Origin: Acetobacter tropicalis
Lineage (GTDB): Bacteria > Pseudomonadota > Alphaproteobacteria > Acetobacterales > Acetobacteraceae
Direction: 5' to 3'
Assembly (NCBI RefSeq): GCF_001580915.1
Contig: NZ_LHZQ01000205.1
Location: 1 to 53,061, forward strand
DNA length: 53,061 nucleotides
A model generated the notes under the pieces. It worked only from the letters and a program-made list of their open reading frames with translations. It ran no database searches and was not told the origin of the DNA. Below are positions 1-53,061 of this stretch, piece after piece (within the stretch, counting starts at the first letter, position 1; each line of letters opens with the position of its first letter). The translations under genes and the position numbers were made by a program.

Positions 1-337
1 TCTCATTCAAAAGTCACTCTTTTTATGGGGGGATTACCATTCCGGCTTCTTATATCGCTCTGAGGCCCGGCATTTTCCAGTCACACTGGCCCAGAAAACT
101 GGCCTCTCTCCCGCATGGCTGTCCGCATCTTTCCGAATCTGGAGTGTGAGGACGGTAGCAAGCAGATTTTGCTCTGGGTTCACACCGCCAGCCTATAGTG
201 GCCCACTCCGACCCAAACACGCTCAGGGCGGCTATGAAAAAGCCGAATTCGACGCTCCTTGCCACGCCACCCAGAGGCAAAATCAACGGCTGCAAACTAC
301 GGAAGCCGAAGCCCCTGAAGGCTCTTCCTGCCGTTTT
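1..337. other. Window-edge region with no supported gene
   Basis: This stretch lies downstream of the minus-strand lolA gene. Short open frames exist on both strands, but none has a ribosome binding site, a recognisable protein family or convincing codon use. Just after the lolA stop there is a small imperfect hairpin-like sequence (about 301-330) without a following U tract, so I do not call a terminator. I saw no tRNA, tmRNA or RNase P signatures. Confidence 0.4.
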
Positions 338-1042
338 TTATTCAGGCTGAGCGGGGAGAGTAAATGTATTAGTGGGAATGCTGATGCCAGTATGCACATC
401 AAACAGTGTCACACGTGTCTCCCGTCCTTGCGAATCCAACACACTCCATGAGCGCAGTGACACAGGTTTGTCATGGAACACCAATGTCAGGCTGCCATCG
501 CCCGGAGAGGATGTTCTTACCAATGAGACCTGCACCAGCCCGCCTTCATGAGCGAAGCCGGTAATGGTCACATCGTCAGAGAGGCTGACATGCTGACGCA
601 ACAGCAAGCCTAACGGAGTACGCTCCATGGGAATAACCGTGGTCTGATCCAACTGGTTATCACGGAACACTACCTTTCCGTCGTTCGCCACCAGCAAAAG
701 CGGGGTGGGTGGATCATACGCCAAACGCATCTGGCCAGGCCGCTTCATCCACACCACACCCGTTGTACGTTTGCCGTCGGCATCCAGTTGCTGCATCCGC
801 GCCTGAAAGGTGGTGGCGCTGTTCAACGCCTGCTCAATCTTTACCAACCATGCCCGATCAGAGTCGGAAAGCGGCGCAGACTCTGGGGCGGCAGCCTCCT
901 GCTGCGGCACGGACATCCGCGCGCCAGCTTCTTGGGCTGACGCCACAGAAACACTGCCTCCGGCAATAACCGGCAGCAGGAGCACCGCACCAGCCACCAA
1001 CTCATGCCGAAATGAGGAAAAGGCGCGTGAAACCATGGTCAT
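338..1042 (-). CDS. lolA: LolA-family outer-membrane lipoprotein carrier protein
   Basis: Periplasmic chaperone that carries lipoproteins released by LolCDE to the outer membrane. The 234-residue product has a hydrophobic N-terminal signal segment (about residues 14-30) ending in an A-S-A/QE-type cleavage site near residue 36. The mature part has the LolA half-barrel pattern: an early 'ATTFQARMQQ' strand, 'GVVWMKRPGQMRLAYDPP', and the family C-terminal 'LRSWSVLDSQGRETRVTLFD' stretch. Length fits the family (about 200-240). The start is the first of two close ATGs, with AGGA about 12 bases upstream. It lies downstream of ubiA on the same strand, but about 340 bases separate them, so it may have its own promoter. 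Family assignment is strong; the symbol is by analogy. Confidence 0.85.
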   Translation of the reverse strand: MTMVSRAFSSFRHELVAGAVLLLPVIAGGSVSVASAQEAGARMSVPQQEAAAPESAPLSDSDRAWLVKIEQALNSATTFQARMQQLDADGKRTTGVVWMKRPGQMRLAYDPPTPLLLVANDGKVVFRDNQLDQTTVIPMERTPLGLLLRQHVSLSDDVTITGFAHEGGLVQVSLVRTSSPGDGSLTLVFHDKPVSLRSWSVLDSQGRETRVTLFDVHTGISIPTNTFTLPAQPE

Positions 1043-1385
1043 ATGTTCTGATATTCCTACTGGGACCTATTGAGGACGGAGCCCGCTATCAGACCGTCCT
1101 CTCACGCCATTATTATGGCACTCTCCCGCCAACTGTAACAGGGACGATGGCGGCACTCTCGGGAATCCCTTCCTGCGGCATGACATTCTTGGGCCATACG
1201 CTAATCGTACCTCCTCCCTCCCCGGTCTAACGCGCCATGCAGACAATGTCGGATGTATGGGAAGGGAAAATTCTCAGAAAGACTAAGGTAAAGCCATTAC
1301 GCGAACATCAAAGCAAGCGCGCCGCATAACACGGCTGCTTTCGTGCCCTTTAAACCCACCACAGGACCTTCTTCCCACGTATTCC
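1043..1385. other. Intergenic region between ubiA and lolA with an inverted repeat
   Basis: A 343-base gap on the minus-strand path from ubiA to lolA. No gene is supported. It contains a perfect 8-bp inverted repeat, GAGGACGG at 1072-1079 and CCGTCCTC at 1094-1101, with a 14-base spacer, 30 bases upstream of the lolA start. No U tract follows on either strand. It could be a leader hairpin or an operator. Confidence 0.4.
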
Positions 1386-2309
1386 TCAGACAGCGACACG
1401 CCCCAACACGAGCGCCAAAGCAACAGCCAGCCCAATTTCGCGGCTGAAGCGGAATTGCGTGAGGCAGAGAGCCGGATCTGCGGGGTTTACCGTGGTCGCC
1501 TGCCGCGCCAGCAGCACAGCCGGCAGAAGCAGCGCGGGCCAGAACAGCAGACCAACTCCCGCCAGCCCACCGGCAACAGCCAGCAGCCCTACCATACCTG
1601 CGTAGCACGCCCCGATAAATCCGCGCGCCTGTGACACCCACAGTCGGGACGTAGACTTCACACCAATGCGGGCATCATCTTCCATGTCCTGAAAACCATA
1701 TATGGTGTCAAAGCCCAGCTGCCACAGAATGGTCGCGCCATAGAGCGCCGCCTGCGCCCAGGAAAGAGCACCCGCAGCGGCAGCATAACCCATAGGCGCG
1801 CCAAACCCGAACGTGAAGCCCATCACCAGTTGCGGCCACCACGTAAACCGCTTTGCCAACGGATAAAGGGCCACCAGCACCAGAGAAGACACACCAAGCA
1901 GACAGGATAATCCGTTCAACTGCACCAGAACCGCCAGCCCGATCAGCAGCAGCAGCAGCAGGAACAGGACCGCCTGCCGCATGCTCAATGCGCCGGACGC
2001 CAGCGGACGGCCTGCCGTGCGCACCACCTGACGGTCAATATCACGGTCCCACATGTCATTCACCACGCAGCCCGCAGCGCGCATGACAAGACTGCCAATG
2101 CCAAACAGGATGATCAGCCGCACCCGCTCCGCCACCATCACATCACGCGGCAGCAGGATTCCCCACACGCCGGGCAGGAACAATAACCACGTGCCAATGG
2201 GCCGATCCAGCCGCGCCAGCAGGGCATACGCCTGCAAGCCAGCAGGAAGGCGGCTAATCCACCCCGTGGTTTTGATATCAGTATGAGAAGAGGAGGCTGA
2301 TACGGACAC
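1386..2309 (-). CDS. ubiA: 4-hydroxybenzoate polyprenyltransferase
   Basis: Inner-membrane prenyltransferase that attaches the polyprenyl tail to 4-hydroxybenzoate, the second step of ubiquinone synthesis. The 307-residue product is strongly hydrophobic, with about eight or nine membrane segments. It carries both aspartate-rich motifs of the family: NDMWDRDID at residues 84-92, and a second motif around DTIYGFQDMEDD at 201-212, both of which bind Mg-prenyl diphosphate. The GTG start has AGGGA about 12 bases upstream. It is divergent from rsmE. Acetic acid bacteria depend on ubiquinone-linked oxidases, which fits. Length is normal and I see nothing broken. Confidence 0.93.
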   Translation of the reverse strand: MSVSASSSHTDIKTTGWISRLPAGLQAYALLARLDRPIGTWLLFLPGVWGILLPRDVMVAERVRLIILFGIGSLVMRAAGCVVNDMWDRDIDRQVVRTAGRPLASGALSMRQAVLFLLLLLLIGLAVLVQLNGLSCLLGVSSLVLVALYPLAKRFTWWPQLVMGFTFGFGAPMGYAAAAGALSWAQAALYGATILWQLGFDTIYGFQDMEDDARIGVKSTSRLWVSQARGFIGACYAGMVGLLAVAGGLAGVGLLFWPALLLPAVLLARQATTVNPADPALCLTQFRFSREIGLAVALALVLGRVAV

Positions 2310-2640
2310 GGGGCTGATTTATCCCTGATTGCTGAAACATTTCCATGGGCAATTCCCGTAAAAAACTGCCTGAGCACCCTTTACAGCCCCACCCACCCTG
2401 CAAACCCAGAGCCTACATGCTGCGGGGGCCGAGAACACGCCATGACGGGGCTATCCTGATCCCTCCGCATGATAGCGAATGCAGAAAGCCCTATCCCGGC
2501 CCTCATACGACGATTGAAGGGATGTCACAAACTGGTTCCTCATGAAGACCTTTGCATAACAGGCCGTTCGCGCCTAAATGTGACCTCCTCATTCTGTGGG
2601 TACCCTGCCCGCTCCCCTTTTTCAGCCAGATCATCAGAGC
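2310..2640. other. Divergent promoter region between ubiA and rsmE
   Basis: About 330 bases without a supported gene between the divergent ubiA and rsmE starts, so promoters for both should lie here. A weak sigma-70-like pair facing rsmE is visible: TTGCAT at 2552-2557 and CTAAAT at 2574-2579, with a 16-base spacer. This is a poor match and only a candidate. A longer GTG-initiated frame from 2596 is open, but the RsmE domain begins after the ATG at 2641. Confidence 0.35.
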
Positions 2641-3405
2641 ATGAGCGCCCACGCCCACCTTCCTCGCCTTTACATACCAGCCGACACGTTGCCGGTAGCC
2701 GCTCCGGGCGCGTCCTGCCCGCTGCCGCCTGCGCAGGCCCGGTATCTGGGGACTGTGCTGCGCAAGCAGGCAGGCGATTCCGTACGCATTTTCAACGGCA
2801 GCATGGGCGAATGGCTGGCAACGCTCAACCACATCCGCAAGGATAAAGGCAGCCTCCTGTTAGCAGAACGCTTACGCGCACCGCTGCCCCCACCCGCCCT
2901 TGTGCTTGCCTTTGCTCTCCTGAAGCGGGATGCCACAGATCTGGTACTGCGCATGGGCACGGAGCTTGGTGTGACCAACTTCCAACCGCTGATAACAGAG
3001 CGAACCAATACGCATCGCGTCAATCTTGACCGGCTGACCGCCATTGCCACGGAAGCCGCCGAGCAATGTGAGCGGATGGATATTCCGCATGTTGCCGAAC
3101 CATGCCAGTTGACAACGCTGCTTGGTTCCTGGCCGGAAAACCACCGCCTATTTGCCGCAATAGAACGCACACAGGACCGAGGGCTCGCCCCAAACGTAAC
3201 GTTTCGGGATGCCCGCGCCGGGGATGGATTGCTGATTGGTCCGGAAGGCGGCCTGAGTGATGCGGAATGTCAGGCCCTCCTTGCGCGCCCCTTTGTTGCC
3301 CCTGTCTCGCTCGGCCCATTGGTGCTGCGTGCGGATACCGCCGTGGCGTCGGGACTGGCTTTGATGAGTGACGGCTTGCGCTCTACACAGGATCAGTCAC
3401 AATAA
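2641..3405 (+). CDS. rsmE: 16S rRNA (uracil-1498-N3)-methyltransferase RsmE
   Basis: SAM-dependent SPOUT methyltransferase that makes m3U1498 in 16S rRNA. The 254-residue product begins with the RsmE N-terminal PUA-like region (RLYIPADTL, residues 9-17). It ends with the knotted SAM-binding core: GPEGG at 200-204 and SLGPLVLRADTA at 223-234, the usual LGxxILRxETA signature. I chose ATG 2641 because family similarity starts there; the open frame extends upstream to a GTG at 2596. It is followed 64 bases later by gshA on the same strand and could be cotranscribed with it. Confidence 0.92.
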   Translation: MSAHAHLPRLYIPADTLPVAAPGASCPLPPAQARYLGTVLRKQAGDSVRIFNGSMGEWLATLNHIRKDKGSLLLAERLRAPLPPPALVLAFALLKRDATDLVLRMGTELGVTNFQPLITERTNTHRVNLDRLTAIATEAAEQCERMDIPHVAEPCQLTTLLGSWPENHRLFAAIERTQDRGLAPNVTFRDARAGDGLLIGPEGGLSDAECQALLARPFVAPVSLGPLVLRADTAVASGLALMSDGLRSTQDQSQ

Positions 3406-3469
3406 CCTTACTTCTCCGTTCTGAGCCGTGCAGCGCCACGGATCGACTTTCAAGGAACAATACGCTCTC

Positions 3470-4897
3470 ATGTCCAACGCTGGTGCCCTAGACGATACGC
3501 CTGTCCGCTCTGTTTCGCAGTTGGCCGAAATTCTGGCGCAGGGATGCAAACCTCGAGACGCATGGCGCATTGGCACCGAGCATGAGAAATTTGGCTTCAT
3601 CCGCCCGGAAGCCGCCAGCAATGGCAGTAACCCACAGGGGGGCCGCCCGGCCTACGCCGCCCCACCCTATGCCCCTGCTGGCATTGAGGACCTGCTGATC
3701 GGGCTACAGAAAAGCGCGCCAGATGACTGGCAGCCTATTCTGGATACCGGCAGCATTATCGGCCTGAAAGGGCAGAATGACGCCAAAGGGGCGGGCATTT
3801 CCCTTGAACCGGCAGGCCAGTTTGAACTCTCCGGCGCGCCGTTGCGAACGTTGCATGAAACTGCGCAGGAACTAAACGACCATTACGAGGCCGTGCGCCC
3901 ACTGGCCCGCAAGCTGGGGCTGGGCTTTGCCCCTTTGGGCTTCCACCCCACTGCCTCCCGTGACGACCAACCCTGGATGCCCAAATCACGCTACGCCATC
4001 ATGCGGGATTACATGCCTAAGGTGGGCAAACTGGGACTGGACATGATGCAGCGCACCTGCACTGTGCAGGTCAATCTGGATTTTGCTTCGGAACAGGACA
4101 TGGTCCGCAAGATGCAGGTCTCGCTGGCCCTGCAACCTGTGGCGACCGCGCTGTTCGCCAACTCGCCGTTTGTCGAGGGCAAGCCCAATAACTTTCTCTC
4201 AAACCGGGCACGAATCTGGACAGATACGGACAACGCCCGCTCCGGCATGCCCGCCTGTGTGTTTGAAAAAGACTTCAGTTTTGAACGCTATGCGGAATGG
4301 GCGCTTGATGTTCCCATGTATTTCATCATGCGCAATGGCAAAATGCGCAACGTGGCGGGCCGGTCTTTCCGTGCCTGGATGAATGGAGAGCATCAGGACG
4401 GACTGGATGATGTCACCCCCACGCTGGGTGATTTTGAAGATCACCTGACTACAGCCTTCCCGGATGTGCGCCTTAAACAGTTTCTGGAAATGCGGGGAGC
4501 CGATGCAGGCTCCTTTGAAATGATGATGGCGCAGTCCGCCCTGTGGGTGGGCCTGCTGTATGATGACGCCGCGCTGGAAGCCGCTTACGAACTGGTGCGC
4601 GAACGCCCGTGGGAAGATTACGTGAAGCTGCGCAGCCTTGTGCCCATGCAGGCACTGGACACACCATGGGGCGACGGCACGGTGCGCGATCTGGCCGCAC
4701 AGATGATCGGCATTGCCATGGATGGCTTGCAAGGCCGCGGCATTGTGGATGACAATGGCGTGGAAGAGTGGGCCTATCTGGCCCCCCTCACCGCTCTTGC
4801 CGCTGGTGCCCCCACGCAGGCTGAACGGTGGCTGGACCGCTATTACGGCGCATGGATGGGCGATACCAACCGTATCTTCCTGGAAAGCGAGATCTGA
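3470..4897 (+). CDS. gshA: Glutamate-cysteine ligase (plant/alphaproteobacterial type)
   Basis: ATP-dependent ligase making gamma-glutamylcysteine, the first step of glutathione synthesis (EC 6.3.2.2). The 475-residue product has the class-defining N-terminal GTEHEKFGF at residues 35-43, followed by the GCS2-type core with 'ISLEPAGQFELSGAP' and 'MMQRTCTVQVNLDF'. These place it in the plant/alphaproteobacterial group rather than the E. coli GshA group. ATG 3470 is preferred over the GTG at 3428 because AAGGAA lies 12 bases upstream. Its TGA (4895-4897) abuts the stop of the convergent MFS gene with no spacer. Glutathione would support the oxidative-stress genes elsewhere in the window. Confidence 0.92.
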   Translation: MSNAGALDDTPVRSVSQLAEILAQGCKPRDAWRIGTEHEKFGFIRPEAASNGSNPQGGRPAYAAPPYAPAGIEDLLIGLQKSAPDDWQPILDTGSIIGLKGQNDAKGAGISLEPAGQFELSGAPLRTLHETAQELNDHYEAVRPLARKLGLGFAPLGFHPTASRDDQPWMPKSRYAIMRDYMPKVGKLGLDMMQRTCTVQVNLDFASEQDMVRKMQVSLALQPVATALFANSPFVEGKPNNFLSNRARIWTDTDNARSGMPACVFEKDFSFERYAEWALDVPMYFIMRNGKMRNVAGRSFRAWMNGEHQDGLDDVTPTLGDFEDHLTTAFPDVRLKQFLEMRGADAGSFEMMMAQSALWVGLLYDDAALEAAYELVRERPWEDYVKLRSLVPMQALDTPWGDGTVRDLAAQMIGIAMDGLQGRGIVDDNGVEEWAYLAPLTALAAGAPTQAERWLDRYYGAWMGDTNRIFLESEI

Positions 4898-6289
4898 TTA
4901 CCCACGCATAAACAGGCGGCTTGCACTTAAAGCCGCCGCACTGGCTGCCACACAGGTGGCAGCCAGCAGGCAGGCCCGTGCGCCTTCATGCGCGAACTGG
5001 GCAAAGAACGCTGCCACCCCCATCGCGCCGAATGCCTGCCCTGCCTGCCGGGCCACCTGCACCATGCCGCTGGCTCCGCCGGCACGGGCATGGGAGACAG
5101 AAACCATCATGGCGCGATTATTGGGTGGCTGAAAAAAACCGAACCCCCACCCGGCAAGGGCTGTACGCCAGGCAATATCCAAAACGGACGGCTGCAATGG
5201 CAGGAGCCACAACAACAGAAAGCCCGTGGCGGTAACAGACAGCCCGATGGATGAGAGCACACCGGCAGAAACACTATCCGCCACCCGCCTTACTACAGGG
5301 GCCGCACACATGATACCAATAGGCCATGGGGTAATCAGCAAGCCTGTCAGCGCAGCACTCAGGCCCAGTTCATCATGCAAGGTGAACGGCATGGAAATGA
5401 TGTAGAAGTTGGAGGCCACAAACCCCAGAAAGCCTGTAGCAAACGCCACGGCAAAGTCCGGTCTGGCCAGCAGATCAACGGGCAGAATGGGCTGAGGCGC
5501 TTCTGCCTCGCGCCGCACCAGCACCACACCTGCACCAAGTCCTATGACAATCAGGCAGACGGAAAGTGCCACGTTACCGTGATGGGAAAGTTCGTCACAC
5601 CCCATCACCAAGGCACCTACGCCCAGAATGCACAAAAAACTGCCCAGAGTGTCAGATTTCTGGTTACTGCGGGGTGTTTCCGGCAGGGCTTTGAAAGCCA
5701 TAATCAACGCCAAAGCCCCCAAGGGGAGATTGACCCAGAACAGCCACGGCCAGGACGCGACACTGAGAATAACCGCTGCTGCCGTAGGGCCAAGAGCCAC
5801 GCCCACAGCCACTACAACCCCGTTAAGAGCAATACCGCGCCCGATTTCCGCATGAGGATAAATAAAGCGCAGCAACGCAATATTCACGCTCATGATGCAG
5901 GCGCCGCCAATACCCTGAAGCACCCGCGCCCCCGCCAGCATGGGCAGAGATGTTGCGGTGGCGCACAGCAGGGAAGATGCCATGAACACCATGATCCCGG
6001 CCCGGCACAACCGCGAAAACCCGACCTTGTTCCCCAAGGACGCCAGAGGCAGCAGGGAAACCAGACTGGCAAGCTGATAGGCGTTCACCACCCAGATGGA
6101 AGCGGAGGCGGATGCCTTGAGGTCTCGTGCTATGTCGGGCAACGCCACATTGGCAATGGCGTAATCAAGCAAGGCCAGTAGCACGGAAAGAGAGACGGCA
6201 ATCACAGCCATTGTGCGCGCCGACCCTTGCAGGCCATCCGCTGAAGAAGAAGTATTTAAGCGCTCATCCGGATGCGCAAGGTCTGCCAT
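4898..6289 (-). CDS. MFS transporter, DHA2-like drug/solute exporter
   Basis: A 463-residue polytopic protein of the major facilitator superfamily, with a hydrophobic profile compatible with up to 14 membrane segments. Visible markers are a motif-A-like loop after TM2 (SLGNKVGFSRL), 'RVLQGIGGACIMS', and the motif-C region 'GVALGPTAAAVI' followed by 'SWPWLFWVNLPLG', typical of EmrB/QacA-type proton-driven exporters. Substrate cannot be told from sequence. It runs convergent with gshA with zero intergenic bases, so neither gene has its own terminator between them. The ATG start has GGAG about 12 bases upstream. Confidence 0.82.
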   Translation of the reverse strand: MADLAHPDERLNTSSSADGLQGSARTMAVIAVSLSVLLALLDYAIANVALPDIARDLKASASASIWVVNAYQLASLVSLLPLASLGNKVGFSRLCRAGIMVFMASSLLCATATSLPMLAGARVLQGIGGACIMSVNIALLRFIYPHAEIGRGIALNGVVVAVGVALGPTAAAVILSVASWPWLFWVNLPLGALALIMAFKALPETPRSNQKSDTLGSFLCILGVGALVMGCDELSHHGNVALSVCLIVIGLGAGVVLVRREAEAPQPILPVDLLARPDFAVAFATGFLGFVASNFYIISMPFTLHDELGLSAALTGLLITPWPIGIMCAAPVVRRVADSVSAGVLSSIGLSVTATGFLLLWLLPLQPSVLDIAWRTALAGWGFGFFQPPNNRAMMVSVSHARAGGASGMVQVARQAGQAFGAMGVAAFFAQFAHEGARACLLAATCVAASAAALSASRLFMRG

Positions 6290-6576
6290 GGGCTACAAAG
6301 CTCCTGTTTCATTAACGTCATGATCTTGCGCTGCGCGCCTCTGTGCCATTCCTCTTCCGAAAGAGAAAGTATTTTATCCGCCGCGCCTGTGAGGCATCCC
6401 TTCACACGAAAACGTGCAACAGGCTTGCTATAACACGCCCGGTTTTCCCCGATGGAGTATTCTCCGCGTTTTCACGCCCTTGTGCCCGAAGTTTGTCACA
6501 CAACGCCGCATCAGAGGCATCGTCCCTTCAATCAAGGAGTTGACAGCGCCCTCCCGGCTCGCTCCATCCTCAGACC

Positions 6577-7920
6577 ATGACGCCTCTTCTCGCTACGGTG
6601 CTGACAGCCGCCGCCATCCTGACACTGGTCTTACTGATTGGATGGGTGCGCCTTAACCCATTCATGACATTGTTTATTGTCTCGGTCGGGTTAGCTCTGG
6701 TGGCGGGCATGCCTGCGGAAAAAGCCATTGCCTCGTTTGAAACGGGCATGGGTCATGTGCTCGGGCATGTGGCAGGAGTCATGGCGCTGGGCACCATGCT
6801 GGGGAAAATTCTGGCCGAAACCGGAGGAGCTGATCAGATTGCGCTCACCATCTCCCGTCTCGCGGGCAAAAAACGGCTGAACTGGGCCATGATGATCATT
6901 GGTCTGCTAGTCGGCCTGCCTGTATTTTATGAGGTCGGGTTCGTTTTGCTTATCCCGCTGGCTGTTGTTCTGTCCCGCCAGAACAGCCTGCCCCTGCCCA
7001 TGCTGGCATTTCCCATGGCGGCGGCGCTTTCCGTCACGCACGCTATGGTACCCCCGCACCCCGCCACGCTTCTGGCCATTTCGGCCTACCATGCCCATAC
7101 GGCACGCACGTTATTCTGGGGCATCCTGATCGGCACACCTATCGCCGCAATTGCTGGCCCGCTATACGCCTATTACATTGTGCCACGCTTGGGAGACATT
7201 GCCCCCACGGCTCTGGCCGCCCAGTTTTCCCGTGCCTCCACACCGCAGAAGCTCCCTTCTTTCGCTCTTTCCTGCCTTACGCTGCTAGTGCCGGTTGTTC
7301 TCATGCTGGGTGGCGCTGTGGCGGAGATGATTTGGCCCGCCACAGCATGGCCGTATCGTGTACTTCACTTTCTCGGAAATACAGATATTGCGCTGCTGGT
7401 CGCCACATTGATGTCCTTCTGGCTGCTTGGCAGCATCAGTGGTCTTTCCCGCGAAACCATTCTGCGATTTTCAAATGAATGTCTTGCCCCCACCGCCACC
7501 ATCATGCTGCTGATTGGCGCAGGCGGCGGTTTTGGCCGGGAACTGATTGATAGTGGCCTGTCGCATTCCATTACGGACATGGCGCTGGGGGCTCATGTCC
7601 CCCTACTGGTGCTGGCATGGCTGCTCGCGCTGCTGGTGCGCATTGCCACAGGCTCAGCTACCGTCGCCACCACCACAGCATCAGGCATTGTCGGCCCCAT
7701 TCTGGCCTCTTCCCCCACTGTCTCTCCCGAGCTTCTGGTGCTGGTGACTGGTGCGGGATCTGTTGGACTCAGTCTGATGAATGATGCGGGCTTTTGGCAG
7801 ATGAAGGAATATCTGGGCATGAACCTCAGCCAGACCCTACGTAGCTGGACGGTTATAGAAACCCTGATCGCCATATTCGGGCTGCTGATCTGCCTGCCCT
7901 TGTCTTGGATTATCCATTAA
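6577..7920 (+). CDS. GntP-family permease (gluconate/organic acid:H+ symporter)
   Basis: A 447-residue inner-membrane permease with about 12 hydrophobic segments. The GntP family takes up gluconate and related hydroxyacids. Supporting segments include 'GMGHVLGHVAGVMALGTMLGKILAETGGAD', seen here as a run around residues 57-86, then 'GLPVFYEVGFVLLIPL' and 'THAMVPPHPATLLAI', all characteristic of GntP. The C-terminal half has 'RIATGSATVATTTASGI' and 'NDAGFW'. Gluconate is a central oxidation product of acetic acid bacteria, which fits, but the exact substrate is inferred. The ribosome binding site at ATG 6577 is weak. No regulator or kinase gene lies next to it. Confidence 0.87.
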   Translation: MTPLLATVLTAAAILTLVLLIGWVRLNPFMTLFIVSVGLALVAGMPAEKAIASFETGMGHVLGHVAGVMALGTMLGKILAETGGADQIALTISRLAGKKRLNWAMMIIGLLVGLPVFYEVGFVLLIPLAVVLSRQNSLPLPMLAFPMAAALSVTHAMVPPHPATLLAISAYHAHTARTLFWGILIGTPIAAIAGPLYAYYIVPRLGDIAPTALAAQFSRASTPQKLPSFALSCLTLLVPVVLMLGGAVAEMIWPATAWPYRVLHFLGNTDIALLVATLMSFWLLGSISGLSRETILRFSNECLAPTATIMLLIGAGGGFGRELIDSGLSHSITDMALGAHVPLLVLAWLLALLVRIATGSATVATTTASGIVGPILASSPTVSPELLVLVTGAGSVGLSLMNDAGFWQMKEYLGMNLSQTLRSWTVIETLIAIFGLLICLPLSWIIH

Positions 7921-7953
7921 CGCGCTGCCACACGCCCCTAGCCAGCACACGCA

Positions 7954-8805
7954 TCAAGAGGAGTGGCGCGCATTCCGCATACGCAGAAGGGCTTCACAGG
8001 CACTCAGAAAACTCATTTTAGGATTGGCTTTGCTGTAGGCATACAAGAAGGTAATGTCTTCATCCAACACTTGGTTAGACGTTGCATAATTCAGCGCTTT
8101 TTTCTTGTACGCGCCACTTACCACATTGAGCCCACTTATGAAGCCCTGGTACCAAGTGTAATAATAATACACTCCGTCCATTTTCTTTTGCTCATGCATC
8201 TGGGCAAATTCTTCGCATCGCGTAATGCCCAAACCGTATATCTTCGGACTTTCTTGGGAGGGCGGTGCTGACGTTATAAATCGTGCCTGATCCTCCGGGG
8301 TAAAGGAATGACGGTTTTCAGCAAGATAATCCGGTATCTGGTTGAGGTTTACAAACCGTCCCTCACCATCAATCTCATATCGTTTGCCTGTATCCCCAAC
8401 AATATATTTGAATTTTTCTCCTGTATCATCAGTAACAAGTTCACCTTTATCATCTATAAAATAAGCCTCTGCGTTATCTCCAACCACAAAGCACTTTAAT
8501 TTGGCGCCAATTTCGGCCATTTTTTTGATAAGATGATCGTCTGGATACTTGGCGGATATCGTGCCAGGATAATACCAAAGAGTATTTTCCCCTCTTTCCA
8601 CAATTTCTCTATCAGGGTGGCCGACATAGATTATAGTGCCTTGGCCCTCAATTTCGACACCGTCTTTGTTTCTCTCTGCTTCATAAGCAAGCGACGGATC
8701 TGTAGCCACCACAGCATAAACCATATCCTGCGTAAGCTGTAACAAAGGCCGGCCAGCATCAGGCCACATAAAGGCTTCACGGGTAATGGTGACGTCATAT
8801 CCCAT
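7954..8805 (-). CDS. Orphan protein of unknown function, possible immunity-like protein
   Basis: I cannot assign a function. The 283-residue product has no signal peptide or membrane segment. The N-terminal half (MGYDVTITREAF at the start; later LWYYPGTISAKYPDD and a KMAEIGAKLKCFVVGDNAEAY-type stretch) resembles in pattern a group of small bacterial orphans often met among polymorphic-toxin immunity genes. The C-terminal third has a Cys, a W-x-x-G-F-x-S-G motif, and a final 'YSKANPKMSFLSACEALL' that recalls Rap1a/Tai-type immunity folds. Both links are from memory, not a search. ATG 8805 is chosen because AAGGAAGGA sits 7 bases upstream; the frame stays open to 8844. Base composition is visibly richer in A and T than in its neighbours, suggesting transfer. 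Confidence 0.55.
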   Translation of the reverse strand: MGYDVTITREAFMWPDAGRPLLQLTQDMVYAVVATDPSLAYEAERNKDGVEIEGQGTIIYVGHPDREIVERGENTLWYYPGTISAKYPDDHLIKKMAEIGAKLKCFVVGDNAEAYFIDDKGELVTDDTGEKFKYIVGDTGKRYEIDGEGRFVNLNQIPDYLAENRHSFTPEDQARFITSAPPSQESPKIYGLGITRCEEFAQMHEQKKMDGVYYYYTWYQGFISGLNVVSGAYKKKALNYATSNQVLDEDITFLYAYSKANPKMSFLSACEALLRMRNARHSS

Positions 8806-8896
8806 AAAAATATCCTTCCTTAATATGGCTTCATCACCTGCCATAAAAACGGTTTAAATTTTGAGATGTTCTTTCAGGAAAATCTGCTCAAAAACG

Positions 8897-8932
8897 AAAA
8901 ATGCTTTCCTCCCATCGGAAGAAAGCATTTTT
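8897..8932 (-). terminator. Rho-independent terminator of the yfgM-bamB-der operon
   Basis: A perfect 12-bp inverted repeat (8897-8908 with 8921-8932) with three further pairs after one mismatch and a CATC loop. It is flanked by A and T runs, so it works in both directions. It lies 31 bases after the der stop on the minus strand and upstream of the orphan gene. Confidence 0.9.
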
Positions 8933-8963
8933 CAGAAAAACCTAGAATGAGAAGCGCACTCGC

Positions 8964-10418
8964 TCAGCGGTCTGCGTAAGGGTTCTTTGTACCACGCAAC
9001 TGCAAGCGAATGGGCACGCCCGGCAGATCGAACGTTTCACGCAGGCCATTGACCAGATACCGCTTGTAATCTTCTGGCAGCAATTCCGCACGGGTGCCGA
9101 AAATAACAAACGTTGGCGGACGGGACTTCACCTGCGTCATATAACGCAGCTTCAGGCGGCGACCTTCCACCAAGGGGGGCGTATGGCGTTCAAGCGCAGC
9201 TTCAAACCAGCGGTTCAGTTCACCTGTCGGCACACGGGCGTTCCAGACTGTCCAGGCATCCCGCACGGCTGGCAACAGGCGGCGCAGACCTGCACCCGTC
9301 AGGGCGGAAAAAGTCACCACGGGCACGCCACGCATCTGCGCCAGAGAAATGCTCAGCCGATCCAGAATGGCCTTACGGGTGCCTATCCGGTCTTCCACCA
9401 TATCCCATTTATTGAGCGCCAGAACGCATGCACGGCCTTCGCGCTCAATCAGGCGAGCAATCTGCAAATCCTGCTCATGCACGCCCAGCGTGGCATCAAG
9501 CACCAGCACAGCCACTTCCGCCATTTTCAGCGCTTCGATGGAAGCCGAAACGGACATTTTTTCCAACGCCTCATCAATCCGCGCCTTTCGGCGCAGACCG
9601 GCTGTATCAACAACCTCGAACTCATCGCCATCATCATAAAGCGTAACAGCAACCGAATCGCGGGTCAGGCCGGGTTCCGGGCCGGTAATCATCCGCTCTT
9701 CGCCCAGAAGGGCATTCATCAGAGTCGATTTTCCCGCATTAGGACGGCCAACAATGGCAAGACGCATAGGGCCTTTGGGGCGAGCTTCAAGAACCTCCTC
9801 ACCCTCTGGCACATCCACTCCCTCAGCAGAAAACCCATCTTCCGGAAGCTCTTCTTCTTCCGGTTCCGGTTCGGGAGGCAAATGCTCCACAATTTCAGAC
9901 ATGAGGTCAGCAAGACCTTCCCCATGCTCGGCAGAAACCGCAACCGGTTCACCCAACCCAAGTGCATAGGCTTCCATGGCAGAAGCAGCACCAGACCGGC
10001 CTTCAGCCTTGTTGGCCACCAGCAACACTGGACGGCCCTGACGGCGCACCCATTGGGCAAAATGTTCATCTGCAGGTGTAATGCCCGCACGGGCATCCAC
10101 ACAGAACAGCACCAGAGCCGCATTAACCATTGCGCCTTCTGAAGAAGACCGCATACGGCCAAACAACGTATCAGGCGCAGCTTCTTCCAGCCCGGCGGTA
10201 TCAATCAGGCGGATATGCCGCCCGCGCACAATGGCAAGGCCTTCCTTACGGTCACGTGTCACGCCAGGGGTATCTGCCACTAGAGCCTGACGCCGCCCGA
10301 CCAACCGATTAAAAAGAGTGGATTTTCCAACATTGGGGCGGCCTACAATGGCCACAACCGGGAGGTCACCCGAAGGAAGCGGCGCCACTGGCCGCATAGG
10401 CCGACGGCGATCAGCCAT
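8964..10418 (-). CDS. der: Ribosome-associated GTPase Der (EngA)
   Basis: Essential double-GTPase that acts in 50S subunit assembly. The 484-residue product has two G domains and a C-terminal KH-like domain. G domain 1 has GRPNVGKS at 26-33, DTAG at 73-76 and NKAE at 136-139. An acidic linker rich in Glu and Pro spans about 181-208. G domain 2 has GRPNAGKS at 224-231, DTAG at 271-274 and NKWD at 336-339. Its start overlaps the end of bamB by 8 bases, so translation is probably coupled. The gene order yfgM-bamB-der matches that in gammaproteobacteria. A strong terminator follows. Confidence 0.97.
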   Translation of the reverse strand: MADRRRPMRPVAPLPSGDLPVVAIVGRPNVGKSTLFNRLVGRRQALVADTPGVTRDRKEGLAIVRGRHIRLIDTAGLEEAAPDTLFGRMRSSSEGAMVNAALVLFCVDARAGITPADEHFAQWVRRQGRPVLLVANKAEGRSGAASAMEAYALGLGEPVAVSAEHGEGLADLMSEIVEHLPPEPEPEEEELPEDGFSAEGVDVPEGEEVLEARPKGPMRLAIVGRPNAGKSTLMNALLGEERMITGPEPGLTRDSVAVTLYDDGDEFEVVDTAGLRRKARIDEALEKMSVSASIEALKMAEVAVLVLDATLGVHEQDLQIARLIEREGRACVLALNKWDMVEDRIGTRKAILDRLSISLAQMRGVPVVTFSALTGAGLRRLLPAVRDAWTVWNARVPTGELNRWFEAALERHTPPLVEGRRLKLRYMTQVKSRPPTFVIFGTRAELLPEDYKRYLVNGLRETFDLPGVPIRLQLRGTKNPYADR

Positions 10419-11805
10419 AAGAGCGTAGCTTTCCGTCGTTCGTTACAATCAACATTTGCTCATCAACAACAATAGGCGGCACGAAAGAAACCGCATCAGA
10501 AGAATCAACGGAGATAATACCGCCAGTTACTGGGTTAACCCGCACCACACCATTACCCGGCAGAGTGCTGATGCAGACCAGTTGCCCACCAGCCATAACG
10601 GGGCCAATCCACGTTATGATATCTTTGCTCACATCCACACGGCGGAAGCGGCGCAACTGCGTAATCCAGCGCACATGGCCGGAAAGACGATCAATGCAGG
10701 TCAACTGCTCGTCCAGAGACACCACAAACAGCCAGTCCCCTACGCACAGAATGCTGTTCTGGCTTGCAACCGCACGTTCCCACAGCCGACGCCCGGTCCG
10801 GATATCCACGGCGGCCAGAACCTGCGCCATGCTGACAGCATAGACCGTGCTGTCCACCACTACAGGCAGGCCACGTACACAGGTCAGGTTCAGGGTGCTG
10901 GCCTGGCTGTTCACGTTGCCAAGCATTTCACTCCAGACAACCTCACCAGTTTCAGCACGGAAAGCGATAAGATCACCCCCGCCAAAACCGCCAATCACCA
11001 CCCCGTTGGCATAGGCTGGTGCCGGCAGCCCAAACACCGTTGTGTCTGCCTGCGTGGCCCCATAGGACCAGAGCTGACGGCCCGTTGCGGCATCCAGCGC
11101 AAAAAAGCGTTCATCAATCGTGCCAAAGAAGACACGGCCATCAACAACCGTGGGAGCAGAACGGCCGGGGGTGCCGATATCTGAACGCCACTTTACTTTC
11201 CCTGTTGTCGCATCCACCGCCAGCGCTTCTGAAATAGCACTGACAATATAGACAGTGTCTCCATCCACAGCCACGCCACCGCCCAGATTGCTAGACCGCA
11301 TCTTTTTCGGCTTGGGGTCAATGGTCCACAGATGAGACATGCGCGGCCACGAGAACGCACGCACAACGCCCTGCGCATCCATAATGAACAGACGGCCATT
11401 TAGAATAACCGGCGAAGACTGGATCAGCCCCCGGCCAAAACCACCCAGAGCCGCCCAGGCCAGCATATCAGGCTCGGAAATACCGGCACCAATGGATTTG
11501 GACCACCGCTCACGCAGGCCCGCCCATTTATAGTTGCTGCCCACATGAGACCCAACCCGGCCCACCAGCGGCCAGTCAGAAACCGTAATCGGCTCTGGCA
11601 GCGTAATGGGGGTGTGGTCTTCCTTATCCACTTCCAACCCGGAACCTGAGGACAGTACATCTGTCCTGTGCCCGGCCAGAATTGGCTTTTCATCCTCATC
11701 AAACAGGCTGCATCCGGCCAGAGCAGGCGCAAGAGCCGCTCCCGCCAGAAGTTTCCGGCGCCCCAGCGGAGCCCGCACTATGTTAGAAGAGCGCGTCTTG
11801 GTCAT
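10411..11805 (-). CDS. bamB: BamB-like outer-membrane assembly lipoprotein (PQQ-type beta-propeller)
   Basis: Lipoprotein partner of the BAM complex that inserts outer-membrane proteins. The 464-residue product has an N-terminal signal with basic residues and a lipobox L-A-G-C at 29-32. About eight beta-propeller blades follow, with recurring 'AVDATTGKVKWRS', 'ALDAATGRQLWS' and 'AVDIRTGRRLWE' strands. ATG 11805 is preferred over the GTG at 11817 because GAGG lies 6 bases upstream, overlapping the yfgM stop. PQQ-type propellers also occur in dehydrogenases, but the lipobox, the lack of dehydrogenase motifs and the position between yfgM and der argue for BamB. Confidence 0.9.
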   Translation of the reverse strand: MTKTRSSNIVRAPLGRRKLLAGAALAPALAGCSLFDEDEKPILAGHRTDVLSSGSGLEVDKEDHTPITLPEPITVSDWPLVGRVGSHVGSNYKWAGLRERWSKSIGAGISEPDMLAWAALGGFGRGLIQSSPVILNGRLFIMDAQGVVRAFSWPRMSHLWTIDPKPKKMRSSNLGGGVAVDGDTVYIVSAISEALAVDATTGKVKWRSDIGTPGRSAPTVVDGRVFFGTIDERFFALDAATGRQLWSYGATQADTTVFGLPAPAYANGVVIGGFGGGDLIAFRAETGEVVWSEMLGNVNSQASTLNLTCVRGLPVVVDSTVYAVSMAQVLAAVDIRTGRRLWERAVASQNSILCVGDWLFVVSLDEQLTCIDRLSGHVRWITQLRRFRRVDVSKDIITWIGPVMAGGQLVCISTLPGNGVVRVNPVTGGIISVDSSDAVSFVPPIVVDEQMLIVTNDGKLRSYG

Positions 11806-11813
11806 GAAGTGCC

Positions 11814-12506
11814 TCACCCTGCCGAAGGATCCAGTGCCTGGGTCATTGCCTGCGCCCGGCTTCTTACGCCAGAGGGCACATCATCCGCCGCAGCCAGTTC
11901 TGCAAATTTCTTACGGGCATCATCCATATGCCCTTCTCGCACATCCAGCGTAGCAAGCGCTTCCGTTGCCAGCCCATGCCATGCCTTATCCTTACCCGTC
12001 AGCAGGGAAAGGCGGGAACGTAGGCTTGGAATGTCTCCCGCATCAATCTGTTTCTGGCACCACAGTAACATGGCAAGCTGGCGCAAAAGCGGATCTGCCT
12101 TCTGGTCAGTCTGCACGGCATCCCATGCCGCCAGCGCCGCTTTTATATCACCATGAGCCGCCTGCACCGCGCCTTCTTGCAAACGTGCCAAGCTTGCAAG
12201 GCCACCGGGGCTTTTCGCTGCAAGCTGCTGAAGGGAGGCAAGGCCTATCTTGGCGGTTTCACCTAAGGGGGTGAGATTTGCGGAGGCAGGAGGGAGATGA
12301 TCCGTCTGCCGCAGGGCGGTCAGATAAGCCCCTGTCGCAGCAAGAGAGGCGGATTTCTGGCTTGAAAGATGCCAGGACCATGCGCCTGCACCCGCCAGAA
12401 CTACCACCAGCACCCCAAGCCCCAGCCCCGCGTAACGACGGGCGGCCTGCCGCAGGCGCTCTGCCTTCAGTTCGTCATCAACTTCCTTGAAAACATCTTC
12501 TGCCAC
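11814..12506 (-). CDS. YfgM-like tetratricopeptide protein, membrane anchored
   Basis: A 230-residue protein with a charged cytoplasmic N-terminus, one membrane segment at about residues 24-45 and a periplasmic Ala-rich helical domain with TPR-like character. In E. coli the equivalent YfgM is an ancillary partner of the SecYEG/PpiD translocon and is encoded upstream of bamB and der, exactly as here. The GTG start follows a purine-rich stretch. Its stop lies just 8 bases before the bamB ATG, so the three genes form an operon. Sequence similarity to YfgM is weak, so the call leans on architecture and synteny. Confidence 0.78.
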   Translation of the reverse strand: MAEDVFKEVDDELKAERLRQAARRYAGLGLGVLVVVLAGAGAWSWHLSSQKSASLAATGAYLTALRQTDHLPPASANLTPLGETAKIGLASLQQLAAKSPGGLASLARLQEGAVQAAHGDIKAALAAWDAVQTDQKADPLLRQLAMLLWCQKQIDAGDIPSLRSRLSLLTGKDKAWHGLATEALATLDVREGHMDDARKKFAELAAADDVPSGVRSRAQAMTQALDPSAG

Positions 12507-12644
12507 GTCTGGCCCGTTCCCGTTCTGGCTAACTCAATAAGTGCGTAACGGGCATATCTGCCCTACCTGCGCGCATCATACAAGGCACCAGCCCGGAAAG
12601 ACAGTCCCTAACAGCCGTGCATCCCGTGCGTTTTTCTGCTTCTG

Positions 12645-12668
12645 CTGGCCGGGCATTCTCCCGGCCAG
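12645..12668 (-). terminator. GC-rich hairpin downstream of the small secreted-protein gene
   Basis: A perfect 9-bp stem (CTGGCCGGG at 12645-12653, CCCGGCCAG at 12660-12668) with a 6-base loop, 22 bases after the stop of the gene ending at 12691. No U tract follows on the minus strand, so it may be a transcript-stabilising hairpin rather than a true terminator. Confidence 0.45.
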
Positions 12669-12690
12669 AGAGCCCTACGCAGGCTTTACT

Positions 12691-13083
12691 TCAGTGAGAC
12701 CCCCCACCGAATTTGCTGCTGCCAGCCTTAAGGGCGGCTGTCATACGGCTGAAATTGGTGGCAATGCGCTTCTGTACCGCGGCACTTCCTTCATGAATAT
12801 GCGCAATTTTTTCACGCGCTTCATTGCTGATGGCCGTTTCTTCCTTGTTGGCGGTCCGCGCGACACAACCGTTATAAGCGCGGGCGGCTTTCTCGTATGT
12901 CGTGGCTTTGTCAACACTCGCGTTATAATGTTCGACAGAAGACACATCCATGGAAGGCATGGTGGGTTCCGCACCGCAGGCGGATGCCGTCCAAGCAGTG
13001 GTGGCGGCCTGAGCCTGACCTGATACAACCGGCAGAGCAGCCATAAGGGCCGCGCCACATACCAGAAAAAAACCTTTCCTCAT
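12691..13083 (-). CDS. Small secreted/periplasmic protein of unknown function
   Basis: A 130-residue product with a clear Sec signal peptide (MRKGFFLVCGAALMAALPVV) and an A-Q-A/A cleavage site near residue 26. The mature protein is largely helical, has two cysteines that could form a disulfide, and ends in a Gly-Ser-rich tail (KAGSSKFGGGSH). I do not recognise the family. The start is set at ATG 13083 because AGGGA lies about 8 bases upstream and the signal peptide begins there, although the frame is open to 13251. It is divergent from the glycosyltransferase gene at 13275. Confidence 0.65.
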   Translation of the reverse strand: MRKGFFLVCGAALMAALPVVSGQAQAATTAWTASACGAEPTMPSMDVSSVEHYNASVDKATTYEKAARAYNGCVARTANKEETAISNEAREKIAHIHEGSAAVQKRIATNFSRMTAALKAGSSKFGGGSH

Positions 13084-13274
13084 TCTTTTTATTCCCTGTG
13101 ATAAGCAACCACTCCTGCCTGACACACCACAAAGGTAAAAATCAGGCGGCCGCTGCAACGCCGGGTTCATGGCACACATGGCATAAATGTCCATACCGCT
13201 CCTGATGCATGAGCGCTTCTCTCTGCTTATCCCCCGCCTTGGAAAAAACAAAAGGGCGGTATAACAGTGGCCTA

Positions 13275-14180
13275 ATGCGTATTCTCTTCATCACGGCCAC
13301 ACGCCTGGGCGATGCCGTGCTCTCCACAGGCCTGCTGGCACATCTGATACGCACCATCCCGGATGCCCGCTTTACCATTGCCTGCGGCCCCGTTGCTGCC
13401 GGGCTGTTTGAGAATCTGCCGGGACTCGATGCTGTATTGGTAATGGACAAGCGCAAATATGATCTGCACTGGCTGGATTTATGGAAAGCCTGTGTGGGGC
13501 AGAAATGGGATCTGACGATAGATCTGCGCGGTTCAGCCACCACACTGTTCCTGCGCTCGCGCAAGCGGTTGATCATGCGCGGCGGACGGCGGCCAGGTTT
13601 GCGCCTTACCCATCTAGCCAAACTGCTGAACCTTACCCCGCCCCCGTTGCCCACCGTCTGGCTCAGCAAGGCGGATCACGCTATTGCTGCCACAACCTTG
13701 CCGGCACAGGGTCCCCTGATTGCTCTTGGCCCAACTGCCAACTGGACCGGCAAAATCTGGCCGACTGAGCGTTATCTGCCGTTATGGGAAGCTCTTTCTG
13801 CCGCCATACCCAATGCCCAGCCTGTCATCTTTTATGGTCCTGGCCCACAGGAGCAGGCGCTGGCTGCCCCGGTTCTGAACGCACTGCCAAATGCTGTTGA
13901 TGCAAGGGGCCATTTTTCCCTGCCGCAGGTTGCCGCCATGCTGGCCCGTTGCCGCCTGTATATCGGTAACGATTCCGGGCTGATGCATCTGGCGGCTGCC
14001 GCAGGTACCCCCACACTGGGTCTATTTGGCCCCTCTCGCGCATCAGAATATGCGCCGTCAGGCAAACAGACGGCATGGGTAGTTGCTCCCGGCCCAGAAG
14101 GTGAGGCCCCTATTGCGGGCCTGAGCGTTGCCACCGTCGCCCGAGCTGCTGCACGCCTGCTGGCAGAAACACACTCATGA
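13275..14180 (+). CDS. Glycosyltransferase family 9 (heptosyltransferase-like)
   Basis: A 301-residue cytoplasmic protein of the ADP-heptose:LPS heptosyltransferase family. The N-terminus MRILFITATRLGDAVLSTGL is the classic GT9 opening. The C-terminal nucleotide-sugar site is seen in GPTANWTGKIWP and in IGNDSGLMHLAAAAGTPTLG followed by LFGPS. It probably adds a sugar to lipopolysaccharide core or another surface glycan; donor and acceptor are unknown. ATG 13275 is chosen because the fold begins there, though the frame is open to 13209. Its stop overlaps the start of the next glycosyltransferase (ATGA, 14177-14180), so the genes are coupled. Confidence 0.88.
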   Translation: MRILFITATRLGDAVLSTGLLAHLIRTIPDARFTIACGPVAAGLFENLPGLDAVLVMDKRKYDLHWLDLWKACVGQKWDLTIDLRGSATTLFLRSRKRLIMRGGRRPGLRLTHLAKLLNLTPPPLPTVWLSKADHAIAATTLPAQGPLIALGPTANWTGKIWPTERYLPLWEALSAAIPNAQPVIFYGPGPQEQALAAPVLNALPNAVDARGHFSLPQVAAMLARCRLYIGNDSGLMHLAAAAGTPTLGLFGPSRASEYAPSGKQTAWVVAPGPEGEAPIAGLSVATVARAAARLLAETHS

Positions 14181-15256
14181 GCCCCACAATGCCCCCCATT
14201 TCTGCCCATGCCCCCTCCCCCAATACGCAACCGCTCCGGGTAGCGCATGTTATGGCGGGCGCGGCAACAGGCGGAGCAGAGCTGTTTTTTGAACGGCTTT
14301 GCATAGCGCAGGCGGCCTCCGGCCTCTCGGTGCTTCCCATTATCCGACGGGAAGGCGCCCGCGCACAGCGGATGCGGGCCGGAGGCATTGCCCCAACGGA
14401 ACTCCGCTTTGGCGGTTTGGCTGATCTAACCACGCGCTTGCGGCTAAAACAGGCGCTCACATCCTTTGCACCACGTGTGACAGTGGCGTGGATGAATCGC
14501 GCGGCCCGTTTCACGCCACAAGGCAACTGGATTCTGGCGGGGCGGCTCGGCGGGTTTTATGATCTTTCTTATTATCGCCGATGCGACCATCTGATTGGCA
14601 ACACCCGTGGGTTAGTCCGTTGGATGAAAGAACAGGGCTGGCCCGAAAACCGCGTGCACTATCTACCCAATTTCGCCACGGACCTTGCCACCACTGCTCC
14701 CGTCCGTCCGGATGGCGTGCCGCCTGATGCGCCCTTTATTCTGGCGCTGGGCCGCCTGCACAAGAACAAGGCGTTTGATGTGCTGATCCGCGCCATGCGC
14801 CATCTGCCCGGCCAATGGCTGGTTATCTGCGGAGAAGGCCCAGAACGTGAAGCTCTTGAAACGCTCGCCAGACAGGAAGGCGTGGCCGACCGTGTGCTGA
14901 TGCCGGGGTGGTCCACACAACCGGGCAGGCTGATCCGTGCGTGCTCCGTGCTGGTCTGCCCCTCACGCCATGAACCGTTGGGCAACGTTGTGATTGAAGG
15001 TTTTTCCGCCACAAAACCCGTCGTCGCGGCAGCCTCTCAAGGGCCAACGGAACTGATCCGTTCTGGAGCAAACGGCCTGCTGGCTCCTGTTGAGGATGCG
15101 CAGGCTCTTGCCCGCCAGCTTGGCGCGGCGCTGGAAGATCCTGCCCTTGCCCACAAGCTGGCCCTTGCAGGGCGCGCGGATTATGACCAGATCTTCGCCA
15201 CTGGCCCGGTTCTAACCGCCTGGCAGCAGTTTCTCTCCTCAGTGGAGGCCCCCTGA
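14177..15256 (+). CDS. Glycosyltransferase family 4
   Basis: A 359-residue GT-B glycosyltransferase. The N-terminal domain opens with RVAHVMAGAATGGAELFFER, typical of group 1 transferases. The C-terminal donor domain has FILALGRLHKNKAFDVLI and the E-x7-E-type segment in 'PSRHEPLGNVVIEGFSATKPVVA'. The substrate is not predictable. It overlaps the GT9 gene by 4 bases and the amidotransferase gene by 1 base (TGATG at 15254-15258), so the three products are likely made together for one surface glycan. Confidence 0.87.
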   Translation: MSPTMPPISAHAPSPNTQPLRVAHVMAGAATGGAELFFERLCIAQAASGLSVLPIIRREGARAQRMRAGGIAPTELRFGGLADLTTRLRLKQALTSFAPRVTVAWMNRAARFTPQGNWILAGRLGGFYDLSYYRRCDHLIGNTRGLVRWMKEQGWPENRVHYLPNFATDLATTAPVRPDGVPPDAPFILALGRLHKNKAFDVLIRAMRHLPGQWLVICGEGPEREALETLARQEGVADRVLMPGWSTQPGRLIRACSVLVCPSRHEPLGNVVIEGFSATKPVVAAASQGPTELIRSGANGLLAPVEDAQALARQLGAALEDPALAHKLALAGRADYDQIFATGPVLTAWQQFLSSVEAP

Positions 15257-17022
15257 TGTGCGGCATTGGCGGACTGGTCTATACCCGCGGCACATCCCCA
15301 AAGCCGCAGGATGTGCTGGACCGCATGGCCGCAGCCCTGAAGCATCGCGGGCCAGACGGTGCGCATTTTGCCCGCCTGCCGCATGCTGATCTGGTTCATA
15401 CCCGCCTGTCCATTATTGATCTGGCAGGAGGAGATCAGCCACTTTCCGCAGGCACTGGCACCCTTATTGCCAATGGCGAGATTTATAATGACCCCCAGAT
15501 CCGCCAGCAGATCGGGCAAAGCCATTTCAAAACCGGCAGTGACTGTGAATCCCCCCTCCTGTTATGGGAACGCAACGGCACGGACTACGCCCGTGGCCTG
15601 CGAGGGATGTACGCCATTGCACTGTATGACAGCGCACAGGAAGAACTCCTGCTTAGCCGTGATCCGTTTGGCATAAAGCCACTCTATGTCACGGAATTTG
15701 AAGGTGGCCTGGCATTTGCATCAGAACCTGGCGTTCTGCTGGCCGCAGGGCTTGCTCCCCGCACAATGCGCCCCTCCGCACGGGATGAACTGCTGCAACT
15801 TCAGTTCACTACCGGACGGGAAACCATTTTCAGCACCATTCACCGCGTTATGCCCGGAGAAACAGTGCGCGTGGTGCAAGGCCGCATTCTGGACCGGCAA
15901 CACCGTTCGCCCCTGCCCGACCTAGTGCCCAATCAGCCTCCGCTGACAGAGGAAGATGCACTTCACCAGCTTGATGCCGCGCTGATGAACAGCGTGCAGG
16001 CGCATGAACGGTCTGATGTGCCGTTTGGCCTGTTCCTATCCGGTGGCATAGACAGCGCCAGCCTTCTTACAGCCATGGCGCGGCTCCCCCGCCCAGAAAA
16101 ACTCCGCACATGGACGGCAGTTTTTGAAGCCCGCAATGCGGCAGATGAAGCGGATGCCGCAGCCGACCTAGCCCGTGGCGTGCAGGCGGAGCATGAAACC
16201 GTGCGGATTACAGCCTCCATGGTCTGGCAACATCTGCCCGCCATTGTTGCCTGCATGGATGACCCAGCCGCCGATTACGCCATTATCCCCACATGGTTTC
16301 TGGCCCAAAAGGCAGCGCAGGATGTGCGGGTTATCCTCTCCGGTGAAGGCGGGGATGAACTGTTCTGTGGCTATGGCCGGTATCGGTCCGCCATCCGCCC
16401 GTGGTGGCGCGGGGGGCGCCGCATATGGCGGCGCGGCATGTTTGATGGCCTGAATGTGCTGCGCACCCACCCCGCTGACTGGCGGGATGGCATTATGGCG
16501 GCGGAGGTCAACGCCGCCAGTGAGCCATCACGTCTTGCTGCGGCGCAGGCAGTTGATTGTGCGGAATGGCTGCCGAACGACCTCCTCCTCAAGCTGGACC
16601 GTTGCCTTATGGCGCACGGGCTGGAAGGCCGCACGCCCCTTCTGGACCCGGTGGTGGCGGATGTTGCGTGGCGACTGCCAGACACATTGCGGGTGCGCGG
16701 AGACAAGGGCAAATGGCTTCTGCGCCGCTGGCTTGAACAGCATTGTCCGGCAGCAAAACCGTTTGCCCCCAAACAGGGCTTCACCGTGCCCATCGGGGCC
16801 TGGATTGCGGAACAAGGTGAACGCCTTGGCACTCTGGTAGCGCAGCAGGACTGTATTCAGGAAATTGCCCGGCCAGAACGTGTACGTGCCCTGTTTCAAG
16901 CCGCCGGCGGCCGGAAAACCGGCCATGCCGCATGGACGCTGTTGTTCTATGCCCTGTGGCACCGCACACACATACGTGGCCTTGCCCCCACCGGGGATGT
17001 ATTTGAAACGTTAAGCCAGTAA
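15256..17022 (+). CDS. Asparagine synthase-type glutamine amidotransferase
   Basis: A 588-residue protein with an N-terminal class II glutaminase domain and a C-terminal ATP-dependent synthase domain. The nucleophile Cys2 is present (MCGIGGL), as are RGPDG at 31-35 and NGEIYN at 73-78. The PP-loop SGGIDS is at 262-267. These features show an AsnB-type enzyme that moves glutamine ammonia to an adenylated carboxylate. It may be the cell's asparagine synthetase. Its one-base overlap with two glycosyltransferase genes suggests instead that it amidates a uronic acid or similar group in a surface polysaccharide. Both readings remain open. Confidence 0.85.
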   Translation: MCGIGGLVYTRGTSPKPQDVLDRMAAALKHRGPDGAHFARLPHADLVHTRLSIIDLAGGDQPLSAGTGTLIANGEIYNDPQIRQQIGQSHFKTGSDCESPLLLWERNGTDYARGLRGMYAIALYDSAQEELLLSRDPFGIKPLYVTEFEGGLAFASEPGVLLAAGLAPRTMRPSARDELLQLQFTTGRETIFSTIHRVMPGETVRVVQGRILDRQHRSPLPDLVPNQPPLTEEDALHQLDAALMNSVQAHERSDVPFGLFLSGGIDSASLLTAMARLPRPEKLRTWTAVFEARNAADEADAAADLARGVQAEHETVRITASMVWQHLPAIVACMDDPAADYAIIPTWFLAQKAAQDVRVILSGEGGDELFCGYGRYRSAIRPWWRGGRRIWRRGMFDGLNVLRTHPADWRDGIMAAEVNAASEPSRLAAAQAVDCAEWLPNDLLLKLDRCLMAHGLEGRTPLLDPVVADVAWRLPDTLRVRGDKGKWLLRRWLEQHCPAAKPFAPKQGFTVPIGAWIAEQGERLGTLVAQQDCIQEIARPERVRALFQAAGGRKTGHAAWTLLFYALWHRTHIRGLAPTGDVFETLSQ

Positions 17023-17064
17023 CCTCATTTCAAGAAGACCATCATGCTTTTGGGAGAAGACGCC

Positions 17065-17943
17065 ATGCCATCCGTCACGCATGTTGCCCTGCTTGAAAAC
17101 AGAACCGTTCTGAAGCTGTCTGGCGCAGACCGGGTCAAGTTTTTGCAGGGACTGGTTACAGCCGATATTGCCGCCTTAACACCGGGGAGCGCCGCATGGT
17201 CTGCCTGCCTGACTCCGCAGGGCCGCTGGCACGCGGATTTTTTTGTGCTGGCAGACCCGGACGACACCTGCCTGCTGCTGGAGTGCGCAACCGAACAGGC
17301 TGAAAGCCTACGCAGCCAGTTATTGCGTTTCCGCCTGAGGTCTGATGTGCAACTGGAACCCACTGGTATGCGTGTGCTGGCCGCATGGGGCGAACGCCCG
17401 GAAGCCGCCCTGCTGGAAAACGCCATTACCTTTGCGGACCCCCGTGTGGAAGCCGCAGGCTGGCGTTTGCTGGATGCTCCCCCCGAAACCACACTGACAG
17501 CCACAGAGCAGGACTATAATCTGCACAGGCTGGTGCTGGGGCTGCCCGATGGTGTGCAAGACTGTGAAGTTGGCCGCACGCTAGTGGCAGAAGCCAATAT
17601 GGATCTTCTCGGCGGGGTTTCCTGGACGAAGGGATGCTATATGGGCCAGGAAGTTACGGCGCGCATGCATTACCGCACCTTGGTCAAAAAGCGGCTGGTG
17701 CCTATTGCCAGCACGGCTCCACTCCCTGCACCGGGTACGCCTGTTCTGGCCGATGGGGTGGAAGTAGGCACGCTGCGGTCCTCACAGGATCATATCGGGC
17801 TCGCGCTCCTGAAAACAGCAGCACTTGAAAAGACATTGCTGTGTGATGGTCATAAGCTGGTCCCTCGCCCTCCGGCGTGGCTGGCGGCTGCGCTGGATGC
17901 CGCCAATTCCTCCTCCAACCCAGAAACTCCCGAGCCTTCATGA
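17065..17943 (+). CDS. ygfZ: Folate-binding protein YgfZ/GcvT-like, Fe-S cluster maintenance
   Basis: Tetrahydrofolate-binding protein that helps assemble or repair certain Fe-S enzymes. The 292-residue product has the family signature K-G-C-Y-x-G-Q-E (KGCYMGQEV, residues 189-197) with its conserved cysteine. A GcvT-like N-terminal domain starts at [18 protein letters not shown] 17065 is preferred over ATG 17044 because GGGAG lies 8 bases upstream. The stop overlaps the hisI start (ATGA), implying coupling. Confidence 0.88.
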
Positions 17944-18362
17944 CCTACACTCCTCCTGCCTCCGTAGCACTTGAAACCATGCTGGATGCCGTCTCGTTTG
18001 ACGCCTCCGGCCTGATTGCCGCCATTGCCCAGCAGCACGACACGGGCGAGGTGCTGATGATTGCATGGATGACGCGTGAAGCCCTGCAGGAAACCCTGCA
18101 AACAGGCCGCGTCTGTTATTACTCCCGCAGCCGCAAGAAGCTCTGGCGCAAAGGCGAAACATCCGGGCAGGTGCAGCATCTGCATGAAGCCCGTCTGGAT
18201 TGCGATGCAGACGCCGTGCTGCTGCTGGTCAACCAGATTGGCGTAGCCTGTCACACAGGGCGAAGAAGCTGCTTTTATCGTGCATTTGAGCAGGATGGAC
18301 TGGTAGAACTGACAAAACCGGAAATTGATCCCAACCAACTTTATGGGCACACGCATTCCTGA
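17940..18362 (+). CDS. hisI: Phosphoribosyl-AMP cyclohydrolase
   Basis: Catalyses the third step of histidine synthesis, hydrolysing phosphoribosyl-AMP. The 140-residue single-domain protein has [15 protein letters not shown] at 62-76, the Mg-binding D-C-D-A-D at 87-91 and the zinc cysteines C104 and C111 in [11 protein letters not shown]. There is no HisE domain fused. The start is ATG 17940, overlapping the ygfZ stop by four bases; the frame is open further upstream inside ygfZ. Other his genes are not in the window. Confidence 0.93.
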
Positions 18363-18416
18363 TGCGGGAGCCTGAACACCTCATCTCTGCACCGTTATAA
18401 TTAAAGGATGTGCCCC

Positions 18417-19445
18417 ATGCCCTCAGCCACACAGTCCCCTCCCACAGGACGGCCCGAGGGCAACACGACCATCCGGTCCGGACACATTACTGAACATACG
18501 TTCCGCGCCATCAGCGCATGGCCTGTTCTGGCAACGTGTCTGGCATTGGGTATTGCCGGAGCGTGGCTGTTCTATCTTGTGGGCCAGCACATTGTGCCCT
18601 CACCCGGCCTCCCCATTATCGGCATTGCCTGCTTTCTACTGGCTTTTTTCCTACTCAAGGGCCTGATCATTCTTCAACCGAATGAAGCTGCAGTCTGCCT
18701 GTTGTTTGGCCGCTACAAGGGCACGCTCACGCAGGCCGGTTTCTGTTGGCTTAATCCACTTTATACACGCCAGAAACTCTCGCTGCGGCTCAAGACCCAG
18801 GAAACCGGCCCCCTGAAAGTGAATGATGCCGTAGGGAATCCGGTAGAGATTGGTGCTGTTATCATCTGGCGTGTATCAGAAGCAGCGCGCGCTACGCTGG
18901 AAGTGGATAATTACGGCCTTTACGTCTCCGCCCAGAGCGAAACAGCCCTCCGCCTGCTTGCCAGCCGCCACCCCTATGACCCCACCGAACAACAGGATGC
19001 GCTACCGACGAGGGACACTGGCACTGGCACTGGCACTGGCACTGGCACTGGCACTGGCACTGGCACACCGGCTTTTACTGAAGCGCTTTCATCAATAACC
19101 CTGCGTGATGGAAGCGATGTTCTGGCCAGTATTCTCCTGCAGGAATTGCAACTCCGCATGGCAGCCGTTGGGATAGATGTTGTGGAGGCGCGCATTTCTC
19201 ACTTGGCCTATGCACCGGAAATTGCAGGCGCAATGCTGCGCAAACAGGCCGCCAACGCCGTTATAGCCGCTCGCCGCGTCATCACCCAGGGTGCTGTCTC
19301 CATTATTGACGATGCACTGGCAGACCTTGAAGCCCGCATGGATCATCAACTCGCCCCCCAACAACGCGCCGCCATGATCTCCAACCTCCTGATTGTCCTG
19401 ATAGGAGACCGCGAAGCTACCCCTGTTGTGAATACAGGTTTGTAA
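18417..19445 (+). CDS. SPFH/band 7 membrane protein with a Thr-Gly repeat
   Basis: A 342-residue protein of the stomatin/prohibitin/flotillin superfamily. Two N-terminal hydrophobic segments (about residues 33-55 and 63-83) precede a band 7 domain that starts at LQPNEAAVCLLFGRYKGTL and includes NPLYTRQKLSLRL. The C-terminal helix (EIAGAMLRKQAANAVIAARR) resembles the oligomerisation region. Such proteins form membrane scaffolds, and the role here is unknown. A perfect 8-fold hexanucleotide repeat inserts eight Thr-Gly pairs in the middle of the domain, between the SRHPYDP segment and TEALSSITLRDG. ATG 18417 is chosen because AAGGA lies 8 bases upstream. No NfeD partner gene is adjacent. Confidence 0.82.
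   Translation: MPSATQSPPTGRPEGNTTIRSGHITEHTFRAISAWPVLATCLALGIAGAWLFYLVGQHIVPSPGLPIIGIACFLLAFFLLKGLIILQPNEAAVCLLFGRYKGTLTQAGFCWLNPLYTRQKLSLRLKTQETGPLKVNDAVGNPVEIGAVIIWRVSEAARATLEVDNYGLYVSAQSETALRLLASRHPYDPTEQQDALPTRDTGTGTGTGTGTGTGTGTPAFTEALSSITLRDGSDVLASILLQELQLRMAAVGIDVVEARISHLAYAPEIAGAMLRKQAANAVIAARRVITQGAVSIIDDALADLEARMDHQLAPQQRAAMISNLLIVLIGDREATPVVNTGL
19017..19064 (+). repeat. Hexanucleotide tandem repeat (ACTGGC)8 inside the SPFH gene
   Basis: Eight perfect copies of ACTGGC, flanked by partial copies. Each unit encodes Thr-Gly. Because the unit is a multiple of three, changes in copy number would alter protein length but keep the reading frame. Confidence 0.95.
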
Positions 19446-19513
19446 AAGGATTTTTTTGATGATGTTATTTTATTACAAACAATTTTTACTAATTAAAATC
19501 TAGAATACGAGAC

Positions 19514-19583
19514 TGCAGGATGCAGGATGCAGGATGCAGGATGCAGGATGCAGGATGCAGGATGCAGGATGCAGGATGCAGGA
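19514..19583 (+). repeat. Heptanucleotide tandem repeat (TGCAGGA)10
   Basis: Ten perfect head-to-tail copies of TGCAGGA in the spacer between the convergent SPFH and acyltransferase genes, 68 bases after the SPFH stop and 39 bases past the acyltransferase stop. No open frame or hairpin explains it. Perfect identity of all copies suggests recent expansion by replication slippage. Confidence 0.97.
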
Positions 19584-19622
19584 ACGCTTTAAGAAATATC
19601 CCCCGCTCACCACAATGAGAAA

Positions 19623-20701
19623 TTATGCATTTTTATTCACTATTTTTGTAAAAATACGTGATGCGCATTTTGATGAGGGTGTTTCTACAAATCTATATGA
19701 AAGATAACTTAAAAATGACACAACTGGCATCAAAACACATATAAAAAACAATGTAATATTAATCGCAGGATTTCCAATAAAACTTGAAAACATTTTTATA
19801 ACCACATAATGCCAAATATACATGGAAAATGATATTTTTCCCAAAAAAGAAAATATTACATTACCAAAAAGCACATTAGAAACTTTCGAGTTAGCAGCTG
19901 AAACAATAAGAAATGGCACCATGAAATATAAATATGGCTGCTTTACATATAAATCTTTGTATTCCATTGGCATGCAATCATAACCCGTTATTTTACCACC
20001 AAAATATGGAGAAAAAGGTAAAATAAGAAATAAAGCAACAAGAAAAATTAAGTTTTTCTTACCTCCTCTTTCATTTCTATTTTCATCAAAAAAGATATAA
20101 GAGAAAGACCCAAACAGAAAATATTGGAATGTAAATCCTATCCTGGTAAAATTAAAAGGCCAATATGTATAAAAATTAGTTGATCTAACAAATAAAAAAA
20201 GAAATAAACACACCATTAGAAATTTCATATTCCCAAATTTTTTAAAATACCACAAAATAGGGAATATTAAATAAAATACTATTTCAGGACCAATACTCCA
20301 AAAAACAACATCCCCCTTTATCAAAATAAAATTTAATAAAACTTCTTTAATAGATACTAATTCATTAAAGGCCAAAAAAAACTACTATCCACACCTAATG
20401 CGATGAATATTTTCTGATAAATATATAAAATTAGCAAAGAGATATAAAATAAGGGAATGACCCGTGAAAATCTTTTTACAAAAAATATTTTGATGTTTTT
20501 AACATTGAATTCCAAATTTCTTGTTACATGCATCATAAGAAAACCAGACAGCGCAAAAAATATTATAACCCCTAATGCGCCCGTCTGCTGCCCATACCGC
20601 CCTTTCACGCCTGCCTGTATCATATAATGAGCCATTATAACCAACAGGCATGCAATCCCACGTATACCATCAAGAGCTTTTAAATGATATTTGGCTAACA
20701 T
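19623..20701 (-). pseudogene. Acyltransferase family 3 gene, split by a frameshift in a poly(T) tract
   Basis: Two overlapping frames together make one O-acyltransferase of about 360 residues. The first (20701 to 20357, 114 residues) has LDGIRGIACLLVIMAHY, GVIIFFALSGFLMMH and FSRVIPLFYI. The second (about 20375 to 19623) continues with FWSIGPEIVFYLIFPILW and further membrane segments to the usual C-terminus. The frames meet in a run of eight T on the coding strand (complement of 20374-20381); one extra T would restore a single frame. Such enzymes O-acetylate surface sugars. The gene is far more AT-rich than its neighbours, pointing to horizontal origin. It may be phase variable, a decaying gene or a sequencing error. 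Confidence 0.8.
20374..20381 (-). repeat. Homopolymer T8 (coding strand) at the acyltransferase frameshift
   Basis: Eight consecutive A on the plus strand, read as T8 in the acyltransferase gene, exactly where the two reading frames cross. A tract of nine would join the frames through ...DSSFF-LAFNE...; as it stands, translation stops 15 bases later at TAG. Confidence 0.9.
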
Positions 20702-20901
20702 ATAAAAAATAATTCCTTGTCTTTATATTTACTTATCAAGCAGATCATATTCTTAAATCCGTTTTCCTACTAGATTCTATTATAAACCCATCATCATTAT
20801 CCTTTATAAAGTGAAATTTATTGCATTTTCAAAGTATTTATATAATTTATATTCCAATTACTTTCCATTCGATATTTCGATAAACTAAGATCATATTTTA
20901 C

Positions 20902-22086
20902 TCACCCCCGTCGTTCCGCCATTAGGGTCAGCACAGCCTCGGCAGCAGCATCCGCAGGCAATTTTCCTCCTGGCCCCTGCAAACCATTCAGAACCGTTTT
21001 GAAAGCCTCTTTCTGACTGTTTGCCATGTCAGGGTTTTCAAAAAGGGCCTTTACCGCGTTAGCCAGAACGGAAGGCGTGCATTGCTCCTGCAAAAGCTCC
21101 GGCACCACTGCTCGCCCGGCCAGTAGATTGACCATGGCCACATACGGCACCCGGATAAGCCGCCGCGCCATAAAGGCCGTAATGGGATTGACCCTATACG
21201 TGACCGCCATCGGCACGCCTGCCAACGCCAGTTCAAGGGTGGATGTGCCTGATTTGGTCAACGCAGCCCCTGCTGCCGCAAACGCATCATGCTTGTCTTG
21301 AACATCCGTCACAATTACCGGCCTTACAGGCCAGTTTGCCGTTTCACGCTCAACGGTGGCAGCCACCACGGGAGAGACAGGAATAACCGGCACCAGATCG
21401 GGCATATCCTTACGGAGCAGAGCCAGCATCTTGCCAAAAGCCGGCAACAGCCGCGGGGCTTCAGACCGTCGGCTGCCCGGCATCAACACCAGCACGCGCG
21501 CCGTGGGCTCCAGCTTGTGCCGTTGGTGAAAGCGGGCACCATCTCCATCCTGCGCGCCAGACTGAAGAACGGGGTGCCCCACAAAACGGGTCAACAGTCC
21601 ATGCCGACTGAAAAACGCTTCTTCAAAGGGAAGCAGGCACAGCAGTTCATCCCACAGGCCAGGGAACTCTTTGACGCGTTTTTGCCGCCATGCCCAAACC
21701 TGCGGAGCCACGTAATGAACCCGCAAAATCCCTTTATCGGTAATACGCCTAAGCAACCGCAACGCAAAACCGGGGCTATCAATGGTGATTACCAGATCAG
21801 GCTTTCGGGCAGCAATATCATCTACAGCCTCGTTCAGCCGAGCGGAAAGTGCGCGAAGCCGGGGCAGTATTTCCACCAGCCCCATGACAGCCAGATCACG
21901 CATGGGAAACAGGCTACGCAGCCCCTGCTCCTCCATCCGCACCCCGCCCACACCCACAAACCGCACAGCGGGATTACGTGTGCGCAGAGCCTGCATCAGG
22001 CGTGCGCCCAATACATCACCACTGGCCTCGCCTGCCAGAATCCAGATCAGGGGAGAAGAAGATTGGTCTGCCATACCTTCAGCCAT
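20902..22086 (-). CDS. lpxB: Lipid-A-disaccharide synthase
   Basis: Transfers 2,3-diacylglucosamine-1-phosphate from UDP to lipid X in lipid A synthesis, at the inner face of the membrane (GT19). Visible family blocks are ILAGEASGDVLGARL near the N-terminus, YVAPQVWAWRQKR, the donor-binding 'LVLMPGSRRSEAPRLLP' and 'ALTKSGTSTLELALAGVPM', and a late VPELLQEQCTP. Length is about 394 residues from the ATG at 22086. Other in-frame ATGs lie at 22110 and 22074 and none has a strong ribosome binding site, so the start is uncertain. The remaining lpx genes are not nearby. It sits immediately downstream of the fused ABC gene and may be cotranscribed. Confidence 0.93.
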   Translation of the reverse strand: MAEGMADQSSSPLIWILAGEASGDVLGARLMQALRTRNPAVRFVGVGGVRMEEQGLRSLFPMRDLAVMGLVEILPRLRALSARLNEAVDDIAARKPDLVITIDSPGFALRLLRRITDKGILRVHYVAPQVWAWRQKRVKEFPGLWDELLCLLPFEEAFFSRHGLLTRFVGHPVLQSGAQDGDGARFHQRHKLEPTARVLVLMPGSRRSEAPRLLPAFGKMLALLRKDMPDLVPVIPVSPVVAATVERETANWPVRPVIVTDVQDKHDAFAAAGAALTKSGTSTLELALAGVPMAVTYRVNPITAFMARRLIRVPYVAMVNLLAGRAVVPELLQEQCTPSVLANAVKALFENPDMANSQKEAFKTVLNGLQGPGGKLPADAAAEAVLTLMAERRG

Positions 22087-22115
22087 AAAGTGCTGTCCGG
22101 CATGGCACAATGGGG

Positions 22116-23990
22116 TCAGGCAATGACCGCCCGTTCCATACCCGGTACCCCCGTGCGCAGGGCCGAAACCACATACGCCTCAAATCCTGCCGGATTCTGG
22201 GAGAAACGCTGTAAATCTGCCTGCTTCAATGTCATGCGCACACGCCCACCTTCCAGAAGCAGACCATAGGTGCAGGATGTTAGTAAGATTGTGGGCTCAT
22301 GCAGGGTTGTAATCAGCAAATAGTCTGACTGCGCCATGTCCCGTAAAACCTGCTTCAGATCAAACAGCGAGACAGGGTCCAGCCAGTTGAAAGGCTCATC
22401 CAGCAGCACAATGCGTTGCCCGCCCACAAACGCGCAATACAGCGCCAGCCTCTGTTTCATGCCTGCGGAATAATGTGCCACGGGCCGCGCCCAGAACCGT
22501 TCGAGCCCTAAGGCCTCCCGCAATGCCGCAAGAGCCTGTGTCTGATCTGCCTCTGCCGTCTGCGCCGCCACCAGATCAGAAACCATACGGCCCGTTAGAT
22601 CAGACGGGAGGCACGCTGCGTCTGGCATGAATCCAATCCGCTGCGCCAGCGCGCTACGGGATGCCTCATGCGCTTCTCCGTCGAGGAGAATACTGCCCGA
22701 TAGCAAGGAAAGGCGGCCACCAAGTGTCTTCAACAAAGTCGTTTTACCAGACCCATTGGCCCCAATAATACCGACCCAGCCCGGTCCTGCCATTTCAAGC
22801 TGCTCAATCTGCACCAGCGCCTGGCCACCAGCCCCGCAGATCACATCATGCAGCACTACTGTTAGCGAAGGAGGAAATGCAGTCATGAAAGGGCCATCCA
22901 TAAACGCTGCTGATTCCGCCGCCAGAGATAAGCAAGTCGGAAAAACGCCACCAAAACCAGCAGACCAGAGGAAATAGTCACACACAAGACAGCTAAGGCA
23001 CCAGAAAACCCAAGGGCCATTTCTGCTCGGTTTTTTTGGAAAAACACGATAATGAAGGGTCACAAAAACGGAAAAGAACAGCGCAAGACCAGATAGAACA
23101 AGCCATGCCTGCACGGCCACCAGAAGGCAGGCCGGAAACAGAATAACCGGGAGAAGCGCAGCGCCACTTACTACAGCCAGCCGCTTCACCATGGCTTTGA
23201 CAACCGTGGCCATTGGTTCACCCATCATGGTACCAAATGCAGCCCGCTCCCCACTCTGTGCCGGAAGAACAACAAACGGAATGACCCCGTATCCGATGAA
23301 GAACACTAACCAAAGGGAATGAGTAAAATACCACTGCCCCGTTATCCCCAATCCCACCGCGATGAAGGCAGTAACGCCACACATCCATGGCAAAGAAGTC
23401 CATTTAGGCAGGCCCTGTACCCTAAACTGCCTATTAGGCTGAGAAGATTTATCCTCAGAAGGAAGAACTCTGCCCGTTTTCTGAGCGAAAAACTGTGGTT
23501 CCAGCGCAAGAAAAAATCCCAGACCGAAAAACCATACCCCAAGGCATCCCGATGCCACAGGTGCCGTTATGGAAACATGCCATAAACAAGCAGCCGTGCT
23601 CACAAATGCAAATGCCCCTATATTTGCCACGATACGATAGGCCATCCGCTGCCGCACATTCAGTATGGCAACGGTGACAACAGAATGCCCCTCCAAGCGT
23701 CGTACTCGGGAGGTGATCATCATATTCGCCACCACGTTTGTGGCAGCACACACAGCCAACACCACTTCAGCAGGAATGAAATGACGGGGTTGGCTGGCAG
23801 ACCAAGCTACCACGCCCAAACTGCTTACAACCAGAAGCACAATGAGAAACAGGATGTCTCTCTTGCGGCTTATCATGTCCCTGATGATGGCAGACACTAA
23901 AACCCACTCATAATAAACAAGAAAGAAGGGTGTCATTCTGAAATCCGGCCTGACCTCTGCATCCTGAGACAGTGAATGAGCACTGTTCAT
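22116..23990 (-). CDS. ABC transporter with permease and ATPase in one chain
   Basis: A 624-residue protein. Residues 40-345 hold about eight hydrophobic segments, and 375-600 a complete ATP-binding domain. The Walker A is GANGSGKT at 410-417, the signature is a variant SAGMKQ at 508-513 and the Walker B is LLDEP at 529-533. The permease part does not look like the six-helix exporter domain that usually precedes an ATPase; it is closer to an ABC-2-style membrane protein, so the fusion is uncommon. Substrate is unknown; adjacency to lpxB hints at envelope lipid or glycan. The ATG at 23990 has GGAA 8 bases upstream, but an ATG at 23936 is also possible. A palindrome spans the first start. Confidence 0.7.
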   Translation of the reverse strand: MNSAHSLSQDAEVRPDFRMTPFFLVYYEWVLVSAIIRDMISRKRDILFLIVLLVVSSLGVVAWSASQPRHFIPAEVVLAVCAATNVVANMMITSRVRRLEGHSVVTVAILNVRQRMAYRIVANIGAFAFVSTAACLWHVSITAPVASGCLGVWFFGLGFFLALEPQFFAQKTGRVLPSEDKSSQPNRQFRVQGLPKWTSLPWMCGVTAFIAVGLGITGQWYFTHSLWLVFFIGYGVIPFVVLPAQSGERAAFGTMMGEPMATVVKAMVKRLAVVSGAALLPVILFPACLLVAVQAWLVLSGLALFFSVFVTLHYRVFPKKPSRNGPWVFWCLSCLVCDYFLWSAGFGGVFPTCLSLAAESAAFMDGPFMTAFPPSLTVVLHDVICGAGGQALVQIEQLEMAGPGWVGIIGANGSGKTTLLKTLGGRLSLLSGSILLDGEAHEASRSALAQRIGFMPDAACLPSDLTGRMVSDLVAAQTAEADQTQALAALREALGLERFWARPVAHYSAGMKQRLALYCAFVGGQRIVLLDEPFNWLDPVSLFDLKQVLRDMAQSDYLLITTLHEPTILLTSCTYGLLLEGGRVRMTLKQADLQRFSQNPAGFEAYVVSALRTGVPGMERAVIA

Positions 23991-23996
23991 TCACTT
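23971..23996. promoter_or_regulatory. 9-bp palindrome spanning the start codon of the fused ABC gene
   Basis: A perfect inverted repeat, AGTGAATGA at 23971-23979 and TCATTCACT at 23988-23996, with a 7-base spacer. It includes the proposed ATG (complement of 23988-23990). In RNA the stem would sequester the start codon; in DNA it could be an operator. Confidence 0.5.
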
Positions 23997-24122
23997 TATT
24001 CCATGGAAACACCAAAATGGCCATTCAGTGCTTTCCCTTACATTTCGTGCTGTTCCAAGATAAACAGAGCCTCCTTTTACGCCCATGACCTTAACGGCTC
24101 CATTTCCTGAGAAAGGACTCTC

Positions 24123-25595
24123 GTGACTGTTAGCCAATACCTGAAAGAGTGGACGGAAGATCCCGTCAGAAACGTGCTTGCGGGCATGGTGGGCACCTTC
24201 GCACTTATTCCGGAAGTCATTGCGTTTTCCTATGCTGCCGGTGTAGCGCCTGAAGTTGGGCTGTATGCTTCTTTTGTTATCAGCGTCGCCATCGCCATTA
24301 CGGGTGGTAGACCAGGCATGATTTCAGGCGCGGCGGGTTCTGTTGCTCTGGTGGCGGCAGATTTGGTGCACGGCCATGGTTTTCAATATCTGCTGCTGGC
24401 CACGTTACTGGCTGGGGCTATACAGGTCCTGTTCGGCCTGTTCAAACTTCAGAACATGATGCGTTTTGTCTCGCGTGAAGTGGCAACCGGCTTTGTCAAC
24501 GCGCTGGCCATCCTGATTTTTTCGGCCCAGATTCCGCAAATGATCCATGTAAGCTGGCAAACTTATGCACTGATCGCTCTGGGGCTTGGCATTGTTTATT
24601 TGCTGCCGCGCCTTACAACACGCATCCCCTCCCCGCTCATCTGCATTGTGGTGCTAACCGGTCTGACCATGGCGTACCCCATGCCCGTGCATGTGGTGGC
24701 TGATCTGGGCCCGCTGCCAACAGGGCTGCCTTCCTTCACCATGCCGCATGTTCCGCTCACGCTGGAAACAGTCAAAATTGTGCTGCCCTACGCATTCGCC
24801 ATGGCCATGGTGGGTGTGCTGGAATCTCTCATGACAGCAGGCGTAGTTGATGAAATGACCGACACGCACAGCAATAAACGCATGGAATGCACCGGGCTTG
24901 GTCTTTCCAATATTCTGGTTGGTCTGTTCGGCGGCATGGCTGGATGTGGCATGATCGGGCAGACGGTGGGCAACCTACGCTACGGGGGACGGGGACGGCT
25001 TTCCACCTTTACCGCAGGGGCTTTTCTTCTTCTGTTGCTTGTCGTGCTCCATAATTTTGTGGCTCAGGTGCCCGTTGCAGCGCTGGTTGCCATTATGATC
25101 ATGGTATCTGTCAGCACATTTTCCTGGTCTTCCCTGCATGATCTTATCCGCCACCCGCGGCTGTCTTCCACAGTTATGCTGGCAACGGTCATAGTGGTGG
25201 TATTGACGCATGACCTTGCAGCCGGCGTCGCTTGCGGCGTTCTGCTAAGCGGCCTGTTTTTTTCCTTTCAGGTCATGCAGCTTTTGCAGATTAATGCCAG
25301 CCTGAGCCCGGACGGAGGGACGCGAACCTATCATGTTCACGGACAACTCTTTTTTGCATCCACAACCATTCTGACAGATGCCATTGATTTTCAGGATGCT
25401 TCCCCGCATGTGATCCTGGATTTAGGCGCTGCCCGCCTATGGGACATCAGCGCCGCAGATGCTCTGGAAAAACTGGTCTCGCGTCTACAGGCTCGCGGAA
25501 AAACTGTGCAGATTATCCATGCGGATGAACGCGCAGCCCGCTTACTAAAGGCGCTGGGGCATGAGACGTTGCTGGCTGATACGCAGGCCGCGTAA
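24123..25595 (+). CDS. SulP-family inorganic anion transporter with STAS domain
   Basis: A 490-residue inner-membrane transporter. The N-terminal region has RNVLAGMVGTFALIPEVIAFS, AGVAPEVGLYASF and GGRPGMISGAAGSVALV, the usual SulP helices 1-3 pattern. About ten to twelve membrane segments end near residue 385. A C-terminal STAS domain follows (about 395-485), with HVILDLGAARLWDISAADAL. Members carry sulfate, bicarbonate or dicarboxylates; the substrate here is unknown. The GTG start follows GAGAAAGGA. It is divergent from the fused ABC gene and ends before a bidirectional terminator. Confidence 0.9.
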   Translation: MTVSQYLKEWTEDPVRNVLAGMVGTFALIPEVIAFSYAAGVAPEVGLYASFVISVAIAITGGRPGMISGAAGSVALVAADLVHGHGFQYLLLATLLAGAIQVLFGLFKLQNMMRFVSREVATGFVNALAILIFSAQIPQMIHVSWQTYALIALGLGIVYLLPRLTTRIPSPLICIVVLTGLTMAYPMPVHVVADLGPLPTGLPSFTMPHVPLTLETVKIVLPYAFAMAMVGVLESLMTAGVVDEMTDTHSNKRMECTGLGLSNILVGLFGGMAGCGMIGQTVGNLRYGGRGRLSTFTAGAFLLLLLVVLHNFVAQVPVAALVAIMIMVSVSTFSWSSLHDLIRHPRLSSTVMLATVIVVVLTHDLAAGVACGVLLSGLFFSFQVMQLLQINASLSPDGGTRTYHVHGQLFFASTTILTDAIDFQDASPHVILDLGAARLWDISAADALEKLVSRLQARGKTVQIIHADERAARLLKALGHETLLADTQAA

Positions 25596-25624
25596 AAAAC
25601 AGCCTACATACCTCTCTTATGCAA

Positions 25625-25661
25625 AAAAGCCGGACCATGTTTCCCGCGTGGTCCGGCTTTT
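25625..25661. terminator. Bidirectional rho-independent terminator between sulP-type gene and sthA
   Basis: A perfect 13-bp inverted repeat (25625-25637 with 25649-25661; core AGCCGGACCA/TGGTCCGGCT) with an 11-base loop and A/T runs on both sides, between two convergent genes. Confidence 0.9.
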
Positions 25662-25680
25662 CTTATTGTTCTTGATCTTC

Positions 25681-27141
25681 TCAGTCCATTTTTGCACCTC
25701 TTTCAGGCGCAGATGTTTCTGGGGCTATGGCAGGCGGCTCTCCATCCTGCCGAGGTGTCATACGGTTCCAGACATCCAATGCGGCAATCTTATAAGCTTC
25801 GGCAAATGTTGGGTAATTGAAGGTGGCTTCAATAAAATATTCAAAACTGCCACCAAAGTTCAGAACAGCTTGGCCGATATGGATCAGTTCTGTTGCTGCC
25901 TCTCCTACAATATGCACACCAAGAAGCCGATGAGTTTCAAGACAGACAATAATTTTCAGAAACCCTGCCGTTTCTCCCATGATCTGGCCGCGCGATGTTT
26001 CACGAAAACGCGCTATACCGGTTTCATAAGCGATCTTCTTTTTCTGAACTTCTTCTTCTGCCAAACCAACCGTGGAAATTTCTGGCACTGAATAAATACC
26101 ATACGGGAAAAACGTTGGTGCTGGCGGCACAGCGTATCCACAGGCATGACAGGCCGCTATCCGCCCTTGCTCCATGGAAGTGGATGCCAGGGCCGGGAAG
26201 CCAATCACGTCTCCTGTTGCATAAATATGTGGCACTTCGGTCTGAAAGGAGTGGGCATCCACTTTCAAACGTCCTCGCCCGTCCGCGCTCAAACCCGCGG
26301 CAGCCAGATTAAGGTCAGCCGTCGCCCCTTGGCGTCCACCGGTATAAAGAAGCAGTTCCCCGCGCACGCGCCGCCCACCTTCAAGCAGAGCTACAGGCTG
26401 CTCGTCCTCAATCACGATTGATTCCAGAGCACATCCGAGACGAAAATTCACACCCCTGTCTCGCAACTGCTGCACAAAATCCTGAACAATTTCCCGGTCT
26501 ATAAAATCCAGAATGTGGTCACGCTGATCCACAATGGTAACGCGCACATCAAGAGCGCTGAAAATGGTGGCATATTCAATTCCGATCACGCCACCCCCAA
26601 TCACAACAAGAGAGCGCGGAATGTGCTCCAGACAGACCATGCCATCGCTATCAATGACATATTTTCCATCAAACGGAATATGGTCAGGCCGATGCGGAAC
26701 TGAGCCTACAGCAATCACCACAGCCCTGCCGCTCACACGCCGAGGTGCTACCCCGTCTCCTGTAATCTCAACTGTATGCGGATCAACAAAACGGGCTGCA
26801 CCGTACGCCACCTCAATTCCATTGCGTGAAAACTGATGCTCCAGAACATCAATTTTATCAGAAAGTGTTTTACCCATACGCCTGCCCAGATCATGCGCAT
26901 TGATATGTTGCTTGACGCGATAGCTGAAGCCGTAAATGCCACGCTCCCGCCAGCCGGTCAGATTAAGCACCGTTTCCCGCAAGGTTTTGGAGGGAATAGT
27001 GCCAGTATGAACAGAAACACCCCCTATTCTGCCCTCCCGCTCTATTACCAATACGGATTTCCCGAACTTGGAGGCCTGCACTGCTGCCCGCCGCCCTGAT
27101 GGACCGCTGCCAATAACTATCAGGTCATACGCCTTGTTCAT
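25681..27141 (-). CDS. sthA: Soluble (Si-specific) NAD(P)+ transhydrogenase
   Basis: FAD enzyme that moves hydride between NADPH and NAD+, balancing the two pools. The 486-residue product has the FAD-binding GSGPSG at 11-16, a second Rossmann motif GGGVIGIEYA and the FAD motif IYATGDVIGFP. It belongs to the pyridine nucleotide-disulfide oxidoreductase family, but the redox-active CxxxxC is absent: the position reads GGVSVHTGTIPSKTLR, with Val where E. coli SthA has its single Cys. This excludes lipoamide or glutathione reductase. Its C-terminal tail is Pro/Glu-rich. The ATG start has GAGGGG 5 bases upstream. Confidence 0.88.
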   Translation of the reverse strand: MNKAYDLIVIGSGPSGRRAAVQASKFGKSVLVIEREGRIGGVSVHTGTIPSKTLRETVLNLTGWRERGIYGFSYRVKQHINAHDLGRRMGKTLSDKIDVLEHQFSRNGIEVAYGAARFVDPHTVEITGDGVAPRRVSGRAVVIAVGSVPHRPDHIPFDGKYVIDSDGMVCLEHIPRSLVVIGGGVIGIEYATIFSALDVRVTIVDQRDHILDFIDREIVQDFVQQLRDRGVNFRLGCALESIVIEDEQPVALLEGGRRVRGELLLYTGGRQGATADLNLAAAGLSADGRGRLKVDAHSFQTEVPHIYATGDVIGFPALASTSMEQGRIAACHACGYAVPPAPTFFPYGIYSVPEISTVGLAEEEVQKKKIAYETGIARFRETSRGQIMGETAGFLKIIVCLETHRLLGVHIVGEAATELIHIGQAVLNFGGSFEYFIEATFNYPTFAEAYKIAALDVWNRMTPRQDGEPPAIAPETSAPERGAKMD

Positions 27142-27216
27142 GACGGCCCCTCACGAGTTAACTCTCTCTGAACAAGGACGTTCATGCAGGGAGGCGGTTG
27201 CCTTGTAGGGTGACGA

Positions 27217-27786
27217 TCAGGGTATCTCGCGGACTAATTGAAGCTGTGGATACCGGAAAAGCCATTTTTTCTTTCTCACCCGTTCGTCAAAAACCGGCTT
27301 CTTTGTGCCTTGAAAAGGGGGGCCGGGCCTCAACGTCAACTGAAAAAGATCCGTCAGCCCAAACGGCGCATTCACCTCTATGTGTCCATCATTATTCAGG
27401 CGTACAGCAATCGCTGTTGCTGTTTCCGGCCAATGGCGCATGGCATGCGCCACATTTGTATAAGGGGCATCATGATTGCGGATATGCATCCGTGCCTGAT
27501 TTTTTACCGACCACCGTCTCTCAGGTGCCTGCTTCCGCAAGGCCCGTTCTATCAAGCCGTCCGTTGCCACCTGTGTTTGCCCGGCATCAAACCACACAAC
27601 ATCACTATCGCCCCAAGGGGGCATCATAGAAAGACCATGCAGGGAATCCCACACGGCATCACGGACAAAACCGGCGGCCACCCAACAGTCTGGTAAGGTG
27701 AGAGCCTTTACCAGATGCAAACACTTCATCCTGACAGGATCATTCTGAAGAATAGCTATCAGGTTCTCTTTATACTGTGGGTTCAA
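27217..27786 (-). CDS. Nucleotidyltransferase-like family protein
   Basis: A 189-residue cytoplasmic protein of the nucleotidyltransferase-like family seen widely in proteobacteria (COG3575 type). Its markers are LPDCWVAAGFVRDAVWDSLHG followed by a metal-site-like GDSDVVWFD, then RRWSVKNQARMH. The biochemical role is not established. A TTG start at 27786 is used because the family's N-terminal 'NLIAILQNDPVRMKCL' segment lies before any ATG; no good ribosome binding site is seen. It lies between msrQ and sthA on the same strand with short spacers. Confidence 0.75.
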   Translation of the reverse strand: MNPQYKENLIAILQNDPVRMKCLHLVKALTLPDCWVAAGFVRDAVWDSLHGLSMMPPWGDSDVVWFDAGQTQVATDGLIERALRKQAPERRWSVKNQARMHIRNHDAPYTNVAHAMRHWPETATAIAVRLNNDGHIEVNAPFGLTDLFQLTLRPGPPFQGTKKPVFDERVRKKKWLFRYPQLQLVREIP

Positions 27787-27819
27787 GAATTTATTTTCTA
27801 GATAAAGTATTTTCTTTTC

Positions 27820-28440
27820 TCATACTTTTCTACGCGCAGATCGGGGCACCATCCGCAACGCCAGAACACAGATAGCAATAACAGTATAAATAAACGGCTC
27901 TACATGCCAGGTTTTAAACGCGATGCTATAATGAATACAGGCAAAAATCATGGCCAGATAAGCCAACTTATGCAGGGGGGACCATTTTCGGCCCAATGCC
28001 CGGATAGCACGCCGCGTAGAGGTGGACGCCAATGCAGCCAAGATCAGAAAAGTCAGCACACCAAAGGTCAAAAATGGACGGGAGCTGAAGTCCTGCCACA
28101 GGATATGCGTATCAAGATGCCGTGCGACAACAACATAAAAAAAGACATGCAACGCTGCATAGGTAAACGCCAGCAACCCCAAAGGCCGCCGATACAGCAT
28201 GATATCCACGCCTACAAAACGCTTGAGCGGTGTGACAGCCAGAGAGACCAACAAAAAACGAAACGCATATCGCCCGAAATCATGCAGGCACGCCGAAGTG
28301 GGATTAGGCCCCAGTGTTCCCGCCATGCCCTGCGCAATATCCATAGCCGCCGGAAGCAGAAAAAACAGATACAGCAAAACCTGCCGCGTGACAGGCGAAA
28401 AACGGGAACGCCTGCGGCGCGGGGACGGTATAGAAGACAT
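27820..28440 (-). CDS. msrQ: MsrQ, haem membrane subunit of the methionine sulfoxide reductase system
   Basis: A 206-residue inner-membrane cytochrome b-type protein that passes electrons to MsrP. About six hydrophobic segments carry conserved histidines in YAALHVFFYVVV, WSPLHKLAYLA and ACIHYSIAF, as in the ferric-reductase-like MsrQ family. The basic N-terminus (SPRRRRSRFS) is cytoplasmic. It starts 5 bases after the msrP stop with AAGGA about 12 bases upstream, so the two are one operon. Confidence 0.92.
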   Translation of the reverse strand: MSSIPSPRRRRSRFSPVTRQVLLYLFFLLPAAMDIAQGMAGTLGPNPTSACLHDFGRYAFRFLLVSLAVTPLKRFVGVDIMLYRRPLGLLAFTYAALHVFFYVVVARHLDTHILWQDFSSRPFLTFGVLTFLILAALASTSTRRAIRALGRKWSPLHKLAYLAMIFACIHYSIAFKTWHVEPFIYTVIAICVLALRMVPRSARRKV

Positions 28441-28445
28441 GCGGC

Positions 28446-29399
28446 TTAAAAATCCTTCCGTAAGTCCATTCCCTGATACAGGCCCGCCACCTGCTCAGCA
28501 TAACCATTGAAAAGCTGCGTTGGTTTTCTGGCCGTATGGAACAGGCTGCCCTCGCCGATAATCTGTTCGCTCGCCTGGCTCCAGCGGGGATGATCCACCG
28601 CAGGATTCACGTTGGCATAAAATCCATATTCTTCCGGCGCCATTAGGTTCCAGCTTGTAGGGGGTTGTCTGTCCGTTACGGTAATGCGTGTAATGGATTT
28701 AATTCCTTTAAATCCGTACTTCCACGGCACCACCAACCGAATGGGAGCGCCATTCTGAGTGGGTAGCGCTTCGCCATAGACCCCTGTTGCCAACAATGTG
28801 AGAGGATGCATAGCCTCATCCAGCCGCAATCCCTCTACATAAGGCCATTTCAGCGCAAACAGGCCTCTTCGCTGACCCGGCATTTCAGAAGGACGCAGGA
28901 CAGAAGTAAACGCCACATATCGTGCACCCATTTTTGGTGCCGCAGCTTTCAATAACGCGGCCAGAGAAAAGCCATTCCACGGAATAACCATGGACCATGC
29001 TTCAACACACCGCATGCGATAGAGACGTTCCTCCTGCCCAAACTGTTTGAGCAGATCTTCAAGAGCCCATGTGCGCGGATTATCCACCAGACCATCTATC
29101 TGCACACTCCACGGCAGAGGTTTGAACGCACCTGACAATTCGGCAGGATCTCCCTTATCCGTACCAAATTCGTAAAAATTGTTATAGTGTGTAACATCAT
29201 TCTGAGGTGTGGGTTTTTCTGGTGCGGGCCAGCCGGAGGCGTTCTGTGCCGTCCCGGTAGCAGCCTGTGCAACCTGTTCGCTGCCTGCCAGAGCAAGTGT
29301 GGTGCCGACAACCCCGGCCATAACTGCCCGGCGGGACAGAAAATATGAGCGTGGCGTAATTTCTGAAGCCCTCGGTTGAGGGTACCGATAAGCCGCCAT
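28446..29399 (-). CDS. msrP: MsrP, periplasmic protein-methionine-sulfoxide reductase
   Basis: Molybdopterin enzyme that repairs oxidised methionines in periplasmic proteins. The 317-residue product has a twin-arginine signal ([19 protein letters not shown], about residues 21-39). The catalytic oxidoreductase-molybdopterin domain includes [10 protein letters not shown], where Cys131 should ligate Mo, and [14 protein letters not shown]. It is followed directly by msrQ. AAAGGG lies 9 bases before the ATG. Divergent from the dehydrogenase gene at 29547. The pair fits the exposed, strongly oxidising periplasm of acetic acid bacteria. Confidence 0.94.
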
Positions 29400-29546
29400 A
29401 GCTGTAAGCCCTTTAATTCACTATAAAATTACATCTCAGGAAAAGGCAGACGCCCCTGAGCCACGCATGCTGGACAAGAAACCCGGCTGGCGTATCTTTC
29501 GTTTGTGGCACAAACCAAGGCAGAAAGAGAAAGGATTTATTCAAAA

Positions 29547-30422
29547 ATGACTACTCAACAGACCATTGGCTTTATTGGCTTTGGCGCTATGGCCAGCCGC
29601 ATGGCTGCCAACCTTGAAAAAGCCGGATACGCAGCCATTGCCTATACTCCCTCCGGCAAAGGTGGAAATGGGAACACGCCTTTCCTGGCTTCTCCTGCCG
29701 AGGTGGCACAGAAAGCAGATATTGTTCTTGTCTGCGTGCCGGATGATGACGCACTGGCGGCCTCCATGTATGGCCCCACAGGCGCATTGGCAGGCATGAA
29801 GGCTGATCAGCTTCTGCTCAATACCAGTTCTGTTTCACCGGAAGCAGCGGATGCCCTGTTAAAAGCCGGACAAGAGAAAAACTATGTTGTTATTGACTGT
29901 CCGGTTTCCGGCAGCACGCCTGAAGCCGAGGGCGGCAACCTGGTGGTGCTTGCCGGGGGCGAAGATGCTGCCATTGCCCGCGCCAAACCCATTTTTGACG
30001 CCATTGGCAAAACCACTATCCATGCAGGGCCGTCTGGCAGCGGCGCACGGCTGAAGCTGGTTATCAACGGCATTATGGGCGCCGGGCTGGCGGCTGTGGC
30101 AGAAACCATTGCCTATGGTCTGGCTGCCGGGCTTGACCGCTCCATGCTTTTTGATGCGCTGGATGAAGTGGCCGTGATCTCCCCGCACCACAAACGTAAA
30201 ATCCGCGCAGCCAAAGCTGGAGATTTCTCCCCGCAGTTCCCAACCCGCCTCATGCAGAAAGATATGCGGCTGCTGATGGATGCCGCAGCCCGTCTGGCTG
30301 TACCGGCGCCTACCTTGGCCGCCACCACGCAACAGCTTTCCCTCACCCGCCGCGCCGCCGAAGATGCTGATTATTCCGCTCTGATTGGCGTGATGGAAAA
30401 AATTGTCGCCAACGATGCCTGA
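29547..30422 (+). CDS. Beta-hydroxyacid dehydrogenase (3-hydroxyisobutyrate/tartronate semialdehyde type)
   Basis: NAD(P)-dependent dehydrogenase of 291 residues. The Rossmann motif is GFIGFGAMA at 8-16, the substrate loop is DCPVSGSTPEAEGG at about 117-130, and the catalytic lysine is K170 in GSGARLKLVING. The C-terminal all-helical domain includes PQFPTRLMQKDMRL. Substrates in this family include 3-hydroxyisobutyrate, tartronate semialdehyde and succinic semialdehyde and cannot be separated by eye. ATG 29547 is chosen because the fold starts there and AAAGGA lies 11 bases upstream, although the frame opens at 29505. Confidence 0.87.
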   Translation: MTTQQTIGFIGFGAMASRMAANLEKAGYAAIAYTPSGKGGNGNTPFLASPAEVAQKADIVLVCVPDDDALAASMYGPTGALAGMKADQLLLNTSSVSPEAADALLKAGQEKNYVVIDCPVSGSTPEAEGGNLVVLAGGEDAAIARAKPIFDAIGKTTIHAGPSGSGARLKLVINGIMGAGLAAVAETIAYGLAAGLDRSMLFDALDEVAVISPHHKRKIRAAKAGDFSPQFPTRLMQKDMRLLMDAAARLAVPAPTLAATTQQLSLTRRAAEDADYSALIGVMEKIVANDA

Positions 30423-30430
30423 TTGAGGCG

Positions 30431-30461
30431 CCAGCCATTCTCCCCCATGAGCAATGGCTGG
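30431..30461 (+). terminator. Hairpin downstream of the beta-hydroxyacid dehydrogenase gene
   Basis: A perfect 9-bp inverted repeat (CCAGCCATT at 30431-30439, AATGGCTGG at 30453-30461) with a 13-base loop, 8 bases after the stop. No U tract follows, so terminator function is uncertain. Confidence 0.35.
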
Positions 30462-30556
30462 CTCATGCAGGAAAGACCTGATGCAGGACTGGGCCGCTTT
30501 ACCTTTACAGATAACGGCTATCAGGCATGTTTGCTCATTAAGTGAAAGCCCCCTTC

Positions 30557-31333
30557 TCAGCCTACCTTCAACGCTGCCACCATAACGGCCAGTCTGTCCC
30601 CCACTCCACGCGGCAGGCCTGCCTGCCTGCTGTCCCGCCCCAAATCCCGCGCGGCTAACACTGCGGACAACGCGGCAAGACGTGCGTTGCGGGGCAGAGA
30701 CCGCACATCCGCTTCTACCAGAAACGCATGCCCCTCCTTTATGAGGGCAGCCTCATCACCCGGAAAAAGATACCGGCCGCTCTGCTGCATTCTCGGCCAA
30801 TGCCGGGCCATGGCTCCTGCACCATATGCCGCACCTGCCGCCTCAATTCGGTCCAACAGGGCTTCATCTTCAATACCAAGAGCTTCTCCCACCGCCCGTT
30901 GCAAAGCGCCTGCCCCGTTCCGCATCATGTTCCGCCAAATGCAAACATCCGCTTTCGGCGCAAGTTCAGCTTCACGCGCGTCAATCACCCGGAGCAGAGT
31001 GTCCGGCTGGAAGGTGCCGTTTCTGAGAGCCGATATAATCGGAGGGGCTACTTCATGGTCCGGCGCGCGCGTACCTTCCAGCACATCGCGCCACCATTGC
31101 AGCCGTACGAATCCTGCCATAGGGCCTGCTACCGCAGCGGACCGCGCAGGTGCCAAGGCCCGCACCAACTCATCATGAAACGCTATCAGCCCAAATACGG
31201 CTGGCTGCACCGTATCTGGCAAAAAGCGGGCACACAGGGCCCGGTCAGGATCAACCCGCCTTACACGATCTTCCAATTCCTGCCCCTGCGGCATGGCTGT
31301 CAGAGCCTTCTTTTGCTGTCTGGACCCTGTCAT
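30557..31333 (-). CDS. Squalene/phytoene synthase-like protein without catalytic motifs
   Basis: A 258-residue all-helical protein of the squalene/phytoene synthase superfamily. Recognition rests on FGLIAFHDELVRAL, the strongly conserved GFVRLQWWRDVLEG, and 'AYGAGAMARHWPRM'. The two Asp-rich prenyl-diphosphate motifs of real synthases are not visible. It therefore resembles the NDUFAF6-type branch linked in eukaryotes to complex I assembly rather than hopanoid or carotenoid enzymes. The function here is inferred only. The ATG at 31333 has GGGAG 4 bases upstream; an internal ATG at 31294 is an alternative. Confidence 0.68.
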   Translation of the reverse strand: MTGSRQQKKALTAMPQGQELEDRVRRVDPDRALCARFLPDTVQPAVFGLIAFHDELVRALAPARSAAVAGPMAGFVRLQWWRDVLEGTRAPDHEVAPPIISALRNGTFQPDTLLRVIDAREAELAPKADVCIWRNMMRNGAGALQRAVGEALGIEDEALLDRIEAAGAAYGAGAMARHWPRMQQSGRYLFPGDEAALIKEGHAFLVEADVRSLPRNARLAALSAVLAARDLGRDSRQAGLPRGVGDRLAVMVAALKVG

Positions 31334-31501
31334 TCTGCTCCCGCACCTGTCTTTCCTGCCTCATAGGCATTTTTCACCGCGCCAAAGGCAGACCAGCCCT
31401 GCCGCATCCTTTTTCTACCTTATGCGTTAGCAGGACACACCACGCCCATGGGCAAGAATGTGTGAGGCGGCCATTAAGCGGCATTTGTCACGCCGTGGTC
31501 C

Positions 31502-31526
31502 CTTGACGCATCCGCCATCGCCCCAT
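31502..31526 (+). promoter_or_regulatory. Sigma-32-like promoter upstream of sodB
   Basis: CTTGACG at 31502-31508 and CCCCAT at 31521-31526, with a 12-base spacer, matching the heat-shock promoter form (CTTGAAA, 11-16 bases, CCCCAT). It lies about 50 bases before the sodB start. Identified by eye only. Confidence 0.5.
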
Positions 31527-31575
31527 AGCTCTGGGGGACGGCGTATTTGCGCCCTGATTTTTAACGGAGTATGTC

Positions 31576-32184
31576 ATGGCTTTTGAACTGCCAGCTCTTC
31601 CCTATTCCTACAATGCACTGGCCGCACGTGGCATGTGCCAGGAAACGCTTGAACTGCATCATGACAAGCACCATCAGGCTTATGTCACGGCGCTGAACAA
31701 TTTTGTTGAATCCAAGCCCGAACTTCAGGGCAAGTCCCTGGATGAAATCATTCTGGCCGTAAAAGGCGACAGCAGCCAGGCTCCTGTCTTCAATAACGCT
31801 GGCCAGCATTGGAACCACATTCTGTTCTGGCAGAACCTCTCCCCGGCTGGTGGTGCCATTCCGGACAAACTGGCCGCCAAGATCAACGGTGACTTCGGCA
31901 GCGTTGATGCCTTCAAGGAAGAATTCAAGAAGGCCGCCACCACGCAGTTCGGCTCCGGCTGGGCATGGCTGGTTCTGGGTCAGGACGGCAAGCTGGCTGT
32001 GACCAAAACGGCCAATGGCTCCAACCCGCTGGCCGAAGGCCAGGGCAAGGTGCTGCTGGGTCTGGACGTGTGGGAACACGCTTACTACCTTGATTTCCGC
32101 AACCGTCGCCCGGACTACATCACCAACTATCTGGACAAGCTGGCGAACTATGAATTCGCTGAAGCGCAACTGAGCGCTGCTTGA
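31576..32184 (+). CDS. sodB: Superoxide dismutase, Fe type
   Basis: Converts superoxide to hydrogen peroxide and oxygen in the cytoplasm. The 202-residue product has all four metal ligands: H28 (LELHHDKHHQAY), H81 (QHWNHILFW), D164 and H168 (LDVWEHAYYLDF). Gln77 in AGQHWNH sits at the position diagnostic of iron enzymes. CGGAG precedes the ATG at 31576 by 6-7 bases. A GC-rich hairpin follows the stop. A sigma-32-like promoter lies upstream. Confidence 0.95.
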   Translation: MAFELPALPYSYNALAARGMCQETLELHHDKHHQAYVTALNNFVESKPELQGKSLDEIILAVKGDSSQAPVFNNAGQHWNHILFWQNLSPAGGAIPDKLAAKINGDFGSVDAFKEEFKKAATTQFGSGWAWLVLGQDGKLAVTKTANGSNPLAEGQGKVLLGLDVWEHAYYLDFRNRRPDYITNYLDKLANYEFAEAQLSAA

Positions 32185-32190
32185 GTCAAA

Positions 32191-32228
32191 GCCGGACTCC
32201 GCTATCGGAGTCCGGCCCCTCCGGGGCC
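32191..32228 (+). terminator. Double GC-rich hairpin after sodB
   Basis: A perfect 11-bp stem with a CTAT loop (32191-32201 with 32206-32216), beginning 7 bases after the sodB stop. It runs into a second short stem (GGCCCC at 32214-32219, GGGGCC at 32223-32228). No long U tract follows, so it may slow or stabilise transcripts rather than end them alone. Confidence 0.6.
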
Positions 32229-32279
32229 ATAAACGCCCTTGGTATTATTATTCTCTGATAATTTGATCTTGATGGCAGA

Positions 32280-32885
32280 TTATCCGCTGGTTGCTGTATT
32301 CATATAATCCAGCGCCTGTTCAAGAAACTGTTCCAGATCAATGTGTGGATCTGTAGCCTGCACCAACGGTGTAAGCAGCCCATCAATGGCGAGAATCGCC
32401 AGTCCATGCACTTTCCCCCACATCACCGCTTCCGCAATCTGAGGGGCAAACCCTGCCGCTTTGCCACTTGTGCCTGCCCAAGTGTCCAGTAACGCAAAGC
32501 TGTCACTCGCAGCCCCAGCAAATGCAGGATCGCTTCTGTCTATTGCATCTCCCCGAAACATCAGCGTGAACAAGCCCGGATTACGGATGGCAAAATAAAT
32601 ATAGGCCAATCCCGCATCTTTCAGGGACCGAGCCTTCCCCGTTTTTATGGCATGAGCCAGTTCCTCAAACCCTTGGGTGGCAAGTGCTGTCAGTAGACCG
32701 CGTAAGTTCCCGAAATGCGGTGCTACGGCCATGGGAGACACCTCCACCTGCCGGGTAATGGCGCGCAGTTTCAGCGCACCGACACCTTGCGTCTCCAGCA
32801 TTTCCCGCGCTGAAGCCAAGAGGGCAACCCGCAGATTGCCGTGATGATACCCTTCCTTGCTACGCTCCGTCGTCGCTCTGACCAT
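32280..32885 (-). CDS. TetR/AcrR-family transcriptional regulator
   Basis: A 201-residue repressor-type protein. The N-terminal HTH (about residues 16-62) includes LLASAREMLETQGVGALKLRAI and SPMAVAPHFGNLRGLLTAL. The ligand domain has the 'YIYFAIRNPGLFTLMFRGD' stretch typical of the WHG-type TetR C-terminal domain. It is divergent from the membrane protein at 33048, and two related TTTACA-N-TGTAWA palindromes lie between them, so it most likely controls that gene and itself. The ligand is unknown. Confidence 0.88.
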   Translation of the reverse strand: MVRATTERSKEGYHHGNLRVALLASAREMLETQGVGALKLRAITRQVEVSPMAVAPHFGNLRGLLTALATQGFEELAHAIKTGKARSLKDAGLAYIYFAIRNPGLFTLMFRGDAIDRSDPAFAGAASDSFALLDTWAGTSGKAAGFAPQIAEAVMWGKVHGLAILAIDGLLTPLVQATDPHIDLEQFLEQALDYMNTATSG

Positions 32886-32909
32886 ATTTTTTCAGCTTCC
32901 CCCTCAAAC

Positions 32910-32922
32910 TTTACAGTGTATA
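32910..32922. promoter_or_regulatory. Candidate TetR operator, distal copy
   Basis: TTTACAGTGTATA, an imperfect palindrome sharing the TTTACA-N-TGTAWA form with the copy at 32956-32968. It overlaps the likely -10 region of the minus-strand tetR-type gene. Confidence 0.55.
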
Positions 32923-32955
32923 TTTTTCTTGACACCCATCAAGGCACCATTAGTC

Positions 32956-32968
32956 TTTACAATGTAAA
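32956..32968. promoter_or_regulatory. Candidate TetR operator, perfect copy
   Basis: TTTACAATGTAAA is a perfect 6-1-6 palindrome. It contains the TACAAT (32958-32963) that could serve as -10 of the plus-strand gene, so binding there would block it. It lies 46 bases from the related distal copy. Confidence 0.6.
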
Positions 32969-33047
32969 TATGACAGACACACGGTCACATCTCCATACCC
33001 CGCGCCACGAGGAACAGGCACGCCTCAAAGTCGTCAAAGGAATAGTC

Positions 33048-33665
33048 ATGGCCCGCTTTTTTCTTTTTTCCAGAATAGTACTGGATTTCGGAAGTTTGCT
33101 GGTGTTCTGGGTGCTGGCCTCGCTTTATTCCGTGCGTATCGCCATTGCCGGCACATTTATTTTCATTCTGTGTGATGGCGTGCACCGTTATCTGGGCAAG
33201 CGGACTTTTCCGCGCTTATGGATTATCAGCAATACACTGGCCATCGTGTTTGGGGTGATTGATCTGATCTCGATCACCCCTTTCATGATCCGGTATGAAG
33301 GCGTGCTGACAAACCTGATTATCGCCCTCTCCTTTGCTATTGGTGCGTTCGGTGCAACTACGCCCATTCAGGAACTGGTAGAGGAACAGCAAGGTTTTCC
33401 TTTTCCACCTGAGCGGCAGGAAATCCGTGCTTATTTTAAATCTCTTACGCTTGTCTGGGCTTTCTATTTCGCAGCCAAGGCCATTTTGTATTTCTGGCTT
33501 CTAACCTATTTTCCATTGCCCCGCGCCCTGATGCTCAGTTCCGTTATCGGCACTGTCAGCCTTGGCGTCATGATAGGCATCAGTTTACAGGGCAGACGCA
33601 TTTTTCTGCTCTGCCAACGGGCAGGATTTTTCCTGCCGCGCTACAGCACAGAACCTCAAGCCTGA
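33048..33665 (+). CDS. Integral membrane protein of unknown function, TetR-controlled
   Basis: A 205-residue protein with about six hydrophobic segments and a charged loop (QELVEEQQGFPFPPERQEIR). I do not recognise the family. ATG 33048 is preferred because AAAGGA lies 6-7 bases upstream. The frame is open to 32841 and an ATG at 32970 is possible, but that start has no ribosome binding site and directly abuts an operator palindrome. Its promoter region is shared with the divergent tetR-type gene, so induction by a TetR ligand is likely. It could be a small transporter or an envelope stress protein. Confidence 0.6.
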   Translation: MARFFLFSRIVLDFGSLLVFWVLASLYSVRIAIAGTFIFILCDGVHRYLGKRTFPRLWIISNTLAIVFGVIDLISITPFMIRYEGVLTNLIIALSFAIGAFGATTPIQELVEEQQGFPFPPERQEIRAYFKSLTLVWAFYFAAKAILYFWLLTYFPLPRALMLSSVIGTVSLGVMIGISLQGRRIFLLCQRAGFFLPRYSTEPQA

Positions 33666-33713
33666 CGTGGGCCGTCCATGCATGTGCTGGAACCAACAAC
33701 AGGTAGAACAGGA

Positions 33714-34130
33714 TCATCCACCTGCATGGACCCCACTTGATGCCATCCTCTGCCGGAAGGTTGCGCTCATCAAACCAATCCATGCGCTGGCACCGTAACC
33801 CCATAGCAACCAGGCAGCCCCCAGCCGCGCCACATGATCATCTGCCGCATACAGGGCCGGAAACCAGCGTAGGGCGATACCGTCCATCAGCATGGAATCG
33901 GCAATAACCACAAAACATCCGGCAAGACTTTGCTCAGGTGACAGATTCGCCAGCCGGCATATCAGCCAGACACAGAAGAACCCCACAGGAAGCGCCGTTA
34001 TAAAGCCCATTGTTCCCCAGACAGGATCAGTGAACGAGTCTGGAACAAACCGTATGAACAACGTCGCCAGCCCCCAGAAAATGGTCGCCAGAAGAACGCA
34101 GATGCAGACCTGCCGGAATGTGAGCGTCAT
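33714..34130 (-). CDS. Small integral membrane protein of unknown function (DUF5367-like size and topology)
   Basis: A 138-residue protein with four hydrophobic segments (CVLLATIFWGLATLFIRF, GFITALPVGFFCVWLICRL, SLAGCFVVIADSMLMDGIAL, LGAAWLLWGYGASAWIGL). Family is uncertain; the small four-helix form recalls DUF5367-type proteins, but I would not insist. Three consecutive ATGs open the gene (34136, 34133, 34130); the third is used because AAAGGA is 7 bases upstream of it. Divergent from a TetR gene, with two identical-format operators between them. Confidence 0.6.
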   Translation of the reverse strand: MTLTFRQVCICVLLATIFWGLATLFIRFVPDSFTDPVWGTMGFITALPVGFFCVWLICRLANLSPEQSLAGCFVVIADSMLMDGIALRWFPALYAADDHVARLGAAWLLWGYGASAWIGLMSATFRQRMASSGVHAGG

Positions 34131-34146
34131 CATCATTTCCTTTCAA

Positions 34147-34162
34147 TGTAGCAGTCACTACA
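34147..34162. promoter_or_regulatory. Candidate TetR operator TGTAG-N6-CTACA, copy 1
   Basis: Inverted repeat TGTAG/CTACA with a 6-base centre, just upstream of the ribosome binding site of the minus-strand membrane gene. Same length and half-sites as copy 2 at 34175-34190. Confidence 0.65.
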
Positions 34163-34174
34163 TAGCACACGCCA

Positions 34175-34190
34175 TGTAGCACGTGCTACA
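34175..34190. promoter_or_regulatory. Candidate TetR operator TGTAG-N6-CTACA, copy 2
   Basis: TGTAGCACGTGCTACA is a perfect 16-bp palindrome, 8 bases before the ATG of the TetR gene at 34199. It is spaced 28 bp from copy 1. Confidence 0.7.
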
Positions 34191-34198
34191 AGATTCCG

Positions 34199-34822
34199 AT
34201 GCACAAGACATCCTCCTCTCCCATCTCGCCACGCCATCAGTCAGACACCGACCCCACGCTGCGCAAGCAACAGATGATCACGCAGATGGCGGATATCGTG
34301 TTGGCCGAGGGGCTCAATAATCTGTCCTTGCGGGCGTTGGCCGCACGGATGGACACAAGCGACCGAATGCTGCTGTATTATTTCAAGACCAAAGATCTTC
34401 TGGTCCGTACAGTTCTGGACGAAGTCAATAACCGGCTGACCACCATCCTTGCAGCGCAGAGTACCGGGCCACGTGTAACGGCTACCCAGTTTCTCTCCCG
34501 CGTTATGCCCATGGTGTCTGATCCCGCCATTGCGCCTTTCATGCAGATATGGACAGATGTCATTGCCCACGGCGCACGTGGCCTGAAACCGTATGATGAC
34601 ATCGCCCGAACGGTCGTGCGGTCCTGGACCACATGGATAAACAGCCGCCTTGTCTCCAACCCGGAGGAAAGCCCGGAAAATGATGCCGCCCGCGCCACAT
34701 TTCTGCTGGCATGTGTAGAGGGGATAATGCTTCTGGCTCAGGTCAATCCAGAGGGGTTACAGCCCGGCAAAACAGATATCGCACACATTGTCGGCACCCT
34801 GTTTGGAGAGCCCGGCCAGTAA
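34199..34822 (+). CDS. TetR-family transcriptional regulator
   Basis: A 207-residue regulator with an N-terminal HTH at about residues 22-68 (ITQMADIVLAEGLNNLSLRA, then LAARMDTSDRMLLYYFKTKD). The C-terminal ligand domain is not assignable. It is divergent from a small four-helix membrane protein, and two matching palindromic operators fill the 60-base spacer, implying autorepression and repression of the partner. The ATG at 34199 lacks a good ribosome binding site, so the transcript may be nearly leaderless. Confidence 0.87.
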   Translation: MHKTSSSPISPRHQSDTDPTLRKQQMITQMADIVLAEGLNNLSLRALAARMDTSDRMLLYYFKTKDLLVRTVLDEVNNRLTTILAAQSTGPRVTATQFLSRVMPMVSDPAIAPFMQIWTDVIAHGARGLKPYDDIARTVVRSWTTWINSRLVSNPEESPENDAARATFLLACVEGIMLLAQVNPEGLQPGKTDIAHIVGTLFGEPGQ

Positions 34823-34974
34823 CACGCCTGATTTTCTGACTATCAAGCATGTCGGATTTTTTTCTATGATCTCAGTCACTTCCGGCCCGCAGAATAGGCC
34901 GGAAGCAGAAGCGCGCAGGGTATGGGGCATGCCTTTGCCCTCATTTTCTTCTGGTCAGACCTGCCCACTTCCCT

Positions 34975-35002
34975 CTTGATTGTTGCAACGAGCGTTCCAA
35001 TC
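34975..35002 (+). promoter_or_regulatory. Possible heat-shock-type promoter upstream of clpB
   Basis: CTTGATT at 34975-34981 followed after about 15 bases by CCAATCT (34997-35003), loosely like a sigma-32 promoter. It lies about 90 bases before clpB, where such a promoter would be expected. The -10 match is weak. Confidence 0.3.
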
Positions 35003-35093
35003 TTTGTTAGCGAGAAAAGACCATGTTGCCGTTGCCAGAATGGGGCGGTGATACGGCCTTCAGTCGCCTAAGAGAAAGGGACACGAGGGAACT

Positions 35094-37700
35094 ATGGATA
35101 TCGCAAAATTTACAGAACGGTCACGGGGTTTTCTGCAGGCTGCGCAAACCATCTGCATTCGTGACTTCAACCAGCAGCTTACACCCGAACATCTGCTGAA
35201 AGCCATGCTGGATGATGAGGAAGGCGCTGCCTCCTCTCTTATCCGCGCGGCAGGTGGTAAGCCGGAAGCCGTAAAGGCCGCAACGGAACAGGCTTTGGCC
35301 AAGCTGCCCAAGGTACAGGGCGGCGGCGCAGGCCAGCCTCAGGCCACACCAGACCTTGTGCGCGTGCTGGATGGAGCCGAACAGGCCGCCCAGAAAGCAG
35401 GGGATTCCTTTGTTGCACAGGACCGTCTGCTGATTGGTATTGCCCAGTCTGACACGCCAGCAGGCCGTGCCTTAAAAGAAAACGGCGCAACGCCTGATGC
35501 TTTGGAAAAAGCCGTTGCCGCCATCCGTAAAGGACGCACCGTGACCAGCGAAAACGCTGAAGCCAATTTTGATGCCTTGAAAAAATATGCCCGCGATGTG
35601 ACGGAAGTTGCTCAGGCAGGCAAGCTGGACCCTGTTATTGGTCGTGATGAAGAAATTCGTCGTGCCATTCAGGTTCTGGCCCGCCGCAGCAAGAACAACC
35701 CCGTGCTGATTGGGGAACCCGGTGTGGGTAAAACCGCCATTGTGGAAGGGCTTGCCCAGCGCATTGTAAACGGTGACGTTCCGGAAGCCCTGAAAAACAA
35801 GAAGCTGCTCTCACTCGACATGGGCGCCCTGGTAGCAGGTGCCAAATACCGCGGTGAGTTTGAAGAACGCCTGAAAGCCGTGCTGAAAGAGATTGAATCC
35901 GCCGAGGGGCAGATCATTCTCTTTATTGATGAAATGCACACGCTGGTGGGCGCTGGCCGGACGGATGGCGCCATGGATGCCTCCAACCTCATCAAGCCGG
36001 AACTGGCCCGTGGCACCCTGCACTGCATTGGCGCGACCACGCTGGATGAATATCGCAAATACATTGAAAAGGATGCGGCTCTTGCCCGCCGGTTCCAGCC
36101 TGTATTTGTAGGTGAGCCTTCAGTTGCGGACACCATCTCCATTCTGCGTGGCATCAAGGAAAAATATGAACTCCATCACGGGGTCCGTATTACGGATGGC
36201 GCACTGGTGGCAGCGGCAACGCTTTCCAACCGCTACATCACAGACCGTTTCCTGCCGGATAAAGCCATCGACCTGATTGACGAGGCGGCCAGCCGCCTGC
36301 GCATGCAGATTGACAGCAAGCCGGAAGAACTGGACGAACTTGATCGGCGTATCATCCAGCTCAAGATTGAGCGGGAAGCTCTGCGCAAGGAAGATGACAG
36401 CGCCAGCAAGGACCGTCTGGAAGCCGTGGAAGCGGAACTGGCCGACCTTGAAGAAAAATCCGATGCCATGAGCGCATCCTGGCATGCGGAAAAAGACCGT
36501 GTGAACGCTGTGCAGAAACTTCAGGAACAGCTTGATCAGGCGCGTTCTGAAGTGGAAGTCGCGCAACGTAAAGGCGATCTCGGCAAAGCATCCGAACTGA
36601 TGTATGGCGTTATTCCCAACCTTCAGGCCCAGATTGCGCAGGCGCAGGAAACCCAGTCTGAAGCCGGCAAGACCGATCTTGTATCTGAAGCCGTGACAGA
36701 CCAGGGTGTGGCCTCCGTTGTCTCCCGCTGGACGGGTGTGCCGGTTGACCGCATGCTGGAAGGCGAACGCGCCAAACTGCTCCGTATGGAAGATGAACTG
36801 CGGAAATCCGTGGTTGGTCAGGAACCCGCCCTCAAGGCTGTTTCCAACGCGGTGCGCCGTGCGCGTGCAGGCTTGCAGGACCCCAATCGCCCGATTGGCT
36901 CCTTCCTGTTCCTCGGCCCAACGGGTGTCGGGAAAACCGAGCTGACCAAAGCGCTGGCCCGCTTCCTGTTTGATGACGAAAAAGCGCTGCTGCGTGTGGA
37001 CATGAGTGAATTCATGGAAAAACACGCAGTAGCCCGTCTGATTGGTGCGCCTCCGGGTTATGTGGGGTATGAAGAAGGCGGCGTGCTGACAGAAGCCGTG
37101 CGGCGGCGGCCGTATCAGGTCATCCTGTTTGACGAAGTTGAAAAAGCCCACGAGGACGTTTTCAACATTCTGCTTCAGGTTCTTGATGATGGTCGCCTGA
37201 CGGATGGTCAGGGTCGGACAGTGGACTTCCGTAACACCATTATTGTGCTGACCAGTAACCTTGGTTCGGATGTTCTGGCTCATCAGCCAGATGGTGAATC
37301 TACGGATATGGTGCAGGCGCAGGTCATGAAGGTGGTGCGTGAGCACTTCCGCCCGGAATTCCTGAACCGGCTTGATGAAATCATCCTGTTCTCGCGCTTG
37401 CAGAAAGCGGACATGACGAAGATTGTCGATATCCAGATCGGTCGTCTTCAGAAACTGCTGGATGATCGCAAGATTACGCTCAAGCTGGATGAACTGGCCC
37501 ACGCATGGCTCGCCAATGAAGGGTATGATCCGGTTTACGGTGCCCGTCCGCTCAAACGGGTTATACAGCGCAGCCTGCAGAACCCGCTGGCTGAACTGCT
37601 GCTGCAAGGCACCATCCATGATGGTGAAACCATCACCATCTCGGCTAACGGAGATGGGTTGCTGATCAACGGTCAGGAAGCCGCAGCCGTTATGGCCTGA
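35094..37700 (+). CDS. clpB: ATP-dependent chaperone ClpB
   Basis: Hexameric AAA+ disaggregase that works with DnaK to recover aggregated proteins. The 868-residue product has an N-terminal Clp-N repeat domain (about 1-145). The first AAA+ domain has Walker A GEPGVGKT at 207-214 and '[13 protein letters not shown]'. A long coiled-coil middle domain (about 400-525) is rich in Glu, Lys and Leu. The second AAA+ domain has GPTGVGKT at 608-615 and [11 protein letters not shown]. Length is typical of full-size ClpB. GAGGGA lies just upstream of the ATG. A strong terminator follows. Confidence 0.97.
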
Positions 37701-37724
37701 TAAGATCAGCCAGATATGTCTAGT

Positions 37725-37756
37725 AAAACGGGAGGGCCTCGGCCTTCCCGTTTTTT
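37725..37756 (+). terminator. Rho-independent terminator of clpB
   Basis: A 14-bp stem with one G-U pair (37725-37738 with 37741-37754; AAAACGGGA on the left, TCCCGTTTT on the right) followed by a T run to 37756. It starts 25 bases after the clpB stop. Confidence 0.92.
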
Positions 37757-37829
37757 GTTTGTAGCGCGCAAGTGCCTTATCCTTGCCTTACACCATGATG
37801 CACCACTGACCTGTTTTAAGGAGAGAAGA

Positions 37830-38462
37830 ATGTCAGAACCCGCATGGCTTGTCTGGGCACGTGAAATTCAGGCCATTTCTCAAACCGGGCTGACATACGC
37901 CACAGATCCCTTTGACAAAGAACGCTATGAAATGCTGCGGGCTTTATCTGCCCGCATGATGACGGCAGGCAGTGCAGAATTGGAAGATACGCTTCTCACC
38001 CTGTTCAGCCAGCAGGATGGATACGCTACCCCCAAGCTGGAAGTACGTGTTGGCGTGTTTGACGCTGAGGGCCGCATTCTGATGGTGCGTGAAGTGCTGG
38101 ATAAAAACCGGTGGACCGTGCCGGGCGGCTGGACAGATGTGAACCTGACCGCAAGCCAATGTGCCGCCAAGGAAGTGTGGGAAGAAACGGGATACACCGT
38201 GCACATAACAAAACTGGCTATGGTGCTTGACCGCTCAACCCAAGACCACCAGCCGCCAGAAGGATTTTCCGTAACCAAGCTTTTCTTTCTGGGCCACATT
38301 ACAGGCGGAGAAGCCACAACCAGCGTTGAGACCAGTGAAGTCCGCTTCTTTGCAAAAGATCAGATTCCACAAGATCTTTCTACAGGCCGCATCTTACCGC
38401 ACCAGATTGAACGCCTGTTTGCGCACCACGCAGACCCAAGCTTGCCCACAGAGTTTGACTGA
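37830..38462 (+). CDS. NUDIX hydrolase with N-terminal NUDIX_N-type domain
   Basis: A 210-residue cytoplasmic hydrolase of nucleoside-diphosphate-linked compounds. The N-terminal helical part (WLVWAREIQAISQTGLTYA) matches the extra domain of this subfamily. The Nudix box reads PGGWTDVNLTASQCAAKEVW followed by EETGY: the catalytic EVxEE glutamates are kept, but the first Glu of the GX5E element is Leu and the Arg is Lys. The substrate is unknown. ATG 37830 is chosen because AAGGAG is 6 bases upstream. It follows clpB but lies beyond its terminator. Confidence 0.85.
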   Translation: MSEPAWLVWAREIQAISQTGLTYATDPFDKERYEMLRALSARMMTAGSAELEDTLLTLFSQQDGYATPKLEVRVGVFDAEGRILMVREVLDKNRWTVPGGWTDVNLTASQCAAKEVWEETGYTVHITKLAMVLDRSTQDHQPPEGFSVTKLFFLGHITGGEATTSVETSEVRFFAKDQIPQDLSTGRILPHQIERLFAHHADPSLPTEFD

Positions 38463-38738
38463 TTACAGAGGAATGTCAGACTCCCACAAGCCTTAACGCC
38501 AACCCTGCTTATGTAAGGCTATACACCTGCTGTTAAGAGGCAAAACCCCACCCAACGGCGAGCAGTTCGTTTATTTTGTCAGGTAGGAGGCACCATTATT
38601 TCAGAAGTCATTATCTAAAAAGGATGATCTTCTCTTCAGGGAAAGTGCACCAGCCCGCATCGGGATACGGGCGCATAAAGCAGAGAACTTTTTTCCACCA
38701 CCCTAAAAATTGAGCGTGCTTATTCTTCTTTTTACGGC

Positions 38739-39644
38739 TCACGGCTTGGCAACACTGCGGCTTTTTTCTGCCAGTTTGACCATCACCTGCAAGGCTTGAT
38801 TGACAGGAGTAGCAATACCAAACTCCGCGCCTTTGCGAACAACATAGCCATTCAGAAAATCAATTTCTGTAGGTTTGCCTCGTTTGAGATCCTGCGCAGT
38901 GGAGGACTTCTGATCTGGCATGAGCTTTGCAATATCCAGTACCTGCGCAAGTAGTGTTTCGGGTAGCCAGACTTGGCATGCAGCCGCCACATCCTGACAT
39001 TCCTGCACAACCTGCGCCATGACTCCGGTCACACCTTCCACTGTGAGCATAGAGGCATAGGAAATCTGCGCTACCGCAGAAAGGGCGTTATAAGCACAGT
39101 TTATTGTCAGCTTGGTCCATAACGCATCCATGACATGACCCGACACAATGGTCGGCACCCCAGCCTGCGTAAATACAGAAGCAATCTCCTCACTTTGCGG
39201 AGTGGTTCCAATCAACAACCGGCCTCCTCCATGGTACCCCACATGGCCCGGCCCCGTCATATCCACCGCCACATACACTACTGCGGGGATAACCAAACGC
39301 CCGGTAACAGCGCTCAGCTTTTCAGCATTATCAACACCATTCTGAAGGCTGAGAATAACGGTTCCCTCCTGCAAAGCGGGGGCAAGTTCACGCCCGGCCT
39401 CTTCCGTATCTGCTGATTTGACACACACCAGCACAACATCTGCAGGAGAAAGATCAGCCGCGCTGGTTACAGCCTTTACGTCAATTCGCCTTGTACCATC
39501 AGGCATATCCAGCGACAGCCCATGCGCCTGAATTGCATCAACATGCACGGCACGACCCAGTAACGTAACATCATGCCCAGCAAGGGCCAGCAGGCCACCC
39601 ACGTAACAGCCAACTGCCCCTGCCCCTATGACTGCAATGCGCAT
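38739..39644 (-). CDS. panE: 2-dehydropantoate 2-reductase family protein
   Basis: NADPH-dependent ketopantoate reductase, needed for pantothenate and CoA synthesis. The 301-residue product has the Rossmann motif GAGAVG at 7-12, VCVKSADT, ILSLQNGVDN, the catalytic lysine K178 in LWTKLTINCAYNALSA, and the C-terminal RGKPTEIDFLNGYVV. The last is the ketopantoate-binding segment. Several paralogues of this family exist in proteobacteria, so the exact substrate is a family-level inference. GGGAGAG lies 5 bases before the ATG. Confidence 0.86.
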   Translation of the reverse strand: MRIAVIGAGAVGCYVGGLLALAGHDVTLLGRAVHVDAIQAHGLSLDMPDGTRRIDVKAVTSAADLSPADVVLVCVKSADTEEAGRELAPALQEGTVILSLQNGVDNAEKLSAVTGRLVIPAVVYVAVDMTGPGHVGYHGGGRLLIGTTPQSEEIASVFTQAGVPTIVSGHVMDALWTKLTINCAYNALSAVAQISYASMLTVEGVTGVMAQVVQECQDVAAACQVWLPETLLAQVLDIAKLMPDQKSSTAQDLKRGKPTEIDFLNGYVVRKGAEFGIATPVNQALQVMVKLAEKSRSVAKP

Positions 39645-39839
39645 CGCTTCTCTCCCTTGCTGTCAAGTTTTCAGAAAAACCTTACACCCATTTTACAAGA
39701 GGCAAGCTTGCCATTCCCCATGAAAACAGCCCTCCTCTTTGCTTTTGTGTGAATACCAAAAACATCGAGGCAAGAGGCCTTCTCTGTTCAAGGGCAAACC
39801 CTCTTTGCCTAAGAACCCTTTTGGAAATTCACAGATGAG

Positions 39840-40111
39840 TGTTTCGGCGCGGCATGAAACTTTTGACGGCCAACATTTACGGATGGCATCCCAAATTATC
39901 AGTCACCCTGCACGCTCCGAAAAATAATCGGCAGTGGTCAGCCTGACCAGAATCAGTCGGCTATCCATATCGACGGCAATGTGCTGCGTGCGCTCAATGC
40001 TTTTTTGCTAGCGTCATAACCATCTTCCCTTGCATGGGAGACCTTGATGTTGGTTGTACATGCCCCCTTCGGATGAACTGATCTCTCATCCGGCGGTTCC
40101 ACGCTCGGACA
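39840..40111 (-). pseudogene. Degraded IS5-family transposase fragment
   Basis: Minus-strand translation in two frames gives a typical IS5-type DDE transposase core. One frame (40111 to about 40001) reads NIKVSHAREDGYDASKK. The other, after a slip at the A6 run (40001-40006), reads QHIAVDMDSRLILVRLTTAD, then after an in-frame TGA (39903-39905) continues with WDAIRKCWP. This matches the order of the usual 'GYDAGKK...RHIAVDTDGRLL...LTTAD...DAIRKRWP' block. Both ends, the inverted repeats and much of the gene are missing, so this is an old remnant rather than an active element. Confidence 0.7.
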
Positions 40112-40140
40112 TCAGGCAGACGTTATGGAGAGCCTAGAAC

Positions 40141-40174
40141 AAAAAAACAGCCAGCTCCTATAGGAACTGGCTGT
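40141..40174 (-). terminator. Rho-independent terminator of the hfq-hflX end of the ntr operon
   Basis: An 8-bp stem (ACAGCCAG at 40147-40154, CTGGCTGT at 40167-40174) extended by TCCT/AGGA after one mismatch. On the minus strand it is followed by seven T. It starts 29 bases after the hflX stop. Confidence 0.92.
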
Positions 40175-40203
40175 ATTCCTATTGTCGTACCTTGAGGGAA
40201 AAA

Positions 40204-41520
40204 TCAGGCAATCAGTGGTTCAGCATGTTTGAAAAGGCTTTCAAACCGGGCACGGTCTTCTGTCAATAATCGCACCGTAATGGTTGTGAAAGCGTCATCA
40301 TCCTGCCGGTCCGTCACTTCACCATGCTGATAGAGCCATGCTGAAGCAGCCCCATCAGAAAGTGGAAGCCGATACCGCACTGTCTCCATGGAAGAGGTAA
40401 TGCGCCGATCGATTACGTCCATCAAAGCAGGCAGGCCATCCCCTGTAATGGCGGAAATAGCAACGGTATCTTCTGTCTGGGGCACGGCATCGGGCCCGCC
40501 CAGAAGATCGGCCTTGTTCATGACTTCAATCATGCGACTGGCCCAGTCAGACTCAATCATGTCATCCCGCGCCATGCCATCCAGCACGCCAAACACGTCT
40601 TTTTTCTGGGCAGCACTATCAGGGTGAGCAATATCGCGCACATGCAGAATGATATCTGCCTCCGCAACTTCTTCCAGCGTGGCACGGAACGCCGCAATCA
40701 GTTCTGTTGGCAGATCACTGATAAAGCCCACAGTATCGGAAAGGATGATACGCCTGCCAGATGGAAGCGTAATGGCCCGCATGGTAGGGTCCAGCGTGGC
40801 AAAAAGCTGATCCTTGGCATACACCGTAGCCCCGGTCAGGGCATTGAACAGGGTCGATTTGCCTGCGTTGGTATAGCCCACAAGAGCAACAACCGGGAAA
40901 GGCACACGCTTACGGGCCTGCCGGTGCAAGCCGCGGGTACGCCGAACCTGCTCCAGCTCCTTTTTCAACCGCACAATGCGGTCACCAATCATCCGGCGGT
41001 CAGCTTCAATCTGCGTTTCACCGGGGCCACCAAGAAAGCCGAAGCCCCCGCGCTGACGTTCAAGGTGAGTCCACAGCCGCACCAGCCGCGAGCGCTGATA
41101 TTCCAGATGCGCCAGTTCAACCTGAAGCGTGCCTTCCTTGGTGGCAGCACGCGCCCCGAAAATATCAAGAATAAGGCCCGTCCGGTCGATCACCTTGCAG
41201 CCAAATTCCGTTTCCAGATTTCGCTGCTGGCCGGGGGTAAGCCGGGCATCAACCACCAGAACATCAATTTTGTCCGCTTTGACGGCGACCTTGAGCGAGT
41301 CGACCTGCCCGCTTCCCAACAGGGTGGCAGACCGTTTGGCCCGTACCAGCAGCACTGCCTGCCGGACAATGACCAGACCGATGGAGGCTGCAAGGCCCAC
41401 AGCTTCTTCAAGCCGGGCTTCTGCCGCCCGGATATCCTGATCATGGGAGGATTTTTCCCACGGCAGGATAACGGCGCCGCGCGTGGCGGAGGGTTTTGTA
41501 TCAGATAAAGTCGTCGCCAA
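40204..41520 (-). CDS. hflX: GTPase HflX, ribosome-splitting factor
   Basis: Ribosome-binding GTPase that rescues or splits stalled ribosomes under stress. The 438-residue product has the HflX-specific GGPGETQIE at about 164-172, then the G domain with GYTNAGKS at 215-222 and [13 protein letters not shown] place the start at the TTG at 41520, with GAGAAG 6 bases upstream, overlapping the hfq stop by 20 bases. Upstream in-frame codons run deep into hfq and are unlikely. It is the last gene before a strong terminator. hfq-hflX adjacency is conserved across proteobacteria. Confidence 0.92.
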
Positions 41521-41785
41521 GAGTTGCTTCTCTGTCTGCCGACGCGCCAGACGCCGGGGTTTCAAATATATTGACTGGTATGGAAGGCATGACCGTGCTG
41601 ATGGCATGCTTGTAAATGAGCTGGGTATGCTCGTCCCGCTTTAGCAGAACGGTCGTCTCGTCAAACCACGTAATGTTGCCCTGTAATTTGACGCCATTGA
41701 CCAAAAATACCGTAACAGACGCACGTGAGCGACGAATCTGGCTCAAGAACGCATCTTGCACGTTATACCCGGTTTCCTTTTCCAC
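41501..41785 (-). CDS. hfq: RNA chaperone Hfq
   Basis: Hexameric Sm-like protein that pairs small RNAs with mRNAs. The 94-residue product has the Sm1 motif region [20 protein letters not shown] with the following [15 protein letters not shown], and the Sm2 motif YKHAIST. The C-terminal tail is short and acidic, as in alphaproteobacteria. The GTG start has AGGG about 9 bases upstream. It lies 67 bases after ntrX and overlaps hflX. Confidence 0.97.
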
Positions 41786-41852
41786 AGTGTGAGGCCCTAT
41801 TCTCGTTTTTTGTTAAAGTCGGAACCCGCGTGCAGTGTACGCTGCAATCGCC

Positions 41853-43244
41853 CTAGCCCGCCCCTCGTTCTTCAGATGTTACACCAAGCTGTTTCAGTTT
41901 GCGATGCAATGCGCTGCGTTCCATGCCAACAAATATGGCCGTACGGCTGATATTGCCGCCAAAACGTAATAACTGCGCCTGAAGGTACTGGGTTTCAAAC
42001 ATATCTCGCGCTTCACGCAGCGGAAGGCTCATGACATCCGCCGCGGCATCAAACTTCAGCAGGGCTGGCGCGCCCTCCCCGATGGTGGAGGGCAACATGT
42101 CCGCCCGAATGGGCTCCACCGTATTGCCCGGCAGCATGATCAACACCCGTTCCATCAGGTTCCGCAGTTCACGCGCGTTACCGGGCCAGTCATATGCCTG
42201 AAGGGCGGCTATGGCATCGGCCGAGAGTTCCCGTTTGGGCAACCCGGCCATTTCAGCGGCCCGCCGCAGAAACAGTTCCGCAAGGCCCGGAATATCATCC
42301 CGCCGCTCCCGCAGGCCCGGCACGCTCAGGGGCACAACCGCCAGCCGGTAATACAGGTCCTCACGGAAGCGCCCCGCCATGATTTCGGCCTGCAAATCCC
42401 GGTTTGTGGTCGCCAGAACACGCACATCGACCTTTACACGCGTAGAACCGCCCAGCCGCTCAAATGTCTGGTCCTGCAAGGCACGGACAATCTTGCCCTG
42501 TGTCTCAAGCGGCATATCCGCCACTTCATCCAGCACCAGCGTGCCGCCATGGGCGCGTTCCAGAACCCCGGTGCGGCGGCCCGTGCCATCGGGCGCGCCT
42601 TCCAGCCCGAACAGTTCTTCCTCAAACCGGCCCGGAGCCAGAATCGCGCAGTTCAGGGCCACAAAAGGACCATCAGCCCGGCGTGAGCGCGCATGGATCA
42701 TCCGCGCAGCCACTTCCTTGCCAGAACCGGGGCCACCCGTAATCAACACGCGGGAACCTGTGGGGGCTACCCGTTCAATCTGCCCACGCACGGCTGAAAT
42801 CAGGGCGCTGTTACCAAACAGTTCCGTGTCCTGCCCGGCACGCAGCCTCAGTTCTTCATTTTCCTTGGCCAGCCGGGACGCTTCAAGCGCTCGCCGCACC
42901 ACAACCAGCAGCCGGTCCGCCTGAAACGGCTTTTCAATGAAGTCATAAGCGCCGTGCTGTAACGCCGCCACGGCTGTTTCAATCGTGCCGTGCCCGGAGA
43001 TCATGATCACCGGCACGGAAGGTTCTTCCGCGTGCAGGACATTGAGAATGCCAAGCCCATCAAGCTTGGAGCCCTGTAACCACACATCCAGCACAACCAG
43101 AGACGGCCTGCGTGCACGAAACGCCGCTATTGCCGCATCGGAATTCCCGGCAACCCGCGTTTCGTATCCCTCATCTTCAAGGATGCCCTCAATGAGCATC
43201 CGAATATCAGGCTCATCATCAACAATCAGGATTTCATGAGCCAT
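41853..43244 (-). CDS. ntrX: NtrX-like response regulator (AAA+ activator family)
   Basis: Response regulator partner of NtrY. The 463-residue product has a receiver domain with phospho-acceptor D53, an AAA+ domain with a variant Walker A GGPGSGKE at 170-177 and Walker B GGTLVLDE at 233-240, and a C-terminal Fis-type HTH (GGNISRTAIFVGMERSALHR). The loop that normally carries GAFTGA reads ELFGLEGAPDGTGRR (210-224), so contact with sigma-54 is doubtful. This is common in NtrX proteins. The start overlaps the ntrY end by 11 bases. Confidence 0.93.
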   Translation of the reverse strand: MAHEILIVDDEPDIRMLIEGILEDEGYETRVAGNSDAAIAAFRARRPSLVVLDVWLQGSKLDGLGILNVLHAEEPSVPVIMISGHGTIETAVAALQHGAYDFIEKPFQADRLLVVVRRALEASRLAKENEELRLRAGQDTELFGNSALISAVRGQIERVAPTGSRVLITGGPGSGKEVAARMIHARSRRADGPFVALNCAILAPGRFEEELFGLEGAPDGTGRRTGVLERAHGGTLVLDEVADMPLETQGKIVRALQDQTFERLGGSTRVKVDVRVLATTNRDLQAEIMAGRFREDLYYRLAVVPLSVPGLRERRDDIPGLAELFLRRAAEMAGLPKRELSADAIAALQAYDWPGNARELRNLMERVLIMLPGNTVEPIRADMLPSTIGEGAPALLKFDAAADVMSLPLREARDMFETQYLQAQLLRFGGNISRTAIFVGMERSALHRKLKQLGVTSEERGAG

Positions 43245-45498
43245 GGTCGTCCTTCATCGGCAACATCAGAATAGCCACAGTTCCTGTTTCCTCCGCCCTG
43301 TCTTCCAGACGCACTGCACCCCCATGGTCTTCCATGATTTTTTTCACAATGGCCAGCCCCAGTCCGGTGCCTTTGGCCTTGTGTGTCACATAGGGTTCCG
43401 TCAGGCGATGCCTGTCATCTGAAGGCAGCCCCACGCCATTATCCGCAACTGAAATTTCAACCTCGTCCTGCTCCTCTAGCAGACCAATCCATATCGCGCC
43501 TGCCACGTTTACGCCATGTTCTTCAGCATCACCCTGTTTTGCCGTCATGGCAATGGCATCTGCCGCATTCTGTAACAGGTTGATTAACGCCTGACTGATC
43601 AAACGTCGGTCACACCGGACAATCGGTCCCCTATCTGGTAGCCTGACATGGTAGGTGATCTCAGGGTGGGCATTGCGTTGCAGCACCAGAACTTCCCGCA
43701 CAATCCGGGACAGATCTTCCTGTGTCATCACAGGCTGAGGCATCCGCGCAAAGGCGGAAAATTCATCCACCATCCGCCCGATATCGCCCACCTGCCGCAC
43801 AATGGTGTCCGCACACTGGGCAAATGTTTCAGGGTCGGACGTAATCTCTCTCAGGAAGCGGCGCTTCAACCGTTCTGCCGCAAGCTGAATAGGAGTGAGC
43901 GGATTCTTGATTTCATGAGCAATACGACGGGCCACATCAGCCCAGGCCGCCTTGCGCTGCGCAAGCTGCAGGGCTGTAATGTCGTCAAACGTGATCACGT
44001 AGCCTTCTGTCACCGTACCTCGTAACTCTGCGCCTACACGTACCAGCAACATACGGCGATTGGCTATCGGGCCTGTCTGCACTTCCCGCGTAATGACCTG
44101 ATCCGGGGCATGGCGCGCTTCCATCAGAATATCCGCAAAATCCGGCACGCGCACGGAAAGAGGCTCCCCAATGGCATCCATCAGGTCTGTCTGGAGCAAC
44201 AGGCAGGCCGCACGGTTGGGCAGTTCAATCCGCTGCTCTACATCCAGCCCGATCACACCGGCGGACACACCCGACAGAACCGCCTCCGTAAACCGGCGGC
44301 GTTCATTAATCTGTCCGTAGGCCGCCATCAGTTCTGAACGCTGGCTGGCAAGCTGCTCCGTCATGCGGTTGAAGGCGCGGGACAGGCTGGTGACTTCATC
44401 ATCCCGGTTGGCTTCAGGCACATGTACACCCAGATCGCCCTCACTGATACGGCGTGCCGCCAGAATCAAAAGCCCCAGCGGCTTGGCAATCTGGTTAGCC
44501 AGCGCCAGCCCGATCAGCGCCGCCGCAGCCAGCACCAGCAACGCCACCAGCGCGAAAATCATGATGAAGGTAAGCTGGATTTTCGCCTTGTTGTCATTCA
44601 GGCGCTTGTAATCCGCCACCACTTTTTCAGTACGGTGCATGTGCTCCAGAATGGTGGGGTCCACCAACCGGGTAATCACCAGCATCAGCGCCGGAGTCTG
44701 GGAGAGTTCCACAACGGCCCGCACGCGCCGCTCATCGGGTGAATCCAGAATAGCCACATCATTGGTGCGCGCCATAAGCGTAGCAGCCGGCGGTGGGAGG
44801 TCCTGCATATAGCCGGTACGGCTCATTAACCCACCCGCTGCCACCACCTTGTTGGTGATGGGATCATACACCAAGGCTTCAGTCAGCCCACGCATTGTCG
44901 CCTGACTATCCAGCATCTGGCCCAGCGCATCCGGGTCCTGCAACAGGTTCATGCCGCTGGCCGCCAGTTCGTTTTCCGCACTGGTAATATAGTTGGCCAT
45001 TGAAAACGCATCTGTCCGGATATTGGCGTTATGTTCCGTCAGATAGCCGCGGGATGCCTCAAGAGCTTCTGTGAGCGCCGTATTGACCCGGTCTGCAAAC
45101 CAGATCTGAATACCGTAGTGAAAGAACAATGTGGCAAACACGCCTACAACCAGCGTGGGGGCCACCGCCACAATACCAAAAAGGGTGACAAGCCGCACAT
45201 GCAGGCGTGCTCCCGCCAACCCTTTGCGGTGTTCTGCCAACATAGGCCCAACGCGCATTACCAACGCCAGCACCAGCAAGCCCAGCACAAGGCTGTTCAC
45301 CAGCAGAATGAGCGGCTCTATGATGGCGTAATGCCCAAAAGACATTCCGCCAGAAAGGGCCACAAAGGTTGCAAAACCCAGACAGAGAGCCAGTGCGGCC
45401 AATGTCAGCGCCACACTCTTCCGCTCCAGAGACCGCAGAAGCCAATGTAGCCGGGTGCGGGAGAGTAGCGCCTTCAGCACGGAGAGAAAATGCTTCAT
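43234..45498 (-). CDS. ntrY: Sensor histidine kinase NtrY
   Basis: Membrane sensor kinase for NtrX, linked in alphaproteobacteria to nitrogen and redox responses. The 754-residue product has three N-terminal membrane segments, an extracytoplasmic sensor part (about 135-305) and a fourth segment near 308-335. Next come a HAMP domain (about 335-385), a PAS-like domain (about 400-510), the H-box RRIAHEIKNPLTPIQ with H528, and a HATPase domain with NLLQNAADA, DNGVGLP and GTGLGLAIVKK. It starts 9 bases after ntrC and overlaps ntrX. Confidence 0.94.
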   Translation of the reverse strand: MKHFLSVLKALLSRTRLHWLLRSLERKSVALTLAALALCLGFATFVALSGGMSFGHYAIIEPLILLVNSLVLGLLVLALVMRVGPMLAEHRKGLAGARLHVRLVTLFGIVAVAPTLVVGVFATLFFHYGIQIWFADRVNTALTEALEASRGYLTEHNANIRTDAFSMANYITSAENELAASGMNLLQDPDALGQMLDSQATMRGLTEALVYDPITNKVVAAGGLMSRTGYMQDLPPPAATLMARTNDVAILDSPDERRVRAVVELSQTPALMLVITRLVDPTILEHMHRTEKVVADYKRLNDNKAKIQLTFIMIFALVALLVLAAAALIGLALANQIAKPLGLLILAARRISEGDLGVHVPEANRDDEVTSLSRAFNRMTEQLASQRSELMAAYGQINERRRFTEAVLSGVSAGVIGLDVEQRIELPNRAACLLLQTDLMDAIGEPLSVRVPDFADILMEARHAPDQVITREVQTGPIANRRMLLVRVGAELRGTVTEGYVITFDDITALQLAQRKAAWADVARRIAHEIKNPLTPIQLAAERLKRRFLREITSDPETFAQCADTIVRQVGDIGRMVDEFSAFARMPQPVMTQEDLSRIVREVLVLQRNAHPEITYHVRLPDRGPIVRCDRRLISQALINLLQNAADAIAMTAKQGDAEEHGVNVAGAIWIGLLEEQDEVEISVADNGVGLPSDDRHRLTEPYVTHKAKGTGLGLAIVKKIMEDHGGAVRLEDRAEETGTVAILMLPMKDDHGS

Positions 45499-45507
45499 GC
45501 GCCAGCG

Positions 45508-46947
45508 TCAGACCACGCCGCGCACAACCGGAATTTCCAGTTCGCGTATCTTTTTGCGCAGCGTATTGCGGTTCAGGCCCAGCATGGAAGCAGCCTTGAT
45601 CTGATTGCCGCGCGTTTCAGCTAACGTCATCTGAATAAGAGGGCGCTCCACTTCCGTAATCACGCGGGAGTACAGATCGTTCAGAGGCATCCCCTCCCGC
45701 CCCGCGACAAGATAGCGCAGGATATGGCGGGAAACCGCATCCGTCAGAGGTTCCTCCACGGCCGGTTTTTCCACCAGAGCTTCGTTTGCCAGAGGTTCGG
45801 CAAGTTCCGCATCAATCAGATCACTGCCGATTGTTTCCTGGGGATAAAGGGCCACAATACGGCGGATGAGGTTTTCCAGTTCCCGCACGTTGCCGGGCCA
45901 GCGCCAGGACTGCAAACGCTCGATAGCGGACTCATCCAACACTTTGGAGGGACCGCCTGCATCCCGGCATTGCACCAGAAAATGACGGGCCAGCAGCGGA
46001 ATATCCTCCAACCGTTCCCGCAGCGGCGGCAGACGCACCGGCACCACGTTCAGACGGTAGTAAAGATCCTCACGGAATGTTCCGGCGCGAATGGCCTGCC
46101 GCAGATCACGGTGCGTTGCAGCAATAATCCGCACATCGGCCCGAATAGGCGCGCGCCCCCCCACGGTTGTGAACTCACCATCCTGCAACACGCGCAACAA
46201 ACGTGTCTGGGCTTCCGGCGGCATATCGCCAATTTCGTCCAGAAACAGCGTGCCGCCAGCAGCTTGCTCAAACCGACCGGGACTGCGTCCGCCTGCTGTC
46301 CGTTCCTGCCCGAACAGTTCGCTTTCAATCTGGTCCCGGGGGATAGCAGCCATATTGACAGCAATAAATGCTCCCCCACGTCTGCGCCCGTATTCATGCA
46401 GGGCGCGAGCCACCAGTTCCTTGCCCGTGCCACTTTCCCCGCTGATCATTACGGTCAGATCAGACGTGGTCAGGCGGGCAATGCTGCGATAAATGCTCTG
46501 CATCACCACGGACTGACCAATCAATGGCAGGCGCTCTTCCGGGCTGGCGCTTACCGCAGGTTTGTCTGCTTCCTGCGCAGGGGCAGCCAAGGCACGCCCC
46601 ACAACGCTGAGAAGTTCTTTCAGGTCAAAGGGCTTTGCCAGATATTCAAAAGCTCCCCGCTGAGTAGCCTTCACCGCAGTCATCAGGTTGGACTGCGCAC
46701 TCATGACAATAATGCGCAAATCAGGCCGGGCCTGTCGGATACGCGGGATGAGATCCAGACCGCTACCATCCGGCATGACCACATCCGTGATCACCAGATC
46801 TCCCTCGCCTTCCTCCACCCATTGCCACAACGTGGCTGCATTGGGGGTGGACTGCACCTGATACCCGGCCCGGCCCAAAGCCTGCCCCAAGACGGTACGA
46901 ATGGAGCGGTCATCATCAGCAACAAGAATAGTGGGCAGAGGCGTCAT
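45508..46947 (-). CDS. ntrC: NtrC response regulator lacking the GAFTGA motif
   Basis: Nitrogen regulator phosphorylated by NtrB. The 479-residue product has a receiver domain with D55 (VITDVVMPD), an intact AAA+ ATPase with Walker A GESGTGKE at 170-177 and Walker [11 protein letters not shown] at 231-240, and a Fis-type HTH ([20 protein letters not shown]). The stretch that should contain GAFTGA reads [20 protein letters not shown] (210-229): the motif is gone and the loop is about four residues shorter. The surrounding frame is intact, so this is not a frameshift. An NtrC without this motif is known from Rhodobacter capsulatus, where it works with the housekeeping polymerase. It lies 65 bases after ntrB and 9 before ntrY. 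Confidence 0.93.
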
Positions 46948-47012
46948 GGCGGGAGGGTCACATTCAGCAACGTTGAAATCAGTTAACTCGGGAAGCCGGG
47001 AAAAGGCCCCGT

Positions 47013-48122
47013 TCAGGCGATTACGTGATCTTCAGACACAATAGGCAGATACAGGCTTATTTCCGTTCGGCCAGGACGGCTTTCCACTTCGATCACGCCG
47101 CCGTGGTCATCCATGATCTTGCCCACAAGCGCCAGCCCCAAGCCGCTTCCACTCATTTTGGTACTCAGAAACGGCTCAAACAGATGGGGACGAATAGTCT
47201 CGGAGATGCCCGGTCCGGTATCGCGCACAGTGACCACCAATGGCAAATGCCGCCATTGCGTGGTGCCCGGCACGGCCATGCGAATACCGGGGCGATAGCT
47301 TGTCATCAGCGTAATCTCGCCCGGCTTGCCCGTTTCCCGAATGGCTTCGGCCGCGTTTTTCACCAGATTGATGAGCACCTGCACAAGTTGGTCGCGGTCA
47401 CCCCACACATGTGGCAGGGAGGGATCATACCGCTCCACAATACGAATACCGGCCGCAAAACCCTGATTGGCCAGCAGCTTCACATGCTCAAGAATACGAT
47501 GGATATTGAGGGAACGATATTCGGTTGGCGCTTCTCCAAACATCCCCATCCGCTCAACCAGCGCATCAATGCGGTCCACTTCATCACAGATCAGGGTAGC
47601 CAGTTCCCGATCCTGATCGGAAACCGCATTTTCCAGAATTTGCGCCGCCCCTTTTATGCCTGAAAGGGGATTACGCACTTCATGCGCCAGCATGGCCGCC
47701 ATGCCTGACACACTACGCGCCGCAGACCGAAACGCCATCTGCCGGTCGAGCGTGCGGGCCGTGGAGGAGTCATACACCGTCAACAGGATGGAACCCGGGC
47801 AATCGGGCACATCCGCCCCCTGCACCGTCACCCCTTCCCGATGGAAGCGCGGACTGCTGAAGGCCAGTTCATGCTCGGTTACACTTCCACCTTCACGCCG
47901 GAGATGCTGCACCAACAGAAAAAGCGGGTGATCAGAAGGAACCAGATCCTGCAAGGCGCCCTGACACAACTGATGCCGGGACATGGCAAAAAACTCTTCC
48001 GCCGCTGAATTGGCAAAACGAATGCCATCATCCGGGCCAAGTTCCAGCACTGGCACAGGCAGACTATCCAGAAGAATGCCGGGGTCTGACCTTTCTGTTG
48101 CTGAAAGAGCGCCGGGTTTCAT
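47013..48122 (-). CDS. ntrB: Nitrogen regulation sensor kinase NtrB
   Basis: Cytoplasmic histidine kinase/phosphatase that controls NtrC in response to PII. The 369-residue product has an N-terminal PAS domain ([13 protein letters not shown] onward), the H-box [18 protein letters not shown] with H147, and a HATPase domain with [17 protein letters not shown] and GSGLGLALV. There are no membrane segments. ATG 48122 is chosen because it lies 10 bases after the dusB stop with CAGG upstream, although the frame is open to 48212. Confidence 0.94.
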
Positions 48123-48132
48123 GCAGACCTGA

Positions 48133-49218
48133 TCACGCAGCGCAGGCCTGAGCCTGCTCCGCCGCTTCTGCATGGCGGGAAACGCGTGGCTCACGCACGG
48201 CGCCTGCTGCAATCTGCTGATCGTAAAAATCAGTCATCATGGCAATGGCTTCTGGCGCGTTATCAACCCGGTTGAACGCAGCCCGGAAACCGGCGGAATT
48301 CGGCAGGCCAGCAGAATACCAGGCCACATGTTTACGGGCCAACCGCAGGCCCGGACGTTCGCCAAAATGGCGGAGCATCATGTCATAATGTTCAAGCACA
48401 ATGGCTTTTTCTGTAGGCAGGTCAGGGTCAGGCACATTTTCACCCGTAAGCAGGGCCTGCGCCACCTGTGCCAGAAACCACGGCCGTCCATAGCAGCCAC
48501 GGCCGATCATCACTCCATCCGCACCTGATTCCGCCAGGGCGGTTCTGGCATCATCAAGGGTCAGGATATCGCCATTCACAATAACAGGCAGATCAACGGC
48601 GTCCTTCACTGTGCGCACAAAGGCCCAGTTTGCCGTGCCGTTATAGAATTGCTGCCGGGTACGCCCATGCACCGTGATCATGCGAATACCAGCCTGCTGC
48701 GCAATACGGGCCAGAACCGGCGCATTCAGATGCTGATGATCCCACCCCATCCGCATTTTCAGGGTTACTGGCACATCTACGGCTTTGACCGTGGCTTCCA
48801 GCAGGCGGCCCGCAGCCACCTCATCCCGCATAAGGGCCGAACCGGCCATCTGGCCCACGGCCACTTTCTTCACCGGGCAGCCAAAATTGATATCAATCAT
48901 GTCCGCACCGCGGCCAACGGCAATGCGTGCTGCTTCCGCCATGGCATCAGGATCACACCCGGCAAGCTGCACGGCATTGGGGCCGCCCGCGTCTGCAACC
49001 TCGGCCATGCGGAGGGTTGTGTCGTTCTCACGCACCATGGCCCAGGAGGCGATCATTTCTGAAACCACAAGCCCAGCACCCAGCTTGCGCGCCAGACGCC
49101 GAAACGGCAGATCTGTCACGCCAGACATGGGGGCCAGAATAACAGGCGTTTCAATACGGATGCCGCCGCCCAACTCAATAGGCCGCACTAACGGTTGCGT
49201 TTGCACTATCTTTTCCAC
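48133..49218 (-). CDS. dusB: tRNA-dihydrouridine synthase DusB (NifR3)
   Basis: FMN enzyme that reduces uridines in tRNA. The 361-residue TIM-barrel protein has [15 protein letters not shown] at the N-terminus, the catalytic cysteine C114 in [20 protein letters not shown], the TVHGRTRQQ motif and VIVNGDI. It starts with GTG. In alphaproteobacteria this gene (nifR3) heads the ntrBC operon, as here, with only 10 bases to ntrB. It therefore probably shares the promoter in the 49219-49417 gap. Confidence 0.93.
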
Positions 49219-49417
49219 ATTGCCTATGATTTAGGCAGGAATAGCGTTTTCCCGCCCCGGAATCAATCTTTTATATCCGAAACATTCTAACGCTTCAGGA
49301 CAACAAAAAGCTCAGTTTCCCAACGGTTTTATAACCGGGCCTTACATGTTGTAACGCGGGTTATAGTCACCTGGCCAGCCAGCTTCAAGACTATCTTGCT
49401 CAGGCCTCTTCAACAGA

Positions 49418-49453
49418 AAAAAGGCACTCCTCCTTACGGAGCAGAGTGCCTTT
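49418..49453 (-). terminator. Rho-independent terminator of ispDF
   Basis: A 10-bp stem (AAAGGCACTC at 49420-49429, GAGTGCCTTT at 49444-49453) topped by CTCC/GGAG with a TTAC loop and a two-base bulge, followed on the minus strand by a run of T. It lies 33 bases past the ispDF stop and separates ispDF from dusB. Confidence 0.92.
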
Positions 49454-49486
49454 CTGGCCTCAAGCAGCGCAAAAATGCCCTTCGGA

Positions 49487-50641
49487 TCAGGGCACCAGAA
49501 CGGAAACCGCCGCCGTGCAGGCAATGCCTTCTTCACGTCCCGTAAAGCCCAGACGCTCGGAGGTTGTCGCCTTCACGGAAATGCGGCCAATATCCACCTG
49601 CAACAAATCCGCCAACCGCTGGCGCATGGCTTCTGCATGCGGGCCAATTTTGGGACGCTCGCAGATCAACGTCAGATCCGCATTAATCAGCATGCCCCCG
49701 CGCTCACGAATACGCTGACCGGCATGCACCAGAAAACGCGCACTGTCGGCATCTTTCCATTCGTTCTGGCTAGGCGGAAAATGGCGCCCGATATCGCCTT
49801 CAGCCAGCGCACCATAAATGGCATCACACAGCGCGTGTATCCCAACGTCTGCGTCAGAGTGACCAGCGAGCCCTTTGGTGTGCGGCACAGTAATGCCACA
49901 CAGAATAAGCGGACGCCCTTCTTCAAACGCATGCACGTCATATCCAAGCCCCACGCGCGGCAAAAGGGTCGGGCCGATCAATCGTTCAAGACGCACGAGA
50001 TCATCCTCATAAGTCAGCTTGATGTTGTCTTCATCGCCACGCACCAGCGCCACGCTGAACCCGGCATCTTCCAGCAGCTTGGCATCGTCCGTCGCACTCT
50101 GGGAAGAAGCCGAACGATGCAGGTCACGAAACAGCCCGAAGCGGAACCCCTGAGGTGTTTGCGCGCGGAACAGATGATCACGCGAGACTGTGCCCGCAAT
50201 CACGCCATTTTCTTCCCGCTTGAGCGTATCAGCCACCGGCACCGCCGGTATTGCCCCCGGATGTTCGCTCAGAGCTGAAATCACGTTCTGGATTACGGTC
50301 GCGGTCACATAGGGACGCGCACCATCATGCACCAGCACCAGATCAGGCTTCTGATCTTCCGGCAGATTGTCCAGCGCTTCAAGCCCGGCCCGTACACTGG
50401 CCTGGCGGGTTTCTCCCCCCGCTACCGGCGGCAGGGTTTCAAGCCCGTCCAGCGCATCCCGCAGGGAGTCCGGATGCCCGACTGGTTGCAGGCAGGTCAC
50501 ATGCGGCATCAGGGCTTCCGCAGCGTGACGGATAACCGGCAGGCCCGCCAGAAGCACATATTGCTTTGGCGTATCAGACCCGCTGGTAGCGGCGTAACGG
50601 CTGCCTGTTCCGGCAGCCAGAAGAATGGCAGCAACTCGCAT
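49487..50641 (-). CDS. ispDF: Bifunctional IspD/IspF isoprenoid enzyme
   Basis: Fuses two steps of the non-mevalonate pathway: 2-C-methylerythritol 4-phosphate cytidylyltransferase and 2-C-methylerythritol 2,4-cyclodiphosphate synthase. The 384-residue product opens with the IspD CTP loop ([14 protein letters not shown], then PKQYVLLAG, and VHDGARPYV). IspF begins near residue 230 with [13 protein letters not shown], metal ligands D235 and H237, and [20 protein letters not shown]. The fusion is typical of alphaproteobacteria. ATG 50641 sits directly before the CTP loop. The frame is open to 50692 and neither start has a strong ribosome binding site. It supplies precursors for ubiquinone and hopanoids. 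Confidence 0.94.
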
Positions 50642-50772
50642 GACGGGAGGAATGAGGCCGGAACCGTGCGGCGTCAAGGCGGAAAATGGCATACCGCATG
50701 ACCATCAGAGCCCCTTCCCCCCGCCCTGCACCGAAAACAGAGACGGAGTGGGAAAAGGCGTTCAGCCCGCTC

Positions 50773-51726
50773 TCAGAGGGTCTGCTCCACAAAAAAACGG
50801 GGGCGGCGCTTCACCTCGGTATAGATACAGCCGATATATTCTCCAACAATCCCCAGCGCCAGCATCTGTAACCCACCAATCAGACAGATTACTGCGTTAA
50901 GAGAAGCCCATCCCACCGCAGGCTGAAAAAACAGCTTGTCCACCACACTCCAGACCATACTCAAAAGCCCCAGCAGAAAAACACTGACACCCAGAAGAGC
51001 TATCATCCGTAACGGCACGACAGAGAACGATGTCACGCCCCGTAGGGCCAGGGCCACCATTCTAAGCAAGGTATACTTGGACTTTCCGCCCACTCGGGGG
51101 GCTCGCGTATAATAGACGCTTGCTGTCTGGAACCCGACCAAGGGAACAATACCGCGCAAATACAGATTTTCTTCCGTAAAGGAGAGGACTGCCTTGCGGG
51201 CCTTCGGCCCCAACAGCCGATAATCCGCGTGATTTTCAATGCTTTCCACGCCCATTATGGTCATGAACCGATAAAAAAAGCGCGCAGTGGTGCGCTTGAA
51301 AAACGTGTCAGAGGTTCGGTCCTGACGAATGCCATACACAACCTGGCAGCCACCCCGATAATGCGCGACCATATCATTCATTACATCTACAGGGTCCTGC
51401 AGGTCTGCATCTATGGTGATACAGGCCCCGACCTGCACGGCCATCAGCCCAGCTAGAAGCGCATTCTGGTGCCCTACATTGCGTGACAGCTTCACGCCAG
51501 AAAAAGAAGAGGACCGGGCCGCCAGATCAGCAATCACGGCCCATGTCTGGTCCGTGCTGCCATCATCCACAAACAGGATCTTGCTCTGCTGCGCCACCAA
51601 GCCAGCCTTAATCAGTGCCTGAAGCTGTTTTTCCAGAACATGAGCAGACTGCAACAGGATGGGCTGTTCATTATAGCAGGGCACGATAAGTGTCAGCGTT
51701 TCCGCCAGTTCTGCTCCTTCAGACAA
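50773..51726 (-). CDS. GT2 glycosyltransferase, DPM1/ArnC-like
   Basis: A 317-residue membrane-bound glycosyltransferase of the polyprenyl-phosphate sugar transferase type. The GT-A domain has LTLIVPCYNEQ, VDDGSTDQT, LSRNVGHQNALLAGL and TIDADLQDP. Two C-terminal membrane segments (around 236-265 and 272-295) end in GEYIGCIYTEVKRRPRFFVE. It probably moves a sugar from a nucleotide donor to undecaprenyl phosphate for later use outside the membrane. Start is a TTG with AAGGG 7 bases upstream. A paralogue lies 95 bases upstream on the same strand. Confidence 0.88.
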   Translation of the reverse strand: MSEGAELAETLTLIVPCYNEQPILLQSAHVLEKQLQALIKAGLVAQQSKILFVDDGSTDQTWAVIADLAARSSSFSGVKLSRNVGHQNALLAGLMAVQVGACITIDADLQDPVDVMNDMVAHYRGGCQVVYGIRQDRTSDTFFKRTTARFFYRFMTIMGVESIENHADYRLLGPKARKAVLSFTEENLYLRGIVPLVGFQTASVYYTRAPRVGGKSKYTLLRMVALALRGVTSFSVVPLRMIALLGVSVFLLGLLSMVWSVVDKLFFQPAVGWASLNAVICLIGGLQMLALGIVGEYIGCIYTEVKRRPRFFVEQTL

Positions 51727-51821
51727 TGAACCACCCTTTTCCTTTGCTTCCTTTCAAGCAGTAAACCTTCTGAAACAGGACCGATAAACCCCACCTGCGG
51801 CAACTCTGTTATTGGTAAGGC

Positions 51822-52799
51822 TCAAACGGTCTTCACGCCTTCCTGTCGCACCCCCTCCACGTGGTAGGACTCAACAAAATAGAGAGGACGATTTTTTGTC
51901 TCGTTGAAAATGCGACCAATATATTCGCCTATCAGCCCCAACGTCATGAGTTGAACACCGCCCAGAAACAGGATCACACTCATCAGACTTGGATAGCCTG
52001 GCACATGGGAACCGAACAAAAGTGTGTTCAGCACAATCCATCCCCCATACAGGACAGCCAGCAAGGAAATGACAAACCCCAGATATGTTCCCAACTGCAA
52101 GGGCACAACGGAGAACGAGGTAATGCCTTCCAGCGCGAAGTTCCATAAGGACCAATAATTGAAGCTGGTGGTTCCACCGGCCCGTGGCGCACGATCATAC
52201 AACACCGCCTTGGAGGGATACCCCACCCACGCAAACAGCCCCTTCATGAACCGATGCCGTTCACGCATCTGCAACAGGCTATCCAGCGCCCGGCGGCTTA
52301 AAAGTCGAAAATCGCCAGTATCTGGAGGAATGACAATACGGTTCCCCAGTTTCGCCATGACGCGATAAAACATCCATGCCGTCAAGCGCTTGGGAACACT
52401 CTCTCCTTCCCGCGCACGCCTGCGGGCATAGACCATATCGACATCGTCAGACCATGCGCTCACCAGATCTTGAATAACTTCTGGCGGGTCCTGTAGGTCC
52501 GCATCAATCACAATAACGCCATGAGTTCCGCGCGCGTGATCCAGTCCGGCTGTCAGCGCTATTTCCTTACCAAAATTACGGGAAAGATTTACGCTGGAGA
52601 CCCGATTATCCTGCTGCTCCAGGCCACGCATAATGGTGAGAGTCTGGTCTTTGGAACCATCGTTCACATACACCACCTCCCACGGCCGCCCGATACGATC
52701 CATCACGGCCGATAACCGCTGGTGGAATTCTGGCAAAACAACCTGCTCGTTATAGCAAGGCACAACCACACTAAGAGAGGGTAGAGCTGAAACAGGCAA
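51822..52799 (-). CDS. GT2 glycosyltransferase, DPM1/ArnC-like (second copy)
   Basis: A 325-residue paralogue of the previous gene with the same order of motifs: LSVVVPCYNEQ, VNDGSKDQT, LSRNFGKEIALTAGL, VIDADLQDP, and two C-terminal membrane segments ending in GEYIGRIFNETKNRPLYFVE. The FGKE variant resembles the GtrB/ArnC branch, whose products feed O-antigen or lipid A glycosylation. The two copies are clearly diverged, so they may use different sugars. Start is TTG at 52799 with AAGGA 8 bases upstream. Confidence 0.88.
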   Translation of the reverse strand: MPVSALPSLSVVVPCYNEQVVLPEFHQRLSAVMDRIGRPWEVVYVNDGSKDQTLTIMRGLEQQDNRVSSVNLSRNFGKEIALTAGLDHARGTHGVIVIDADLQDPPEVIQDLVSAWSDDVDMVYARRRAREGESVPKRLTAWMFYRVMAKLGNRIVIPPDTGDFRLLSRRALDSLLQMRERHRFMKGLFAWVGYPSKAVLYDRAPRAGGTTSFNYWSLWNFALEGITSFSVVPLQLGTYLGFVISLLAVLYGGWIVLNTLLFGSHVPGYPSLMSVILFLGGVQLMTLGLIGEYIGRIFNETKNRPLYFVESYHVEGVRQEGVKTV

Positions 52800-53061
52800 A
52801 AATATTTTCCTTGGTTAAAAGACCCAACCACAGATCCCTGACTTGCTGCCTTTTATATCTATACACGCAGCAGGAAAGAATACTTTTTCTCTTAATTGGT
52901 TGATTGAAAAGACAGAAGTTAAAGCACATCAGGCCGATCAATTTTTTCAACAGGCTGTAATATACGGTTGCAATATACCAAACACATATTTTTTTAGCTG
53001 ACGCACAAAAATATGCCTCTCTCGCGGAAATCTCACAGAAGGGTTGTACATCGGGTTAGAT
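52800..53061. other. AT-rich region upstream of the glycosyltransferase pair
   Basis: 262 bases to the window edge with no supported gene. It is markedly richer in A and T than the coding DNA and should carry the promoter of the minus-strand glycosyltransferase genes. I cannot pick out a convincing -35/-10 pair. Confidence 0.35.

Follow-up and report, generated by a model that had tools for sequence, protein, structure and literature searches.

The phase-variable acyltransferase gene oafA of Haemophilus influenzae encodes a LOS O-acetyltransferase, and its frame is set by the copy number of GCAA repeats, a tetranucleotide array that varies between isolates (PMC6479036). In Vibrio cholerae, short tracts are described as contingency sites in sugar genes, namely the poly-A runs of wbeL (A8) and manA (A9), in which a single-base frameshift is at work; reversion is reported there for manA, not for wbeL, and the tract was the same in all 37 of 37 strains for wbeL and in all but two of 37 for manA (PMC3441752). 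Among acetic acid bacteria, Komagataeibacter loses cellulose through a 1-bp insertion in bcsCI or a 17-bp deletion in bcsBI and regains it through indels of 1–2 bp (PMC7347698), rough and smooth colonies of A. pasteurianus interconvert (PMC5553594), and hyper-mutable tandem repeats of A. pasteurianus were, according to PMC4686929, reported by Azuma et al. Since the Komagataeibacter cases are published, revertible frameshifts in surface-polysaccharide genes are not new to this group, and the earlier note, which knew of no such system in acetic acid bacteria, had put this too strongly. In the literature, we found no homopolymer-driven phase-variable acyltransferase described for acetic acid bacteria. 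Deeraksa et al. (2005), as cited in PMC5553594, PMC5050591 and PMC7889782, reportedly described a spontaneous mutation in polE.

The locus considered here lies in a window of 53,061 nt (the whole stretch of DNA that was analysed) and consists of two minus-strand frames, which were read as the consecutive parts of one acyltransferase-3 protein in the earlier note. This reading was borne out by profile matching, in that the ORF of 114 aa (20357..20701, −) matches positions 2–111 of Pfam Acyl_transf_3 (PF01757; 8e-14) and the ORF of 250 aa (19623..20375, −) matches positions 115–323 of 326 (2e-19), the two overlapping by 19 bases in the ORF list. The frames meet, as had also been noted, in a run of eight T's (T8; A8 on the plus strand) at 20374–20381 (−), which is the longest homopolymer within the gene and is read AGT TTT TTT TGG in the 114 aa frame. 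That frame reaches a stop codon 14 bases past the run, and the 250 aa frame is displaced by exactly −1. Downstream of T8 the 250 aa frame contains a single stop, its proper terminal codon, whereas none of 2000 base-shuffles of this stretch was free of stops (mean 19.7), and thus the remark that no other defect is visible also holds. Because consecutive profile positions are matched and only the terminal stop follows T8, the two frames are one acyltransferase-3 gene, broken at T8; its frame depends on a simple repeat, as does that of a contingency locus. Addition of one T was predicted to yield a gene of normal length, and it does yield a predicted 359 codons; nevertheless, the closest relatives have 358 residues, which would fit a tract with two bases fewer than T8, not one base more.

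Intact relatives were found for the whole protein. The nearest, P0001, is a metagenomic protein of 358 aa with 84% identity to the C-terminal part and 90% to the N-terminal part, followed by P0002 (358 aa, 80% to the C-terminal part, labelled at its source as an acyltransferase of an Acetobacter sp. MAG) and P0004 (357 aa, 54%); a fourth, P0003, is 100% identical, has 199 aa, covers the C-terminal part only and ends short of the tract. In a profile search that scored 7996 candidates, 73 proteins were obtained at E ≤1e-10, and all those other than these four were at most 39% identical. At the tract site P0001, P0002 and P0004 read DSRFLAF, NDSFLAF and NEKLLAF, respectively, compared with DSSFF and then the shift in the window. 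Judged by protein sequence and the genetic code, not by their DNA, these three encode at most T6 there, so that the long tract is not common to the relatives.

A conserved Arg and His near the N terminus are defining residues of the acyltransferase-3 family, and in 31 relatives H25 is invariant and R14 occurs in at least 90%. R77 and R80 are likewise invariant before the break, and W134, E139, Y143, H297 and E339 (P0001 numbering) after it. With Arg14/His25 and consecutive profile matches over the PF01757 domain, the two parts belong among the OafA/YrhL-type membrane O-acyltransferases, from whose characterised members the window gene differs in being remote from any of them and in its broken frame. 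No NCBIfam family scored above its cut-off; matches to SucT, at 24.9–26.5 bits against a cut-off of 1275, were disregarded, and P0002 had no sequence match in the PDB.

The P0001 model, predicted from a 31-row alignment (pLDDT 89, pTM 0.89), is a helical, multi-helix membrane fold, in which helices 8–29, 36–59 and 67–101 precede the break. The break itself, at about residues 107–109, falls in a segment with short helical turns only, after which the remaining helices follow. Among the 50 PDB matches shown, those above 0.9 probability were two HGSNAT chains and two chains named ‘membrane proteins’ (probability 0.92–0.97, TM 0.47–0.50), with E-values of only 0.19–0.40. HGSNAT is a membrane acetyltransferase. 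Because conserved residues stand on both sides of the break, the 114-residue product should not work, and as modelled this fragment, with three of about ten predicted membrane helices, should be inactive. The gene would then be OFF, or nearly so, in the sequenced isolate.

To judge the age of the break, columns that are invariant in P0001, P0002 and P0004 were compared with the window, which differed at none of 64 before the break. After it, 6 of 120 differed, and these include the TTG that was translated as a start Met. Changes specific to the window versus those specific to P0001 numbered 1 versus 5 before the break and 17 versus 14 after it (18 versus 14 with the start Met), and the distribution of lineage-specific changes before and after the break gave a Fisher p of 0.18. 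The further disabling changes of an old pseudogene were not seen, there being no extra stop and few changes at invariant columns, and by these comparisons the gene looks recently functional. Taken with the split domain, the open downstream frame, the intact relatives and a T8 of expected length (see below), this little decay leads us to favour, at a probability of roughly 0.55, a recent and ordinary slippage frameshift in an otherwise sound acyltransferase gene. On this reading, horizontal transfer would have placed an AT-rich membrane acyltransferase gene between lpxB and a band-7 gene, and strand slippage would recently have altered the length of the T run, throwing the downstream two thirds out of frame, such that the sequenced isolate would make only the 114-residue fragment, with the gene OFF or nearly so. 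A further slip could restore the frame, and the T8 allele is probably revertible, a property that would be a by-product of Phe- and T-rich coding and not an evolved switch. The available data give no sign that this is an evolved switch and not simply a recent mutation of the ordinary sort, though the gene could in principle flip back. Against this preferred reading stand the A8/A9 tracts of V. cholerae wbeL and manA, which show that a run of such length can be a selected switch (PMC3441752).

To see whether T8 is unusual, the relatives were re-encoded under the codon usage of the acyltransferase gene itself, in 5000 draws each. An A/T run of at least eight arose somewhere in the gene in 75% (P0001), 78% (P0002) and 99.7% (P0004) of the re-encodings; codon usage thus predicts such runs, and T8, being no longer than composition gives, needs no selection to explain it. 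In addition, homopolymers were tallied in 453,061 bases of the same genome, comprising the window and 20 stretches of 20 kb, in which runs of at least eight proved common, with 18 found, of which 12 fall within predicted ORFs of 100 aa or more, that of the acyltransferase gene included. These results bear on the proposal that T8 is an ON/OFF contingency tract, kept to switch the acylation of surface glycans, for example in phage escape. The break does coincide exactly with the gene's longest homopolymer, with no other stop, the genome holds many long tandem arrays, and precedents exist for a phase-variable acyltransferase in H. influenzae oafA with its GCAA repeats (PMC6479036) and for A8/A9 tracts as sufficient in O-antigen genes of V. 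cholerae (PMC3441752). The likeness to oafA lies in an O-acetyltransferase gene with a repeat-dependent frame, but in place of an array with varying copy number the acyltransferase gene has one T8 run, of which one allele is known (PMC6479036). The likeness to wbeL and manA lies in an A8/A9 homopolymer and a single-base frameshift in a surface-sugar gene, but the V. cholerae tracts are kept across strains as described there, whereas T8 is not conserved in the relatives of the acyltransferase gene (PMC3441752). With a tract expected from codon usage and relatives at T6 or less, the ON/OFF claim of the earlier note was not supported, which leaves its interpretation upheld only in part, and we consider a true contingency gene unlikely. 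Komagataeibacter bcsBI and bcsCI share with the window the host group, a surface-polysaccharide gene and small revertible indels, but their hot spots are C-rich or mixed, with phenotype and reversion observed, and the acyltransferase gene has a T run (PMC7347698). A homopolymer-controlled acyltransferase would be new for acetic acid bacteria only if the gene switches at all. Should tract length differ among cells of one clone, this would be a defined acylation gene under slippage control in acetic acid bacteria, and it might matter for the properties of pellicles, for how vinegar starters resist phages and for colonisation of the insect gut. Should it not, the lesson is that phase variation cannot be read from a frame break in a homopolymer alone when the gene is AT-rich and Phe-rich.

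The same tally served as a rough control, one that favours unbroken genes by construction, for a sequencing or assembly error, by which the real tract would be in frame and the acyltransferase gene intact. The assembly is a draft of 222 contigs, some of which begin inside tandem arrays and so indicate that repeats were hard to assemble, and the relatives are intact. Nevertheless, all 11 remaining ORFs with a run of at least eight continue past the tract. In nine of them the run begins no earlier than residue 44; in the other two it lies at residues 4 and 9, and translation could start beyond it. Pfam domains were found in nine of the ten that were scanned. Six runs fall in no predicted ORF; each of these follows a stop or is intergenic, and none is the meeting point of a split pair of ORFs of at least 150 aa. 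Moreover, the genome has four further PF01757 genes, all of them open. The tally argues against a widespread difficulty of the assembly with homopolymers and is compatible with an error at T8 itself, an explanation that we regard as quite unlikely.

Alternatively, the two frames might be joined in expression, either by slippage of RNA polymerase on T8 or by −1 ribosomal frameshifting on U_UUU_UUU, and the gene would then be leaky. A slippery heptamer is indeed present, as T_TTT_TTT lies in phase in the 114 aa frame with the 250 aa frame at exactly −1. Bacterial RNA polymerase is documented to slip on stretches of nine A or T, by which genes that look like pseudogenes can be rescued, and in human apoB eight consecutive A give about a tenth of full-length product; selection against such stretches, conversely, becomes evident at a length of nine bases in a large share of genomes (PMC1088944). 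A stimulatory structure and a conserved shift, which would be expected of programmed −1 frameshifting, were not found: the 63 bases of RNA downstream fold no better than shuffles (z −0.75, with 38 of 200 as good), and the relatives read through the site with no frameshift. Since the fold is ordinary and the relatives need no shift, we count recoding as a minor possibility; T8 might also let the polymerase slip, and joined expression as a whole seems to us very unlikely.

As to its setting, the acyltransferase gene has a GC content of 28.6% and the 200 bp upstream of it (20702..20901), an AT-rich leader between lpxB and the gene, one of 22.5%, compared with 50–63% in most of the window, so that the strongly AT-rich surroundings described in the earlier note are real. 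By eye, AAGGA stands 12 bases before the ATG. Promoter-like sites in 19400–21000 did not exceed those of shuffles (8 versus 8.7), and terminator-like sites in the same interval numbered 0 versus 1.0. The upstream neighbour is lpxB (20902..22110, −; PF02684, 3e-99), which is conserved in the genus with relatives in named Acetobacter species, and the convergent downstream neighbour is a band-7/SPFH gene (18408..19445, +; PF01145, 3e-18). A position next to glycan and lipid A genes had been proposed, of which the lipid A part is right, lpxB being adjacent; for the glycan part there are two glycosyltransferase-like ORFs, named by eye, on the opposite strand and 4.4–6.4 kb away. A Wzy_C search of the same genome gave one match, on another contig.

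No DNA similar to 19457–20901 of the window was found at E 1e-3 in the 27 loci compared, some of them short and A. senegalensis included. The latter is closest by LpxB (90%) and has about 0.78 kb of unrelated DNA at the site; the genome nearest by DNA (G034, 84% in lpxB) lacks the acyltransferase gene there, and its sequence downstream of lpxB is, by eye, the same as that of A. senegalensis. The C-terminal part matched, at E 1e-5, three of 49 genus genomes, namely its own and two with weak matches of 30% and 37%, and P0002 matched, at E 1e-20, three of 397 sampled family genomes, again its own and two at 31%. No near sibling of the 114-aa part was found, the best match being 65% over 70% of the part, and no genome of the same species was recognisable among the 49. 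The gap between lpxB and the band-7 gene measures about 0.78 kb in A. senegalensis, about 1.2 kb in A. indonesiensis and about 2.9 kb in A. cibinongensis. The gap DNA of none of these three is like that of the window. In the remaining 25 of the 28 loci, some of them short, nothing matching band-7 turned up next to lpxB. Because the gap varies in length between species and none of its versions resembles the window's DNA, it may be an insertion hot spot. The acyltransferase gene is, on these sequence comparisons, best explained as a horizontally acquired AT-rich insertion beside a conserved lpxB. An operon with lipid A synthesis was rejected as a functional clue, in view of the conserved lpxB and the unlike gap DNA in relatives.

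A phage or plasmid source was likewise rejected, no close mobile relative having been found. P0001 matched six of 50,697 phage records, each with identity below 60% and coverage short of 80%, and 93 of 72,556 plasmid records, all below 60% and 27 of them covering at least 80%, with identities of 25.5–26.0% in the eight rows listed. Among viral contigs scanned with the alignment A2, none of 600 candidate stretches was confirmed.

Two perfect tandem arrays lie close by, both on the plus strand. The heptamer array (TGCAGGA)10 (19514..19583) stands where the acyltransferase and band-7 genes converge, between their 3′ ends; no other place in the assembly had three or more copies of TGCAGGA, and no DNA like this array lies at the A. 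senegalensis locus. The hexamer array (CACTGG)8.5 (19016..19066) lies in frame inside the band-7 gene, where it encodes Thr-Gly repeats. About seven copies of CACTGG occur at the same place in A. senegalensis, and four or more copies occur at six places of the window's genome (contigs C2, C15, C22, C34, C142 and C147). Both arrays are better candidates for hypervariability than T8. They may be of the sort of the hyper-mutable repeats of A. pasteurianus, which are of the same genus and variable in length; those loci are, in the account given, tandem repeats and not a homopolymer (PMC4686929).

Elsewhere in the genome, contigs C2, C11, C17, C35 and C175 begin inside perfect arrays. These are five of 24 contig starts inspected (the window's among the 24, and some of the 24 read as N), and their hexamer, heptamer or octamer arrays span 37–39 bases. 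Since these starts lie inside long tandem arrays, the arrays probably broke the assembly there. The long tandem arrays of the genome are the more telling sign of hypermutability and a better place to look for contingency loci. A T8 run also stands within the first seven codons or so of mutL (contig C175, L073:14259-14277; MutL_C 2e-39) and was present in three of 30 genus loci inspected, those of this genome, G034 and G014; a slip in this run would shift the mutL reading frame. A wider scheme can be drawn up from such elements, in which a slippage-controlled acylation switch, selected by phage or stress, would sit on the acquired insertion amid varying arrays as part of a genome-wide contingency strategy, with the two adjacent arrays also varying, many hexamer to octamer arrays taking part and the mutL T8 near codons 4–7 included. 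Taken jointly we hold this scheme to be highly improbable; if true, it would place a genome-wide contingency strategy outside the pathogens in which such strategies are best known. On contig C35, an octamer array (TGGCTCTA)6 (L005:381-428) was observed at the 3′ end of an ORF (418..1284, −) beside another PF01757 gene, and because the stop of this ORF is at the array edge, the copy number should not alter the protein.
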